From an uncultured Pelagibacteraceae bacterium (GTDB taxonomy: Bacteria; Pseudomonadota; Alphaproteobacteria; Pelagibacterales; Pelagibacteraceae), in assembly GCA_902633965.1 (NCBI GenBank), contig CACPID010000001.1, positions 75,845-139,844 of the forward strand: 64,000 nt of DNA, in the 5' to 3' direction. Every line of letters begins with the position of its first letter. Within the stretch, counting starts at the first letter, position 1. The translations under genes and the position numbers were made by a program. The notes beneath the pieces were generated by a model. The model was not told the DNA's origin. It saw only the letters and a program-made list of their open reading frames with translations, and did not search any database. Shown one piece after another: positions 1 through 64,000 of this stretch.

Positions 1-38
1 CGAAGCTAGGAATGGCTCACGCAGCAACATTAAAGTAA
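1..38 (+). CDS. 3' end of an upstream gene, probably the TRAP substrate-binding protein DctP (partial)
   Basis: The window opens in the last codons of a plus-strand gene. In the frame that starts at base 3, eleven sense codons end at TAA 36-38, giving the tail KLGMAHAATLK. A TRAP periplasmic binding protein (DctP) commonly precedes dctQ and dctM, which follow here, so that is the likeliest identity. The visible tail is too short for family assignment, and the frame choice is partly an inference from context, because one other frame also stays open until base 49. Confidence 0.45.
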   Translation, partial: KLGMAHAATLK

Positions 39-61
39 TCAGTAATTAATCTTGATTTAAT

Positions 62-96
62 TAGAGCGGACTTTACAGTCCGCTCTAGTTTTTTAT
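62..96 (+). terminator. Intrinsic-terminator-like hairpin between dctP and dctQ
   Basis: A perfect 11-bp inverted repeat, T62-T72 against A77-A87, encloses a four-base loop (TTAC) and is followed by a run of six T at 89-94. The GC-rich stem stands out in this AT-rich sequence. It has the form of a Rho-independent terminator. It sits 24 bases after the upstream stop and about 10 bases before the dctQ start. In this position it probably acts as a partial terminator or 3' end stabiliser that lets the binding protein be made in excess of the membrane subunits. Confidence 0.85.
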
Positions 97-106
97 AAAA
101 AAATTT

Positions 107-721
107 ATGTCAGAAGAGCCATCAAAACTAGATATATCAGATGAAATGATAGCCGAGAGGCGAGGTGGTTCTAATAAAATGCCAAATGATATGCCTAGAT
201 GGATGGCAAATTCAATAATTAAAATCGATAAATTTAGTAAGATAGTTGGAAATGTTGTTTGTTGGATTTTAATGCCTTTAATATTTGCGATGACTTATGA
301 AGTCTTAGCAAGAAAATTATTCTTAGCACCTACTATATGGGCTTATGATATTAGCCGATTTCTTTATGGAGCTTTATTTATGCTTGGTGCAGCTTATGCT
401 TTATCAAAAGGAGTCCACATAAGAGCTGACTTTTTATATAGAAATTTTAAAACCAAAACACAAGGTCTCATAGATTTTTGGTTATATATTTTATTTTATT
501 TTCCAGGATTAATTGTTTTTCTTTATATGACTATTGGATTTGTTGAGGAATCAATTAGGAGAGGTGAAAGAGGAATGGATACTACCTGGATGCCTTTTAT
601 GTGGCCAATCAAGTCTTGTTTATTAATTGGAATAATATTTTTATTAATTCAAGGATTTTCTGAACTTCTCAAGAGTTACTGGGCAGCAAAAAAAGGAGAA
701 TGGCCAGGAGATAAGAAATGA
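107..721 (+). CDS. dctQ: TRAP transporter small membrane subunit (DctQ family)
   Basis: 204 aa inner-membrane protein, the small permease subunit of a tripartite ATP-independent periplasmic transporter. After a hydrophilic N-terminal stretch of about 45 residues it shows four hydrophobic segments, near residues 47-68, 84-104, 122-146 and 168-188. The family signature is seen as SKGVHIRADFLY after the second segment. The ATG at 107 is used as the start; internal Met codons at positions 14, 25, 29 and 33 are alternatives, and the polar N-terminus is longer than usual. The stop overlaps the dctM start (ATGA at 718-721), implying coupled translation. The transported substrate cannot be read from this subunit. 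Confidence 0.9.
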   Translation: MSEEPSKLDISDEMIAERRGGSNKMPNDMPRWMANSIIKIDKFSKIVGNVVCWILMPLIFAMTYEVLARKLFLAPTIWAYDISRFLYGALFMLGAAYALSKGVHIRADFLYRNFKTKTQGLIDFWLYILFYFPGLIVFLYMTIGFVEESIRRGERGMDTTWMPFMWPIKSCLLIGIIFLLIQGFSELLKSYWAAKKGEWPGDKK

Positions 722-2052
722 TTGCAGAGTTTATTGATCCAGCAATATTAGGTTTTATCTTAGTTGGAGTAATGTTATTTGCAATTTTCGTTGGGTTTCC
801 AATTTCTTTTACATTAATATTTTTAGGTTTTGTATTTGGATATTTAGGTTTTGGAAAATTAGTATTCTATTTAATGACGCTACAATTTTCCATGGTAATG
901 ACAGAGCAAACACTCGCCGCCGTACCGTTATTTGTTTTTATGGGAATTATGATGGAACAAGCTGGATTAATGGAAAGATTATTTTCAGCTTTTCAAATGA
1001 TGTTATCAAGGGTTAGGGGCGCATTATATTATGCTGTATTATTTGTTTCAGTTATATTTGCAGCAGCTACAGGAATAGTTGGTGCATCCGTTACAATTCT
1101 TGGAATAATGGCAGCGAAGTCCATGAATAGGTCTAATTATGATGTAAAACTTGCAGCAGGAACTATAACTGCTGGAGGTACATTAGGAATTTTAATTCCT
1201 CCTAGTATTATGTTGGTAGTAATGGGACCAATAATGGAGATACCAGTTATTGATCTTTTTGCTGCAGCAATTATGCCAGGAATATTACTAGCTTCGTTAT
1301 ATGCAGCTTACACTACAATTAGATGCATGATTAATCCAAAATTAGGACCAGTTTTACCCGAAGATCTGCGGGCAACAAGCATGAAAGAAGTATGGATCGA
1401 ATTCTTCTTAGGCCTGGTTCCTCCAGCGGCGTTAGTTTTTGCAGCTTTAGGAAGTATTTTATTTGGTTTTGCAACACCTACCGAAGCAGCAGGATGTGGT
1501 GCCATGGGAGCTTTATTATTATCTTTATGTTATAAAAAATTAACTTTATCTAAGCTACAAGAAGCCTTAGTAAAAACTTTAGAGATTACTGCTTTGATTA
1601 TGGTATTAGTTGCAGCATCAAATTTTTTTGGTGCTGTTTTTGCAAGATTGGGTACTCCAACTTTACTCACAGAATTTTTATTAAGTTTGGAAATGAATAA
1701 GTATCTAATTTTAGGAATGATTATGGTGATGATATTTCTTTTAGGATGGCCGCTAGAATGGGTGCCTATTGTAATGATAATTATACCTATAATATTACCA
1801 TTAGTAGAAGCTTTAGGATTTAATCTCACTTGGTTTGCAATCTTAGTAGCTGTCAATCTCCAAACCGCCTGGCTATCCCCACCTGTAGCACTTTCTGCAT
1901 ATTTTTTAAAAGGAGTAGTTCCAGAATGGGATTTAAAGGATATTTATCTTGGAATGATGCAATTTATGGTTCTTCAAATAATTGGATTGATACTAATCAT
2001 TGTGTTCCCAAAAATTGCCTTATGGTTACCAACTCTCTTGTATGGACAGTAG
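718..2052 (+). CDS. dctM: TRAP transporter large membrane subunit (DctM family)
   Basis: 444 aa, very hydrophobic, with about 12 predicted membrane segments. It is the large subunit that forms the transport path and uses an ion gradient, usually Na+, to take up a solute delivered by the periplasmic binding protein. The conserved DctM segment GGTLGILIPPSIMLVVMG is present near residues 155-172, and FATPTEAAG near 250. Length matches the family (about 425-445 aa). It overlaps dctQ by four bases. Typical TRAP substrates are organic acids, amino acids, ectoine or taurine; which one applies here cannot be decided from the sequence. Confidence 0.95.
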   Translation: MIAEFIDPAILGFILVGVMLFAIFVGFPISFTLIFLGFVFGYLGFGKLVFYLMTLQFSMVMTEQTLAAVPLFVFMGIMMEQAGLMERLFSAFQMMLSRVRGALYYAVLFVSVIFAAATGIVGASVTILGIMAAKSMNRSNYDVKLAAGTITAGGTLGILIPPSIMLVVMGPIMEIPVIDLFAAAIMPGILLASLYAAYTTIRCMINPKLGPVLPEDLRATSMKEVWIEFFLGLVPPAALVFAALGSILFGFATPTEAAGCGAMGALLLSLCYKKLTLSKLQEALVKTLEITALIMVLVAASNFFGAVFARLGTPTLLTEFLLSLEMNKYLILGMIMVMIFLLGWPLEWVPIVMIIIPIILPLVEALGFNLTWFAILVAVNLQTAWLSPPVALSAYFLKGVVPEWDLKDIYLGMMQFMVLQIIGLILIIVFPKIALWLPTLLYGQ

Positions 2053-2076
2053 GACTTTTTTGTTTAATATAAACAT

Positions 2077-3543
2077 GTGAGTCAAGATTCACCTAAATTT
2101 CAGCTATCAAATTGGGAAATTGTTTCAGTAAATCCTATTGATAAAACCTGGTCCTGGAAAGATTATTTTTGTTTTTGGGCAAATACAACACAAAGTTTAA
2201 TTGCATTCTCTTTGATTGCATCTCTTTATATATTATACGATTTAAATATAATAATTGTTTTTTGTGGAAGTATTTTTGCAGGTCTTTTAGTTTATTTCTT
2301 CTCAAATTTAATTGGCAAACCATCAAGTAAGCACGGCATTCCTTTTGTTGTATTTCTTAGAACCTCAATTGGTTTAAACGGCGCAAGGTATTTTGGAATA
2401 CTTAGGGGTTTTGTTGGAATATTTTTTTTTGGAGTTCAAACTTATTTTATTTCAAAATCAATAGGTTATTTAATTAGAATTTCATTATTCTCAATTGACA
2501 GTAGCTTTTTAGAACATGAATACCTTCTCTTATTCTTAATGGGTTTAAATTTAATTGATTGGATAAGTTTATTATTTACTTTACTTTTTCAGTATTATCT
2601 TTTTTCAAAAGGACATAAGTTTATGAAGTATTTTATAAATTTTTCAGGTCTTTTAGTTTATTTTGGTATTTTGTTTTTTTTTATTATTTTATTTGCAGAA
2701 TATAATCAACAATTACAAGACAGTTTTTTTGAAATATTAGAATTTGAAAATATTTTTGTTGAAAAAAATATTGTACCCTTTTTAACAATTACCAGTACAA
2801 TGTTTGCATATTATTCAATAGTGATCTTAAACTTTGGAGACTTTTCAAGGTATGCAAAAAATGAGAAGGAACTGAATAAAGGAAATCTTACTTTACTACT
2901 AAATTTAATAATTTTTTCTTTTTTAGCAATTTTTATAACTTTAGGATCAGATATAGTAATTAATAAAGAACTTGCTGAACCAAATCGATTTCTTACAAAT
3001 CCAACCGATATAATCGGTAAAATAAATAATACTTATTTAACAGTTACCTGTCTTTTATTTATATTGTTAGCTTCTTTATCCTCAAATTTAATAGCCAATT
3101 ATGTTCCCTCTCAAAATACTTTAATAAATTTTTTTCCAGCAAAACTTGGGTTAAAAAGTGCTGGCATTATTATAATAATTTTAGGTTTAGTAATAGGATC
3201 TCTTTGGTTAACATTTATAAGCCAATTAGGAATTTTATCATTTGTTGATACTCTTGGATCATTTTTTGGTCCATTATTTGGATTGATTATTTGTGATTAT
3301 TATTTCATTAAAAATAAAAAGATTATTAATAAAGATATTTTTTCCTCAAACAAAGATGGTGCTTATTATTACTCAAATGGGTGGCATATAAAAGGTTTAT
3401 ATGCAGTTTTTATTGGCTTTATTTTTTCTGCGGCAACAATTTGGAATTCTAATTTAAATTTTTTACAATCTTATTCTTGGATAATTGGTGCAGTTGTAAG
3501 CTTTATAATATACTTTTTATTAGTTCCTAAAAATAATGAATAA
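2077..3543 (+). CDS. NCS1-family permease (nucleobase/hydantoin/allantoin type)
   Basis: 488 aa with about 12 hydrophobic segments. The N-terminus resembles the nucleobase:cation symporter-1 family (PF02133): an Asn-Trp-Glu start, an Arg/Lys-Thr-Trp-type motif (DKTWSWKDYFCFW), then GIPFVVFLRTSIGLNGAR and a FFGVQTYF segment. This family carries purines, pyrimidines, allantoin, hydantoins or thiamine. The start is GTG at 2077, because the ATG two bases earlier runs straight into TGA. It begins 24 bases after dctM and overlaps the next gene by eight bases, so it is probably co-transcribed with the dehydrogenase. Substrate unknown. Confidence 0.85.
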   Translation: MSQDSPKFQLSNWEIVSVNPIDKTWSWKDYFCFWANTTQSLIAFSLIASLYILYDLNIIIVFCGSIFAGLLVYFFSNLIGKPSSKHGIPFVVFLRTSIGLNGARYFGILRGFVGIFFFGVQTYFISKSIGYLIRISLFSIDSSFLEHEYLLLFLMGLNLIDWISLLFTLLFQYYLFSKGHKFMKYFINFSGLLVYFGILFFFIILFAEYNQQLQDSFFEILEFENIFVEKNIVPFLTITSTMFAYYSIVILNFGDFSRYAKNEKELNKGNLTLLLNLIIFSFLAIFITLGSDIVINKELAEPNRFLTNPTDIIGKINNTYLTVTCLLFILLASLSSNLIANYVPSQNTLINFFPAKLGLKSAGIIIIILGLVIGSLWLTFISQLGILSFVDTLGSFFGPLFGLIICDYYFIKNKKIINKDIFSSNKDGAYYYSNGWHIKGLYAVFIGFIFSAATIWNSNLNFLQSYSWIIGAVVSFIIYFLLVPKNNE

Positions 3544-4282
3544 ATTTGATTTAAAAAATAAAACAGCAATAATTACTGGTGGTGCACAAGGATTTGGACT
3601 TGATATAGCCAAAAAATTTTTAGATTTTGGTGCAAAAGTCAGATTGTGGGATATTGACGAAAATGAGTTAAAAAAAGCCCAAAAAGAAATCTCGAGCGTA
3701 AATCTTGAATATGATGTAGTCGACGTATCGAATAATAAAGTTGTAAATAACACTGTAAGCAATATTTCGAAAAAATCTAAAATCGATATTTTAATAAATA
3801 GTGCTGGGATTACTGGCTCAACAGCTGAATTATGGAACTATAATGTTGATGAATGGAAAAAAATTATTGATATAAATCTCCACGGAACTTTTTATTGCTG
3901 TAAAGCAGTGGCTCCTGTGATGATTAAAAACAATTATGGTAGAATTGTAAATATTGCATCAGTTTCAGGTAAAGATGGAAATGCAAACGCAAGTGCCTAT
4001 AGTTCCTCAAAAGCAGGAGTAATAGGTCTAACCAAGTCTCTAGGCAAAGAGTTAGCCCAGTACAATATTGCAGTTAATGCAGTTACGCCAGCCGGAGCAA
4101 AAACAAGAATTTTAGATCAAATGTCAAAGGAACATGTCCAAAGAATGCTTTCAAAAGTACCACGAGGTAGATTTTTAGAAGTAGAAGAACTATCTTCTTT
4201 GGTAAGTTGGCTTTCCTCTGAAGAAAACTCTTTTTCAACCGCAGCTGTTTTTGATATAAGTGGCGGCAGGTCTACTTATTAG
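3536..4282 (+). CDS. Short-chain dehydrogenase/reductase (SDR, classical FabG-like)
   Basis: 248 aa, the usual length for a classical SDR. The Rossmann motif TGGAQGFG is at 14-21, the NSAG motif at 88-91, and the catalytic Ser-Tyr-Lys at S142, Y155 and K159. An acidic residue after the second strand (LWDID, 37-41) favours NAD(H) over NADP(H). The C-terminus ends ISGGRSTY, typical of the family. It overlaps the permease gene by eight bases, so it probably acts on the imported compound or a product of it. It is unlikely to be the fatty-acid FabG given this context, but the substrate is not known. Confidence 0.88.
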   Translation: MNKFDLKNKTAIITGGAQGFGLDIAKKFLDFGAKVRLWDIDENELKKAQKEISSVNLEYDVVDVSNNKVVNNTVSNISKKSKIDILINSAGITGSTAELWNYNVDEWKKIIDINLHGTFYCCKAVAPVMIKNNYGRIVNIASVSGKDGNANASAYSSSKAGVIGLTKSLGKELAQYNIAVNAVTPAGAKTRILDQMSKEHVQRMLSKVPRGRFLEVEELSSLVSWLSSEENSFSTAAVFDISGGRSTY

Positions 4283-4400
4283 GCTTTTTTTCTGGATAAA
4301 TAAAATTTTCAGCCTTTTTTTGATTTTCTTTAGCTATAACTGGTGCCAAAATCATTACAGACCAGTAAAGTAGAAGAGTTATTACTGTGAAAATCCTCAT
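4272..4400 (-). CDS. 42-aa single-span membrane miniprotein
   Basis: A 42-codon reading frame from ATG (complement of 4398-4400) to TAG (complement of 4272-4274). The product has one hydrophobic segment at about residues 3-23 (starting MRIFTVITLLLYW) and a charged tail ending EKKPNK. Its ATG overlaps the stop of the lipoprotein gene upstream on the same strand (the shared bases are TCAT at 4397-4400), the same ATGA coupling used by proven gene pairs in this window. Its 3' end overlaps the dehydrogenase stop by 11 bases on the opposite strand. No family is recognised. Reality rests on the coupling and the coherent membrane topology. Confidence 0.6.
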   Translation of the reverse strand: MRIFTVITLLLYWSVMILAPVIAKENQKKAENFIYPEKKPNK

Positions 4401-4603
4401 GAATTATCTCCATTTTTTTCACAGTTTTCTTTGTTAATTTTTTTATCAAAATCGTTAACACTTTTTTTATCAATCAACCATATTAATGATTTTTCGTAAG
4501 TATTATCCGCAGCAAGTTTAGTACACCTTTTACCTAATTTTACTGTGTGTGTGCTACAATTTGTCAAAAATAATAAAAGGATTGTAAATGTAATTAATTT
4601 CAT
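4397..4603 (-). CDS. Small putative lipoprotein (68 aa)
   Basis: 68 aa with a lipoprotein signal: Met-Lys, a hydrophobic stretch of residues 4-13, and a lipobox LTNC with the lipidated cysteine at residue 16. The mature part has about 52 residues with two more cysteines (C27 and C60) and is rich in Lys, Asp and Asn. No family is recognised. The gene is translationally coupled to the 42-aa membrane miniprotein downstream. It is divergent from the DUF3047 gene, with about 110 bases between the two starts that should hold both promoters. Likely an envelope protein of unknown function. Confidence 0.65.
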   Translation of the reverse strand: MKLITFTILLLFLTNCSTHTVKLGKRCTKLAADNTYEKSLIWLIDKKSVNDFDKKINKENCEKNGDNS

Positions 4604-4714
4604 AGTTTATATTTACATACACATTTTGATTTTAGATTGTCTTAAAAATGTCAAAACTATGAAAATTGATTTTTTTTATTGTTTCATTTTAACCTTAATG
4701 TATATGAATTAATT

Positions 4715-5356
4715 ATGAACATTTTATATAAAATATTTCTTATATTTATTATTTTAGGACTGCCAGCCAATGCAGATATAGTTAAAATTTTTCAATTTAC
4801 CGAGGATGAATTTAAACAACTGAAAGTAAGAAAAGTAAAGGGTGAAACAAAATGGGCCTTAGGTAGCAATGAAAATGGAAACTATATAAGAGCCGAAGCT
4901 GAGGGTACAGGCTCAGGTTTAGGCAAAGAAGTAATAATAGATCTAAACAAAACCCCTTTTATTAACATTACTTGGAAAGTTGAGAAAAATTTGTCAGGTA
5001 TAATTGAAAACTCTAAAAAAGGTCACGATTATGCTGCAAGAGTATTCGTTGTAAAAAAAACTGGATCAACAGCACTGTCTAATAGAGCAATTAATTACGT
5101 TTTTTCTAGCAATAATAATGTTGGTGAAACTTGGAGAAGTCCATATACTAAGAAATCTATTGATTATGTTCTAGCCACCACAATAAAAAATGACAATGAA
5201 TGGGTAACAGTAAAATCAAACGTTAAAGAAGATTTTAAAAAACTCCATGATCTAGATATTAGTGAACTTAATGGAGTTGCTATAATGACAGATACAGATA
5301 ATTCAAAACTAAAAGCAGTGGCTTATTACCAAAATATATTTTTCTCATCAAAGTAG
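4715..5356 (+). CDS. DUF3047-family secreted protein
   Basis: 213 aa from the chosen ATG at 4715. An in-frame ATG at 4679 would add 12 residues ahead of the signal peptide and is less likely. A Sec signal peptide is seen at residues 1-20 (hydrophobic core, then LGLPANA/D). The mature domain carries the features of DUF3047 (PF11249): ITWKVEK, a Tyr-Ala-Ala-Arg-Val-Phe-Val-Val strand, NYVFSSNN and a late ISELNGVAIMTDTDN segment. The family forms a periplasmic beta-sandwich and is often encoded near envelope genes; no biochemical role is established. The stop codon abuts the end of a minus-strand miniprotein gene. Confidence 0.8.
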   Translation: MNILYKIFLIFIILGLPANADIVKIFQFTEDEFKQLKVRKVKGETKWALGSNENGNYIRAEAEGTGSGLGKEVIIDLNKTPFINITWKVEKNLSGIIENSKKGHDYAARVFVVKKTGSTALSNRAINYVFSSNNNVGETWRSPYTKKSIDYVLATTIKNDNEWVTVKSNVKEDFKKLHDLDISELNGVAIMTDTDNSKLKAVAYYQNIFFSSK

Positions 5357-5497
5357 TTATAGTTTCGTATATTTTTTTAAGGCAAGAGTTAATAAAGATA
5401 GCAATATCGCAACTATTACATCTTCCAAAGGACTAGCCTTAGGAACTCCGAAATTCCAAATTACTACACCGATAAGCCATATTATGTAAATATTCAT
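5357..5497 (-). CDS. 46-aa membrane miniprotein
   Basis: A 46-codon frame from ATG (complement of 5495-5497) to TAA (complement of 5357-5359). The product has two hydrophobic stretches, about residues 2-17 and 27-41, separated by GVPKASPLED, and ends with KKYTKL. Two short helices joined by a Pro-containing turn suggest a hairpin membrane protein. It fills the space between the DUF3047 stop and the ybgC promoter region without overlap. No homologue is recognised. Confidence is limited by its size, but a coherent frame with this topology is unlikely to be chance. Confidence 0.55.
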   Translation of the reverse strand: MNIYIIWLIGVVIWNFGVPKASPLEDVIVAILLSLLTLALKKYTKL

Positions 5498-5550
5498 ATA
5501 ATTAAGTCTTCATTTGTACAAAATATTTTAGTAATTTTATATTAATAATT

Positions 5551-5943
5551 ATGATTACTGGAGAATTAAAAATTAAAATCTATTACGAGGATACCGACTC
5601 TGGTGGAGTGGTATATTATGCAAATTACTTAAAGTTTTTAGAGAGGGCAAGAACAGAAATGATATCATCATTAAATCTTTCAAATCGAAAACTATTGGAT
5701 GAACATAAAGTATTAATAATAGTTAAGTCTTGTAAAATTGAGTATAAGAAACCATTAATGTTAGAGGATTTAATAGTTGTTAAATCAAAAATTAAATCAA
5801 TGAGCAAATCATCTTTTGTAATGGAACAATTAATAGAGAAAGATGGAATTTTAGCATCTGAGGCGGAAGTTGTTTTGGTAACAGTTAATTCATCTGGAAA
5901 ACCAGTTAAAATACCAGATATATTAGCTAAGCAATTAACCTAA
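5551..5943 (+). CDS. ybgC: YbgC-family acyl-CoA thioesterase (hot-dog fold)
   Basis: 130 aa. The YbgC signature is clear: YYEDTDSGGVVYYANYLKF followed by ERARTEM, with the catalytic aspartate at D16 (equivalent to Asp18 of E. coli YbgC). The family hydrolyses short-chain acyl-CoA thioesters and is often found in tol-pal clusters, where it may connect phospholipid metabolism with envelope constriction. Here it stands alone, without tolQRAB next to it. It converges with the uracil-DNA glycosylase gene, and the two ends overlap by four bases (5940-5943). Confidence 0.9.
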   Translation: MITGELKIKIYYEDTDSGGVVYYANYLKFLERARTEMISSLNLSNRKLLDEHKVLIIVKSCKIEYKKPLMLEDLIVVKSKIKSMSKSSFVMEQLIEKDGILASEAEVVLVTVNSSGKPVKIPDILAKQLT

Positions 5944-6605
5944 ACTAGCCTTAGAACTTTTTTAAATAAATTTGTCATTTTTTTTTCATTTATACGCCCA
6001 GTATTTACATTTCTAGGACTAGGGTGATAACAGCCAACTAAAAGTATTTTATTTGATAGTGGATAGATTTTATTATGTTGAAATTTAATTTTATCACTAA
6101 AATTGTAATTAGTTTTATAAAAAGATACACAAGCATCAAAAGCTATTTTGCCTAAAGCTACAATTACTTTTAAATTCTTAAGATTATTAATTTCTTTATC
6201 AAAGAAATTAAAACAATTATGTAATTCCTCGCTAGTAGGTTTATCTTCTGGAGGGACACATTTTAGTGCTGTTGTAATATAAGCATTATATAATTTAAGA
6301 CCATCATTTATGTGTTTGGATGTAGGTTGATTTGAAATTTTAGCTTTAAAAAGACATTTGTATAAAAAATCTGAGGATTTATCACCTGTAAAAACTCTTC
6401 CAGTTCTAGTACCTCCATGAGCAGCAGGCGCAAGTCCTACAAATAAGATTTTTCCCTTGTTATCTCCAAAACCAGTAATTGGTTTTCCCCAATATGTTTC
6501 ATCAAAATATTGTTTCCTTTTATTTTTTACAATTTTTTTTCTAAATTGAACAAGCCTTGGACACTTATTACATTTGATGATCGAATTATTTAGCTGAGAA
6601 AGCAT
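5940..6605 (-). CDS. Family 5 uracil-DNA glycosylase (UDGb, iron-sulfur type)
   Basis: 221 aa. It shows the family 4/5 iron-sulfur cysteines C12 and C15 near the N-terminus and C116 and C131 in the middle. Motif 1 reads GLAPAAHGGTRTGRVFTGD (58-75), which has alanine where UDGa enzymes carry an acidic residue and is typical of UDGb. The leucine-loop motif HPSPRNVNTGR is at 194-204. The enzyme removes uracil and other deaminated bases from DNA to start base-excision repair. The start codon directly follows the stop of the 57-aa miniprotein, so it ends a three-gene minus-strand operon. Confidence 0.9.
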   Translation of the reverse strand: MLSQLNNSIIKCNKCPRLVQFRKKIVKNKRKQYFDETYWGKPITGFGDNKGKILFVGLAPAAHGGTRTGRVFTGDKSSDFLYKCLFKAKISNQPTSKHINDGLKLYNAYITTALKCVPPEDKPTSEELHNCFNFFDKEINNLKNLKVIVALGKIAFDACVSFYKTNYNFSDKIKFQHNKIYPLSNKILLVGCYHPSPRNVNTGRINEKKMTNLFKKVLRLV

Positions 6606-6779
6606 TTAGTCATGTTTATCTTTTTCAGCAAAAAATAAAGCAATTAAAAAAATTGCTGTCCAACCCAGGCCTAAAAGCGCTTTTTGTGGACTAGTTTCTG
6701 CTCCCCAAAGATTTAAAAACAAGGCTCCAAAAAGAAGACCTACAACGTATATAACGACAGCTAAACTACTTTTGCTCAT
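6606..6779 (-). CDS. 57-aa two-helix membrane miniprotein
   Basis: A 57-codon frame from ATG (complement of 6777-6779) to TAA (complement of 6606-6608). It encodes two hydrophobic helices, about residues 6-23 and 34-51, joined by a polar loop (WGAETSPQK), with a charged tail AEKDKHD. It overlaps the 3' end of the DUF1289 gene by 14 bases and ends exactly where the glycosylase begins, so all three appear to be one transcript. No named family is recognised. The tight packing between two recognisable genes is the main evidence that it is real. Confidence 0.7.
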   Translation of the reverse strand: MSKSSLAVVIYVVGLLFGALFLNLWGAETSPQKALLGLGWTAIFLIALFFAEKDKHD

Positions 6780-7032
6780 CTAATTTTTTTTTCTTTATTA
6801 AAGAAATACCATTTTTTAATTTAAATTCATAAGATTCTTTAAAGTTTTTTAGGGTTGATGTGTTCATCCTTTTTTGAATATCAATTAAATTGCTAGTTTT
6901 CCAATCATCAGCTGTATTTTTGTCCTTCCAAATTATTTTTTCCTCACTTGATCTTGCACATCCAGTACAAAAACCAGTAATAGGATCCATTTTGCAAATA
7001 TTAATACAGGGAGAAACAATCATTTTTTTCAT
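6766..7032 (-). CDS. DUF1289-family small cysteine protein
   Basis: 88 aa. The N-terminal third carries the DUF1289 (PF06945) cysteine pattern: SPCINICKMDP, then GFCTGCARSSEEKIIW, four cysteines that could bind a metal or Fe-S centre. The remainder is a Lys-rich, probably helical tail that is longer than the core domain. Members are widespread in proteobacteria and have no settled function. It is the first gene of a minus-strand set with the 57-aa membrane protein and the uracil-DNA glycosylase, and is divergent from tRNA-Leu. ATG at 7030-7032 is used; a second Met follows three residues later. Confidence 0.85.
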   Translation of the reverse strand: MKKMIVSPCINICKMDPITGFCTGCARSSEEKIIWKDKNTADDWKTSNLIDIQKRMNTSTLKNFKESYEFKLKNGISLIKKKKLDEQK

Positions 7033-7052
7033 AATTTACTCTATTATTCAGA

Positions 7053-7081
7053 TTGGACAAATCATTTCAATATTATATAAA
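7053..7081 (+). promoter_or_regulatory. Probable sigma-70 promoter of tRNA-Leu (and tig)
   Basis: A -35-like TTGGAC at 7053-7058, a 17-base spacer, and a strong -10 TATAAA at 7076-7081. The predicted transcription start, near 7088, lies a few bases before the mature tRNA 5' end at 7096. The site is read by eye, and the -35 match is only partial. Confidence 0.55.
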
Positions 7082-7095
7082 GCAGCAGGAATTAA

Positions 7096-7180
7096 GGGCG
7101 AGTGGCGGAATTGGTATACGCGCTAGTCTTAGGAACTAGTGCCGCAAGGCTTAAGAGTTCGAGTCTCTTCTCGCCCACCA
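7096..7180 (+). tRNA. tRNA-Leu (anticodon UAG)
   Basis: 85 bases with an encoded CCA. The acceptor stem pairs GGGCGAG (7096-7102) with CTCGCCC (7170-7176), followed by ACCA. The anticodon stem is CTAGT/ACTAG (7123-7127 and 7135-7139) with loop CTTAGGA, placing anticodon TAG at 7130-7132, which reads CUN leucine codons. A long variable arm around 7140-7153 is typical of a class II tRNA. The trigger factor start codon lies only six bases after the CCA, so tRNA 3' processing should cut the shared transcript just upstream of tig. Confidence 0.97.
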
Positions 7181-7186
7181 AAAATT

Positions 7187-8602
7187 ATGAAAGTAACAGT
7201 ACAAAATAAAAAAGGTTTAAGTAAAGATCTAAAAGTTTTAGTAGATAAAAAAACTTTAGAAAAATATTTAAATGAAAAATATGAAGAAGTTTCTAAGACT
7301 GTTCAATTAAAAGGTTTTAGACCTGGTAAAGTTCCAAAAGAAATCTTAAAAAGACAATTTGGAAAAGCCGTTTATGGAGAAGTTTTAGATAAAGTTCTTA
7401 AAGAAACCTCAACACAAGCATTATCAGATAATAAAATTAAACCAGCAGGACAGCCAAAAATAGATTTGAAATCTTTCGGAGAAGATAAAGATTTAGAATA
7501 CATAATCTCAGTCACAGAACTTCCTAAAATAGATTTAAAACAATTAGAAAATATTAAAGCAGATGAATATGATGTTACAATTGATAGTAAAGAAATAGAT
7601 AAAAGAATTAATGATATTGCCAAAAATCAAAAAAATTTTGTAGAGGTTGATCCGGCAAAAGTTGCTAACGAAGGAGATCTTGTTGCCTTTGATTATAAAG
7701 CTACGGTTGATGGAAATGATTTTAAAGGTAGCGAAGGTAAAAATACACAATTAGAATTAGGAAAAGATTTATTTATCAAAGGTTTTGATAAACAATTAAT
7801 AAAGGTAAAAAAAAATGAAACAGTTGAAGTTGAAGTAACTTTACCTGAAAATTTTCCAGAAAAAGATTTAGTTGGAAAAAAAGCTAAATTTGTGTGTAAA
7901 ATTTTATCAGTAAAAAAATCTAAAGAAGTAGTAATTAATGATGAATTTGCAAAAAATCTAGGAGCTAAAGATTTAAATGATCTAAAATCATTATTGGATA
8001 AACAAATAAATGAGGAATACAAAAATTCTTTAGGAATGATCACAAAAAAGCAAATTTTAAATCAAATTGAAAAAATTAAAATTGAAGAAATTCCAGAGAA
8101 CTTAATTGAACAGGAAATGAAAATATTATCTCAAGGATTGAAGGAAGATGATATAAAATCAAAAAAAAAAGAATTTGAAACGAAAGCTAAACAAAGAATA
8201 AAAGTTGGTCTTATTCTTAATGAATACGGTGAACAAAATAAAATTAAAGTTGAAGAAAATGAAATGCAAGCTGAAGTTCAAAAGCAACTCAGAATGATGC
8301 CAGGTCAAGAAAAATTTCTAATGGAGTACTATCAAAAAAATCCTTCAGCGGTTGCTAGCTTAAGAGGAAATATATATGAGGAAAAAATAATTAATTCAAT
8401 AATCTCCAAATCTAAAGCATCAAGGAAAAAAATTAGCAAAGTTGAGGCAGAGCGATTAATCAAAGAGCAAAATGAAAAAGATTTAAAAGAGGTTAAACAA
8501 TCCAATAAATCAACAAGCGAAATGAAAACAAAAAAAGCAGATATTTCAAAGAAATCACCTCAAGTAAAAAAGAAAACGGCAAAAAAAGTTAGCAAAAAGT
8601 AA
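7187..8602 (+). CDS. tig: Trigger factor (ribosome-associated chaperone and peptidyl-prolyl isomerase)
   Basis: 471 aa from ATG 7187. Upstream in-frame starts lie inside the tRNA and are rejected. Domains in order: the ribosome-binding domain, residues 1 to about 115, with the signature [12 protein letters not shown] that contacts ribosomal protein L23; an FKBP-like isomerase domain, about 150-235 ([14 protein letters not shown] onward); then the helical chaperone domain. The last 40 or so residues are a Lys/Ser-rich disordered tail. It binds nascent chains at the exit tunnel. The order tig-clpP-clpX-lon groups folding with proteolysis, as is common. The leader is extremely short because of the tRNA next door. 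Confidence 0.97.
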
Positions 8603-8619
8603 GTACAAGTTGTATAAAG

Positions 8620-9246
8620 GTGTCGAATCAGTTTATGACATCTAAAATTTCAGAACATATGAATACTTTAATTCCGATGGTTGTGGAGCAATCAAGTAGA
8701 GGAGAGAGGGCATATGACATTTATTCAAGATTATTAAAAGAAAGAATTGTTTTTTTAACAGGTCCAATTAATGATCAAGTAGCCTCATTAGCAACTGCTC
8801 AACTTTTATTTTTAGAATCTGAAAATCCAAAAAAAGAAATTTACTTTTATATAAATAGTCCTGGGGGATTAGTTACTGCTGGATTAGGTATTTATGACAC
8901 GATGCAATATATTAAACCAGAAGTATCAACTCTGTGCATTGGTCAAGCAGCCTCAATGGGATCCTTTTTGCTTGCAGCTGGAACTAAAGGAAAAAGATTT
9001 TCTTTACCAAATTCTAGAATAATGGTTCATCAACCGTCTGCGGGATTTCAAGGTCAAGCAACAGATATTGAGATACATGCAAATGAAGTTTTGTCTTTAA
9101 AAAAAAGATTAAATGAAATTTATTCTAAGCATACAGGAAAATCTGTAGACGAAATTAAACAAGCTTTGGAGAGAGATAATTTTATGACTGCAGAAAACGC
9201 CAAAGACTTTGGTTTAATAGATAAAGTTGTAGATAAAAGAAGTTAA
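8620..9246 (+). CDS. clpP: ATP-dependent Clp protease proteolytic subunit
   Basis: 208 aa. The serine-protease triad is visible: S112 in GQAASMG, H137 in MVHQPS, and D186 in ERDNFM. ClpP forms a 14-subunit barrel and degrades proteins unfolded by ClpX, which is encoded next. The start is GTG at 8620; ATG codons at 8635 and 8659 are alternatives that would shorten the propeptide region. It begins 17 bases after tig, so the two probably share a transcript. Confidence 0.97.
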
Positions 9247-9334
9247 ACAACTAGATATAGTTTATCCACAACCTATACTTGATTACTCATCACAAACTGT
9301 AATAAAGTATTAAAATTGATTCGTTTAAAAAATT

Positions 9335-10603
9335 ATGAGTAACAACAAAAATATTTTATATTGTTCTTTTTGCGGTAAGAGCCAACACGAAGTTAGAAAA
9401 TTAATAGCTGGTCCCACAGTATTTATTTGCGATGAATGTGTTGAGCTTTGCATGGATATTATTAAAGAGGAAAGCAAAGATACATTAGTTAAACATCAAG
9501 ATGGCTTACCTTCTCCAAAAGAAATTTGTTCAGTTTTAGATGATTATGTGATTGGACAACATCATGCAAAAGAAGTGCTTTCAGTAGCTGTTCATAATCA
9601 TTACAAAAGATTAAATTATGAAAATAAAACCTCTAAAACTGTTGAGTTGTCAAAATCCAATATTTTATTAGTAGGTCCAACCGGCTGCGGAAAGACTTTA
9701 TTAGCTCAAACGTTAGCAAGAATTTTAGATGTACCTTTTACCATGGCTGATGCAACAACTTTGACAGAAGCGGGTTATGTTGGTGAGGATGTTGAAAATA
9801 TTATTTTAAAACTATTACAAGCTGCTGATTATAATGTTGAAAAAGCTCAAAGAGGAATAGTCTATATTGATGAAGTGGATAAGATAAGCAGAAAATCAGA
9901 GAACCCTTCTATAACTAGAGATGTTTCTGGGGAAGGCGTTCAACAAGCATTATTAAAAATAATGGAAGGTACAATTGCAAGTGTGCCTCCACAGGGTGGA
10001 CGAAAACATCCACAACAAGAATTTTTACAAGTCGACACAACAAATATTTTATTTATATGTGGAGGAGCTTTTGCAGGTTTAGATAAAATTATTTCCCAAA
10101 GAAACAAAGGAACTGCAATTGGTTTTGGTGCTGAGGTAAAAAGTTCAGAAGATAAAAAAACAGGGGAGTGGATGAAAACTTTAGAACCTGAGGATTTGTT
10201 AAAATATGGTTTAATACCGGAGTTCATTGGAAGACTTCCTATTATAGCAACACTTGAGGATTTAGACGAAAAATCTTTAGTAAAAATTTTAACAGAACCA
10301 AAAAACTCTTTAATTAAGCAGTACCAAGAATTATTCAAGCTTGAGGGAGCCAAGCTTAACTTTAAAGATGCTGCAGTAAGAGAGATTGCACTTAAAGCAA
10401 TCTCAAAAAAAACTGGCGCAAGAGGATTACGCTCGATTCTTGAAAATATTTTATTAAAAACTATGTTTGATTTACCAAGTTTAGAAAATGTAGAGGAAGT
10501 TATAGTAGATTCTGGTGCGGCCAAAGGTTCATCTCAACCAATCATAGTACATTCAAAAAGTTCACAATCTAAAAGCAAAACTAGCAAAACATCAGCGGCA
10601 TAA
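9335..10603 (+). CDS. clpX: Clp protease ATP-binding subunit ClpX
   Basis: 422 aa. The N-terminal zinc-binding domain has C10, C13, C32 and C35. Walker A is GPTGCGKT at 114-121, with cysteine in place of the common serine. Walker B is IVYIDEVDK, and the arginine-finger region RGLRSI lies near the end. This hexameric AAA+ unfoldase recognises substrates, for example ssrA-tagged chains, and feeds them to ClpP. An 88-base gap after clpP may hold its own promoter. The tail is Ser/Lys-rich, and its stop codon lies inside a short direct repeat. Confidence 0.97.
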
Positions 10604-10622
10604 ATACATCGCGGCATAAATA
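10595..10622 (+). repeat. Short direct repeat across the clpX stop codon
   Basis: The 12-base unit GCGGCATAAATA occurs at 10595-10606 and again at 10611-10622, four bases apart. The first copy contains the clpX TAA (10601-10603) and the second is untranslated. It looks like a local duplication of the gene end, or a small leftover of slippage. Confidence 0.8.
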
Positions 10623-10681
10623 GACGTTAATAATTGATAATTTTCTATTGCAATATCTATTTTTATATCCATATTTAACAC

Positions 10682-13069
10682 ATGGACATCAAAGTGAATC
10701 TGCCGTTATTACCATTGAGAGATATAGTAGTTTTTCCTAGCATGGTAATACCACTGTTTGTTGGAAGAGATAAATCTATAACCGCATTAAACGAGGTTAT
10801 GAAAAATCAAAAAAAAATAATTTTGGTAACTCAAAAAAATTCTGAAGTGGACGATCCTAAAAAAACGGATGTTTTTGCTTATGGATGTGAGAGTAACATT
10901 TTACAATTACTTAAATTACCAGATGGAACTGTGAAAGTTTTAGTTGAGGGAACAAAAAGAGTAAAAATCGTAGATTTTAAAGATGATAACAAATTTATAA
11001 CTTGTACTTTTGAGTATCTGAATGATCAATTCGATAAGAATGAGGATCTTATGCCTTTAGCTACTACAGCAGTTAGAAGGTTAGATAAGTTAAATACAAT
11101 AAATAAAAAAATTTCTAGCGAAACAATAAATAGTATTAAAGAATTAAAGGATCCATCAGCAATAGCTGACAATATTGCATCTCATTTAAGTACTACAATT
11201 TCAGAAAAACAGCAAATTTTTGAGACAAGTGATGTGAAAAAAAGGCTTAATGCAGTTATAAAAATTATGGAAAATGAAACAAGTATAATTGGTGTAGAGA
11301 AAAGAATTAGGGGAAGGGTAAAAACCCAAATGGAAAAAACACAAAGAGAATATTATTTAAATGAACAATTAAAGGCTATTCAAAAAGAATTAGGAGAAAT
11401 TGAAGATGGAAAAGATGAAACATCGAATTTAAATAAAGCAATCTTAAAAGCGAAAATGCCAAAAGAAGTACAAAAAAAATGTATGGCTGAATTGAAAAAA
11501 TTGAGAAATATGAGTCCTATGTCTGCAGAAGCTACAGTGGTAAGAAATTATCTAGATTGGATGATAGACATACCATGGTTTAAAAAAGATAAAGTAGATA
11601 TTGACTTAAACAAAGCTCTTAAAATTTTAGATGAAGATCATTTTGGCTTAGAAAAGGTAAAAGAAAGAATAATTGAATTCTTAGCTGTACAAAAAAGAAT
11701 GGAAAAGATTAAAGGTCCTATATTATGTTTAGTAGGTCCACCTGGTGTTGGAAAGACGTCTCTAGGTAAATCAATTGCTAAAGCTACTAATAGACAATTT
11801 GTCAGAATGTCATTAGGAGGTGTTAGGGATGAGGCTGAAGTTCGTGGACATAGAAGAACTTACATTGGATCATTACCAGGCAAGATTATACAAATGATGA
11901 AAAAAGCAGGAACTAAAAATCCACTTTTTCTATTAGATGAAATTGATAAAATTGGAAATGATTACAGAGGCGATCCATCGTCAGCATTGTTAGAGGCTCT
12001 TGATCCTGAACAAAACACAACATTTAATGACCATTATTTAGAAGTTGATTATGACTTGTCCGATGTAATGTTTGTTACTACAGCTAACACACTGAATATT
12101 TTACCGCCATTGCTTGATAGAATGGAGGTTATAAGAATTCCTGGATATACAGAGGATGAGAAAATAAATATAGCAAATAAATTTTTATTACCTAAAGCAT
12201 TAAAAGAAAATGGAGTGAAAGAAGGTGAAATGGATCTACAAGAGGGAACTTTTAAAGAAATTATAAGAAATTACACAAGAGAGTCTGGTGTCAGAAATCT
12301 TGAAAGAGAAATATCCAAAATTACTAGAAAGGTTGTTAAAAAAGTTGTGAATTCTGAGGAAACAAAAGTGATGGTTGAACCTAAAAATATAAATGATTTT
12401 CTTGGTGTAAAAAAATTCAAATTTGGAGAGCTAGAAAGTGAAGATAAAGTTGGTATTGTAACAGGACTTGCATGGACAGAGTTTGGTGGAGAAATTCTTA
12501 AGATTGAAACGGTAAATATGCCAGGAAAAGGTCGTATGCAAATAACAGGAAAACTTGGAGATGTTATGCAGGAGTCTGTGAAAGCTGCAAAATCTTATGT
12601 AAGGTCTAAAAGTTTAGACTTTGGAATTATACCTCCAATTTTTGAAAAAAAGGATTTTCATATTCATGTACCTGAAGGGGCAACACCAAAAGATGGACCT
12701 TCTGCAGGAGTGGGTATGGTTACATCAATTGTTTCATCAATAACAAAAATACCTGTCAGAAGAGATATAGCGATGACTGGAGAAGTAACAATAACTGGCC
12801 AAGTTCTTCCTATAGGTGGTTTAAAAGAAAAATTATTAGCAGCTCATAGAGCAGGAATAAAAGAAGTTTTAATTCCAAAAGATAATGAAAAAGATTTGAC
12901 TGATATTCCTGAAAAAGTAAAGAAAGATATCAAATTAACCACTGTTGAAATGGTAGACGATGTTTTGAAAATAGCTCTTACAAAAGAGTTGAAAAAAATC
13001 GATTGGGTTGAAGTAGAAAAAATTTCGGACGGAAAAAAAGACGACAAATCTCAAGCCAGTATTCAATAA
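10682..13069 (+). CDS. lon: ATP-dependent protease Lon
   Basis: 795 aa, close to the usual 780-810. Order: N-terminal substrate-binding domain (LPLLPLRDIVVFPSMVIPL start); AAA+ domain with Walker A GPPGVGKT at 352-359 and Walker B LFLLDEIDK; then the protease domain with the Ser-Lys dyad S674 (DGPSAGVG) and K717 (GGLKEK). It degrades misfolded and some regulatory proteins. In many alphaproteobacteria hupB follows lon; here a pair of tRNA genes follows directly. Confidence 0.98.
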   Translation: MDIKVNLPLLPLRDIVVFPSMVIPLFVGRDKSITALNEVMKNQKKIILVTQKNSEVDDPKKTDVFAYGCESNILQLLKLPDGTVKVLVEGTKRVKIVDFKDDNKFITCTFEYLNDQFDKNEDLMPLATTAVRRLDKLNTINKKISSETINSIKELKDPSAIADNIASHLSTTISEKQQIFETSDVKKRLNAVIKIMENETSIIGVEKRIRGRVKTQMEKTQREYYLNEQLKAIQKELGEIEDGKDETSNLNKAILKAKMPKEVQKKCMAELKKLRNMSPMSAEATVVRNYLDWMIDIPWFKKDKVDIDLNKALKILDEDHFGLEKVKERIIEFLAVQKRMEKIKGPILCLVGPPGVGKTSLGKSIAKATNRQFVRMSLGGVRDEAEVRGHRRTYIGSLPGKIIQMMKKAGTKNPLFLLDEIDKIGNDYRGDPSSALLEALDPEQNTTFNDHYLEVDYDLSDVMFVTTANTLNILPPLLDRMEVIRIPGYTEDEKINIANKFLLPKALKENGVKEGEMDLQEGTFKEIIRNYTRESGVRNLEREISKITRKVVKKVVNSEETKVMVEPKNINDFLGVKKFKFGELESEDKVGIVTGLAWTEFGGEILKIETVNMPGKGRMQITGKLGDVMQESVKAAKSYVRSKSLDFGIIPPIFEKKDFHIHVPEGATPKDGPSAGVGMVTSIVSSITKIPVRRDIAMTGEVTITGQVLPIGGLKEKLLAAHRAGIKEVLIPKDNEKDLTDIPEKVKKDIKLTTVEMVDDVLKIALTKELKKIDWVEVEKISDGKKDDKSQASIQ

Positions 13070-13076
13070 TTTATAA

Positions 13077-13105
13077 TTTACTTTGTACGAACGTTGATGT
13101 AATAG
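13077..13105 (+). promoter_or_regulatory. Possible promoter of the tRNA-Val/tRNA-Asp pair
   Basis: TTTACT at 13077-13082 and TAATAG at 13100-13105 are 17 bases apart, with TG one step ahead of the -10. The predicted start near 13112 fits the tRNA 5' end at 13119. Both hexamers are weak matches, and the genes could instead be read through from lon. Confidence 0.3.
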
Positions 13106-13118
13106 TACCAAATATTTT

Positions 13119-13194
13119 GGGCGGTTAGCTCAGTTGGTAGAGCATCTCGTTTACACCGAGGGGGTCAAAGGTTCGAGTCCTTTACTGCCCACCA
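13119..13194 (+). tRNA. tRNA-Val (anticodon UAC)
   Basis: 76 bases including encoded CCA. The acceptor stem GGGCGGT pairs with ACTGCCC (one G-U). The anticodon stem TCTCG/CGAGG encloses the loop TTTACAC, giving anticodon TAC for valine. The T arm GGTTCGAGTCC is standard. It lies four bases upstream of tRNA-Asp, so the two are surely one transcript. Confidence 0.97.
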
Positions 13195-13198
13195 AAAT

Positions 13199-13276
13199 GG
13201 GGGTGTAGCTCAGTTTGGTTAGAGCGATCGCCTGTCACGCGATAGGTCGCGGGTTCGAGTCCCGTCACTCCCGCCA
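13199..13276 (+). tRNA. tRNA-Asp (anticodon GUC)
   Basis: 78 bases including encoded CCA. The acceptor stem GGGGGTG pairs with CACTCCC (one G-U), with discriminator G. The anticodon stem ATCGC/GCGAT carries the loop CTGTCAC, anticodon GTC for aspartate. It directly follows tRNA-Val; a Val-Asp pair upstream of nuoA is a common alphaproteobacterial arrangement. Confidence 0.97.
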
Positions 13277-13286
13277 TTAAATTGAT

Positions 13287-13311
13287 AACGATTCTCATTT
13301 CATGAATCGTT
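13287..13311. other. Inverted repeat downstream of tRNA-Asp; possible operator or RNA end
   Basis: A perfect 8-bp inverted repeat, AACGATTC (13287-13294) and GAATCGTT (13304-13311), is separated by nine bases. The core ATCGTT recurs at 13356-13361. No T run follows, so it is not a normal intrinsic terminator. It could be a 3' processing hairpin for the tRNA transcript or an operator for the nuo promoter about 100 bases downstream. Confidence 0.5.
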
Positions 13312-13411
13312 CAATAAATTAGGGCTAAAAAACGTGACCAAATTTCACTATTATTATCGTTAAAAATACCTATAAAAAATAAATTTAACTGAATTGATTA
13401 AATATTAGAAC

Positions 13412-13440
13412 TTTAAATAGTTAAAAAAAACAAATATAAT
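13412..13440 (+). promoter_or_regulatory. Probable promoter of the nuo operon
   Basis: A consensus -10 TATAAT at 13435-13440 is preceded, at a 17-base spacing, by TTTAAA (13412-13417) as a weak -35. The predicted leader is about 40 bases to the nuoA ATG at 13489. The gap 13277-13488 otherwise holds the inverted repeat at 13287 and no reading frame of note. Confidence 0.5.
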
Positions 13441-13488
13441 ATGAATCTTATCAGATTTTTCGTATTCTAAAATTTAAATTAAGATATT

Positions 13489-13857
13489 ATGCTCATAGAA
13501 TTTTTAAAAGATTATCTGCCCATCATATTGTTTTTAGTAATTGCACTTGTTTTAAGTTCAGGTTTTATTTTAATTAATTTTTTACTATCACCCAATAATC
13601 CTGATCCAGAGAAACTATCTGCGTATGAGTGCGGGTTTGAGCCATTTAATGACTCACGGATGGAGTTTGACGTAAGATTTTATCTTGTTGCAATACTCTT
13701 CATTATATTTGACTTAGAAATAGCATTTCTTTTTCCTTGGGCAATTTCTCTTGGAGCAATTGGAGTATTTGGTTTTGTTTCCATGATGATATTTTTATTT
13801 ATACTCACTATAGGTTTTATTTATGAGTGGAAAAAGGGAGCATTAGATTGGGAGTAA
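13489..13857 (+). CDS. nuoA: NADH-quinone oxidoreductase subunit A
   Basis: 122 aa with three membrane helices. The conserved YECGFEPF loop follows helix 1 and includes the functionally important cysteine of the switch loop near the quinone site. Then come [20 protein letters not shown] in helix 2 and a C-terminal [10 protein letters not shown]. It is the first gene of the complete nuoA-N operon, which couples NADH oxidation to quinone reduction and proton pumping. No Shine-Dalgarno is visible ahead of the ATG. Confidence 0.97.
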
Positions 13858-13858
13858 T

Positions 13859-14380
13859 ATGAATATAATCGATAAAGAAAAACAAATTCCTGATGAGTTT
13901 AAAACACTAGCTAAAGATTTTGCAGACAAAGGTTTTATAACAACTTCTATGGATAATTTAGTAAACTGGGCAAGAACAGGATCGCTCCATTGGATGACTT
14001 TTGGATTGGCTTGCTGTGCTGTTGAAATGATGCAAACATCTATGCCTAGATATGATTTAGAAAGGTTTGGAGCTGCGCCTAGAGCCTCACCGAGACAATC
14101 AGATGTTATGATTGTTGCTGGAACGCTTACAAATAAAATGGCACCAGCGCTTAGAAAAGTCTATGACCAGATGCCAGAACCAAGATATGTTATCTCAATG
14201 GGTAGTTGTGCAAATGGCGGTGGATATTATCATTATTCATATTCAGTTGTCAGAGGATGTGACAGAATAGTTCCTGTTGACGTTTATGTTCCAGGATGTC
14301 CACCTTCTGCAGAAGCACTGTTGTATGGAATAATGCAATTACAAAAAAAAATAAGAAATAATGGATCAATCGAAAGATAA
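13859..14380 (+). CDS. nuoB: NADH-quinone oxidoreductase subunit B
   Basis: 173 aa. It carries the terminal cluster N2: C52 and C53 in [11 protein letters not shown]117 in GSCANGG, and C147 in [12 protein letters not shown]2 passes electrons to quinone at the interface with NuoD and NuoH. It starts one base after the nuoA stop. Length is typical for the alphaproteobacterial subunit. Confidence 0.98.
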
Positions 14381-14382
14381 TT

Positions 14383-14973
14383 ATGGAAAGCTTAATAAAT
14401 TTAGAAAAAAAAATAAATTCTGAGCTCACTACTAAAATAAATTCATCAAAAATAAAACATGGTCAGATTTATCTTTTAATTGATAGCGATGATATTATCG
14501 ATGTAATTCTTTTTTTAAAAACTAATGAAAACACAAAACTTAGACAGCTTATCGATATAACAGCAGTTGATTTTCCAGAGAGAGAGCAAAGATTTAGAAT
14601 TGTATATTTATTGTTAAGCCATGAATTTAATACAAGAGTGCTTATTGAATTTGATATTTCTGAAGGAGAAAAAATTCCATCTTTAACCAAAATATTCCCT
14701 TCTGCCAATTGGATGGAAAGAGAAGTTTTCGATATGTACGGAATTGATTTTAAAGATCATCCGGACTTAAGGAGAATCTTGACTGATTATGGTTTTGAGG
14801 GATATCCTTTAAGAAAAGATTTCCCAATAACTGGACATAATGAAGTTAGATACAGTGAAGAGTCAAAAAAAGTAATTTATGAGCCAGTAAAACTTGAACA
14901 AAATTATAGAAATTTTGATTATGAAAGTCCATGGGAAGGAACTAAATACATTAAAAACCAAACAAAAGAATAA
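14383..14973 (+). CDS. nuoC: NADH-quinone oxidoreductase subunit C
   Basis: 196 aa, 30-kDa subunit family. The signature ERQRFRIVY-like segment appears here as [17 protein letters not shown]. The C-terminal motif [24 protein letters not shown] is split here as [12 protein letters not shown] and [11 protein letters not shown], followed by GYPLRKDFP. It forms part of the peripheral arm with NuoD; the two are separate genes here rather than the nuoCD fusion of enteric bacteria. The stop overlaps the nuoD start by one base. Confidence 0.97.
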
Positions 14974-16148
14974 TGACAAAACAAACTAAAACTCTAAATT
15001 TAAATTTTGGCCCTCAACATCCTGCGGCACATGGTGTTTTGAGATTAATTTTAGAATTAGATGGAGAGGTGGTTGAAAAAGCTGATCCACATATAGGTTT
15101 GCTTCACAGAGGAACAGAGAAGTTAATAGAGAATAAAACCTATGCACAAGCAGTCCCTTACTTTGATAGGTTGGATTATGTGGCTCCTATGAATCAAGAA
15201 CATGCATTTGCTCTTGCTATTGAAAAGATTTTGAAAATTGAAGTTCCAATTCGAGCTCAATTTATAAGAGTGATGTTTTGTGAAATTGGTAGAATTCTTA
15301 GTCACATTTTAAATATAACGACGCAAGCATTAGATGTCGGAGCGCTTACACCATCCTTATGGGGATTTGAGGAGAGAGAAACTTTAATGACGTTTTATGA
15401 GAGAGTTTCTGGATCAAGATTACATGCAAATTATTTTAGAGCTGGTGGGGTTCATCAAGATATGCCCAGAGGACTAGATGCAGATATTTTTGATTTTACA
15501 AAAAAATTTCCAAAAATTATTGATGATTTAGAAAGTTTACTTACAGAAAATAGAATTTTTAAACAAAGAAATGTTGATATTGGTGTTGTATCAAAACAAG
15601 ATGCATTAGATTATTCTTTTTCTGGCGTTATGTTACGTGGATCAAATGTTCCATGGGATTTGAGAAAGTCACAACCTTATGATTGTTATGATCAAATGGA
15701 TTTTAAAATTCCTGTTGGTAAAAATGGTGATTGTTATGATCGTTATCTCTGTAGAGTTGAGGAAATGAGAGAAAGCGTAAAGATTATTAACCAATGTTTA
15801 CAAAAAATGCCCAAAGGTCCTATTAAGTCAACAGATGGCAAAATTTCTCCGCCACCGAAAAAAGAGTTAAAAGAGTCGATGGAAGCATTAATACATCATT
15901 TTAAACTTTTTACTGAGGGTTATAGAGTTGAAAAAGATGAGATTTATACAGCTGTTGAGGCACCAAAAGGTGAATTTGGAGTTTATTTAATTTCAGATGG
16001 TTCAAGTAAACCCTATAAATGCAAAATTAGAGCTCCAGGATTTTCACACCTTCAAGCAATGGATTACTTAATAAAGGGACACATGCTTGCTGACGTACCA
16101 GCAGTTTTAGGATCATTAGATATAGTTTTTGGGGAGATAGATAGATGA
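14973..16148 (+). CDS. nuoD: NADH-quinone oxidoreductase subunit D
   Basis: 391 aa, 49-kDa subunit related to the large subunit of NiFe hydrogenases. The N-terminal [16 protein letters not shown] contains the quinone-site histidines. [12 protein letters not shown] and the C-terminal DIVFGEIDR are both conserved. It lies at the quinone pocket with NuoB. It overlaps nuoC by one base and nuoE by four (ATGA at 16145-16148). Confidence 0.98.
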
Positions 16149-16753
16149 GCCTAAAAAAAATTTCAAAAGACCAGCCAAAAAAATTCGAATTTAATGAAAG
16201 AAATATCGAGCTAGCAAAAAAAATGATTAATAATTATCCAGAGGGTAAACAGCAGAGTGCTGTTATGTCATTACTTTATCTAGCTCAAAGACAAAATAAT
16301 AACTGGATCCCGTTAGCTGCAATGAAGTACATAGCAAAGTTTTTGAATATGCCATATATAAAAGTTTATGAAGTTGCTACATTTTATTCAATGTATAATT
16401 TGTCACCAGTAGGCAAATTTTTTTATCAAGTATGTACAACGACACCTTGTATGCTTAGGGGCGCATATAAATTAGTGGACGTATGTAAGAAAAAAATTTC
16501 AAATAAAGAAAACGAAATATCAAGCGATGGAAATTCCTCATGGATGGAAGTAGAATGTTTAGGTGCTTGTATAAATGCTCCAATGATTCAAATTAATGAT
16601 GAGTATTATGAAGATTTAGATGAAAAAAAACTAGAAAATATTATTGAACAAACTATGAAAGGAAAAAAACCAAAACCAGGTTCTTATAGAGGAAGAGTTA
16701 ATTCAGAACCTGAAAATAACAGAACAACTTTAGTAGGTATTAAAAATGCTTGA
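16145..16753 (+). CDS. nuoE: NADH-quinone oxidoreductase subunit E
   Basis: 202 aa, 24-kDa subunit. It carries the [2Fe-2S] cluster N1a: C97, C102, C138 and C142, with the exact 5/36/4 spacing of the E. coli subunit. The thioredoxin-like fold is preceded by a helical N-terminal domain ([12 protein letters not shown]). The Lys/Pro-rich C-terminal extension of about 35 residues is longer than in E. coli. It overlaps nuoF by eight bases. Confidence 0.97.
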
Positions 16754-18089
16754 GGATAAGGATCGAATATTTCAAAATTTATATAATGACTTAGGAGAAG
16801 ACGTAGAGTCATCCAAGAAAAGAGGAGATTGGAAAGATACTAACGAAATTATTTCAAAAGGGAGAGATTGGATAATTGACGAAATAAAATCATCTGAATT
16901 AAGAGGCAGAGGTGGAGCTGGTTTTCCAACAGGACTAAAATGGTCTTTTGCTCCAAAAGAAGTTGGTTCAAGACCGCATTATTTAGTAATCAATGCAGAT
17001 GAATCTGAGCCAGGTACTTGCAAAGATAGGGACATATTAAGATTTGAACCACATAAACTGATAGAGGGGTGTTTAATTGCTGCTTATACAGTAAATGCAC
17101 ATGTTTGTTATATTTATATCAGAGGAGAATACTATAGCGAGGGACAAAAACTGCAGAAAGCAATCGATGAGGCATATTCACAAAAGTTGATTGGAAAGAA
17201 TGCTTCAAATACAGGTTGGGATTTTGATATTTATATACATTATGGAGCAGGAGCATATATATGTGGTGAGGAAACAGCTCTGCTTGAAAGTTTAGAAGGT
17301 AAAAAAGGTCAACCAAGACTTAAACCTCCTTTCCCAGCCCTCATTGGGCTTTACGGATGCCCGACAATTATTAATAATGTAGAGACGATCGCTGTAGTTC
17401 CAACAATATTAAAAAGAGGTGCAAAATGGTTTTCAAGTTTAGGTAAACCAAAAAATACTGGTACTAAAATTTTCTGTATTTCTGGCAATGTTAATAGACC
17501 TTGCAACGTAGAAGAGGAAATGGGTATTCCATTGAAAGAATTAATAGAAAAACATGCCGGTGGTGTTATTGGTGGTTGGGAAAATCTTAAAGCTATTATA
17601 CCTGGTGGTTCCTCAATGCCTATGCTTCCAAAAGAAATTTGTGAGACTATTAAAATGGATTTTGACTCTTTAGTTGAACAAAAAAGTGGCCTAGGAACGG
17701 CTGGAATTGTTGTTATCAATAAAGACCAAGACATAATTCAATGTATGGCTAGGATCGCAAGATTTTATAAACATGAAAGTTGTGGACAGTGTACTCCATG
17801 CAGAGAGGGGTCTGGCTGGATGTGGAGAATGCTTGAGAGAATGGCAAAAGGCGAAGCCTCAAGAGAGGAAGTTGATATGCTTATGGACGTCACAAAACAA
17901 ATTGAAGGACATACAATTTGTGCTTTTGGAGAAGGCTCATCATGGCCTGTTCAAGGATTATTAAGACATTTCAAAAAAGAAATTGTAAAAAGAAATAATT
18001 TTAATCCACTTGTAAATAAAGATAATAAAATTCCGTACCTTGTAGATCAACATTTATTAGAGAATGACAATGCTGAAATTAAAAGTTAA
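16746..18089 (+). CDS. nuoF: NADH-quinone oxidoreductase subunit F (NADH and FMN binding)
   Basis: 447 aa, 51-kDa subunit. The glycine-rich NADH site [13 protein letters not shown] and the FMN-site region [13 protein letters not shown] are present. Cluster N3 is bound by C346, C349 and C352 (ESCGQCTPC) plus C392 (TICAFGEG), the usual 40-residue spacing. It takes electrons from NADH. Its 3' end overlaps the nuoG start by about 20-26 bases in another frame. Confidence 0.98.
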
Positions 18090-20097
18090 TGACAAAGATA
18101 TCGAGATAGAGGAAGGTTTAACCGTCTTACAGGCATGTGAACAAGCCGGCGTTGAAATACCAAGATTCTGTTATCATGAAAAACTATCAATAGCAGGTAA
18201 TTGTCGGATGTGTTTAGTAGAGATGGAAAAATCACCTAAACCGATTGCTTCTTGTGCGATGCCCGCCGCAGAGGGAATGAATATTAAAACAAATACACCT
18301 CTAGTGGAAAAAGCAAGAAAAGGTGTAATGGAGTTTTTGTTAGCAAATCATCCATTAGACTGTCCAGTGTGTGATCAGGGCGGGGAGTGTGATCTACAAG
18401 ATCAGTCAATGTATTACGGAATTGACAAGTCAAGATTTAAAGAAAATAAAAGATTTGTTCCAGAGAAATATATGGGTCCTCTTATTAAGACACAAATGAC
18501 TAGATGTATTCATTGCACAAGATGTGTAAGGTTTGCTACAGAAGTTGCTGGCATTCCTGAACTTGGAGCAATAGGAAGAGGTGAAGATATGCAAATTACC
18601 ACTTATCTTGAAAAAGCGATGGAATCTGAATTATCTGGAAATGTAATTGATCTTTGTCCAGTTGGGGCATTAACATCTAAACCTTACGTATTTGAAGCTA
18701 GACCTTGGGAGTTAAAAAAAACTGAAACAATAGATGTAATGGATGCAGTAGGATCGAACATTAGAGTAGATACTTATGGATGGGAAGTAAAAAGGGTTTT
18801 ACCTAGAATAAATGAAGAAATAAATGAAGAATGGATTTCTGACAAAACACGTTATGCATGCGATGGTCTAAAAAGTCAAAGATTAGATCACCCTTTAAAA
18901 AAAATTAATAACGAATTTAAAAAAATTTCTTGGAAAGAAGCTTATGAAACTATCGCAGAACAAATTAAAATTACTTCATCTGATAAAATAGCAGGATTTA
19001 TTGGAGATTTAACCAATATGGAAACAATGTTTGTGACAAAAGAGTTTTTTGAAAAAACAATTAAATCAAAAAACTTAGAAGCAAGAGATGATAATACTTA
19101 TATTAATACTGAAGAGAGGACTAATTATTTATTTAATAGTCAAATTAACGGTATAGAAGAAGCAGATTTTATTCTATTGATTGGTGTTAATCCAAGACTT
19201 GAAGCAACAATGTTAAACGCAAGAATTAGAAAAAATTATGTAGTAAACAAAACAGAAATTTATTCAATTGGTGATGTAGGAGATCAAACATATCCATATA
19301 AAAAACTTTCAGCAGAAACAAAAATTATTAAAGAAATATATGAAAATAAATCAGAAATAAGTAAGAAAATTTTAGACTCTAAAAAACCCTTAGTAATAAT
19401 TGGAAACTCAGCTTTAAATTTAAAATCTGGAAAATTTATATTTGAAAATATTAAAAAATTTTTGGTTGATAATAAAAAAATCACAGATGAATGGAATCCA
19501 CTTAATATACTTCCAGTTAATGCATCATCTGTAGGTAGTTACGATCTAAATTTGGTTAACAATGAAGAAAATCTAACATTAAAAAAATTAAAAGAAAATG
19601 ATTTTGAAATAGTATTTTTAATTGGTCAAGATAACCTTAAATTTAAAAAAAAAGCTGAATTTATAGTTTACATTGGAAGTCATGGGGATAATGGTGCTGA
19701 AATTGCAGATGTAATTCTTCCAGGCGCTACTTATACAGAACAAGACGGATTTTTTACAAATTTAGAGGGAAAATTACAGAAAGCTTATAGAGCATCATTT
19801 CCGCCAGGGGAAGCAAAAGAGGATTATAAAATTTTAAATGAATTGTCTGAACTTTTGAAAAGAAAAAAACTATTTCAGAATAAGGACGAACTTATTGATA
19901 ATCTTCTTAATTATTTAGATTTAAATCAAAAGAAAATACAATCAAAAAACTTTTCTTCTGTAGATTATATAGATGAAAAAATAATAATTAATCCAATAGA
20001 TTACTATTATTCAAATGTTATAGCCAGAGCGTCAAAAACAATGTCAGAGTGTAGAAGTATTAAAACTGATCTAAAAAAAACAGGCACAGAAGGATAG
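18064..20097 (+). CDS. nuoG: NADH-quinone oxidoreductase subunit G
   Basis: 677 aa, 75-kDa subunit. Iron-sulfur ligands read in order: [2Fe-2S] C36, C47, C50, C64; N5 H96, C100, C103, C109; N4 C148, C151, C154, C198. The extra N7 cluster cysteines of enteric NuoG are not evident. The C-terminal part is the degenerate molybdopterin-oxidoreductase-like domain and is the most variable part of the operon. Start could be ATG 18064 or 18070, both inside nuoF; the second gives MLKLKVND, the more usual beginning. Confidence 0.96.
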
Positions 20098-21099
20098 ATG
20101 CAAGATTATTTTATAATTTTAGCCTCTGAGATTTACAAAATTTTATTTTTATTGATTCCAGTTCTAGTTACCGTAGCAATGATTGTTTGGCTAGACAGAA
20201 GAGTGTGGGCATTTGTTCAAAAAAGAAGAGGTCCTAATGTAGTTGGTCCGTTTGGACTACTACAATCACTAGCAGATGCTCTTAAATATATATTTAAGGA
20301 AGTAATAATACCTGCAAGCTCAAATAAAGTAATTTTCATATTAGCACCAATTGTTACAATGACGTTGGCACTTATAGCTTGGGCAGTAATACCTTTTAGT
20401 GATGAATTTGTTTTAGCCGATATTAATGTCGGAATATTATATATCTTTGCTGTTTCCTCACTTGGTGTTTATGGAATAATTATGGGAGGTTGGGCCTCAA
20501 ATTCAAAGTATCCTTTTTTAGGTTCAATAAGATCAGCTGCCCAGATGGTATCTTATGAGGTATCGATTGGTGTTATAATAATTAATGTATTGTTATGTGT
20601 TGGGTCTCTAAATTTAAGTGACATTGTTTTAGCTCAAGAAAAAATTTGGTTTGTAATACCTTTATTTCCAATGTTTGTGATTTTTTTTATATCAGCACTT
20701 GCAGAAACAAATAGACCACCATTTGATTTACCTGAAGCTGAGGCGGAACTTGTAGCAGGTTATCAAACAGAATACTCCGGAATGATGTATGCAATGTTTT
20801 GGTTAGGGGAATATGCAAATATACTTTTAATGTGTGCATTAGGTTCTATATTATTTTTGGGTGGATGGTTATCTCCAATAAATATGTACCCATTTGATAT
20901 AGTGCCCAGTCCTTTATGGTTAATTCTCAAAATTCTCTTTTTATTTATATTATTTGCACTAGTTAAAGCTATCGTACCAAGATATAGATATGATCAATTA
21001 ATGAAGCTAGGTTGGAAAATATTCCTTCCATTTTCTTTAATTTGGGTGGTTTTAACAGCAGGGTATTTAATGTATTTTGATTTATTACCGACGGTTTAA
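20098..21099 (+). CDS. nuoH: NADH-quinone oxidoreductase subunit H
   Basis: 333 aa membrane subunit with about eight helices at the base of the peripheral arm. The quinone-channel motif [20 protein letters not shown] near the N-terminus and [20 protein letters not shown] in the third loop are both intact. It connects quinone reduction to the proton pumps. The ATG directly follows the nuoG stop. Confidence 0.98.
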
Positions 21100-21101
21100 T
21101 T

Positions 21102-21587
21102 ATGAATTTACGAAGAATATTTAAAACAGTATTTATGGTAGACTTTATCACTGGTCTATCAATGGCTATTAAAGAATTATTTAAAGAGAAAAAAACAATT
21201 AATTATCCTTTTGAAAAAGGAAAGATCAGCCCAAGGTTTCGGGGGGAGCATGCCCTAAGAAGATATCCTAATGGTGAGGAAAGATGTATTGCTTGCAAAT
21301 TATGCGAAGCAGTTTGTCCAGCTCAAGCTATAACTATCGAGTCAACTGAAAGAGCTGACGGGAGTAGAAAAACAACAAGGTATGATATTGACATGTTAAA
21401 ATGTATTTATTGCGGTTTATGTGAAGAGTCGTGCCCTGTGGATGCAATTGTTCAAGGACCAAATTTTGAATTTGCTACAGAAACAAGAGAGGAACTATAT
21501 TATAATAAGGAAAAATTGTTAGAAAACGGAGATCGTTGGGAGAGTGTATTAGCGGCTAACATTAAAGCTGATAATCCCTATAGATAA
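21102..21587 (+). CDS. nuoI: NADH-quinone oxidoreductase subunit I
   Basis: 161 aa, 23-kDa ferredoxin-like subunit with two [4Fe-4S] clusters, N6a and N6b: C62, C65, C68, C72 and C101, C104, C107, C111 in two CxxCxxCxxxCP motifs. A short amphipathic N-terminal helix anchors it. It passes electrons toward NuoB. It starts two bases after nuoH and overlaps nuoJ by one base. Confidence 0.98.
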
Positions 21588-22216
21588 TGATAGCTCACGC
21601 AATTTTTTTTTATATATTTTCTTTTATAGCCATTATCTCAGCAGTAATGGTAACTGTTTCAAAAAATACAGTTCACTCAGTTTTTTTTTTAATTTTAGAT
21701 TTTATTAGTATCTCATGTTTATTTATTATGATTGGTGCAGAGTTTTTGGGAATGATTATGCTAATTGTATATGTTGGCGCTGTTGCAGTACTATTTTTAT
21801 TTGTTGTTATGATGTTAAATGTAGCACATCAAAAAAATACATTTTTTAAGTCAACTCATGGATCAAGACACATACCTATTGGACTACTAGTAAGTCTAAT
21901 TATTTTTTTTGAATTAGTAATAGTAGTTGGTGGCTGGAAATATAAACCTGATTTAATAAATAGTATTTCTTTAGAAATAAGCGAGGTCTCAAACACTCAC
22001 TCAATAGGATATGTTCTATATACAGATTATATACATTTATTTCAGCTCTCTGGTATGATTCTGTTAGTTGCTATGATTGGAGCAATTATTTTAACTTATA
22101 GAAAAAGAGAAGGTTTAAAAAGGCAAAGTTATTTTAGTCAAATTTCAAGAGAAAAAGGTGATGGCGTAGATTTAGTAGATGTTGAGAAAAATAAAGGAGT
22201 AAAAATTGATGTTTGA
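21587..22216 (+). CDS. nuoJ: NADH-quinone oxidoreductase subunit J
   Basis: 209 aa with five membrane helices. The third helix contains the family motif [21 protein letters not shown], seen as the segment just before NVAHQ. This pi-bulge helix takes part in coupling. The hydrophilic tail ends [12 protein letters not shown] and overlaps the nuoK start by eight bases. Confidence 0.96.
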
Positions 22217-22520
22217 AATTGGTCTTGGTCATTATTTAACACTCGGGGCAGTTATATTTACTATTGGAGTAGTTGGAATTTTTTTAAATAGAAAAAATAT
22301 TATTGTGATTTTAATGAGTATTGAACTAATTTTGTTATCAGTAAATATAAACCTTGTTTCATTCTCAATTTTTATTAATGATTTGAGTGGTCAGATATTT
22401 ACATTATTTATCCTTACTGTTGCAGCAGCAGAAGCAGCAATAGGTCTTGCAATAATAGTTGTATATTACAGAAATGCTGGAACTATACGTGTAGAGGAAA
22501 TAGACAAATTAAAAGGTTAA
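22209..22520 (+). CDS. nuoK: NADH-quinone oxidoreductase subunit K
   Basis: 103 aa with three helices. It starts [20 protein letters not shown] 22209 is preferred over the in-frame TTG three bases earlier. The conserved membrane glutamates are present in [11 protein letters not shown] and [11 protein letters not shown]. It is an antiporter-related subunit (MrpC-like) linking NuoJ and NuoA to the pumps. Confidence 0.96.
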
Positions 22521-22521
22521 A

Positions 22522-24435
22522 ATGGAATACCTAATATTATTTTTACCATTGATAGGTGCAATCATATCTGGTTTTTTTGGAAATAAGATTGGAGATAGAT
22601 TTTCAGAAATATTAACTTGCTTATTTACAACAACAGCAGCGATTTTATCTATTATTATTTTCTATAAGGTTATCTTAGATGGGTATGAAAATAATATAGT
22701 ATTATTTAAATGGATTTATTCTGGTACTCTAGATGTAAATTGGTCGATAAAAATTGATGCTTTGTCATCAGTAATGCTGGTGGTTGTTACGTTTGTATCA
22801 TCATTAGTTCATATTTATTCCATTGGTTACATGTCTCATGACCCAAATAAACCAAGGTTTATGTGTTATTTATCCTTATTTACATTTTCAATGTTAGCGC
22901 TAGTAACTGCAGATAATTTTTTACAATTATTTTTTGGTTGGGAAGGAGTAGGTTTATGCTCTTATTTACTGATTGGATTCTGGTTTAAAAAAGAAACTGC
23001 AAATAATGCAGCAATAAAAGCCTTTTTAGTAAATAGGGTGGGTGATTTTGGTTTAGCATTAGGTGTTTTCTTAATCTTTTACTATTTTGGAACTGTAAAT
23101 TTTGATGTTGTATTTGAACAAATTCCTAAAATTGACAAAACAAGTATTAATTTTTTAGGAGTAAATTTTAATGCAGTGGATTTAATTTGTTTGTTACTTT
23201 TCATTGGAGCAATGGGAAAATCTGCCCAAATTTTCTTACATACTTGGTTACCCGATGCCATGGAAGGGCCGACACCCGTATCTGCACTTATACATGCAGC
23301 CACAATGGTAACAGCTGGTGTTTTTTTAGTTGTTAGATGTTCACCAATTTATGAATATTCAGAATTAATTTTGGCATTTATAACTATAATCGGTATGACA
23401 ACCGCAATTTTTGCTGCAAGCATTGCTTTAGTTCAAGATGATATTAAAAAAATAATTGCCTATTCGACCTGTAGTCAATTAGGTTATATGTTCTTTGCTG
23501 CTGGTGTTGGTGCATATAATGTTGCTATGTTTCACCTATTTACACATGCTTTTTTTAAAGCTTTATTATTTCTAGGATCAGGTTCAGTTATTCATTCTTT
23601 TAAAGATGAACAAAATATAAACTTAATGGGAGGTGTCTGGAAAAAGCTACCTGTAACATATTCTTTAATGATCGTTGGCACATTAGCATTAACAGGATTT
23701 CCTTTTTTATCAGGATTTTATTCAAAAGATGCAATTATTGAGTTTGCTTACTTAAGTGGGAGTAATGTTGGATATTATGCAGCATCAATTGGAATACTTA
23801 CGGCTTTATTAACATCTATTTACTCTTGGCGGTTGATGTTTAAAACATTTCACGGAACTTATGAAAATAAAGATATAAAAATAGATGAGATGCATGAATC
23901 GCCTTTAGTGATGATTGTGCCTTTATTTATTTTAGCTTTAGGTGCAATTGGTTCAGGTTACTTATTCAAAGAGCTTTTTATAGGCTATAATAGCTCAGCT
24001 AATTTTTGGGGAAACTCTATATTTTTTTTAGAGCCCTTAAGTCAAAATCATCCACCCAAATGGTTCATTTTGCTTACACCAATATTAGTTGTTTTAACAA
24101 TTCCGTTTTCATATATTTTATTTGTTAAAAATAAAGATTTACTAATAAATTTCGTTTCAACGAACCGACCACTCTACCAATTTCTAAAAAATAAATGGTA
24201 CTTTGATGAGTTATATGATTTTTTATTTGTAAGATTTTTTAAATTTATTGGAAAATTCTTTTGGAAAAAAATTGATGGAGCTGTAATAGATAAATTTGGA
24301 CCTGATGGTATTTCAAATGTAATAAAATTTTTATCAAATAAAGCTGTCAAATTTCAAACCGGTTATGTATATCAATACGCTTTTGTAATGCTAATAGGTT
24401 TTTCAATTTTATTAACAATTTTAATTGTAAAATAA
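22522..24435 (+). CDS. nuoL: NADH-quinone oxidoreductase subunit L
   Basis: 637 aa, the distal antiporter-like proton pump with 14 or more helices and a long C-terminal lateral helix. Conserved features: WEGVGLCSYLLIGFW (pump glutamate), the broken helix region GAMGKSAQIFLHTWLPDAM with its lysine, GPTPVSALIHAATMVTAGV, and a C-terminal YFDELYDF. It starts one base after nuoK and shares one base with nuoM. Confidence 0.98.
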   Translation: MEYLILFLPLIGAIISGFFGNKIGDRFSEILTCLFTTTAAILSIIIFYKVILDGYENNIVLFKWIYSGTLDVNWSIKIDALSSVMLVVVTFVSSLVHIYSIGYMSHDPNKPRFMCYLSLFTFSMLALVTADNFLQLFFGWEGVGLCSYLLIGFWFKKETANNAAIKAFLVNRVGDFGLALGVFLIFYYFGTVNFDVVFEQIPKIDKTSINFLGVNFNAVDLICLLLFIGAMGKSAQIFLHTWLPDAMEGPTPVSALIHAATMVTAGVFLVVRCSPIYEYSELILAFITIIGMTTAIFAASIALVQDDIKKIIAYSTCSQLGYMFFAAGVGAYNVAMFHLFTHAFFKALLFLGSGSVIHSFKDEQNINLMGGVWKKLPVTYSLMIVGTLALTGFPFLSGFYSKDAIIEFAYLSGSNVGYYAASIGILTALLTSIYSWRLMFKTFHGTYENKDIKIDEMHESPLVMIVPLFILALGAIGSGYLFKELFIGYNSSANFWGNSIFFLEPLSQNHPPKWFILLTPILVVLTIPFSYILFVKNKDLLINFVSTNRPLYQFLKNKWYFDELYDFLFVRFFKFIGKFFWKKIDGAVIDKFGPDGISNVIKFLSNKAVKFQTGYVYQYAFVMLIGFSILLTILIVK

Positions 24436-25931
24436 TGAATATACCGATTTTATCGTCTTTAATATTTTTACCTACAATTGGAGCAATATTTATCTTTTTT
24501 TCTAGATCTAAAAATGAAAAATATAATAGTAGCAAATATGTTGCATTATTTATAACTATAGCAAATTTTTTTCTCTCTATATATTTGTGGTTAATTTTTG
24601 ATCAATCAACATCAGATTTTCAATTTGTAGAAACTAGAGAATGGATCCCTGGTTTTATAAATTACAAAGTAGGTGTTGATGGTATTTCTATTTTGTTTAT
24701 TATTTTAACAACATTTATAACACCTATATGCGTTGTATCAGTCAATAAAACAATTAAGTCACGTCTAAAAGATTTTTTAATATCGATTTTACTTCTTGAA
24801 ACTTTAATGATCGGAGTTTTTTGCTCTCTTGACCTAGTAATTTTCTACTTATTTTTTGAAGGCGGCTTAATACCAATGTTTCTCATAATAGGAATTTGGG
24901 GCGGTGAGAGAAGAGTGTATTCTGCTTTTAAGTTTTTTTTGTTTACACTTTTAGGATCTGTTTTGATGTTAGTAGCAATAATATCTATTTATTGGCTAAC
25001 AGGCACAACTGATGTTGAGAAACTTTATGAAATTGGTATTGATGCAAAATACCAAAATTTATTATGGCTTGCATTTTTTAGTTCATTTGCCGTTAAAACT
25101 CCTATGTGGCCTGTGCACACATGGTTACCCGATGCCCATGTTGAAGCACCTACAGCTGGGTCTGTTATATTAGCAGCAATTCTTCTTAAAATGGCAGGTT
25201 ATGGATTTATAAGATTTTCAATTGGATTATTTCCAATTGGGTCAGAATATTTTGTACCATTAGTATTTATCTTAAGTTTGATAGCTATAATTTATACATC
25301 ATTGGTAGCTCTAATGCAGGAAGATATGAAAAAATTGATTGCTTATTCTTCAGTAGCACACATGGGTTTTGTCACATTAGGCATATTCACTCTTACTCAA
25401 CAAGGTTTAGAAGGAAGCATTTTTCAAATGGTAAGTCATGGATTAGTGTCAGCAGCTTTATTTCTTTGTGTAGGTGTAGTTTATGAAAGAATGCATACAA
25501 GATTGATAAAAGATTATGGTGGCTTAGTATCAATAATGCCAAAATATGCAATTGTTTTTATGATATTTGCATTAGGTTCTTTAAGCCTTCCTGGTACAAG
25601 TGGATTTATCGGTGAGTTTTTAATCTTAATGGGGGCTTTCAAAAAAAACTTTTTGGTAGCAACGGTTGCAAGTCTTGGTGTAATTTTAGGTGCTGCATAT
25701 ATACTTTGGTTATATAAAAGAGTTATTTTTGGAAAAATAAAAAATCAGGAAGTTACAAAAATGCTAGATTTAAATAAATATGAGATATTAATTCTTTGGA
25801 GTTTAGCAGTACCAATTATTTTTTTTGGTTTTTATCCTGAACCTTTAATAAATACCATGGAGGTTTCAATTAATAATTTAATTGACATGTATAATTCAAA
25901 TTTATCAAATAATATTGTAATGAGTAAATGA
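24435..25931 (+). CDS. nuoM: NADH-quinone oxidoreductase subunit M
   Basis: 498 aa antiporter-like proton pump. It shows FFEGGLIPMFLIIGIWGG with the pump glutamate, KTPMWPVHTWLPDAHVEAPT with the essential lysine, and AYSSVAHMGFV. The length is normal. It overlaps nuoL by one base and nuoN by four (ATGA at 25928-25931). Confidence 0.98.
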   Translation: MNIPILSSLIFLPTIGAIFIFFSRSKNEKYNSSKYVALFITIANFFLSIYLWLIFDQSTSDFQFVETREWIPGFINYKVGVDGISILFIILTTFITPICVVSVNKTIKSRLKDFLISILLLETLMIGVFCSLDLVIFYLFFEGGLIPMFLIIGIWGGERRVYSAFKFFLFTLLGSVLMLVAIISIYWLTGTTDVEKLYEIGIDAKYQNLLWLAFFSSFAVKTPMWPVHTWLPDAHVEAPTAGSVILAAILLKMAGYGFIRFSIGLFPIGSEYFVPLVFILSLIAIIYTSLVALMQEDMKKLIAYSSVAHMGFVTLGIFTLTQQGLEGSIFQMVSHGLVSAALFLCVGVVYERMHTRLIKDYGGLVSIMPKYAIVFMIFALGSLSLPGTSGFIGEFLILMGAFKKNFLVATVASLGVILGAAYILWLYKRVIFGKIKNQEVTKMLDLNKYEILILWSLAVPIIFFGFYPEPLINTMEVSINNLIDMYNSNLSNNIVMSK

Positions 25932-27346
25932 ATATTGATTTAAATCTTATATTACCAGAAATATTCTTATCACTTTCAATAATGTCTTTGTTAATGATTG
26001 GAGTTTTTAAAAAAAAAAGTTCTAATCTAATATTTAACTTATCAATATTAACTTTATTTATTCTTGCAGCTTTAATTTTAAATTTATCCTCAGTCAATAA
26101 AATTTTAATTTTCAACAATAGTTATGTGATAGATGATATTGCCAATTTTATGAAAATATTGACAGCCATATCTGCAATTTTTGTTTTATCTATTTCGACA
26201 GATTTTTTGAAGAGTTTAAAAATTTACCAAATTGAATATCCAATTTTAATTCTCTGTTCGATACTTGGTATGATGGTTATGATAAGCTCAAATGATTTAA
26301 TTGTTTTTTATATTGGCCTGGAACTTCAATCTCTTGCTCTATATGTTCTTGCTGCCTTTAATAGAGATAATGTTTTATCTTCAGAGTCGGGGTTAAAATA
26401 TTTTGTATTAAGCGCATTATCCTCTGGTTTATTACTTTATGGCTGTTCATTAATATATGGTTTTACAGGTTCAACAAATTTTAATGAAATAGCGAACAAC
26501 ACAAACCAAGTTCCTTATGGTTTAACGTTTGGAATTGTTTTTATATTAGTTGGTCTAGCATTTAAAATTTCAGCTGTGCCGTTTCACATGTGGGCACCCG
26601 ACGTTTATCAAGGTTCACCAACATCTGTCACATTATTTTTTGCTTTAGTTCCAAAAATAGCAGCGACATGTGTATTTATAAGATTTTTATACGTACCCTT
26701 TGTAAATATGATTGAACAATGGCAAATGATAATAATATTTATTTCAATAGCTTCAATGATTTTTGGAGCTGTAGCTGCAATTGGCCAAAAAAATTTAAAA
26801 AGACTTATAGCTTACAGTTCTATAGGGCATATGGGCTATTCACTTGCAGGGATTGCCACAGGAAGTAGCGAAGGTGCACAAAGTACAATAATTTATATAA
26901 CAATTTATGTGATCATGAATCTAGCACTGTTTTGCTGTTTATTTATGTTAAAAAGAAATAATGAATATTTCGAAAATATTGAAGATCTATCTGGTCTTTC
27001 TAAAAATCATCCGATTTTATCTCTATCTTTATTAATCATATTATTTTCATTAGCTGGAATTCCACCGTTAGCAGGATTCTTTGCAAAATTTTATATTTTT
27101 ATGGCAGTTATAGAGCAATCAATGTTTTTTTTAGCAATAATCGGTTTATTATCAACAGTTGTCGCGGCTTTTTATTATTTGAGAATAATTAAAATTATAT
27201 ATTTTGATCCAAGCAAAGAAAAATATGACTCTAATCATAGTTTAGGATTAAGAATATCCTTGATTGTGTCTACTATTTTTTTAGTTTTTTACTTCACATA
27301 TCCAAACAGCCTTTTAGGAATAATTTCAAAAATTAATATCATTTAA
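25928..27346 (+). CDS. nuoN: NADH-quinone oxidoreductase subunit N
   Basis: 472 aa antiporter-like pump. Motifs: YIGLELQSLALYVLAAFNR, FKISAVPFHMWAPDVYQGSP with the lysine, and AYSSIGHMGY. It closes the nuoA-N set, which runs about 13.9 kb without interruption. The last base of its stop is the first base of the birA start, so birA and the genes after it probably belong to the same long transcript. Confidence 0.98.
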   Translation: MNIDLNLILPEIFLSLSIMSLLMIGVFKKKSSNLIFNLSILTLFILAALILNLSSVNKILIFNNSYVIDDIANFMKILTAISAIFVLSISTDFLKSLKIYQIEYPILILCSILGMMVMISSNDLIVFYIGLELQSLALYVLAAFNRDNVLSSESGLKYFVLSALSSGLLLYGCSLIYGFTGSTNFNEIANNTNQVPYGLTFGIVFILVGLAFKISAVPFHMWAPDVYQGSPTSVTLFFALVPKIAATCVFIRFLYVPFVNMIEQWQMIIIFISIASMIFGAVAAIGQKNLKRLIAYSSIGHMGYSLAGIATGSSEGAQSTIIYITIYVIMNLALFCCLFMLKRNNEYFENIEDLSGLSKNHPILSLSLLIILFSLAGIPPLAGFFAKFYIFMAVIEQSMFFLAIIGLLSTVVAAFYYLRIIKIIYFDPSKEKYDSNHSLGLRISLIVSTIFLVFYFTYPNSLLGIISKINII

Positions 27347-27873
27347 TGGTAATTAAAAAATATTATTTTAAAAAAATTAAAAGTACTAATGATCAAGCAA
27401 TTAAAATGATTAAAAGAGGTTTAAGTAAAGGTATTATAATTACTGAGGAACAGACTGATGGTAGAGGTCAGCATGGGAATAAATGGATTTCATTAAAAGG
27501 GAATTTGTTTATGACAATTTTTTTTGAAATTAACAAAAAAGGAAAAATTTCTGAATTAACTAAATTTAACTTAAAATTAATAAAAAGAGTAATACAAAAA
27601 TATATAAAAAAAAAATTAACAATTAAGTATCCAAATGACATACTTATTAATGAAAAAAAAATTTGTGGGATACTTCAAGAGGTAATTTTTTTTAAACTTA
27701 AAAAACTAATGATTGTTGGAATTGGAATAAATGTAAAAAAATCTCCAAGAATCAATAAATATAAAACAACATTTATAAACGAGCATACTATGGAAAAAAT
27801 AGATAAAATGTCTGTTATAAAAAATATACAAAAAATATTTGAAAAAAATATAAGGTTTTATAAATGTATTTAA
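27346..27873 (+). CDS. birA: Biotin--[acetyl-CoA-carboxylase] ligase, short form
   Basis: 175 aa, the catalytic core only. It joins biotin to the carboxyl carrier protein through biotinyl-AMP. Visible motifs: the nucleotide-binding loop TDGRGQHGNKW at 37-47 (GRGxxG, where many enzymes have GRGRRG), KYPNDILIN at 94-102 and KKICGILQE at 104-112 with the biotin-site lysine. There is no N-terminal winged-helix, so it cannot act as the biotin repressor. The usual C-terminal SH3-like domain seems largely missing compared with 230-260 aa relatives. It overlaps nuoN by one base and coaX by ten. Confidence 0.88.
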   Translation: MVIKKYYFKKIKSTNDQAIKMIKRGLSKGIIITEEQTDGRGQHGNKWISLKGNLFMTIFFEINKKGKISELTKFNLKLIKRVIQKYIKKKLTIKYPNDILINEKKICGILQEVIFFKLKKLMIVGIGINVKKSPRINKYKTTFINEHTMEKIDKMSVIKNIQKIFEKNIRFYKCI

Positions 27874-28616
27874 TAGGCGATATTGGAAATACGGAAACTA
27901 AAATTTTTTTGTTTGATCAAAATTTTAAAATTAAAAAAAAATGGAACCTTCCATCAATAAAGATAAGCAGAAAATATCTCTATTCAAATATGCGATTTTT
28001 GATAACTCAAAGATCAAAAGTTAAAAAAATTATATTTAGTAGTGTTGTTCCAAAATCATTTATTTTAATTAAAAAATTTTTAAATAAAGAGATTAAAAAA
28101 GTAAAAGTTATTGAATTAAAACAGATTAATTTAAAAAATCTAATAAAATTAAGGGTAAACAGAAAACAAGTTGGTTCTGATAGACTAGCAAATGCTATAG
28201 GCACAATGGAAAAAAATAAAAATTATATAGTAATAGATTTTGGAACTGCGACTACTTTTGATGTCATAACAAACAATATTTATTTAGGAGGAATTATAGC
28301 CCCGGGTGTTAATCTTTCTTTAGAAAATTTAATAAACAAAGCTTCTTTGATCCCTAGAATAAAGTTAAATAAAACCTCGAATATTATTGGGAAAAATACC
28401 TCTGATGCTGTTAAATCAGGTTTTTTTTGGGGATACTCAGGTCTAATTGACAATATAATTAAATTGATTAAAAAAAATACACAAAAACAATTTAGAGTAA
28501 TTCTTACAGGTGGTTTATCTCATCTTTTTAAAAATTCTTTAAAAGACAAACCATTAATAAAAAAAGATTTAACTATAAATGGTTTAAAAAAAGTAATTTT
28601 AAAATTAAAAATATGA
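27864..28616 (+). CDS. coaX: Type III pantothenate kinase
   Basis: 250 aa. ASKHA-fold kinase that phosphorylates pantothenate in the first step of CoA synthesis. Motifs: DIGNTETKIFLFD at the N-terminus (phosphate loop), GSDRLANAIG, the catalytic IDFGTATTFDV, and GGIIAPGVNLSLENL. Type III enzymes are not inhibited by CoA. In alphaproteobacteria the gene lies between birA and the RNase J gene, exactly as here. Overlaps: ten bases with birA and four with the RNase J gene. Confidence 0.95.
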   Translation: MYLIGDIGNTETKIFLFDQNFKIKKKWNLPSIKISRKYLYSNMRFLITQRSKVKKIIFSSVVPKSFILIKKFLNKEIKKVKVIELKQINLKNLIKLRVNRKQVGSDRLANAIGTMEKNKNYIVIDFGTATTFDVITNNIYLGGIIAPGVNLSLENLINKASLIPRIKLNKTSNIIGKNTSDAVKSGFFWGYSGLIDNIIKLIKKNTQKQFRVILTGGLSHLFKNSLKDKPLIKKDLTINGLKKVILKLKI

Positions 28617-30271
28617 AAGAAGAACTATTATTTTGTCCATTAGGAGGATCTGGTGAAATTGGTATGAACATGAACCTTTTTGCCTACGGAAAACCAGATA
28701 ATCGAAAATGGATAATTGTTGATATTGGAGTTACATTTGCAGATGATAGTGTCCCTGGTATAGATTTAATTTATCCTGATCCAGGCTTTATTGTTGACAA
28801 AAAAGATGATTTGTTAGGAATTGTCTTAACACATGCACATGAAGATCATATTGGTGCAATCGCACATATTTGGCCAAAGCTAAAATGTAATATATATGCA
28901 ACCCCATTTACAAGTGTTTTAATTTCAGAAAAATTTAAAGAAAAAAAAATAGATATAAGTCCATTTTTAAAAATAAAAGAGCTTAATAGTACATTAGAAT
29001 TAAATCCATTTAAAATAGAGTTTATAACACTAACACACTCAATTTTAGAACCAAATGGTTTAAGAATTGAAACTCCTGCAGGTAACATCTTACATACAGG
29101 AGATTGGAAGGTAGATCCTAACCCGTTGATTGGAGGTGATATAAATTCAAAAAGATTAAAAGAAATTGGTGATGATGGTGTTTTAGCAATGATTTGCGAC
29201 TCAACAAATGTTTTTAGTGTTGGCAAGTCAGGATCAGAAATGGATGTTAGAAAAAGCATTCTTAACATTATGCAAAGACTAAAAAAAAGAATAATTGTAA
29301 CATCATTTGCTTCAAATGTAGCTCGTATGGAGACAATATTCTTTTGTGCTGAAAAAACTCGTAGGCAAATTTCATTAGTTGGAAGATCCATGCATAGAAT
29401 TTATAAAGCTGCGAGAAAGTGTGGATATTTAGAAAATACTATTGAACCCATCGACTCCAGAGATGCAAAAAATATAGCTAGAGACAAAATTGTTTATTTG
29501 TGCACAGGAAGTCAAGGAGAGCCAATGGGAGCCATGACAAGAATATCAAATTATACTCATCCAGATGTATTTATTGAAAAAGGAGATACAGTAATATTTT
29601 CATCAAAAATTATACCCGGAAATGAAAAAAAACTTTATAAATTACATAATCAGCTAGTGAGAGAAGGCATTGAGGTAATCTCAGAAGATAATGAATTTGT
29701 TCACGTATCAGGTCATCCTAATAGAGAAGATTTAAAAGAAATGTATAGTTGGGTAAAACCAAAATGTGTAATCCCGGTTCATGGAGAACACCGTCATATG
29801 ATAGAACATATTAATTTTGCTAAAGAAATGCAGGTTGCTTATCCGGTACAAGTAGAGAATGGAGATATAGTCAAACTTTCTCCGGGTACAGCTCCAGAAG
29901 TTTACGATAAGGCGCCAAGTGGAAAACTTTTTTTAGATGGAAAAATGAGTGTAGAGGAAGATTCGCAATCAATTAAAGAGAGAAAAAATTTATCTATTAA
30001 CGGTTTTTTGGAGGTAACAATTCTCATTACACCAAAGGGAAATATTCATCAAAAGCCAATTCTTTCATATAAAGGTCTACCACTCAACGAAGATAGTGGA
30101 TTTACATATGGTTTAGAGGAAGAAATTGAAAAAGTTACTAAAACTTTTTCCTTAAATAATACCAAACAAGAGGCAAATTTAATAGATATACTCAAAAGTA
30201 TTTGTAAAAAATACTCAAGAGATAAAACAGGAAAAAAACCTTTAACAAATATTAATTTAGTGAGAATATAA
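28613..30271 (+). CDS. rnj: Ribonuclease J
   Basis: 552 aa, metallo-beta-lactamase/beta-CASP ribonuclease. The zinc motif HAHEDHIGA is near residue 78, with the later VHVSGHPNREDL and VIPVHGEHRHM motifs of the beta-CASP family. RNase J has endonuclease and 5'-3' exonuclease activity and takes part in rRNA and mRNA maturation. The gene is conserved between coaX and proS in alphaproteobacteria. Length is typical. The stop abuts the TTG start of the DUF1467 gene. Confidence 0.95.
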   Translation: MKEELLFCPLGGSGEIGMNMNLFAYGKPDNRKWIIVDIGVTFADDSVPGIDLIYPDPGFIVDKKDDLLGIVLTHAHEDHIGAIAHIWPKLKCNIYATPFTSVLISEKFKEKKIDISPFLKIKELNSTLELNPFKIEFITLTHSILEPNGLRIETPAGNILHTGDWKVDPNPLIGGDINSKRLKEIGDDGVLAMICDSTNVFSVGKSGSEMDVRKSILNIMQRLKKRIIVTSFASNVARMETIFFCAEKTRRQISLVGRSMHRIYKAARKCGYLENTIEPIDSRDAKNIARDKIVYLCTGSQGEPMGAMTRISNYTHPDVFIEKGDTVIFSSKIIPGNEKKLYKLHNQLVREGIEVISEDNEFVHVSGHPNREDLKEMYSWVKPKCVIPVHGEHRHMIEHINFAKEMQVAYPVQVENGDIVKLSPGTAPEVYDKAPSGKLFLDGKMSVEEDSQSIKERKNLSINGFLEVTILITPKGNIHQKPILSYKGLPLNEDSGFTYGLEEEIEKVTKTFSLNNTKQEANLIDILKSICKKYSRDKTGKKPLTNINLVRI

Positions 30272-30517
30272 TTGAGTTTAACAGGTTCCCTAATAATATA
30301 TGTATTAATATGGTGGATAGTATTTTTTGCTTTACTACCAATAGATGTAAATAGAGAAAAAAAACAAAATATCATAGGAATTGATGCTGGAGCTCCAGAA
30401 AACCCCAAAATAATAAAAAAGTTTGTTTATTCTACTTTAATTACCTCTATAATTTTTATAATTATATTTTTGTTAGTAAAATATGAATATTTAAATATAA
30501 GAAACCTAATAAGCTAA
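30272..30517 (+). CDS. DUF1467-family membrane protein
   Basis: 81 aa, matching DUF1467 (PF07330), a small alphaproteobacterial membrane protein. Two hydrophobic helices, about residues 5-22 and 52-70, flank a polar loop with the conserved segments LPIDV and GAPENPKIIKK. The start is TTG at 30272; no ATG is available upstream of the first helix, and the preceding gene stops at the base before. Function unknown; conserved position between the RNase J gene and proS suggests a housekeeping role. Confidence 0.85.
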   Translation: MSLTGSLIIYVLIWWIVFFALLPIDVNREKKQNIIGIDAGAPENPKIIKKFVYSTLITSIIFIIIFLLVKYEYLNIRNLIS

Positions 30518-31842
30518 TGTATTTTTCAAAATCACTGATACCAATTTTAAAAAATAATCCAACAGAGGCTAAAATTAAATCGCATCAACTAATGTTACGT
30601 ATTGGTATGATTAAGCAATCAGCTTCAGGAATATATTCTTGGCTACCTTTAGGATTTAAAGTGATGAAAAAAATTGAGCAAATTGTAAGAGAAGAACAGG
30701 ATAATATTGGTGTACAAGAAATGCTAATGCCAACAATACAATCAAGTGAAATTTGGAAAGAAAGTGGAAGATATGAGGATTACGGCGAAGAAATGTTAAG
30801 AATTACAGATAGACAAAATAGGGAAATGTTATACGGACCAACAAACGAAGAACTCATTACAGATATTTTTAGAAACTCAATAAAATCGTATAAATCTTTG
30901 CCTCAACTTTTGTACCATATACAATGGAAATTTAGAGATGAATTAAGGCCACGATTTGGAATTATGAGATGTAGAGAATTTTATATGAAAGATGCATACT
31001 CATTTGATATAAGTGATGAGGAAGCATTATTTTCGTACAATAAATTTTTTCTGTCTTATTTAAGAACCTTCAAAAGATTAGAGTTGTCAGCTATACCAAT
31101 GGCTGCTGATACTGGACCAATAGGTGGAAATCTTTCCCACGAATTTATTATCCTTGCCGAAACAGGTGAAAGTAAAATTTATACAGATAAAAGAATCTTT
31201 GATGTTCAAAGCGATAATACAAAACTAAATAAAAAATCACTATTTGAATTGAGAGAAAAATTTGAAAAGTTTTATGCTGTTACAGATGAAAAATATAACA
31301 AAAAAGAATTTGATAACAAGGTTCCAGAAGAACATAGGTTAAATACCAAAGGTATCGAAGTTGGTCATATATTTTATTTTGGTGACAAGTATTCAAAACC
31401 TATGAATGCATCTGTTGACTTACAAGGCAAGAAAGAATTTGTTAAAATGGGGTCATATGGTGTAGGTGTATCAAGATTGGTTGGTGCAATTATAGAAGCT
31501 AAATTTGATGACAAAAAAGAAATTATGAAATGGCCAATTTCTGTTGCACCATATGAGTGTGCAATCTTACCTTTAATTAATAAAAATGATAAAAGTAATT
31601 TGGAAAAGGCAATTAATCTTTCAAATGAATTAAATAAAAATAATATTGAATTCATTATAGATGATACAGATGATAATTTTTCATCTAAAATAAAAAAATT
31701 TAATTTAATTGGAATTCCATTTCAAATTATGATTGGAAATAAAAATGATGGCACAAATTTTGAATTTAGAGAAGTTGGTCAGGAGCCTAAAAGCTTACCA
31801 ATTGATAAAATAATAGAACAAATTAAAATTAATAAGAAGTAA
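30517..31842 (+). CDS. proS: Proline--tRNA ligase (short alphaproteobacterial type)
   Basis: 441 aa class II aminoacyl-tRNA synthetase. Motif 2 appears as QWKFRDELRPRFGIMRCREFYMKDAYSFD, read in pieces as KFRDELRPRFGIMR and EFYMKDAYSFD; the C-terminal anticodon-binding domain begins around VAPYECAILPL. The editing (INS) domain of about 180 residues found in the E. coli type is absent, as is usual for alphaproteobacteria, so clearing of Ala-tRNA-Pro must rely on a separate factor such as ProXp-ala/YbaK, not seen here. It overlaps the previous stop by one base. Confidence 0.95.
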   Translation: MYFSKSLIPILKNNPTEAKIKSHQLMLRIGMIKQSASGIYSWLPLGFKVMKKIEQIVREEQDNIGVQEMLMPTIQSSEIWKESGRYEDYGEEMLRITDRQNREMLYGPTNEELITDIFRNSIKSYKSLPQLLYHIQWKFRDELRPRFGIMRCREFYMKDAYSFDISDEEALFSYNKFFLSYLRTFKRLELSAIPMAADTGPIGGNLSHEFIILAETGESKIYTDKRIFDVQSDNTKLNKKSLFELREKFEKFYAVTDEKYNKKEFDNKVPEEHRLNTKGIEVGHIFYFGDKYSKPMNASVDLQGKKEFVKMGSYGVGVSRLVGAIIEAKFDDKKEIMKWPISVAPYECAILPLINKNDKSNLEKAINLSNELNKNNIEFIIDDTDDNFSSKIKKFNLIGIPFQIMIGNKNDGTNFEFREVGQEPKSLPIDKIIEQIKINKK

Positions 31843-31843
31843 A

Positions 31844-33076
31844 TTGATATCACAACTCGAAAGACAGATTGTTTTTAGATATTTAAAAACCAAAAAAAAA
31901 GATGGTTTTTTAAATATAATATCTATTTTTTCATTTATTGGTATATCTTTGGGTGTAGCAGTATTAATTATTGTAATGTCTGTTATGAATGGGTTCCGGG
32001 CAGAACTTGTTGATAAAATAGTTGGATTTAACTCACATATAATTATTCAAAGTAATGATATTAAAAATGATTTAAAACTTACAAATTTAAAAAAGATTAA
32101 AAATCTTTCATCAAGTACTTTGGAATCGTCTATGGGTGAGGTTGTTTTAATTAATAAAAATTTTACAAAAGGTCTCTCTTTAAGGGGCTATAAAGTCAAC
32201 GACTTTAAAAAATTAGAAATTTTTAAAAATATTGATTTTAGTAAAAATAATAAAATTTTTGATAAAAATAATATATCAATTGGTAAAGAGCTCAGTTTTG
32301 ATTTGGGACTTAATGTTGGAGACAATGTTCTTTTGATGTCACCAATCGGTGAGGATACAATTATAGGTAATTTACCAAAGCAAGAAGTTTATAAAATTTC
32401 ATATATATTTGATAGTGGTTTACTTGAATTTGATCAAAATGTTGCTTTTGTAAATATTAACTCTTTAGCAAATTTACTTAATCAGGATACAACAAATCGC
32501 AATATAGAAGTTTACCTTAAATCACCTCTAGAAATTGAAAATGCAAAAATAGAATTTCAAAAAGTATTTACTAAAAACTTTATTTATACTTGGGCAGACC
32601 TAAATAGGTCACTGTTTTCAGCTCTCAAAGTTGAAAGAAATGTTATGTTTATTATACTTTCTTTAATAATAATTGTTGCGGCATTTAATATAATATCTGG
32701 TCTAACAATTTTAGTAAAAAATAAAACTAAGGATATTGCTATATTAAAATCTATCGGTGTTTTAAATAAATCAATATATAAAATTTTTTTTTTAATTGGT
32801 TTCTATATTGGTTTAACCGCCACAATATTCGGAGTTATAATCGGAGTTTTATTTTCAATATACATAGAGAATATAAGAACTTTTCTAAGCCGGATATTTG
32901 ATATTTCTCTATTTCCAGAAGAAATTTATTTTTTAAGTAAAATGCCCTCCGAAATAAATATTCAATCCATAATATTAATTTCCTTTTGCTCGATTTTAGC
33001 AACCACTATTGTATCAATATTTCCTGCAAAGAAAGCGTCAAAACTAGATCCAATCAAGGCATTAAAATATGAGTAG
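31844..33076 (+). CDS. lolC: Lipoprotein-releasing ABC transporter permease (LolC/LolE family)
   Basis: 410 aa with one N-terminal membrane helix, a large periplasmic domain (about 50-270) and three C-terminal FtsX-type helices. The LolCE signature VMSVMNGFRAEL follows helix 1. With LolD it extracts outer-membrane lipoproteins from the inner membrane for LolA. Alphaproteobacteria generally have one such permease, likely acting as a homodimer, and only one is seen here. The start is TTG at 31844: the next in-frame Met lies beyond helix 1, so the non-ATG start is needed. Confidence 0.93.
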   Translation: MISQLERQIVFRYLKTKKKDGFLNIISIFSFIGISLGVAVLIIVMSVMNGFRAELVDKIVGFNSHIIIQSNDIKNDLKLTNLKKIKNLSSSTLESSMGEVVLINKNFTKGLSLRGYKVNDFKKLEIFKNIDFSKNNKIFDKNNISIGKELSFDLGLNVGDNVLLMSPIGEDTIIGNLPKQEVYKISYIFDSGLLEFDQNVAFVNINSLANLLNQDTTNRNIEVYLKSPLEIENAKIEFQKVFTKNFIYTWADLNRSLFSALKVERNVMFIILSLIIIVAAFNIISGLTILVKNKTKDIAILKSIGVLNKSIYKIFFLIGFYIGLTATIFGVIIGVLFSIYIENIRTFLSRIFDISLFPEEIYFLSKMPSEINIQSIILISFCSILATTIVSIFPAKKASKLDPIKALKYE

Positions 33077-33752
33077 TTTCATAAAATTTAAAAAAATAAA
33101 CAAAATTTTTGATTTAAAAAATAAAGTTAGAGCACTTAAAAATATAAATCTTGAATTTAATCTTGGAAAAATTTATTCAATTGTTGGTCCATCAGGATCA
33201 GGTAAATCAACTTTATTAAATATGTTATCTTTAATCGATAGCCCAACCTCAGGACATATAAAAATTAATAATCAAAATATTATTATAGGAAATAACAATG
33301 ATAATGATAATTTAAGAGCGAGCTTGATTGGAATAATTTACCAAAATTATAATCTTCTAAACGATTTTACTGCCATTGAAAATGTTACACTAGCAGGACT
33401 CGCTTTAAACAAAAATAGAAGACAGGTGCTTTTAGACGCAAAAAAAATTATGAGCAATTTGGGACTATCAAAAAGATTTGATCATTTTCCATCAGAACTT
33501 TCTGGTGGAGAGAATCAAAGAGTTGCTATTGCAAGAGCATTGATTAATAAACCAAAAATAATATTAGCAGATGAACCTACAGGAAATTTAGATATTGCAT
33601 CGGCTAAAAATGTTTTCAAAGTATTAATTAATTTAAAAAAATCAAATAGAATAATAATATTTGCAACTCATAATAGAGAATTTGCTAACATGTCTGATTG
33701 TAAAATAGAAATGATTGATGGTAATATAAAATCAATCAATGGAAAATTATAA
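33069..33752 (+). CDS. lolD: Lipoprotein-releasing ABC transporter ATPase LolD
   Basis: 227 aa ABC ATPase. Walker A GPSGSGKST, Q-loop IYQNYNLL, signature LSGGENQRVAIARAL, Walker B IILADEPTGNLD and the switch histidine in IFATHNRE are all present. It powers LolC. The gene overlaps lolC by eight bases and dnaE by fourteen, so all three are translated from one message. Confidence 0.95.
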   Translation: MSSFIKFKKINKIFDLKNKVRALKNINLEFNLGKIYSIVGPSGSGKSTLLNMLSLIDSPTSGHIKINNQNIIIGNNNDNDNLRASLIGIIYQNYNLLNDFTAIENVTLAGLALNKNRRQVLLDAKKIMSNLGLSKRFDHFPSELSGGENQRVAIARALINKPKIILADEPTGNLDIASAKNVFKVLINLKKSNRIIIFATHNREFANMSDCKIEMIDGNIKSINGKL

Positions 33753-36700
33753 AAATTTCAATCACATAAAAATTCATACTCAATATTCAATTTGCGAAGG
33801 AGCATTAAAAATAAATGAATTAGCTGAATTTTGTAAAAAAAATAAAATTAAGGGTGCAGGTCTTTCAGACACATCAAATTTGTGTGGAGCGCTAGAATTT
33901 TCAGAAAACTTATCCAAATCAGGTACCCAACCAATAATTGGAACTCAAATAAATTTTAAATTTAAAGATATTATTGGGTTATTACCTCTTATAGCAACTT
34001 CAGAGAAAGGTTATCAAAATATTATAGAGTTTTCATCCAATTCATATTTGAAAAATAACGATAAAGACGAACCTCATTGTAATTTCAATGATGTTCTATC
34101 TACTGTTAATGATATTATAATCTTATCTGGTACTATAAATGGTTTAATTGGAAGATTGTTTGTTAAGGGTAGAGTTAAAGAAATTGAGGAAATTTACTCA
34201 AACTTAAAAAAAAAATTCAAAAGTAATTTTTATATAGAAATTCAAAGACATGGTGATGAAAACGAGAAAACTTTCGAGCAATTTAATTTAAATCTTTCAA
34301 AAAAATTAGATATACCGATTATTGCTACAAATGAGGTTTTTTACATAAGCAAGGATATGCATGATGCTCATGATGCTTTAATTTGTATAGGAAATAAAAC
34401 TTATCTGAACGAAAAAAATAGAGTTAAATATTCCAATAATCATTATTTAAAATCAGATAATGAAATGGAAAAAATTTTTTCTGATCTACCCGAAGCTTTA
34501 GAAAATAATTACAACTTAATATACAAATGTAATTTTAAGCCAAGTTTTTCAAAGCCAGTATTACCAAACATAAGTTCTGATAAAGGTGGAAATGCAGATG
34601 AAAATCTTATTGAGGACTCAAATTTAGGATTAAAAGAAAAATTTTTAAAAATATTTAAAATTGATGAAAAAAATCTTTTTCAAAATCAAGAATTTAAAAA
34701 ATATAAACAAAGACTTGATCATGAAATTAAAATTATCATAGAAATGAAATACTCTAGTTATTTTCTTATCGTTGCAGATTATATTAAATGGGCTAAAAAT
34801 AATGAAATTCCAGTGGGTCCGGGCAGAGGGTCAGGTGCTGGTTCTTTAGTTGCATGGTGTCTATCTATCACTGATGTTGATCCAATAAAATTTAATTTGA
34901 TATTTGAGAGATTTTTAAACCCTGATAGAATATCCATGCCTGACTTTGATATAGACTTTTGTGAAGAAAAAAGAGATTTAGTTTTTAGGTACTTAAACTC
35001 AAAATATAAAGATAGCGTCGCACATATTGTTACTTTTGGAAAATTAAAAGCAAGAATGGTAATTAGAGACGTTGGGAGAGTTTTAGGTCTTTCTTATGGT
35101 TTTGTAGATAGTATATCTAAAATGATACCATTTGATCCTTCACGACCCCAAACCTTAACAGAGTGCATTAACAATGAACCAAGACTAATTAAACTTATTA
35201 AAGAAGACACAAGAGTAAAAAGGTTGATCGATCTATCTTTGAAACTAGAGGGTTTGAATAGAAACTTTGCTACTCATGCAGCAGGAGTTGTAATAGCAGA
35301 TAAAAAACTTACTAACACTGTTCCCTTATACAAAGATATGTCTACCAATTTACTTTTACCATCTACACAATTTGATATGTATTCAGCAGAAAATTCTGGT
35401 CTTATTAAATTTGATTTTTTAGGTCTTAAAACATTAACAGTAATCAATAGAACTCAAAAATTAGTAAATAAAAAGTTAAAAGATTTTACAATCGAGAATA
35501 TTGACTTTGAGGATCAAAAAGTTTTTGAAATGTTGTCAACAGGCAATACCGTTGGATTATTTCAACTTGAAAGTGCAGGTATGAGGGAGGCTTTAATAAA
35601 AATGAAACCTAATCATTTAGAGGATATCATCGCTCTTGTTGCACTATATAGACCTGGACCAATGAGTAATATTCCAACATACAATGATTGTAAACATGGT
35701 AAACAACAACCTGATTATTTACATCCACTATTAAAAGAAATATTAAAACCAACCTACGGTGTAATTATATACCAAGAGCAAGTTATGCAAATAGCACAAA
35801 AACTCTCTGGTTTTACCGCTGGTGAGGCAGATATTTTAAGAAGAGCTATGGGAAAAAAAAAGAGAGCCGAACTAGAAAAACAAAAAATGAGATTTATAGA
35901 TGGCGCTGTTAAAAATGGTATTAAAAAAGATGTTGCTGCAGGTATTTTTCTAAAAATAGAACCTTTTGCTGAGTATGGTTTCAATAAAAGTCATGCAGCG
36001 GCTTATGCAATAATTGCTTATCAGACCGCTTTTTTAAAATGTTATTTTCCAAATGAATTTTTTTCCGCATCAATGACAATGGATATTTCAAGTCAATCAA
36101 AATTAGGAGAGTTTTATGAAGAGTTGAATAGGTTGGAAATTAATGTTGAAAGACCAAATATTAATAAATGTTATGCAGATTTTAGATCTGATACAGAGAA
36201 TTTTTATTATGCATTAGGAGCCATAAAAAATGTGGGTTTTGAGGCCATTTCTAATATAGTTGAAGAAAGAAAAAAAAATGGTGAATTTAAATCAATAAAC
36301 AATTTTATTGAAAGAGTTAATCCCAAAAATCTTAATAAACTTCAATTGGAAGGTTTGGTAAAAGCAGGAGCCTTTGATAGCCTGGCAAATAACAGAAAGT
36401 CTTTACATGACTCGATTCCAAATTTAATTCTTAAGTCAAAAAATATTTTTGAAAATAAGTCAATAAATCAAATCAATTTATTTGAAGGAGAGGAAATTAT
36501 TGAAGAAGACTTATTAAAAAACATTGAAGATTGGAAATTCGAAGATAGATTATCTAAAGAATTTGAAGCTGTAGGATTTTTTATATCTGATCATCCATTA
36601 AATCAATTTAGAGATAGTTTTGAGGACTACAATATAATTAGCTATATAGATTTTAATAATAATGAAATTAAAGAGGCTAATATTGCAGCTACTTTATTGA

Positions 36701-37146
36701 AAATCCAAGAAAAAAAAACCCAAAAAGGAAATTCCTATGCAATAGTTAAATTAACAGATCTTGGATCAGTTTTTGAGCTTTTCCTTTTTTCTGATGTTTT
36801 AGAAGCTAACAGAGATATATTAATCGAGGGTAATTCAATCATCTTAACTCTTACAAAAAATAACTTAGAGGATGATAATCGTTTTAAGCGTATTAATGTG
36901 AGAAAAGTTGCATCTTTAAAAAATCTCTATGAAAAACCAATAAACAATATAGAAATTCTAATTAAAAACGAGAAATACTTAAATCAGGTTCAAAAATTAT
37001 TAGAAAAAAAGGGTCAAACTCAAGTCATCATTAAAATACTAGATCAGGATAATAAGTTAGTATTTAATTTAAAAAATAAGAGGTTAGTTGATAGAAAAAA
37101 CTTAAATCTGCTTAAAAACCAAGGTATTTCTACTAATATTTTTTAA
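33739..37146 (+). CDS. dnaE: DNA polymerase III alpha subunit
   Basis: 1135 aa replicative C-family polymerase. An N-terminal PHP domain begins HIKIHTQYSICEGALKI; the palm holds the catalytic aspartates in PDFDIDF, preceded by GPGRGSGAGSLVAW; then the fingers, tandem helix-hairpin-helix region and OB domain (FELFLFSDVL). It is the DnaE1 type, without the exonuclease insert of PolC. It overlaps lolD by 14 bases. The gap after it, 37147-37272, holds the rpsB promoter and leader. Confidence 0.98.
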   Translation: MENYKNFNHIKIHTQYSICEGALKINELAEFCKKNKIKGAGLSDTSNLCGALEFSENLSKSGTQPIIGTQINFKFKDIIGLLPLIATSEKGYQNIIEFSSNSYLKNNDKDEPHCNFNDVLSTVNDIIILSGTINGLIGRLFVKGRVKEIEEIYSNLKKKFKSNFYIEIQRHGDENEKTFEQFNLNLSKKLDIPIIATNEVFYISKDMHDAHDALICIGNKTYLNEKNRVKYSNNHYLKSDNEMEKIFSDLPEALENNYNLIYKCNFKPSFSKPVLPNISSDKGGNADENLIEDSNLGLKEKFLKIFKIDEKNLFQNQEFKKYKQRLDHEIKIIIEMKYSSYFLIVADYIKWAKNNEIPVGPGRGSGAGSLVAWCLSITDVDPIKFNLIFERFLNPDRISMPDFDIDFCEEKRDLVFRYLNSKYKDSVAHIVTFGKLKARMVIRDVGRVLGLSYGFVDSISKMIPFDPSRPQTLTECINNEPRLIKLIKEDTRVKRLIDLSLKLEGLNRNFATHAAGVVIADKKLTNTVPLYKDMSTNLLLPSTQFDMYSAENSGLIKFDFLGLKTLTVINRTQKLVNKKLKDFTIENIDFEDQKVFEMLSTGNTVGLFQLESAGMREALIKMKPNHLEDIIALVALYRPGPMSNIPTYNDCKHGKQQPDYLHPLLKEILKPTYGVIIYQEQVMQIAQKLSGFTAGEADILRRAMGKKKRAELEKQKMRFIDGAVKNGIKKDVAAGIFLKIEPFAEYGFNKSHAAAYAIIAYQTAFLKCYFPNEFFSASMTMDISSQSKLGEFYEELNRLEINVERPNINKCYADFRSDTENFYYALGAIKNVGFEAISNIVEERKKNGEFKSINNFIERVNPKNLNKLQLEGLVKAGAFDSLANNRKSLHDSIPNLILKSKNIFENKSINQINLFEGEEIIEEDLLKNIEDWKFEDRLSKEFEAVGFFISDHPLNQFRDSFEDYNIISYIDFNNNEIKEANIAATLLKIQEKKTQKGNSYAIVKLTDLGSVFELFLFSDVLEANRDILIEGNSIILTLTKNNLEDDNRFKRINVRKVASLKNLYEKPINNIEILIKNEKYLNQVQKLLEKKGQTQVIIKILDQDNKLVFNLKNKRLVDRKNLNLLKNQGISTNIF

Positions 37147-37154
37147 AAAAATAC

Positions 37155-37183
37155 TTGTTAAATTTTAAATAAGATTGTAAATA
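37155..37183 (+). promoter_or_regulatory. Probable promoter of rpsB
   Basis: TTGTTA at 37155-37160 and TAAATA at 37178-37183, 17 bases apart. The predicted transcript start near 37190 falls just before the structured leader. The -10 is a weak match. Confidence 0.4.
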
Positions 37184-37197
37184 AAAATCAAATTAAC

Positions 37198-37272
37198 ACG
37201 CACACAGTTAGTGGTTGTAAAACCTCCGGTCCTTAAATGGAAATAACTGTGGAGGCATAACCGGGAAAAACT
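37198..37272 (+). promoter_or_regulatory. Structured rpsB leader RNA (ribosomal protein S2 autoregulatory type)
   Basis: A GC-richer block between dnaE and rpsB. ACAGTTA (37204-37210) pairs with TAACTGT (37244-37250). Inside, GGTT/AACC (37213-37216 with 37221-37224) closes a GUAA tetraloop. CCTCC (37223-37227) can pair with GGAGG (37251-37255), and CCGGT (37226-37230) with ACCGG (37260-37264), allowing a pseudoknot or alternative fold near the start codon at 37273. A cis-regulatory RNA upstream of the S2 gene was reported from P. ubique intergenic regions by comparative genomics; this looks like a member. The expected role is feedback by S2 on rpsB-tsf translation. Confidence 0.75.
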
Positions 37273-38049
37273 ATGAAATTACCTGAAATAAGTATACAAC
37301 AATTATTAGACGCTGGTGTTCATCTTGGCCATAAAACCTTGAGATGGAATCCAAAAATGAAGAGATATATCTTTGGAAAAAGAGACTCAATTCATATCAT
37401 TGACTTAACACAAACTTTAGAACTTACCAAAGTTGCTTTAGAGAAAATCTTTGAAGTAATTAAGAATAATGGAAAAATACTTTTTATCTCAACAAAAAAA
37501 CAGGCATCTGAGGCAATCGCAGATTTAGCAAAAGAAACGAACCAATACTATGTTAATTATAGATGGCTTGGTGGAATGCTTACAAATTGGGGCACAATAT
37601 CAAATTCAATTAAAAAATTACAAAAATTAAATACTGATCTAGTTGCGGAAAATAGAGGATTTACAAAAAAAGAGCTTTTAAAGATGAGTATACAGCGAGA
37701 TAAATTACAAAGATCACTTGGTGGTATATCTGACATGAAAAAAGTTCCAGATTTAGTATTTATTATTGATACAAATTATGAGTCATTAGCAATTAAAGAG
37801 TCTATTAAATTAAATATACCTATAATTGCTATATTAGACACAAATTCAGATCCAGACGGTATAAATTTTCCAATTCCTGGTAATGATGATGCAAGAAGAT
37901 CAATTGATCTATATTGTAAACTTATAAAAGAAACAATTGAAAGTGCTAAGCTTGAAGCCCCATCACCAGCCGAAGAAAAAAAATTAAAAGATCTAGAAAC
38001 CCTTAAACAACCAGAAAATAAAGCGTCACTAAAACCAAAATCTAATTAA
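37273..38049 (+). CDS. rpsB: 30S ribosomal protein S2
   Basis: 258 aa. Signatures: [19 protein letters not shown] at the N-terminus, [11 protein letters not shown] in the middle, and [19 protein letters not shown] followed by [15 protein letters not shown]2 is one of the last proteins to join the 30S subunit. The C-terminal 25 residues are a Lys/Pro/Glu-rich extension. It is preceded by the structured leader and followed one base later by tsf. Confidence 0.98.
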
Positions 38050-38050
38050 A

Positions 38051-38902
38051 ATGAGTGACATTGAGAAGATAAAGCAATTAAGACAATCTACAGGTGCAGG
38101 TTTTAAAGATTGTAATGCCGCAATACAAGAGTCGGGTGGTGATATCGATAAAGCAATAGAAATATTGAGAGTTAAAGGTGTTTCAAAAGCATCAAAAAAA
38201 ATGTCCAGAGAGGCTAAAGAAGGTGTAGTTGCTTTGAGTGGTAATGAAAAAAAGTTCTCGATAATAGAGGTAAATTGTGAAACAGACTTTGTAGCAAAAA
38301 ATGAAGATTTCATTAATTTTGTAAAAGAATTAAGTGAGATAAATTTATTTAACAACTCAGATGTAGAAAAAATCAAAAAAGCTAAAATGAAAAACACAGA
38401 TACGGTAGAAAATAATCTAGTATCAATTATTGCTAAAATTGGTGAAAAAATAACTATAGGTCGGGCTAAAACAATATCGAATGATAATTCATTAAATTTT
38501 AGTTACTTGCATTCAGTGGTTAAAGATAATTTATCAAAACTTGCAGTTGTAGTTTCCTTAAATACTAAAGAAAAAAATGAAAAAATTAATATTTTTGGAA
38601 AACAGCTTGCAATGCATATTGCGGCCTCTAGTCCTTTAGCACTTGAGTCTAAAGATATTCCCCAATCAATTATTGAAAAAGAACAAGAACTAGTAACTGA
38701 AGAACTAAAAAATTCTGGAAAACCAGATGAGATTGTAAAAAAAATTAGTTTAGGTAAAATAAATAAATTTAAAGAGGATAATAGTTTATTAAGCCAACCT
38801 TGGGTTATGGAACCAAAGAAAAAAGTAAAAGATATTTTAAAAGAGTTGAATATATCAGATCTAAAAATTAATGACTTTTTCAGACTTAAAATTGGAGAAT
38901 AG
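38051..38902 (+). CDS. tsf: Elongation factor Ts
   Basis: 283 aa. An N-terminal UBA-like domain ([19 protein letters not shown]) is followed by the EF-Tu-contacting motif [13 protein letters not shown]. It exchanges GDP for GTP on EF-Tu. It follows rpsB by one base, the universal pairing. The next gene is frr rather than the pyrH that usually separates the two. Confidence 0.98.
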
Positions 38903-39454
38903 ATGTTTAAAAAAGAAATTTATAATCAAAAAATGCAAAAGACTTTAGAAGTCTTTAATAAAGAGCTCGGTGCTTTGAGAACAGGACGTGCAAATGCAAA
39001 TATGTTGGATCTTATTAAAGTTGATGTCTATGGACAAAAAATGCCCATTAATCAATTAGGAACAATTACAACCCCTGAGCCTAGAACTATAAATATCCAA
39101 GTTTGGGATCTAAATAATGTAAATTTAATTGACTCTACAATTAAAAAATCTGAATTAGGATTAAATCCCCAAATTGATGGACAACTTATCAGATTACCCA
39201 TTCCAGATCTTAGCGAGGAGAGGCGAAGCGAAATGAAAAAAATGATTAAATCTATGGGCGAAAAATGTAAAATTTCTATTAGAAATATTAGAAGAGAAGG
39301 AAATGATGATTTGAAAAACTCACTCAAAAAAAAAGAAATTTCTGAAGATGAGGAAAAAAAAAATGAAAAGGAAATACAAGAAATCACAGACAATCATATA
39401 AAAATAATTGATCAAAAAGTTGTAGATAAAGAAAAAGAAATAATGACCATATGA
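38903..39454 (+). CDS. frr: Ribosome recycling factor
   Basis: 183 aa, normal length. Signatures: the N-terminal FNKELGALRTGRANANMLD, then LIRLPIPDLSEERRSEM. It splits post-termination ribosomes together with EF-G. The ATG directly follows the tsf TAG, and a GGAGA at 38894-38898 is one of the few Shine-Dalgarno-like sites in the window, although close to the start. It overlaps uppS by four bases. Confidence 0.98.
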   Translation: MFKKEIYNQKMQKTLEVFNKELGALRTGRANANMLDLIKVDVYGQKMPINQLGTITTPEPRTINIQVWDLNNVNLIDSTIKKSELGLNPQIDGQLIRLPIPDLSEERRSEMKKMIKSMGEKCKISIRNIRREGNDDLKNSLKKKEISEDEEKKNEKEIQEITDNHIKIIDQKVVDKEKEIMTI

Positions 39455-40125
39455 ATCCAATAAATCATGTAGCCATTATTATGGATGGTAATGGTAGATG
39501 GGGATTAAAACATAAAAAATCACGAAATGCAGGGCATAAAGCAGGACTTAATACAGTTGAAAAAATTATAAAAGAAACCATTAAACAAAAAATAAAATTT
39601 TTAACACTATATGCATTTTCTACAGAAAATTGGAAAAGACCTAAAAGAGAAATAAACTATTTATTTAATCTTCTAGAAAACTTTTTAATAAACAAAATTG
39701 AAGAATTAAATAAGCAAAATATAAAGCTTAAAATAATTGGAATTAAAAAATTTACAAAAAAATTAAATAAACTTTTAATTCATTCAGAAAAAAAAACATT
39801 TAAAAATAAAAGATTACAAATCAATTTAGCCTTAAATTACGGTTCAAAATATGAATTAGTTAATGCATTCAGGTGCTTATCTAAAAATAAGGAAAAAATA
39901 AATGAAAATAGTATTTCTAAATATTTGCTTACAAATGATACACCTGATCCTGATCTACTTATAAGAACCGGGAATACAAAAAGACTAAGCAATTTTCTTT
40001 TATGGCAATTAGCCTATTCTGAGATTTTTTTTGAGCGTAAATTATGGCCAGATTTTAACGATAAAGATTATAATAAAATAATAAAAAAATTTAAGAACAC
40101 AAAAAGAAATTTTGGAAAAATATGA
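39451..40125 (+). CDS. uppS: Undecaprenyl diphosphate synthase
   Basis: 224 aa cis-prenyltransferase that makes the C55 lipid carrier for peptidoglycan and polysaccharide synthesis. The catalytic motif MDGNGRWG is at 11-18 (D12). TLYAFSTENWKRP and the C-terminal PDPDLLIRTGNTKRLSNFL with WPDF are conserved. It is slightly shorter than the E. coli enzyme. ATGA-type overlaps join it to both frr and cdsA. Confidence 0.97.
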   Translation: MNPINHVAIIMDGNGRWGLKHKKSRNAGHKAGLNTVEKIIKETIKQKIKFLTLYAFSTENWKRPKREINYLFNLLENFLINKIEELNKQNIKLKIIGIKKFTKKLNKLLIHSEKKTFKNKRLQINLALNYGSKYELVNAFRCLSKNKEKINENSISKYLLTNDTPDPDLLIRTGNTKRLSNFLLWQLAYSEIFFERKLWPDFNDKDYNKIIKKFKNTKRNFGKI

Positions 40126-40760
40126 AAAATAAAGAATTAAAAAAAAGAATTTTAAGCTCCTTAATTTTAATACCAATAACTTTTTTCTTAGTTATAAAAG
40201 GATCTTATTTTTTTATTACCTTTTTAAGTATAATTTATTTAATATCAATCTATGAATGGTTTAAAATGTGTAAAAAAAGCTTAATTAAGATATTAGGAAT
40301 TATATTTTTATCATTTTCATTCTATTCCGCCTTTTTAATAAGAGAATATTCTGAATTACATTTTTTTCTTTTTATTATTTTAATTTGTATTTTTACTGAC
40401 ATCGGTGGATATGTATTTGGCAAAGTTTTTAAAGGTCCAAAGTTAATTAAATTAAGTCCAAACAAAACTTACTCAGGAGTTATAGGTGGTTTTTTATTTT
40501 CATTGATAGCAGGTTTTCTATATTTGAAATTTGTAGAAATAAGAATTTTTAAATTTGACAATATAACAAAACTATACTTCATACTTATAATTTCTTTCAT
40601 AAGTCAAATAGGTGATTTAGTAATTTCTTATTTTAAAAGAAAAGCAAATATAAAAGATACCGGCAATATTCTACCTGGACATGGTGGATTATTGGATAGG
40701 ATTGATGGATTAATCTTTGTACTACCAATAGTATATTTAAAAATATTTATCTTATTATGA
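40122..40760 (+). CDS. cdsA: Phosphatidate cytidylyltransferase (CDP-diglyceride synthase)
   Basis: 212 aa, at the short end for the family (about 210-285), with roughly six hydrophobic helices. The C-terminal signature GNILPGHGGLLDRIDGL and the earlier DIGGYVFGKVFKGPKL are clear. It turns phosphatidic acid and CTP into CDP-diacylglycerol for phospholipid synthesis. It overlaps dxr by four bases. Confidence 0.95.
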   Translation: MKNKELKKRILSSLILIPITFFLVIKGSYFFITFLSIIYLISIYEWFKMCKKSLIKILGIIFLSFSFYSAFLIREYSELHFFLFIILICIFTDIGGYVFGKVFKGPKLIKLSPNKTYSGVIGGFLFSLIAGFLYLKFVEIRIFKFDNITKLYFILIISFISQIGDLVISYFKRKANIKDTGNILPGHGGLLDRIDGLIFVLPIVYLKIFILL

Positions 40761-41932
40761 AAAAAAAAATAGGTATTTTCGGATCAACTGGTTCAATTGG
40801 TAAATCCACTCTTTCGATTATTGCGCAAAATAAAAAAAATTTTGAGGTTATGTTTCTATCGACCAATAAAAATCTAAAAGAAATAAGCAAACAATGTAAA
40901 ATATTTAATCCAAAATTTGTTATTATAAATGATAAAGAAAATTTTTTAAAATTTGTTAGAAGTAATAAAAAAAAAATTAAAGTATTTAATACATACGAAG
41001 GTATTAGTTCACAAAAAAAAAAAATAGACTATACCATAAATGCAATAAGTGGTTTTCATGGACTCGAGCCCACTCTTAAGATTATTCCTCATACAAAAAC
41101 TATTGCCATAGCTAATAAAGAGTCTTTAATATGTGGATGGAATTTAATTAAAAAAGCGATAGATAAATATAAGACAAATTTTATCCCAATCGACTCCGAA
41201 CATTTTTCTATTTGGTCTCTTTTAAAAGGAACCTCAGCAGAAATAGATAAAATTTATATCACAGCATCAGGAGGACCTTTTCTTAATATAAGTCATGAAA
41301 AATTGAAAAATATCAAACCACAACAGGCCATAAAACATCCTAAGTGGAATATGGGAAAAAAAATTTCTATCGATTCCGCTACTCTAATTAATAAAGTTTT
41401 CGAATTAATAGAAGCAAAAAAAATATTCAATACCGAATTTAGAAAACTTGAAATAATATTGCATCCAGAATCTTATGTTCATGCTATTGTTAAGTTTAAA
41501 AATGGTATAACTAAAATTTTAGTACATGATACAGATATGAAAATACCTATATTTAATTCCATTTACCAAAATTCAAATAATAAAATTAAAACAAGCCAAC
41601 TTGACTTTTCAAAACTTAATAATTTAAAATTTCAAAAAGTAAATAAAAAACTATTTCCATCTATAAAAATATTAAATTTTTTTAAAAAAATAAAAAACTC
41701 ATTATACGAGACTGTTTTGGTTAGCGCTAACGATGAGTTGGTAGCTCTTTTTTTAAATGGTAAAATAGGATTTTTAGATATTACAAAAAACCTCATTATG
41801 ATTATGAATTTAAAAGAATTTAAAAAAATGAAGCAAAGAAAGCCCAAAAACTTTGAAGAAATATATAAACTTAATAGATATGTGAGATTGAAAACATATT
41901 CTTTATGTGTAAGATCCAGTCGAAATGCTTAA
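40757..41932 (+). CDS. dxr: 1-deoxy-D-xylulose 5-phosphate reductoisomerase
   Basis: 391 aa. NADPH site GSTGSIGKSTL at 9-19; metal site in PIDSEHFSIW; SGGPF loop; and HPKWNMGKKISIDSATL. It commits DXP to the MEP isoprenoid pathway, which supplies UppS. The gene overlaps bamA by eight bases. In most alphaproteobacteria rseP lies between these two; here it does not. Confidence 0.97.
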   Translation: MKKKIGIFGSTGSIGKSTLSIIAQNKKNFEVMFLSTNKNLKEISKQCKIFNPKFVIINDKENFLKFVRSNKKKIKVFNTYEGISSQKKKIDYTINAISGFHGLEPTLKIIPHTKTIAIANKESLICGWNLIKKAIDKYKTNFIPIDSEHFSIWSLLKGTSAEIDKIYITASGGPFLNISHEKLKNIKPQQAIKHPKWNMGKKISIDSATLINKVFELIEAKKIFNTEFRKLEIILHPESYVHAIVKFKNGITKILVHDTDMKIPIFNSIYQNSNNKIKTSQLDFSKLNNLKFQKVNKKLFPSIKILNFFKKIKNSLYETVLVSANDELVALFLNGKIGFLDITKNLIMIMNLKEFKKMKQRKPKNFEEIYKLNRYVRLKTYSLCVRSSRNA

Positions 41933-44159
41933 ATTAATATCAACAATACTATTATTTTTTTTTCTTATATTTCAAGTCAATTCAGAGGAAATAAAAGAAA
42001 TCAGAGTAATCAACAATGATAGAATTTCTAAAGATACAATACAAATTTTTTCAAATATTAAAATTGGGGAAAATTATGATCAAAATGATTTGAATAGAAT
42101 TCTAAAAGATATTTATGATACGAATTTCTTTTCAGATGTTTCGTTAGAAATAAAAGATGGTATTTTAATAATTGACGTTAAAGAAAATAAAATAATTCAA
42201 AATATTTTTATTGAGGGAATAAAAAGACAAGAATTAATTGAAGATCTCAAATCTAGGATATCCTCCAAAGATAAAAATCCATTTGTTGAAAATAATATTA
42301 AAAATGATGTATTGCTTATAAAAAAACTTCTTAAATCATCTGGTTACTATTTTTCAAATGTGAAAACAAACGTTATAGAAAATAACAATAATACAGTCGA
42401 TCTAGTTTTTAATCTAGAGCTTGGCGAAAAAGCATTTATTGAAAAAATCGAATTTATTGGTGATAAGTTTTATAAAGAACGAGTCCTTAGAAATTTAATC
42501 GCAAGCGAGGAGAAAAGATTTTGGAAATTTTTAAGCAAGAAAAAATATATTAATCCTGATCTTATAAAACTGGACGAAAGATTACTTAAAAAGTATTACT
42601 TAGATAGAGGTCATTACGAAGTAGATATTAAAGGAAGCTTTGTTGAATTTACTGAAAATAACGGTTTTAAATTGACTTATAATATAAATGCTGGTCCAAA
42701 ATTTATAATTAATTCTGCCAAACTAAAGTTACCTGTTGATTATAATGAAAAAGATTTTTCAAAAATAAAAAAACTACTATCTAAACTTGAAGGAAAATTA
42801 TACTCGTTAAATAGATTAAGTAAAATTGCAAAAGAAGTAGAATATTTAACACTTAGAAATGATTACGAATTTATTGATGCGTCTTTTAAAGAGAATGTCA
42901 TTGCTTCAAATAAAATCAACCTAGAGTTTGTAATTAAAGAGTTTGAAAAAGAATATCTAGCTAAAGTCAATATTTTTGGAAATAATATAACTGAGGAAAA
43001 AGTAATTAGAGACAATTTAGAGGTAGATGAAGGAGATCCTTTTAATAATATTTTGTTAACAAAGTCTATTAATAACCTAAAAGCTTTAAACATTTTTGGA
43101 AAAGTTGAATACGAAGTATTTCCTAGTGGAAAAAATGATAAAAAGAAAATTGTTAATATTACTATTGAGGAAAAACCAACTGGTGAAATTAGCGCCTCTG
43201 CAGGAACGGGTACATCTGGAGGAACCTTTGGATTTGGAATAAAAGAAAATAATTTTTTAGGAAAAAATATATCATTAGATACTAATTTAAGAGTTGATGA
43301 AGAAACAATAAAAGGGAAATTTGCGGTTGTAAATCCTAATTGGAATTACTCAGATAGAGCTTTGATCGTTTCTGTTGAAAGTAGTGTTACAGATAGAATG
43401 GGAGACTATGGGTACGAAACTTCTACAACAGGTTTTTCTTTTGGTTCTAATTGGGAGCAATACGATGATCTTTATTTTAGTCCCAAAATATCAATGTTTC
43501 ATGAAAAATTAGATACAAATCAAAGCGCTTCAAATAAATTAAAAAAGCAAGAGGGAGATTATTTAGATGCTGATTTTGCATATGGATTAGTATTAGATAA
43601 AAGAGATAGAAGATATCAAACTACAGATGGATATTTAAGCAAGTTTAATCAAAAAGTTCCATTTATATCTGAGGACTACTCATTTTTTAATAGTTATGAG
43701 TATACAACTTTTAATAAAATTAAGGATGTTGTAACAAAATTATCAATTCAAGCACGAGCGATAAATTCAATAACAGACGAAGATGTAAGGATTTCTAAAA
43801 GATTATATGTTTCAGGAAAACGCCTAAGAGGCTTTGAGCCGGGAAAAATTGGCCCAATAGATGGTGGCGATTTTATTGGTGGAAACTATACAACTGCTAT
43901 AAATGCAGCAACAACTCTACCAGAATTTGGAGCTAATCTTGAAAATTTAGATTTTCAAATATTTTTAGATGCAGCCAATGTATTTGGTGTAGATTATGAC
44001 AGTTCTCTCGATAACTCAAAATTAAGATCCTCATTTGGTTTTGGTGTTGATTGGTTCACAGTATTAGGGCCATTAAATTTTTCTATAGCACAGCCTTTAA
44101 CAAAGGCAGATACTGATAAAACCGAGTCGTTTAGGTTTAATATTGGAACAACATTTTAA
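41925..44159 (+). CDS. bamA: Outer membrane protein assembly factor BamA
   Basis: 744 aa. Signal peptide at about 1-20 (LISTILLFFFLIFQVNSEE), five POTRA domains up to about residue 415, then a 16-strand barrel from about 425 to the terminal phenylalanine. The conserved RLYVSGKRLRGFEPGKIGP loop contains the VRGF-equivalent motif (LRGF). It folds and inserts outer-membrane beta-barrels, including the autotransporter encoded 5 kb downstream. It overlaps dxr and is followed by the Skp-like chaperone. Confidence 0.96.
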   Translation: MLKLISTILLFFFLIFQVNSEEIKEIRVINNDRISKDTIQIFSNIKIGENYDQNDLNRILKDIYDTNFFSDVSLEIKDGILIIDVKENKIIQNIFIEGIKRQELIEDLKSRISSKDKNPFVENNIKNDVLLIKKLLKSSGYYFSNVKTNVIENNNNTVDLVFNLELGEKAFIEKIEFIGDKFYKERVLRNLIASEEKRFWKFLSKKKYINPDLIKLDERLLKKYYLDRGHYEVDIKGSFVEFTENNGFKLTYNINAGPKFIINSAKLKLPVDYNEKDFSKIKKLLSKLEGKLYSLNRLSKIAKEVEYLTLRNDYEFIDASFKENVIASNKINLEFVIKEFEKEYLAKVNIFGNNITEEKVIRDNLEVDEGDPFNNILLTKSINNLKALNIFGKVEYEVFPSGKNDKKKIVNITIEEKPTGEISASAGTGTSGGTFGFGIKENNFLGKNISLDTNLRVDEETIKGKFAVVNPNWNYSDRALIVSVESSVTDRMGDYGYETSTTGFSFGSNWEQYDDLYFSPKISMFHEKLDTNQSASNKLKKQEGDYLDADFAYGLVLDKRDRRYQTTDGYLSKFNQKVPFISEDYSFFNSYEYTTFNKIKDVVTKLSIQARAINSITDEDVRISKRLYVSGKRLRGFEPGKIGPIDGGDFIGGNYTTAINAATTLPEFGANLENLDFQIFLDAANVFGVDYDSSLDNSKLRSSFGFGVDWFTVLGPLNFSIAQPLTKADTDKTESFRFNIGTTF

Positions 44160-44162
44160 TTG

Positions 44163-44693
44163 ATGAAAAAGAAAAAAATTTTATTTTCATTTTTATTAAT
44201 TTTATACTTTTCCATTAATACAAATTTGGCTAAGGCAGAAAAAATTGTTTATATTGATATGGATAAAATAATGCAGATCTCAAAAGCTGGTAAAGCGGCA
44301 GTATCTAAGATTAATGATCAAAAAAAAAAAGATGTAAGCAAATTTCAAAAAATTGAAAAGGACCTTAAATCTAAAGAGGAGGATCTAATTACAAAAAAAA
44401 ATGTTATTAGTGCAGAAGAATTTAATAAAAAACTAAATGACCTTACAAAAGAAATAAATAATTATCGAACCTTACGCCAAGAAGCAATTGATTTATCTAC
44501 AAAGTCTCGACTAAACGCAAGTGCTGACTTTGCAGAAAAAATAAAACCTATATTAGCAGATTACGCAGCAGAAAATAATATTGATATGATAATACAAAAA
44601 AAAAATATTATAATGGGGAAAACAGATCTTGATATTACTGATGAGATTTTAATAATTGTTGATAAAAAAATAAACAAACTAAATGTTAATTAA
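44163..44693 (+). CDS. skp: Periplasmic chaperone of the OmpH/Skp family
   Basis: 176 aa from ATG 44163; the in-frame TTG at 44160 is less likely. A signal peptide at 1-21 ends NLAKAE. The mature protein begins KIVYIDMDKIMQ, as Skp does, then a Lys/Glu-rich helical hairpin of about 80 residues forms the tentacles, and a closing strand reads IDMIIQKKNIIMG. Skp trimers hold unfolded outer-membrane proteins on their way to BamA. The location between bamA and fabZ supports this. Confidence 0.88.
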   Translation: MKKKKILFSFLLILYFSINTNLAKAEKIVYIDMDKIMQISKAGKAAVSKINDQKKKDVSKFQKIEKDLKSKEEDLITKKNVISAEEFNKKLNDLTKEINNYRTLRQEAIDLSTKSRLNASADFAEKIKPILADYAAENNIDMIIQKKNIIMGKTDLDITDEILIIVDKKINKLNVN

Positions 44694-45143
44694 GTGTCAA
44701 ATATACTTACAAAAGATGATATAATTCAATTACTCCCACATAGGGAACCAATGCTTTTAATTGATGAATTAAATAATATAAAAAAACTTCATTCAGCAAC
44801 AGCAATTGTGAATGTAAAAAAAAACAGCTTTTTTGTTCAAGGTCATTTTCCTGGTCAACCTGTAATGCCTGGAGTATTAATAGTAGAAGCGTTTGGACAA
44901 GCAGCAGCTGCTTTAACAGCTCATGGCATAGATAAAAAAACATACGAAAATAAATTAGTTTTTTTAATGAGTGTTGAAAAAGCAAGATTTAGAAACCCAG
45001 TAATTCCTGATTGTAAATTAGAATTAAATATTGAAGCTATTAGATCTCATGGCAGGGTGTGGAAATACAAAGGCGAAGCCTTTGTAAGCGACAAAAAAAT
45101 GGCTGATGCTCAATGGTCAGCAACAATTGTGGATAGGAAATAA
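44694..45143 (+). CDS. fabZ: 3-hydroxyacyl-[ACP] dehydratase FabZ
   Basis: 149 aa hot-dog dehydratase. LLPHREPMLLIDE at 13-25 and the catalytic GHFPGQPVMPG with H51, and E65 in LIVEAFGQ. It dehydrates 3-hydroxyacyl-ACP, the same precursor pool from which LpxA and LpxD draw their acyl chains. Start is GTG at 44694, directly after the skp TAA. It precedes lpxD here, the reverse of the common lpxD-fabZ-lpxA order. Confidence 0.95.
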   Translation: MSNILTKDDIIQLLPHREPMLLIDELNNIKKLHSATAIVNVKKNSFFVQGHFPGQPVMPGVLIVEAFGQAAAALTAHGIDKKTYENKLVFLMSVEKARFRNPVIPDCKLELNIEAIRSHGRVWKYKGEAFVSDKKMADAQWSATIVDRK

Positions 45144-45169
45144 TCAGCAATAATTCTTGATAACCAATA

Positions 45170-45197
45170 AATAAAAGTAGTGATAAAAACTTTTATT
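45170..45197 (+). other. AT-rich inverted repeat just before lpxD
   Basis: AATAAAAG (45170-45177) and CTTTTATT (45190-45197) form an 8-bp stem with a 12-base loop, ending one base before the lpxD ATG. It lies in the only sizable gap (55 bases) in the skp-to-lpxB run. It might affect lpxD initiation or mark a promoter. Inverted repeats of this size arise easily in such AT-rich DNA. Confidence 0.3.
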
Positions 45198-45198
45198 G

Positions 45199-46179
45199 AT
45201 GAATAATCCTTTTTTTAAAAATACTGGACCGCATGATATAAATTATTTACTGAAGTCTATTAATTTAAAAGCTAATCAAAAGTTTCCTGAAGGCCATATA
45301 AAAGATATCAAAGATCTTTTCTCATCTGAAAAAAGTGATATTACATTTTTTCACTCAAAAAAATATCATGATTTAGCAAAAAAAACCAAAGCATCATATT
45401 GTATCACTAATGAAAAATTAAAATCTGCTTTACCAAATACATGTAGAGCTATAATTTCTGACAATATTCTATTAGATACAGCAAAAATAACTCAAATTTT
45501 TTATCCAGATTCTATTACAGATAATTTTGATGATACTGCTGAACCTGTTGAGAAAACAGAATTTAAAACAAAAGTTAAATTTGGTAAAAACGTGCTAATC
45601 GGTAATAATGTTAAAATAGGATTAAATTGCTCAATCGGACATAATTCTATAATTGAAAAAAATGTATTGATTGGAAATAATTGCTCGATTGGATCTAATG
45701 TAATAATTAAAAATACAATTATAATGAATAACGTGCATATATTAGATGGTTGTGTAGTTGGAAAAAAAGGTTTTGGTTTTTTTCCTGATAAAGTTTCTAA
45801 TTTTAGATATCCTCAGGTAGGTATGGTAATTATAGAAGATAATGTTGAGATTGGCTGTGGATCAACAATTGATAGAGGTTCTCTTTCGAATACAATTATT
45901 GGTAAAAACACCTATCTAGACAATCAAATACATATCGCTCACAATGTAAAGATAGGCGAGAATTGCATTATAGCTGGTCAGGTTGGTTTTGCTGGAAGTT
46001 CCGTTTTAGGAAATAATGTGATGATAGGCGGTCAAGCAGGAATATCAGGTCACTTAAAAGTTGGAAATAACGTACAAATAGGTGGTGGAAGCGGTGTAAT
46101 AAAAAATATCTCAGACAATACTAAAGTTATGGGCTATCCAGCTAAAGATTTAAAAAATTTTATTAGAGAGAACAAATGA
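45199..46179 (+). CDS. lpxD: UDP-3-O-acylglucosamine N-acyltransferase
   Basis: 326 aa; ATG 45199 is preferred to the TTG before it. An N-terminal uridine-binding domain (about 1-100) is followed by left-handed beta-helix hexapeptide repeats (IGNNVKIG, IGNNCSIG and so on) and the catalytic histidine in NQIHIAHNVKIGEN. It adds the second, N-linked 3-hydroxyacyl chain in lipid A synthesis. It overlaps lpxA by four bases. Confidence 0.95.
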   Translation: MNNPFFKNTGPHDINYLLKSINLKANQKFPEGHIKDIKDLFSSEKSDITFFHSKKYHDLAKKTKASYCITNEKLKSALPNTCRAIISDNILLDTAKITQIFYPDSITDNFDDTAEPVEKTEFKTKVKFGKNVLIGNNVKIGLNCSIGHNSIIEKNVLIGNNCSIGSNVIIKNTIIMNNVHILDGCVVGKKGFGFFPDKVSNFRYPQVGMVIIEDNVEIGCGSTIDRGSLSNTIIGKNTYLDNQIHIAHNVKIGENCIIAGQVGFAGSSVLGNNVMIGGQAGISGHLKVGNNVQIGGGSGVIKNISDNTKVMGYPAKDLKNFIRENK

Positions 46180-46952
46180 TAGATAAAACTGCAATAATAG
46201 ACTCGAAAGCCAAATTGAGTAAAAATGTTCAGGTAGGTCCTTATTGTGTAATTGGTCCAAATGTAGAAATCGGAGAAAATACTGTAATTCACTCTCATGT
46301 TAATATTTCTGGAAATACTAAAATTGGTAAAAATAATAAAATATACCCATTTGTGTCGGTGAATGACCCACAAGATTTAAAATATAATGGAGAGCCAACA
46401 AATCTAGTGATTGGGGATAATAATAAAATAAGAGAATATGTAACTATAAATCCAGGTACAGTTGGTGGTGGTGGCAAAACAGTTATTGGAAACAATTGTT
46501 TATTTATGATCTCATCTCATATTGCTCATGATTGTCAGGTAGGAAATAATGTAATAATTGCTAACAATGTACCTTTAGGAGGACATGCGATTATTGAAGA
46601 TAATGTAGTTATAGGTGGCAATTCTGCTGTTCAACAATTTACAAGAATTGGAAAAATGGCAATGATCGGAGGAATGACAGGAGTCCTTCATGACGTAATT
46701 CCTTATGGATTGTCAATTGGAAATAGAAATTCATTGCAAGGATTGAACTTAATAGGTTTAAGACGGGCAAAGTTTGAAAATAAGGATATCTTAGGTTTGA
46801 GTGAAGCGTATAAGGAGATTTTTGCCACAAAGAATATTAACGAAAATATAAGTAATTTAAATGGCTCTTTCAAAGAAAACCCATTAGTTAAAAATGTTAT
46901 TGACTTTATAACAAAAGATAAAAAAAGATCTATTTGTACACCATTTTCGTAA
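46176..46952 (+). CDS. lpxA: UDP-N-acetylglucosamine acyltransferase
   Basis: 258 aa. Left-handed beta-helix with hexapeptide repeats from the N-terminus (IGPNVEIGENTVIHSHV). The active-site histidines are H115 and H118 in SSHIAHDCQVG. VNDPQDLKYNGEPT is conserved in the family. A helical C-terminal domain (about 190-258) completes the trimer. It catalyses the first acylation in lipid A synthesis. Confidence 0.97.
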   Translation: MIDKTAIIDSKAKLSKNVQVGPYCVIGPNVEIGENTVIHSHVNISGNTKIGKNNKIYPFVSVNDPQDLKYNGEPTNLVIGDNNKIREYVTINPGTVGGGGKTVIGNNCLFMISSHIAHDCQVGNNVIIANNVPLGGHAIIEDNVVIGGNSAVQQFTRIGKMAMIGGMTGVLHDVIPYGLSIGNRNSLQGLNLIGLRRAKFENKDILGLSEAYKEIFATKNINENISNLNGSFKENPLVKNVIDFITKDKKRSICTPFS

Positions 46953-46953
46953 G

Positions 46954-47748
46954 ATGATAGGATTAATTTTTGGTGATACCGATTTTCCAAAGGAAATTCT
47001 TAAAACTATCAAAAAAAGGAAAATAAAATATTTGATAATAGATTTATCAAAATCAAAAAAATTTAATAAAGATAACAAATCTCACTCAGTATCAATAGGC
47101 CAATTCGGTAAAATTTTAAATATTCTCAAAGAAAATAACTGTAAGAACGTCTTATTTGCTGGAAAAGTAAATAAACCAAACTTTTCTAAATTAAAATTAG
47201 ATTTTAAAGGTATTTATTATATCCCAAGAATAATCAAAGCATCTAAGCTTGGAGACGCAGCTATACTTAAAGAAATTATTAAAATATTAGCGCAAAACAA
47301 AATTAAAACCGAAAATTCATTAAAATTTAATCCTGAACTATCTTTAAAAAAGGGTACATATTCCAAGATCAAACCGAATAAAAAAGACCAATTAGATATT
47401 ATTAAAGCAATTCAAACACTAAATAATTTAAGAGAATATAATTTTAGCCAAGGAGTTGTGGTTAGAAATAAAAAAATAATTTCTATAGAAGGAAAGGGTG
47501 GGACAAAAAAAATGCTTGAAAAAAGTAGAAGTAAAAAGTTTAGAAATCATGGTGTTTTGGTTAAGTTTCCAAAAAAGAAACAAGACTTAAGGGTAGATCT
47601 TCCTACAATTGGGTTGAAAACGATCAAGCAAAGTAAAGCTGCTGGATTGAAAGGTATTGTAATTAAAAACAAACAGCATGTCTTTTTAGATAAAAACAAA
47701 TGTATTAAATTTGTTGATAAAAATAAGATGTTCATCTCTGTTAAATGA
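46954..47748 (+). CDS. lpxI: UDP-2,3-diacylglucosamine pyrophosphatase LpxI (DUF1009 family)
   Basis: 264 aa. LpxI replaces LpxH in alphaproteobacteria and hydrolyses UDP-2,3-diacylglucosamine to lipid X. The family pattern is visible: an N-terminal GLIFGDTDFP nucleotide-binding start, NVLFAGKVNKPNFS, GQFGKI and the C-terminal GLKTIKQSKAAGLKGIVI. It lies in the conserved slot between lpxA and lpxB, beginning one base after the lpxA stop and overlapping lpxB by four. Confidence 0.92.
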   Translation: MIGLIFGDTDFPKEILKTIKKRKIKYLIIDLSKSKKFNKDNKSHSVSIGQFGKILNILKENNCKNVLFAGKVNKPNFSKLKLDFKGIYYIPRIIKASKLGDAAILKEIIKILAQNKIKTENSLKFNPELSLKKGTYSKIKPNKKDQLDIIKAIQTLNNLREYNFSQGVVVRNKKIISIEGKGGTKKMLEKSRSKKFRNHGVLVKFPKKKQDLRVDLPTIGLKTIKQSKAAGLKGIVIKNKQHVFLDKNKCIKFVDKNKMFISVK

Positions 47749-48881
47749 AAAAGATTTTTATATTAACTGGAGAACCTTCAGGAGATAAACTTGCTTCTAA
47801 AGTTATATCCAAACTTAAAAAAGATAATCCTAATATTGAATATTCTTGTGTTGGTGGAACACACCTAAATTTATTAGGAATAAAATCTATTTTTGATCTT
47901 AAAGAAATTACTTATATTGGTTTTACAAGTGTTTTATTAAACATTTTAAAGATTAGAAAAAAAATTAATTATACTGTAGAAGAAATTATAAAATTTGATC
48001 CAGATATTTTATTTAGTGTAGATAGTCCTGATTTTACTTTAAGAGTTGCTGAAAAGGTAAAAAGCATTAATCCAAATATTAAAACTATACATTATGTTGC
48101 CCCCCAGGTATGGGTGTGGAGAGAGGGAAGGGTAAAGAATTTTAAAAAGTTTTTAGATCATATTTTATTATTATTTAATTTTGAAAAAAAATATTTTGAT
48201 AAAGAAAATATTAAAAATACTTTTGTAGGACATCCATTGTTAGAAACTGCAGACAATGTAAAAACAGATTTATCAAATTTAATTGATAATAACAAAAAAA
48301 TTATATCTTTATTTGCTGGAAGTAGATCTTCGGAAACAGGTATCCTTTTACCAATATTGATAGATTTTATTAAGTTAATGAACAAAAAATCTAAAGAATA
48401 TAATTTTGTTTTTCATGCAACCGATCAAAATAAAAATTTAATAAAAGATGAGATAAAAAAAATAAATTACAACAATATCGACGTTATCTCTGATGAAAAG
48501 ATAAAATCGCATATACTATCAAAATCTATTTTTGCAGTAGCTAAATCTGGAACCGTTTCTCTTGAAATCTGTCAGGCAAAGGTACCATCAATAATTATAT
48601 ATAAAATGAATTTTTTAAATTATTTAATTGTTAAAATGTTAGTTAAGGTAAAGTATGCGAATATTATTAATATTATCAATGATGAAGAAGTTATTCCTGA
48701 ATTAATTCAAAACGAATGCAATCCAAAAGAAATTTTTAATTCTGTAGTTTACCTTTTAAAAAATCCAGAATTAATGAAAAAACAAATGAATATTTGTCAA
48801 AAAACTCTCAATGATATAAGAAATAACGGATTGTCATCCTCAAATACAGCAAATATTATAGCTGATTATATCAAAAATTAA
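47745..48881 (+). CDS. lpxB: Lipid-A-disaccharide synthase
   Basis: 378 aa GT-B glycosyltransferase (GT19). The N-terminus reads GEPSGDKLASKVI; middle motifs are HYVAPQVWVWREGR and VGHPLLE; later LFAGSRSSE and KSGTVSLEI, where many relatives have ASGTATLE. It joins lipid X to UDP-diacylglucosamine. The lipid A genes end here; the autotransporter gene starts five bases later. Confidence 0.96.
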   Translation: MKKIFILTGEPSGDKLASKVISKLKKDNPNIEYSCVGGTHLNLLGIKSIFDLKEITYIGFTSVLLNILKIRKKINYTVEEIIKFDPDILFSVDSPDFTLRVAEKVKSINPNIKTIHYVAPQVWVWREGRVKNFKKFLDHILLLFNFEKKYFDKENIKNTFVGHPLLETADNVKTDLSNLIDNNKKIISLFAGSRSSETGILLPILIDFIKLMNKKSKEYNFVFHATDQNKNLIKDEIKKINYNNIDVISDEKIKSHILSKSIFAVAKSGTVSLEICQAKVPSIIIYKMNFLNYLIVKMLVKVKYANIINIINDEEVIPELIQNECNPKEIFNSVVYLLKNPELMKKQMNICQKTLNDIRNNGLSSSNTANIIADYIKN

Positions 48882-48886
48882 TATTT

Positions 48887-51025
48887 ATGACTAAAATAAG
48901 AAAAATTCTTTATCTCATTTTATTTTTGATTTTTAGTCACAATAAAATTGCTAAAGCAGAGACACTAACATTTCCTACAAACCTAGTCGCTAATACAACA
49001 GATTTTGTTTTATTGTCTACATCTGGAACAACCCCATCGATTTCAGGTTATTCTGGAACACTTATATTTTCAGCTGTAGCATCTTCTGGAAATGTTAAAG
49101 TTACTACAACGTCAAATTTGTTACGAGCTAGTGGCTATTGTGGCTATACGAGTGATGCATCCTCTGAGCCAACAAATTGCTCGGGTAATTCCCTTACTGA
49201 AGTAGGTTTTAGAGGAACACAGGATGATATAAATGTTGCCATTGCCACATTATCCTTTAAAGGCGATGGATCAACTGGATCTCCGACGATAACAGTTTCT
49301 ATTACACCTGCAGGTACAAATTATTTTTCGGGTACTGGACATTATTATGAAATAGTAAGTTCGACTAAAACATGGCCTCAAGCAAAGGCTGCTGCTGAAG
49401 CATCAACCTTGTACGGTTTATCTGGTTATCTTGCTACAATTACCTCTCAAGCTGAAAATGATTTTTTAGAGAATAAAATAGGTGCTGATGCTTGGATTGG
49501 TGGATCAGATAGTTCTACTTACACATCAAATTCTCATCCTGTAACCGAGGGGACTTGGGAATGGGTGTCTGGTCCTGACAATGGAAATACTTTTTTTTGT
49601 CAAACTGCTGTTGGAGTAAAAGCAAATGATGCTCATGCAGATTGTGAATTAGCGTCTGGTTATGAGTACAATAGCTGGAGAAGACCTGAAGGACAGCCAT
49701 CTAAATTTGAACCGAATGATCATGATACTAGTGCCATTGGTCAAGAAGATTGTGCACATATGAGATCAGATGGAGATTGGAATGATTACCCATGTGACAG
49801 AGATAATGTAGATTTTTATATAGTAGAATACGGAGGTACTGATGGTGAAAGCGCTACTACAACCGGAGTTGTTAATTTAAGAATAGAGTCTATTGAGGCA
49901 TCAGACAGTACATATAATGTTTTTGATGATCAGGAATTAGTTGGTATCGTTGATGCTCAAAACGAGTCAGCCACAAGATTTGCAAGAAATAGTATGGACA
50001 GCGTCTTAGATAGGCTTCATGAATTTAGGTTAAGAAAAAATAATAAAGGTTTCAAAAATAATGAAATTTCGCTTCAAGTAAACTTAGATGAAATTAGTAA
50101 AAATTATCAAGATATAATTAATCACTACGCATCAAAAGGACTTGTATCACTTGCTAACTATGTACAAAATAAAAAAGGTGATAATGCAAAAGAGAATGAC
50201 TGGCAGTTTTGGATTAATGGTAAAATTTCAACAGGACGAACAGATTTAAAATTAAATAATTTAGCTAAAGAGAATGAGATGGATTCCGTTACTATTGGTT
50301 TTGATAAATTAAAAAATAATACTTTGTTTGGTATAGCCCTCAACATCGCTGATGATAAAACCGACATAGGTAATCATGGTTCTAATTTGACAATGCGCGG
50401 TGAAAATTTAATTGTTTATTCAGCTTGGAACTCTAAATCCCTATATCTTGATAGTATACTTGGTTATGGGGCATTAAAAAGTTTAACTGAGAGAGTTGTA
50501 GATAGATCAAATACATCTAATTTAGTCATAGGTGATAGAAAATCTGAGCAATTTTATGGAACAACATATTTAAATTATATTAAAAATGTTGATAAATTTG
50601 ATTTACAATTCTTTTCAGGATTAGACTATATTTATACAGATTTTAATGGATACTCGGAATCTGGAAACAATCAAAAACTTAAATTTAAACCTCACACTTT
50701 GACAAATTACACATCCTCAATTGGATCAACATTATTCTATAGAAGAGAAAATGAAATTAATAAACATGTATCATTTTTAAAATTTGAGTATAAAAAAGAT
50801 CACTCTGAAAAAGCCTCAATACAAGCAAATTTAATAAGCGATTCAACAGAAAAACTTTACACTTATAATTATGTCGTTCCTTACAGTTATTTCATGAAAA
50901 TTGAAACAGGATACAATTATAATACAGATAGAGGATTAAACGTTTACACTAAGCTTGGAAGAATTCAAAAAAGTAATGATGACTTTGAAAATATAATTAC
51001 AATAGAATTTTCACAATCATTCTAG
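48887..51025 (+). CDS. Autotransporter with a C-type lectin-like domain
   Basis: 712 aa. Residues 1-25 are a signal peptide ending AKA. Residues 26-145 look like a cadherin-like beta-sandwich (GFRGTQDDINVAIATLSF is a phrase common in marine surface proteins). Residues 150-317 form a C-type lectin-like domain: WIGG 203-206, calcium/sugar motifs EPN 275-277 and WND 298-300, and disulfide candidates C289/C303. A helical linker leads to a beta-barrel from about 438 to the terminal phenylalanine, about 275 residues, the size of a type V translocator. EPN is the mannose-type sequence in animal lectins. It is probably a surface-displayed glycan-binding protein. The end overlaps gltX, on the other strand, by four bases. 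Confidence 0.8.
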   Translation: MTKIRKILYLILFLIFSHNKIAKAETLTFPTNLVANTTDFVLLSTSGTTPSISGYSGTLIFSAVASSGNVKVTTTSNLLRASGYCGYTSDASSEPTNCSGNSLTEVGFRGTQDDINVAIATLSFKGDGSTGSPTITVSITPAGTNYFSGTGHYYEIVSSTKTWPQAKAAAEASTLYGLSGYLATITSQAENDFLENKIGADAWIGGSDSSTYTSNSHPVTEGTWEWVSGPDNGNTFFCQTAVGVKANDAHADCELASGYEYNSWRRPEGQPSKFEPNDHDTSAIGQEDCAHMRSDGDWNDYPCDRDNVDFYIVEYGGTDGESATTTGVVNLRIESIEASDSTYNVFDDQELVGIVDAQNESATRFARNSMDSVLDRLHEFRLRKNNKGFKNNEISLQVNLDEISKNYQDIINHYASKGLVSLANYVQNKKGDNAKENDWQFWINGKISTGRTDLKLNNLAKENEMDSVTIGFDKLKNNTLFGIALNIADDKTDIGNHGSNLTMRGENLIVYSAWNSKSLYLDSILGYGALKSLTERVVDRSNTSNLVIGDRKSEQFYGTTYLNYIKNVDKFDLQFFSGLDYIYTDFNGYSESGNNQKLKFKPHTLTNYTSSIGSTLFYRRENEINKHVSFLKFEYKKDHSEKASIQANLISDSTEKLYTYNYVVPYSYFMKIETGYNYNTDRGLNVYTKLGRIQKSNDDFENIITIEFSQSF

Positions 51026-52413
51026 ATATTCTTTAGTCTTTCGACAACCTGAACTTTTCCTAAAGATGTTAAAATATCATAAATACCAGGTCCAAATCTC
51101 GATCCTGTTAAAACTATTCTTAAAGGCTGACCAACGCCTTTAAAATTTGTATCAAATTTAGATATTAAAGATTTAACTATGGGTTCTAGTTCACTTCTAT
51201 CGAAATTATTTAAATTTAGGATTTTTTCGATAAATTCTTTAATAATTTTTTTAGACTTTTCGTCAATTAACTTCAAATCATCTTGATTAATTTTGACTGT
51301 ATCGTTTAATAAATATTGTGAATTTTTAAAAATATCTTCTAATGTTTTGGCCTTATTTTTAAGAAATCCCAGTGACTGTTTTAATTGATTAGTCTTATCC
51401 TCAGATATTTTATACTTATATGTTTGAGCATATTTTTGAAATTTACTAAACAAATCATTTTCATCTATATTTTTAATATAATGTTCGTTAATAGAAAGAA
51501 TTCTATTAAAATCTAGTTTGGAGGGTGACTTGCCAATTCCTTCAAAATTAAAATATTTTATACTTTCCTCTTTTGAAAATATTTCTTTATCTTTATACGA
51601 CCAACCTAATCTTAGAAGATAATTTCTTAATGCTTCTGGCAATATTCCAATTTTAGAGTAATCATCTAAAGTTGAAGCTTTGTCTCTTTTTGACAATTTT
51701 TTTCCCTCTGATGTATGTATTAAAGGTATATGAGCAAAAGTGGGCACTTCCCAATTCATAGCTTGATAAATTTGCATTTGTTTGAAGGTGTTAATTTTAT
51801 GATCATCACCCCTTATAATATGTGTTATATTCATATCATGATCATCAACTGATGCAGATAAGTTATAAGTTGGCGATCCATCATTTCTAAGGATTATAAA
51901 ATCTTCAATTGTGTTATTTTGGATTTCTACGTCACCTTGAACTAAGTCCTTTAATATAGATGTTCCCTCAATTTTACTTTTGAAGCGAATAGTAGGTTTA
52001 ACATCTTTAGGAGCATCTGACTCATTTTTATCTCTCCATTTCCTATCATAAATATATGGAATTTTTTTTTGCTTAGCTCTTTTTTTTTGTTCCTCTATTT
52101 CTTCATTTGAACAATAACACTTATAAGCAAGACCTTTATCAAGCAATTGTTTTGCGACTTTAATATGATTTTGTATTTTTGTTGATTGAATATATTCATC
52201 TCCATCATTTTCAATACCAATCCATATAAGTGATTTGACTATTTGATCTTTGTATTCATCTTTAGATCTCTCTTTATCAGTATCTTCTATCCTTAAATAA
52301 AAAGATCCATTTTGATTTTTGGAAAATAACCAATTAAACAACGCAGTTCTAACTCCACCAATATGCAAAGGTCCAGTAGGAGACGGAGCAAATCTAGTTG
52401 CTACTTTTTTCAT
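51022..52413 (-). CDS. gltX: Glutamate--tRNA ligase
   Basis: 463 aa class I synthetase. The HIGH motif is PTGPLHIGGVRTALFNW at 12-28, and the KMSKS loop reads EGKKLSKRDKAS. Alphaproteobacteria often have two GluRS-like genes, one acting on tRNA-Gln before amidation; which one this is cannot be decided here. It is the last gene of the minus-strand set, converging on the autotransporter with a four-base overlap and no visible terminator between them. It starts 22 bases after lexA. Confidence 0.96.
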   Translation of the reverse strand: MKKVATRFAPSPTGPLHIGGVRTALFNWLFSKNQNGSFYLRIEDTDKERSKDEYKDQIVKSLIWIGIENDGDEYIQSTKIQNHIKVAKQLLDKGLAYKCYCSNEEIEEQKKRAKQKKIPYIYDRKWRDKNESDAPKDVKPTIRFKSKIEGTSILKDLVQGDVEIQNNTIEDFIILRNDGSPTYNLSASVDDHDMNITHIIRGDDHKINTFKQMQIYQAMNWEVPTFAHIPLIHTSEGKKLSKRDKASTLDDYSKIGILPEALRNYLLRLGWSYKDKEIFSKEESIKYFNFEGIGKSPSKLDFNRILSINEHYIKNIDENDLFSKFQKYAQTYKYKISEDKTNQLKQSLGFLKNKAKTLEDIFKNSQYLLNDTVKINQDDLKLIDEKSKKIIKEFIEKILNLNNFDRSELEPIVKSLISKFDTNFKGVGQPLRIVLTGSRFGPGIYDILTSLGKVQVVERLKNI

Positions 52414-52435
52414 TATAATTGTTTATTATATTTAA

Positions 52436-53110
52436 TTAGAAACTTCTATATAAAGATACTAGAACGCCTTGAACTTTTACTCTATCTGGCCCAAAAATTT
52501 TTGTCTCATAGTTTTTATTAGCACTTTCTAATGCTACAGTTTTGCCTTTTTTTCGAATTCTTTTTAACATTGCTTCATGATCATCAATAAGAGCAACAAC
52601 TATCTTTCCATTATCTGCTGTATCAGTTTTCTTAATAACGACCGTATCTCCATCATTAATACCGGCTTCAATCATAGAGTCACCTTGAACTTTTAATCCA
52701 AAATATTCACCTTTTTTTTCAATATTTTCAGGAAGTGGAATTCTAGAAACCTCATTTTGTATTGCTTCTACAGGAGTTCCAGCAGCAATTTTTCCTAATA
52801 CTGGTATTTCTGCTCCACCAACTTCCTGCTCATTATCTAAACCACCTTTAATAATACTCGGCGAGAAGCTGTTATAAATATCGTTAGCAGAAGCCGTTTC
52901 TGGTAATTTTATTACTTCGAGTGCTCTTGCTTTATGAGCCAATCTTTTGATAAACCCTCTTTCCTCTAAAGCACTAATTAGTCTATGTATTCCAGATTTG
53001 GATTTTAGATTTAGTGAAGCTTTCATTTCTTCATAAGAAGGAGATACACCAGAGCTTCTCAACTTCTTGTTGATAAATAAAAGCAGGTTTTTTTGTTTTT
53101 TTGTAAGCAT
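52436..53110 (-). CDS. lexA: LexA repressor
   Basis: 224 aa SOS repressor. Winged-helix DNA-binding domain at 1-65 ([20 protein letters not shown]). Self-cleavage site A110-G111 in [10 protein letters not shown]; catalytic S145 in [10 protein letters not shown] and K183 in AMLKRI. RecA-stimulated autocleavage induces the DNA damage response. Its own promoter region has a textbook alphaproteobacterial LexA box, indicating autoregulation. It follows trpC directly, without the moaC and moeA genes that often separate them in relatives. Confidence 0.96.
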
Positions 53111-53134
53111 AAGAACAAATATCGTACAGAATCT

Positions 53135-53149
53135 GTTCTACAAAAGTTC
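53135..53149. promoter_or_regulatory. LexA box (SOS operator) of lexA
   Basis: GTTC (53135-53138), seven bases, GTTC (53146-53149): an exact match to the GTTC-N7-GTTC direct repeat known for alphaproteobacterial LexA. It lies 25-39 bases upstream of the lexA start codon, in the 88-base gap after trpC. This indicates that lexA, and probably gltX downstream, has its own SOS-controlled promoter within the trp transcription unit. Confidence 0.85.
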
Positions 53150-53198
53150 TCTATAATTAACAATAGTAAAAAAAGTAATAAAAATGGGGATTAATTAA

Positions 53199-53990
53199 CT
53201 AAAGAACTGAAAAAATAGAATTATTATTCAAATTTTTTAAAAGTGATTCACCGATTAAAAAAGTTTTAATAGAGGTCTCTTTTGATAAATCTAAAAGCTC
53301 ATCTTTTGTTTTAATTCCACTTTCAGAAATTAATGGACCTGGGTGATCTCTCAGAACATTATGAATATCAAAAGTTATATTTATATCAGTTTTTAGAGTT
53401 TTTAAATTTCTATTATTGATTCCTATTAAAGCATTTTTAAATTTTGTAGCCTCTTTAGCTTCTTCGACAGTATGGACCTCAACTATAACTGACATATTTA
53501 ATTTAGATGCTTCTTCATACAATTCATTTGCAAGGTTTTCACTTACTCCAGCTAGTATAATCAATATTGCATCTGCACCAAAACTTTTTGCTAATGGAAC
53601 CTGAAATTTATCTACAAAAAAATCCTTACAAAGAATTGGTAAGTTTACTTTTTCTTTGATTTTTTTTATGTGAGTCAGGTTTCCTAAAAAAAAATCCTCT
53701 TCAGTTAAAACTGATAAACAGGTAGCTTTATTTTCATTATATATATTGGCTATTTTTACAGGATCATAGTCTTTTATAAGTATACCAGCTGAGGGGCTGG
53801 CTTTTTTGATTTCAGCAATAATAGAAATTTTATTGTTTTTAATATTATTTACAATTTTTTCTTTAAAATTAATAAAAGTTTTATTTGAAGATATTAATTC
53901 CTTTAACGATTCTAAAGAAAAAGTTTCTTTTAAACTTTCTATTTTTTCTTTTTTCTTTTTAATTATTTTTTCAAGAACATTATCAGGCAT
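53199..53990 (-). CDS. trpC: Indole-3-glycerol phosphate synthase
   Basis: 263 aa TIM-barrel enzyme of tryptophan synthesis. Conserved: IAEIKKASPSAG (catalytic lysine region), LSVLTEEDFFLGN, LPILCKDFFVDKFQV, and the late INNRNLKTLKTD and SESGIK. It is not fused to trpF. It overlaps trpD by eight bases, and the 88 bases between it and lexA contain the LexA box. Confidence 0.96.
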   Translation of the reverse strand: MPDNVLEKIIKKKKEKIESLKETFSLESLKELISSNKTFINFKEKIVNNIKNNKISIIAEIKKASPSAGILIKDYDPVKIANIYNENKATCLSVLTEEDFFLGNLTHIKKIKEKVNLPILCKDFFVDKFQVPLAKSFGADAILIILAGVSENLANELYEEASKLNMSVIVEVHTVEEAKEATKFKNALIGINNRNLKTLKTDINITFDIHNVLRDHPGPLISESGIKTKDELLDLSKETSIKTFLIGESLLKNLNNNSIFSVL

Positions 53991-54975
53991 TTTGAATTTT
54001 TTCTAAATGTTTAATTACTTTTTTGGATAGAATATGTTCTCTTGAGGCATTATATGCATGAGCAAAATTTTTATGTGTTTCATTTACAATCAAACCTGCA
54101 GCAGCATTTAAACACACAGCTTTAGAAAAATCATTGTCCTCTCCTTTAAATATATTAATCATTTTATCTGCATTAAATTTAGCATCATTACCCACAAGAT
54201 TTTCAAACTTTTCTGCATTTATATTTAGTTCTTTTGGATCAATAATAATTTCAGAAATTTTACTGTTTTTAAGCTGAATTACATTTGTTTTAGCATATGG
54301 TGAAATTTCATCTAAACCATCCTCGCTGTTAACAATCCATGCAAATTTAATGTCTAAATTATTTAAAGCATTTGCAAATATCTTTAAGAGTTTTTTATCA
54401 AAAACTCCAACAACTTGCCTTTTCACTAGAGCAGGACTACTTAAAGGCCCAATCATATTAAATATAGTTCTTTTTCCAATTTTTTTTCTGATTGGACCAA
54501 CAAACCTCATTGCACTATGATAATTAGGCGCAAACATAAAACCGAAATTATTTTTTTTTATTTGATCTTCAATATCATTTGGCTCTAAATTTATTTTGAT
54601 ATTCAAAGCCTCTAACACATCACCAGATCCACATTTTGATGACACAGCTTTATTCCCGTGTTTTGCAACCTTTACTCCCATACTTGCTAGTAACAAAGCA
54701 GAGGCAGTGGATATATTCAGCGTATTCATACCATCTCCACCAGTTCCACATGTATCAACACAACCTTCCATAGTTACCCTTTTGGACTTATTTCTAAGCA
54801 CAAAAACTCCACCAGCTATTTCATCTGCAGACTCACCTTTCTCAGATAATGATGTTAAAAAATCATATATTTCCTCATCATTTGCTTTTCCTTCCATTAA
54901 TATCTCAAAAGCAGCTTTACTTTCATCAAAGGTCAGACTTTGTTTCTTTTTAATTTTATCGATATAATTTTTCAC
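53983..54975 (-). CDS. trpD: Anthranilate phosphoribosyltransferase
   Basis: 330 aa. The PRPP-binding glycine-rich CGTGGDGMNTLNIST is at 76-90; KHGNKAVSSKCGSGDVLEAL and the magnesium-site DGLDEIS follow. It transfers the phosphoribosyl group to anthranilate. It shares one base with trpG upstream and eight with trpC downstream. Confidence 0.97.
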   Translation of the reverse strand: MKNYIDKIKKKQSLTFDESKAAFEILMEGKANDEEIYDFLTSLSEKGESADEIAGGVFVLRNKSKRVTMEGCVDTCGTGGDGMNTLNISTASALLLASMGVKVAKHGNKAVSSKCGSGDVLEALNIKINLEPNDIEDQIKKNNFGFMFAPNYHSAMRFVGPIRKKIGKRTIFNMIGPLSSPALVKRQVVGVFDKKLLKIFANALNNLDIKFAWIVNSEDGLDEISPYAKTNVIQLKNSKISEIIIDPKELNINAEKFENLVGNDAKFNADKMINIFKGEDNDFSKAVCLNAAAGLIVNETHKNFAHAYNASREHILSKKVIKHLEKIQNA

Positions 54976-55547
54976 TATTTTTTATATTTTATAAAGTTTT
55001 TTAAAATTTTTAATCCTAATTTAGTTTTAATACTTTCAGGGTGAAATTGCACTCCATGAACGTTATATTTTTTATGCTGAATTCCCATAATTAATCCATC
55101 CGTAGTCTGAGCAGTAATTTCAAGGTCTTTTGAAAGGGTTTTTTTATCAATTATTAAACTATGATATCTTGTTGCCTCAAAATTTTTTGGTAGGTTTTTT
55201 AATATTCCTGTTTTTTTTGAAATAATTTTACTTGTTTTACCATGCATTAATTTTTTTGCTTGAACTACTTTTGAACCGAACACTTGTCCAATTATTTGAT
55301 GACCTAAACAAACGCCTAAAATAGGAACTTTTTCATGAAGTGATTTAACGATATTTAAACAATTTCCAGATTGATTGGGGTTTCCTGGTCCAGGTGATAT
55401 TACAATTTTGTTGTATTTTTTATTTAAAATTTGCTTTGAGGTAATCTTATCATTTCTAACTACATCAACGTTTATTTTAAAAGATGATAAATAATGGAAC
55501 AAATTAAAAGTAAAACTATCGTAATTATCTATTAATACAATTTTCAT
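54975..55547 (-). CDS. trpG: Anthranilate synthase glutamine amidotransferase component
   Basis: 190 aa class I amidotransferase with the triad C80 (GVCLGHQ), H169 and E171 (VQFHPES). The N-terminal IDNYDSFTFNL is typical of TrpG/PabA. The same subunit could serve para-aminobenzoate synthesis if no separate pabA exists. It is a separate polypeptide, whereas some rhizobia have a TrpE-TrpG fusion. Confidence 0.96.
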   Translation of the reverse strand: MKIVLIDNYDSFTFNLFHYLSSFKINVDVVRNDKITSKQILNKKYNKIVISPGPGNPNQSGNCLNIVKSLHEKVPILGVCLGHQIIGQVFGSKVVQAKKLMHGKTSKIISKKTGILKNLPKNFEATRYHSLIIDKKTLSKDLEITAQTTDGLIMGIQHKKYNVHGVQFHPESIKTKLGLKILKNFIKYKK

Positions 55548-56998
55548 TATCTTAAAGCATTAATTAAAGCTTTAGCTTTATTTACAGTTTCCTCATATTC
55601 TTTTAAAGGCACACTATCTGCTACTATCCCAGCGCCAGCTTGAACGTAAAATTTTTTATTTTTTACCATTGCAGTTCTTAGTGCTATACAAGTATCAAAT
55701 TCTCCATTAGCAGAAAAATAACCTATACCTCCAGCATAAACTTTTCGTTTTGTTTTTTCTAGCTGATCAATAATTTCCATGGCTCTTATTTTTGGCGCAC
55801 CCGAAACAGTTCCAGCAGGAAATCCAGCCAGTAATGATTTAAACTTAGAATATTTGTTATTATATACACCCGTTACATTAGAAACTATATGCATAACATG
55901 TGAATATCTCTCAATAGTAAAGCTCTCTGTGACCTTTACAGTGTTAATTTTTGAAACTTTACCCGCATCATTTCTTCCTAAATCTAATAACATTAAATGT
56001 TCCGAAAGTTCCTTTTTATCATTTAGTAAATCTTTTTCATAAAATTTATCCTGAGTATAATTTTTTCCTCTTGGTCTGGTTCCAGCTATGGGCCTTACAG
56101 TTATTTTATTGTCTCTTAGTCTGACTAGAATTTCAGGGCTCGCACCGATAATTTGAAAGTCAGGAAAATTAAAAAAAAACATGAAAGGCGAAGGGTTTGT
56201 TACCCTTAATTTTTTATATATATCTAAGGGATCTTTTGATAATTTAGCTTCAAATCTTTGACTTAAAACAACCTGAAAAATATCACCTATTTTTATAAAG
56301 TTTTTAGCTTTATTCACCATATTTAGAAAACTACTTTTTGAAGTATTCGATTTTATATTTATTCTTGAGCTACTTTTTTTAATATTATTTTTCTTTTTAA
56401 TATTAAAATTATTATTATATAGACTATTTAGTTCATTTTGAACTTGAGTATATTTTTTTGAAAAATTTGTTATTTTTTCGTCATTAAAAACATTAATAAT
56501 ATAAAATATTTTTTTTTTTAAGTTATCATAAATAATCAAAGTTCTAGGTCTTAAGAGTCTAACATCTGGCAATTTTAAATCGTCTTTACAAGTATTAGGT
56601 ATTTTTTCAATATATCTAATTGAGTCATAAGAAAAATATCCTGAAATTAAAGATGATATTGGTGGTAAAATTGAGGGAGTTTTAAATTTAAAATCTTCTA
56701 TTATTTTCTCTATTAGTTTTTCAGGATTTCCTTTAATTTTAATTTTTTTTTTATTCTGTATCAAATAACCATAATTATTATTGAATTCCCAAATTTTATC
56801 AGGGTTCCTACCAAATATTGTATATCTGCCTTTTATTTTTCCCTTTTCAACTGACTCAAATATAAAACTATTTTTTTCTACTAAAAAATCATCAATTAAT
56901 TTAATAATCTCATGATCATTTTTAACCTTTTTAATTTTATATAATACTTGATTTTTTTTAGCACTATAGTCTCGCTTAAATTTTGAATAACTTATCAT
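55547..56998 (-). CDS. trpE: Anthranilate synthase component I
   Basis: 483 aa chorismate-utilising enzyme. The C-terminal catalytic half has FQVVLSQRFEA, GASPEILVRL, RPIAGTRPRG and GAPKIRAMEIID. The N-terminal part is divergent and Lys/Asn-rich; a tryptophan feedback site of the LLES type appears as FIFESVEKGKIKGRYTIFG, in which the ESVE motif matches. It begins four bases after ppiD, so no trp leader or attenuator is present. Confidence 0.96.
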   Translation of the reverse strand: MISYSKFKRDYSAKKNQVLYKIKKVKNDHEIIKLIDDFLVEKNSFIFESVEKGKIKGRYTIFGRNPDKIWEFNNNYGYLIQNKKKIKIKGNPEKLIEKIIEDFKFKTPSILPPISSLISGYFSYDSIRYIEKIPNTCKDDLKLPDVRLLRPRTLIIYDNLKKKIFYIINVFNDEKITNFSKKYTQVQNELNSLYNNNFNIKKKNNIKKSSSRINIKSNTSKSSFLNMVNKAKNFIKIGDIFQVVLSQRFEAKLSKDPLDIYKKLRVTNPSPFMFFFNFPDFQIIGASPEILVRLRDNKITVRPIAGTRPRGKNYTQDKFYEKDLLNDKKELSEHLMLLDLGRNDAGKVSKINTVKVTESFTIERYSHVMHIVSNVTGVYNNKYSKFKSLLAGFPAGTVSGAPKIRAMEIIDQLEKTKRKVYAGGIGYFSANGEFDTCIALRTAMVKNKKFYVQAGAGIVADSVPLKEYEETVNKAKALINALR

Positions 56999-57002
56999 TA
57001 TT

Positions 57003-58433
57003 TTATTTAAAATAATTTTTTACTCTTTCTAAGGTTTGCTCATTTATTTTAATTTTGTACTTTTCATTTAAATAAAGATCATAGGCAGTCAGAATATCCT
57101 TATTTATGTTGCTAGAAGATAATTTTTGATAATCATTAATTTTATCAGCTGAAAATGAGGAGTTATCAGTTATCTCTCTTAAAATTTTAACTAAATATAT
57201 ATTTTTATCTTCATCCGATGCCATAGTAAAACTTTTGATTGGCATGTTATAAATGATTTTAATTGAATCAATTTGGAATGTTTTATTATCTCTCGACGAA
57301 TTCAATAATAATTTTTTGATTTTAGATTTATCTGAATTTACAATTTTATTAAAGTCAGCATCTGTGAATTTTTTTGCATTAATTTTTTGTAGTAATTCAA
57401 TATTATGATTAATCCTTTTTTCTTGATATATTTTATCCTTAATGCTCTTAATAAAACTTTCATTATTTCTATCTGGTAATTTTTTGACTATATTTTCTAT
57501 CTCAAAAAGTAAATAGAACTCATTCATATCAATAATATCAATTTGGCTCTTACTCGATAAATCTAATATTTTATTATCAATATTTGTTAATTCACTATTA
57601 ACATTTACATTTTCTTTACTCTTTTTTTCAAGTTTATATTCTGAAATAATCTGATTTAACGAATTTCCAGTTAATATTTTATTCTCTATTTCATCAATTT
57701 TATCAAAAAAAATTTGGTTGTATTCTTCAGAGCCTATTAAATCTGCGGGTCTTAATTTTACATAAGAATAATTAATAAATTCTTGCTTTAAATTATTTTC
57801 GTTTTTATCAATATATTTATTTACATCATTACTTTTTATACTATCTTTTGATCCGTAAATTTCTTTTAGGTCAATATATTCAATCTCAATTTTTTTTGTT
57901 TCGTTTTCGTAAAGTTTCTTTGTTAAAAATAATGGTGAATAAATACCACCAGAAATAAAATTAAATAAATTATTTTGTAATTCTCTCTCTTTGAGTCTTC
58001 TTTCAAAAGTAGGAGCATCAATTTGATTTGTTAAAAGAAATTTTTCGTATTTTAGTCTAGAAAAATTATTATTTTCATCAAAAAAGTTAGGATTTTTTTT
58101 AATTATATTAGCTAAATTTTTTTTTGTAATATTTATATCTAATTCATTGATTTGAATTTCCAAAATTTTTTTTGATATTAATTCTGACAATAGCTCCTCA
58201 ACTATTTCATTATCTAAATTTTCTCTAATTGCCTCTTGATTAATATTTAGATCATTAATGTGTTCGATAAATTCCTGAGTAGATATATTGATGTTATCAA
58301 TTTTAGCCAAAGAATTTGTATTACCACTACTAAATACACCTCCCATACCCCAAAATACAAAAGGGATTACAACAATAACTAATAATATTTTTGCGAATAT
58401 TGTTTTTGAAAAATTTCTAATACTGTTAAGCAT
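57003..58433 (-). CDS. ppiD: PpiD-like membrane-anchored periplasmic folding factor (SurA N-terminal domain)
   Basis: 476 aa, clearly shorter than the roughly 620 aa PpiD of E. coli. A single membrane anchor lies at about residues 12-30 (FAKILLVIVVIPFVFWGMGG). The SurA_N-type chaperone region follows (about 35-160). No intact parvulin isomerase signature can be seen in the middle, so isomerase activity is doubtful. It probably helps newly exported proteins fold at the Sec exit. It heads the minus-strand trp-lexA-gltX set and is divergent from tpiA. Confidence 0.8.
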   Translation of the reverse strand: MLNSIRNFSKTIFAKILLVIVVIPFVFWGMGGVFSSGNTNSLAKIDNINISTQEFIEHINDLNINQEAIRENLDNEIVEELLSELISKKILEIQINELDINITKKNLANIIKKNPNFFDENNNFSRLKYEKFLLTNQIDAPTFERRLKERELQNNLFNFISGGIYSPLFLTKKLYENETKKIEIEYIDLKEIYGSKDSIKSNDVNKYIDKNENNLKQEFINYSYVKLRPADLIGSEEYNQIFFDKIDEIENKILTGNSLNQIISEYKLEKKSKENVNVNSELTNIDNKILDLSSKSQIDIIDMNEFYLLFEIENIVKKLPDRNNESFIKSIKDKIYQEKRINHNIELLQKINAKKFTDADFNKIVNSDKSKIKKLLLNSSRDNKTFQIDSIKIIYNMPIKSFTMASDEDKNIYLVKILREITDNSSFSADKINDYQKLSSSNINKDILTAYDLYLNEKYKIKINEQTLERVKNYFK

Positions 58434-58489
58434 AATTTTTTTAATTTATTGAACTATAAAAGACAAAGCTATAGATTATAAGTATCAAT

Positions 58490-59236
58490 ATGACAAATAA
58501 AATACGATATTTTATAGCAAACTGGAAAATGTATGGCGATTTAGCTTCATTAAAAAGTATTAAAAACGTTATAAAATTTTCAAGGCTTAGCAAAAGTAAA
58601 AAATTTAAGATTATTTATTGTCCTCCATACACACTGTTGAGTGACTTTGTTGATACTTTAAAAAAATCCTCAATAGAAACTGGAGCTCAAAATATTCATC
58701 AGAATTATGATTTTGGAGCTCACACAGGTTTTATTAATTCAAAAATGTTAAAAAATTTGGGTGTAAAATATGTCATTATAGGACACTCAGAAAATAGAAG
58801 TTTAGGTGAGGACCATAAGCAAATAAATAAAAAAATTTTATCAGCAATTAAAAGTAAATTGAAGGTAATATTCTGTATTGGTGAAACATCAACCCAAAGA
58901 AAAAATAAAAAAACAAATATAATCTTAAAAAAGCAAATTCTTAATGGTTTAAAAGGTATTGGTAAAAAATGTAAGATTATAGTTGCTTATGAACCAGTAT
59001 GGTCAATAGGAACAGGTATTGTACCAAATAACCTTGAATTAGAAAAAAATATTAAATTTATTAAATCAATAATAAGTAAAAAATTTAAAAATTACAAAAT
59101 TTTATATGGTGGATCAGTGAATCCAAATAATATTCAAAAATTAAATATGATTGATTTATTAGATGGATATTTAATTGGTGGCGCATCTCAAAGTTCAAAA
59201 AAACTTATTGATATAATAAAAAAAACCTTTAATTAG
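58490..59236 (+). CDS. tpiA: Triosephosphate isomerase
   Basis: 248 aa. Catalytic residues: N11 and K13 in ANWKMYG, H99 in IIGHSENR (most enzymes have SERR), and E168 in AYEPVWSIGTG with the phosphate-binding loop after it. GGSVNPNN and the late YLIGGASQ are present. It interconverts glyceraldehyde 3-phosphate and dihydroxyacetone phosphate. It is divergent from ppiD with 56 bases between starts, and begins the tpiA-secG-pyrG-kdsA-eno run. Confidence 0.97.
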   Translation: MTNKIRYFIANWKMYGDLASLKSIKNVIKFSRLSKSKKFKIIYCPPYTLLSDFVDTLKKSSIETGAQNIHQNYDFGAHTGFINSKMLKNLGVKYVIIGHSENRSLGEDHKQINKKILSAIKSKLKVIFCIGETSTQRKNKKTNIILKKQILNGLKGIGKKCKIIVAYEPVWSIGTGIVPNNLELEKNIKFIKSIISKKFKNYKILYGGSVNPNNIQKLNMIDLLDGYLIGGASQSSKKLIDIIKKTFN

Positions 59237-59241
59237 GCATC

Positions 59242-59541
59242 ATGGAAAATATTTTGTTAATACTAAACATAATTTTGGCAATTATCTTGGTAGTCTTAGT
59301 TTTGTTTCAAAAATCAGAAGGTGGTGCTCTTGGTATTGGAGTTTCTCAAGATAATTTTATGTTTTCAAGAACCACTGGGGATTTTCTAACAAAAGCCACA
59401 GGAATCATCGCAACGTTATTTATTATATGTAGCTTAAGTTTAACTATAGTATCAAGAGGGGATTTGATATCAGAAACTTCAGTAATTGATGCTGTGGAAG
59501 AAACTGAAGATACTCCTAAAATTCCAGATAATAATAATTAA
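59242..59541 (+). CDS. secG: Preprotein translocase subunit SecG
   Basis: 99 aa. Two membrane helices, about 2-20 and 52-70, flank the conserved LVLFQKSEGGALGIG loop. The acidic tail (EETEDTPKIPDNNN) is hydrophilic. SecG assists SecYE during export. It lies five bases after tpiA, the standard tpiA-secG-pyrG order. Confidence 0.95.
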   Translation: MENILLILNIILAIILVVLVLFQKSEGGALGIGVSQDNFMFSRTTGDFLTKATGIIATLFIICSLSLTIVSRGDLISETSVIDAVEETEDTPKIPDNNN

Positions 59542-59581
59542 TCCTTTTCATTTATTGATTTTGTCGCTATAAGATACTTCC

Positions 59582-61207
59582 ATGGCGCGATATATATTTG
59601 TCACTGGCGGCGTGGTCTCATCACTTGGTAAAGGATTATCTTCTGCTTCGTTAGCTTATTTACTTCAGTCAAGAGGTTATAAAGTAAGATTACGAAAGCT
59701 AGATCCATATCTAAATGTAGATCCTGGCACAATGAGTCCATTTCAACATGGGGAAGTTTTTGTAACTGATGATGGCGCAGAAACAGATCTTGATTTGGGT
59801 CATTACGAGAGATTCACAGATATATCAGCGAAACAATCTGATAATATAACCACTGGAAGAATTTATAGTGATATTATTCAGAGAGAGAGAAAAGGTGGTT
59901 ATTTAGGAAAGACAGTGCAAGTAATACCACATGTCACTGATAGAATAAAAGAATTTATAAAGAAAGATGTTAGCTCTGAAGATTTTATAATCTGCGAGAT
60001 AGGAGGAACAGTGGGTGATATTGAAAGCTTACCGTTTTTGGAAGCAATAAGACAATTTTCAAATGATCATGGAAAAAAAAATACACTGTTTATCCATTTA
60101 ACTTTGGTACCATATATGAGAGCTTCAGATGAAATTAAAACAAAACCAACGCAACATTCTGTCAAAGAACTAAGAACAATTGGTATTCAGCCTAATATAA
60201 TTATTTGTAGATCAGAACAGCCTTTACCATTTGATCAAAGAAAAAAAATATCATTATTTTGTAATGTTCCTTTTGAAAATGTTATTGAGACAGTTGATGT
60301 TAAAACAATTTACGAAGCTCCTATAAGTTTTAATAAGGAGAAACTTGATAAAATTGTTCTTAAATACTTTAAATTAAAATCAAAGAAAAATGTAAACCTC
60401 AATCCATGGAAAAAAATTACTAATGTTGTTTTGAAAACAAAACCTAAAGTAAATATTGGTTTAATAGGTAAATATGTAAATCTTAAAGACGCTTATAAAT
60501 CACTTGATGAGGCTTTGATACATGGTGGAATAGATAATAACGTGAAGGTGAATTTAATACGAATTGAATCTGATAAATTAAAACCTAATGAAATAAAAGA
60601 AAAATTAAAAAATATATCAGGTATACTTATACCAGGTGGTTTTGGAAAAAGAGGTACTGAAGGTAAAATTGAGGCTATAAAATATGCAAGACAAAATAAA
60701 ATACCATTTTTAGGTATCTGTTATGGAATGCAGATGGCCGTCATTGAATATGCAAGAAATGTATTGAAAATAAAGAAAGCTACATCTAGTGAATTTAGCA
60801 AGACAGGAGTGAATGTAATAGGATTAATACATGAATGGAATAGAGATGGTAAAATTTTCAAAGGTTCTAAAAAAGAGCTTGGTGGTACAATGCGACTTGG
60901 TCTTTATGAGGCTAAATTAAAAAAAAATTCTCTAATTCAAAAAATTTATAGATCTAATAGTATAAATGAGAGGCATAGACATAGATATGAGGTAAATATT
61001 GATTATAAAGACAAATTTGAAGACAAAGGTCTAATTTTTTCTGGAATGTCACCGGATCACAAATTACCTGAGATTATTGAGCTTAAAAATCATCCTTGGT
61101 TTGTTGGTGTTCAATTTCATCCAGAATTTAAATCTAGACCTTTAAACCCACATCCATTATTCTCATCATTTATCAAGGCAGCAAAAATCAAAAATGCAAA
61201 ATATTAA
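59582..61207 (+). CDS. pyrG: CTP synthase
   Basis: 541 aa. The N-terminal synthetase domain begins [16 protein letters not shown] with the ATP loop and contains [15 protein letters not shown]. The C-terminal glutaminase has C380 (GICYGMQ), H513 and E515 (VQFHPEF). It makes CTP from UTP, ATP and glutamine. The tyrosine after C380 replaces the commoner leucine. A 40-base gap after secG may hold a promoter; the 3' end overlaps kdsA by 14 bases. Confidence 0.98.
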
Positions 61208-62018
61208 AGTTAAATGTAATCATATAGAAATCTCAAATTCTAATAGATTTTGTTTAATAGCAGGACCATGTCAGCTGGAAACAGAACAACATGCATTAGA
61301 CATAGCAGGTAAAATACAAGAAATGACAAAAAAATTTAACTTAGGTTTTATTTATAAAACATCGTTTGATAAAGCCAACAGAACTAGCCTAAAAGGCAAA
61401 AGGGGAGCTGGTTTAGAAAAATCTTTGCCCGTATTTGATAAAATAAAAAAAGAATTAAACGTACCGGTTCTAACCGATATTCATAACGAGGAACAATGTA
61501 AAATAGTTTCAAATCATGTCGATGTTTTGCAAATTCCTGCTTTTTTGTGTAGGCAGACTGACTTACTAATTGCAGCTGCAAAAACAAATAAAATTATTAA
61601 TGTTAAAAAAGGACAATTTCTAGCTCCTTGGGATATGGTCAATGTAACAAAAAAAATATCAGATTCAGGAAATAATAATATTTTAGTAACTGAAAGAGGA
61701 GCAAGTTTTGGATACAATACTTTGGTTTCTGATATGAGATCAATACCTATAATGGCAAAAAATGGTTACCCGGTGATTTTTGATGCAACACATTCTGTTC
61801 AACAACCAGGTGGAATGGGAGAAAAAAGTGGTGGACAAAGAGAGTTTGTAGAACATCTATCCCGAGCGGCAATTGCAGTTGGTGTAGCAGGTGTGTTTAT
61901 AGAAACACACCAAGATCCTGACAATGCACCATCTGATGGTCCCAATATGCTTCCACTTAATAAATTAGAAAATCTTATTTCTCAACTTTGTGAAATTGAT
62001 AATTTAATTAAAAAATAA
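61194..62018 (+). CDS. kdsA: 3-deoxy-8-phosphooctulonate synthase (KDO-8-phosphate synthase)
   Basis: 274 aa TIM barrel. Motifs: [55 protein letters not shown] and [12 protein letters not shown]. It condenses PEP with arabinose 5-phosphate to form KDO-8-P for the LPS inner core. It therefore links the glycolytic genes around it (eno makes PEP) with the lipid A genes earlier in the window. It shares one base with eno. Confidence 0.97.
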
Positions 62019-63274
62019 TGAGTAAGATTTCAAAAATTGTTGCAAGACAGGTTTTTGATAGCAGAGGAAATCCAACAATAGAGGCAGAGATATTTTCTGG
62101 TAAAAGTAGTGCATCAGCAATTTGCCCCTCTGGCGCATCTACTGGAACATACGAAGCTTTTGAAAAAAGAGATAAGTCCAACAAAAAGTATTTAGGCAAA
62201 AGTGTTTTTAAGGCGATAGATTTAATAAATAAAAAAATTTCAAAAAAACTCAAAGGTCAAAATGTTCATAATCAAGAAAGAATTGATAGCATAATGATCA
62301 ATTTAGATGGTACTAAACAAAAAATTAAAATTGGAGCAAATGCAATTCTAGCAGTATCAATGGCTAACAAAAAATTGTCAGCAAAAATTAAAAACAAACC
62401 ACTTTATGAGTGTTTTTTAAAAAATAAAAATTTTAGACTACCATATCCTTTAATGAATATTATTAATGGCGGAGCTCATTCGAATAATGGTTTAAGAATA
62501 CAAGAATTTATGATCAGACCAGATGGAGCAAAAAATTTTTCTGATGGAGTAAGAATGTGCTATTTAGTTATACAAAATCTAAAAAAAATAATTAATTCAA
62601 AAGGTTTATCTACATCTGTAGGAGATGAAGGTGGATTTGCTCCAATGATAAATAAAAACGAAAATGCTTTAGCTTTAATAGTTAATGCTATTAAAAAATC
62701 TGGTTTTATCAATGGTAAACATATTTCAATTTGTCTGGATGTTGCTGCAAATGAATTATATAAAAAAGGTAAGTATTCTATTCACTCGACAAAATTTATT
62801 TCTACTAATGAATCTATCAAAAAATATATACAATTAATAAAAAAATTTAAAATAAAATCTATTGAAGATCCATTTTCTGAGAATGATTGGCCCTCATGGA
62901 ATAAACTAACAAAATCATCAAAAAAAATTCAAATAGTTGGTGATGATTTATATGTAACTAATCTAGAAAGATTAAAAATGGGATTTTTAAACAATTCTTC
63001 AAATTCGATACTTGTTAAACTCAATCAAATTGGAACAGTAACTGAAACTTTAGAAGTTATAAAATTTGCAAAAATAATAGGATTTAGCACAATTATTTCT
63101 CATCGATCCGGCGATAGTGAAGACACATTTATTGCAGATCTAGCAGTTGGTACCGACTCAAATCAGATTAAAACAGGGTCTTTGTCCAGGTCCGAAAGAG
63201 TTGCTAAATATAATCAATTAATTCGAATAGAAGAAAATCTAGGAAAAAAGGCAAAAATGAATAAAATTCATTAA
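62018..63274 (+). CDS. eno: Enolase
   Basis: 418 aa, slightly shorter than the usual 425-432. Motifs: VFDSRGNPTIEAE, GASTGTYEA, the metal and catalytic region VGDEGGFAP, SIEDPFSENDW, the active-site lysine in SILVKLNQIGTVTET, and SHRSGDSEDTFIADLA. It converts 2-phosphoglycerate to PEP and may also belong to an RNA degradation complex. It shares single bases with kdsA and ftsB. Confidence 0.98.
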   Translation: MSKISKIVARQVFDSRGNPTIEAEIFSGKSSASAICPSGASTGTYEAFEKRDKSNKKYLGKSVFKAIDLINKKISKKLKGQNVHNQERIDSIMINLDGTKQKIKIGANAILAVSMANKKLSAKIKNKPLYECFLKNKNFRLPYPLMNIINGGAHSNNGLRIQEFMIRPDGAKNFSDGVRMCYLVIQNLKKIINSKGLSTSVGDEGGFAPMINKNENALALIVNAIKKSGFINGKHISICLDVAANELYKKGKYSIHSTKFISTNESIKKYIQLIKKFKIKSIEDPFSENDWPSWNKLTKSSKKIQIVGDDLYVTNLERLKMGFLNNSSNSILVKLNQIGTVTETLEVIKFAKIIGFSTIISHRSGDSEDTFIADLAVGTDSNQIKTGSLSRSERVAKYNQLIRIEENLGKKAKMNKIH

Positions 63275-63576
63275 TGCTAACAAAAATAAAAAAAAATTAC
63301 TTTGAGATAATTTCTTTTTTTTTAATAATTTATTTTTTAATTAATTTGTTAGGTGGTCAGAGAGGTCTATTCTCATATTTCGAAAAAAAGGAGACTTTAA
63401 AAAAGCTTACAAATGAAGAAAGTATTAAATTATCAAAAATTAAAAGATTAGAATTAGAAAACTCCCTTTTAACTGATAATATCGACAAAGATTTTGTCGA
63501 TCAATTAATACGAGACAAATTAATGCTTGGTAAAAAAGGCGAGAGTACCTATATAATAGTCAACAATGACAATTAG
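63274..63576 (+). CDS. ftsB: FtsB/DivIC-family septum formation initiator
   Basis: 100 aa. One membrane helix at about 11-25, then a Lys/Glu-rich coiled coil at 33-65, and a C-terminal conserved-type stretch [18 protein letters not shown] that resembles the family pattern of ARxxLGMxxPGE. FtsB bridges FtsL and FtsQ in the divisome. The position after eno matches E. coli and alphaproteobacterial genomes. It overlaps lipA by 11 bases. Confidence 0.88.
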
Positions 63577-64000
63577 ACATCCAGAAAAAGTAAATAAACC
63601 TATAAATCCTATTAAAAAAAAACCAAATTGGATAAGATCTAAGTTATTAAATAGTAAAGAATTTTTTATTACTAAAAGTGTTATAAATCAAAATAATCTC
63701 GTAACTGTATGCCAAGAGGCTAATTGCCCAAATATTACCGAGTGCTGGAGTAAAAGACATGCAACATTTATGATTATGGGTGACACTTGCACGAGGGCTT
63801 GTGGATTTTGTGATGTTAAAACAGGCAAGCCAGATAACCTAGATCCTTTTGAGCCCTATAAAATATCAAATGCTGTTAAAAAATTAAATCTCAAACATGT
63901 TGTGATTACATCAGTTGATAGGGATGATTTACCTGACGGAGGCTCACAACATTTTTTTGAAGTGATTAAAACAACTCAAAAAAATAATCCTAATACCTCT
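63566..64000 (+). CDS. lipA: Lipoyl synthase (5' part, cut by the window end)
   Basis: 145 codons are visible. Radical-SAM enzyme that inserts two sulfurs into octanoyl groups on lipoyl domains. The auxiliary cluster cysteines are in [13 protein letters not shown], and the radical-SAM cluster in [27 protein letters not shown] follows, all diagnostic. The ATG at 63566 lies inside ftsB. In many alphaproteobacteria the pyruvate dehydrogenase genes separate ftsB from lipA; they are absent here. Confidence 0.96.

Follow-up and report, generated by a model that had tools for sequence, protein, structure and literature searches.

A conserved single-span miniprotein of Pelagibacteraceae, its accessory putative lipoprotein and the operator-like array in front of them

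Two overlapping minus-strand frames, LIPO (a putative lipoprotein of 68 amino acids) and MINI (a single-span protein of 42 amino acids), are conserved in relatives of the analyzed Pelagibacteraceae genome well beyond chance, together with their 4-base overlap, but they are not an obligate pair, as each of them occurs without the other. MINI is the more widely kept of the two in the genus, and LIPO is accessory. Our preferred, still tentative reading is that MINI may be a small subunit that regulates a membrane protein, with a dedicated operator, while LIPO would be an accessory. The features of the locus in the window (the whole analyzed stretch of 64,000 nucleotides) are as follows.

4397..4603, minus strand: LIPO, 68-aa putative lipoprotein, lipobox LTNC (Cys16), Cys27 and Cys61 invariant
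4272..4400, minus strand: MINI, 42-aa single-span protein, core YWSxxxxAPV, tail P..KP
4397..4400, minus strand: ATGA start/stop junction of LIPO and MINI, kept (as ATGA, TTGA or CTGA) in 68/68 relatives with both genes
4407..4411, minus strand: GGAGA, Shine-Dalgarno-like stretch for MINI within LIPO, a similar stretch being present in 64/67 relatives
4627..4665, minus strand: operator-like array TCA-N8-ACA-N8-ACA-N8-TCA, with C at 4661, 4650, 4639 and 4628
4654-4649, minus strand: TTGACA inside the operator-like array
4715..5356, plus strand: divergent neighbour upstream of LIPO, DUF3047 protein, a conserved flank in the genus
3536..4282, plus strand: convergent neighbour, SDR oxidoreductase, missing beside MINI in some relatives

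Both frames lie where the sequence-only reading had placed them, with a cysteine at residue 16 of LIPO, a single span followed by a tail in MINI, and the ATGA junction at 4397-4400. The 3' end of the SDR gene overlaps the last 11 bases of MINI. In the inspected genus loci without LIPO, MINI occupies the same place, divergent from the DUF3047 gene and before the NCS1/dct block, the SDR gene standing between MINI and this block in most, not all, of them. The neighbours are constant within the genus only, and are different in the other two genera that carry the pair (L122, L126). One locus (L139) carries LIPO and MINI identical to the window copies. Small membrane-type frames of 46 and 57 amino acids (window positions 5357-5497 and 6606-6779, both on the minus strand) recur in place in many syntenic loci.

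The protein search for LIPO in 201 genus genomes yielded 20 loci, and 19 of them have both frames and the 4-base overlap; the 20th (L020) was a chance match inside an SDR gene and was excluded from the counts. In the second collection, comprised of titled genome contigs (80 of 185 confirmed LIPO loci were kept), MINI is found at the same junction in 68 of the 80 LIPO loci. MINI starts with ATG or TTG at the 4-base overlap in 67 of these 68 junctions, while the last one (L211) has CTG there. Conservation of both frames and of the overlap, suggested earlier as a check on the pair, is thus observed. Lack of conservation or disruption of the 42-codon frame had been named as counter-evidence; the frame is conserved, with one broken copy among relatives, as L214, one of the 12 LIPO loci without MINI, retains a decayed MINI frame in which YWS reads YRI.

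Start codons differ between the two arrangements. Behind LIPO, MINI starts with TTG in 52 cases and with ATG in 15 (n=67), while MINI standing alone starts with ATG in 19 cases and with GTG in three (n=22). Weak TTG starts behind LIPO, and ATG or GTG starts elsewhere, are expected if the upstream gene supplies ribosomes to MINI, and translation of the two genes is probably coupled.

Synonymous changes greatly exceed non-synonymous ones in both genes. The pooled dN/dS is 0.097 for LIPO and 0.124 for MINI, falling to 0.094 in the first 23 codons of the latter (38/67 loci, divided into five sets of relatives; apart from the 23-codon test, only pairs of equal length were used), the ratios being rough, since one set has up to 0.56 synonymous differences per site. 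This pattern indicates that LIPO and MINI are real genes under purifying selection.

The LIPO alignment contains the window sequence and those from 49 of the 80 loci, the other 31 being omitted as near-copies or partial sequences; L213 was left out due to a stop inside its given range. Invariant in all 50 sequences are Cys16, Cys27, Cys61 and W42. The protein starts with a signal peptide and a lipobox ending in the invariant Cys16 (LTNC, or LTGC in three rows of a separate LIPO set); Asn at position -1 of a lipobox is unusual. The Pfam family LPAM_1 was reached at E <=0.1 by only two of the 50 rows (best E 0.0032). The AlphaFold2 model has the mean pLDDT of 60.7, which is too low to use. LIPO is thus a putative lipidated protein of the envelope type.

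Neither LIPO nor MINI produced anything above noise in Pfam, NCBIfam, PADLOC or PDB sequences (the NCBIfam search for MINI used the window protein only), consistent with the earlier description of an element of unknown function. The best PHROG matches (E 0.0073 for MINI and 0.0043 for LIPO) are both to families of unknown function, and no description of the locus was found in the literature covered, to which most subscription journals do not belong.

The region upstream of the first gene contains four ACA/TCA trinucleotides with exactly 8 bases between them, that is, with an 11-bp period. Of the 143 loci collected, 16 without DUF3047 in reach were dropped (L108, L209 and 14 out-of-genus or partial ones), and the array was counted in 124 of the remaining 127, as three upstream regions were identical to others or short. 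C occurs at positions -58, -47, -36 and -25 from the LIPO start in 57 of 64 distinct upstream regions with LIPO, and at the same four offsets from the MINI start in 58 of 60 regions without LIPO; the other seven and two regions, respectively, have no C at these offsets. Elsewhere in the upstream regions C averages 7-8%, with one further conserved C at -32. Since the distance from the array to the first start codon is fixed, the loci differ as if LIPO had been inserted or removed exactly between two start codons, and the spacing to the coding start is constrained, which would agree with a very short leader.

In 15 genomes, the exact array was found at this locus in nine, six having no exact form although MINI or LIPO is there. 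Outside the locus, nine exact arrays were found, compared to ten for the reversed-pattern control; all nine lie inside open frames of 243-655 codons, and two recur in a second genome. With exact matching, the array is a mark of this locus and not of a larger gene set.

Direct repeats with an 11-bp period are the form of OmpR/PhoB-type operators, and the array has the arrangement that would be expected for two dimers of such a regulator. Read on the DUF3047 strand (TTGTCTTAAAAATGTCA), it resembles what we take to be a Pho box. We do not favour control of DUF3047 by PhoB, as the spacing is fixed relative to LIPO/MINI and the array persists in L195-L198, loci from other genera where LIPO stands first and DUF3047 was not found beside the array. 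An RNA element was rejected (no Rfam match over 4000-5500), as was a leader peptide, since in the window MINI has no gene on its own strand immediately after it.

Four genes for proteins with the winged-helix domain are present in each of six genomes. None of these 24 regulator loci is preceded by the array (p 0.11-0.94 against shuffles, a comparison that degenerate arrays would escape); in the same test, nine of 12 LIPO/MINI control rows had p <=0.02, and the LIPO-alone rows L189, L193 and L202 behaved like shuffles. Three of the regulator groups are, as we assume from their sequences, ChvI, PhoB and OmpR; for L285, read as ChvI, the best 25 NCBIfam matches contain only sub-cut-off ones, to response regulators of the OmpR/PhoB kind. 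ChvI came into consideration because of the N8 spacing: its consensus in Sinorhizobium meliloti is quoted as N-GCC-N8-GCC (PMC9731502), and the array shares with it the trinucleotide direct repeats, the N8 between them and the 11-bp period. Unlike these sites, the array is formed by ACA/TCA, has four repeats, and its exact form exceeds chance only at this locus; it was not found before the SAR11 genes read as chvI. A winged-helix protein of ~190-240 amino acids, seemingly without a receiver domain (Pfam: L298), is encoded in each of six SAR11-family genomes (L295-L300), and this orphan protein could be a candidate binder of the operator.

The two genes differ in phylogenetic range. MINI profile matches occur in 115/201 genus genomes (20/29 near-complete ones), compared to 19/201 for LIPO. 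In the order draw, MINI was found in 95/197 genomes, all 95 from the genus of the window (E <=0.001), and in the class draw of 190 genomes only in the window's own genome. The family, order and class searches yielded confident MINI in no genus beyond that of the window, g6 and g13, and this limitation to three genera argues against a universal function. LIPO profile matches, in turn, were found in 146/297 genomes of the family, covering eight of its 14 genera. The order search for LIPO covered 247 genomes, counted without a split between those in and out of the family, and its one match outside the family (G523) is a chance frame. Weak LIPO matches (E >1e-4) were inspected at nine of 19 places: the eight places within the genus hold other lipoproteins or chance frames, and the one from another family (L241) is a chance frame. 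LIPO thus appears to be absent from those genus genomes rather than relocated, as judged from these 9/19 places.

An overlapping LIPO-MINI pair in other surroundings is found in genera g6 and g13, and LIPO without MINI behind it in g2, g4, g7, g9 and g12 (for example, L218 from HIMB114). In six loci of g7, g9 and g12 (L123, L124, L125, L129, L130, L133), the lone LIPO is followed by a frame that by eye resembles a cold-shock protein. MINI-like matches in g4 were set aside: ten of the 11 loci inspected (L244-L248, L253-L256, L258) encode a different conserved family of 40-aa membrane proteins, MKTIFLFF...RPVTKKE (MKTIFLFF..IYIAYYLFRPVTKKEIKKFNDPDNWSNMGF), and the remaining one another frame. 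In our judgment, this family is likely unrelated to MINI, a very distant link being possible.

Mapped on the tree of 125 DUF3047 proteins (125 of the 127 loci), the presence of LIPO changes seven times, and at least three changes are forced by well-supported branches. In some loci of g4, g6 and g13 (L195-L198), too, LIPO is the first gene after the same array, which makes repeated loss of LIPO the simpler reading, though the tree is unrooted.

The MINI tail is associated with the presence of LIPO. Of the 64 loci with LIPO, 61 have the strict P..KP tail, compared to 12 of the 61 loci without it, and the tails diverge widely in loci without LIPO. The tree provides three independent pairs on supported branches, on average 2.1 of them going the expected way and 0.1 the opposite one; the sign test allowing for the tree is not significant (median p 0.5, three pairs). 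The association is thus a lead, not a result, and a weaker partnership of LIPO and MINI is possible.

These data bear on two alternatives to the preferred reading. LIPO and MINI could be unrelated small envelope genes that a streamlined genome economically places behind one promoter; that different lineages have kept either gene on its own, and that the two differ in range, agrees with such an arrangement. We consider it possible but rather unlikely, given the 4-base junction kept in all 68 loci with both genes and the tail tracking LIPO.

The second alternative, which we find unlikely, is a dedicated two-part envelope complex in which inner-membrane MINI would reach outer-membrane LIPO via its tail. 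It would account for the junction being kept in 68/68 loci, for the tail counts (61/64 against 12/61) and for the direction of the independent pairs, but each of the genes is conserved in the absence of the other, tailless MINI still stands behind LIPO in L198 and L210, and the sign test yields the median p of 0.5. The Rz/Rz1 spanins, a two-component lysis pair, similarly consist of a small inner-membrane protein and a lipoprotein encoded by overlapping genes. Unlike them, LIPO and MINI have the reversed gene order, are chromosomal and conserved, and each is kept without the other; moreover, with at most ~30 residues outside the span, MINI is too short to cross the periplasm as Rz does. The two-component envelope element proposed in the sequence-only reading therefore stands as two small genes of envelope type with a conserved overlap and probable coupling, and falls as an obligate pair.

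Conservation within MINI points to its membrane part. In the window, one hydrophobic span is followed by the tail KENQKKAENFIYPEKKPNK. Among 22 diverse sequences, M1, L9, Y12, W13, S14 and P20 are invariant, A19 and V21 are nearly so, and the tail is variable. The orientation with the N terminus inside is predicted from Lys or Arg in position 2, by the usual rule for this topology. The length of MINI is mostly 22-52 amino acids; the exception, a frame fused in frame with a Lon protease lacking its N terminus (L102, G147:C20:11074), is probably an assembly artefact and was set aside. Four of 90 natural MINIs end just past the span (L198 at 24 amino acids, L210 at 22, L250 at 22 and L257 at 25), stopping 2-5 residues beyond AP. 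Together with the invariant span residues, these truncations favour a peptide acting within the membrane over a secreted one, so that the core of MINI is best described as a predicted intramembrane peptide YWSxxxxAPV.

A secreted product, which seems quite unlikely, would arise by cleavage of a signal peptide after VIA (residue 23) and consist of the ~19-residue tail. V-x-A before the tail of the window protein does fit the -3/-1 rule of signal peptidase, and the P..KP tail is conserved in the LIPO loci; but most of the invariant residues lie in the hydrophobic part, the ends of the four short variants fall from one residue ahead of the predicted cut to two residues past it, and the tails are widely divergent when LIPO is absent.

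Homologues of MINI (38 amino acids) were also found on three T4-like pelagiphage contigs, whole in two of them and from residue 14, at the contig end, in the third.

L220, 1594-1710: MINI homologue
L219, 12-128: MINI homologue
L232, 2-76: MINI homologue, partial

L219 and L220 encode a single-stranded DNA-binding protein with 75.8% identity to the one from Pelagibacter phage Mosig, and a part of L220 resembles genes of Mosig and HTVC008M. The L220 copy matches a chromosomal MINI (G400, L252; the native locus, as judged by DUF3047) in 100 of 117 bases (85% DNA identity), the L219 copy matches it in 28 of 38 residues, and the L220 upstream region has no array. Transfer from host to phage would be the simplest direction. 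No convincing MINI was found in 50,697 phage records (best E 0.5), and no LIPO was found in the viral contigs. L220 contains a second single-span frame of 37 amino acids (1459-1572) just ahead of MINI. That MINI is a toxin-like or holin-like membrane-active peptide under tight control, sometimes borrowed by phages, seems very unlikely: it would agree with the size of mostly 22-52 amino acids and one hydrophobic span, with the phage copies, and with the endolysin and exonuclease genes that in the related phage HTVC008M precede the late-transcription gene (the one following MINI in L220) by four to five genes, but MINI is normally present as one copy in one chromosomal place, with strong selection on specific residues, no antitoxin gene was noticed at the locus, PADLOC gave no match, and neither did Rfam for an antisense RNA.

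The regulatory-subunit reading has parallels among bacterial small membrane regulatory subunits such as CydX, KdpF, AcrZ and MgtS. Like them, MINI has ~20-50 amino acids, one span, conserved intramembrane residues and a little-constrained tail, and unlike them, it has no Pfam or NCBIfam match and no adjacent partner complex.

For topology, lipidation, disulphide bonding, coupling, regulator class, docking and every function, we infer the following scheme. MINI would be a single-pass inner-membrane protein with the N terminus inside and the tail outside, and its intramembrane face YWSxxxxAPV would dock on a membrane protein of the cell and tune it. LIPO would contribute a lipidated, probably disulphide-bonded periplasmic domain of 53 residues, including the lipid cysteine, and would be an accessory in the same response, perhaps acting via the P..KP tail of MINI. 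When both genes are present, their products would be made together by translational coupling over the 4-base overlap. The four 11-bp-spaced repeats would set transcription of whichever gene stands first, through two dimers of an OmpR/PhoB-type regulator.

A more far-reaching version, speculative and in our estimate highly unlikely, is an envelope switch of SAR11: a four-site operator specific to one locus would drive a ~22-residue intramembrane peptide tuning a core membrane complex, optional outer-membrane LIPO would signal the envelope state via P..KP, with the tail decaying upon LIPO loss, and phages would carry copies without the operator. If so, an operator-less phage copy would release the peptide from control by the host while infection proceeds.

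SAR11 cells have lost the majority of their regulators and accessory genes. Despite this streamlining, more than half of the genus genomes (115/201) keep a membrane peptide of 22-52 residues and a near-invariant array. The natural variants without LIPO, without the tail or without MINI are ready-made genetic comparisons, and MINI itself, kept with or without LIPO and acquired by phages, may offer a tractable handle on how SAR11 bacteria manage their envelope.
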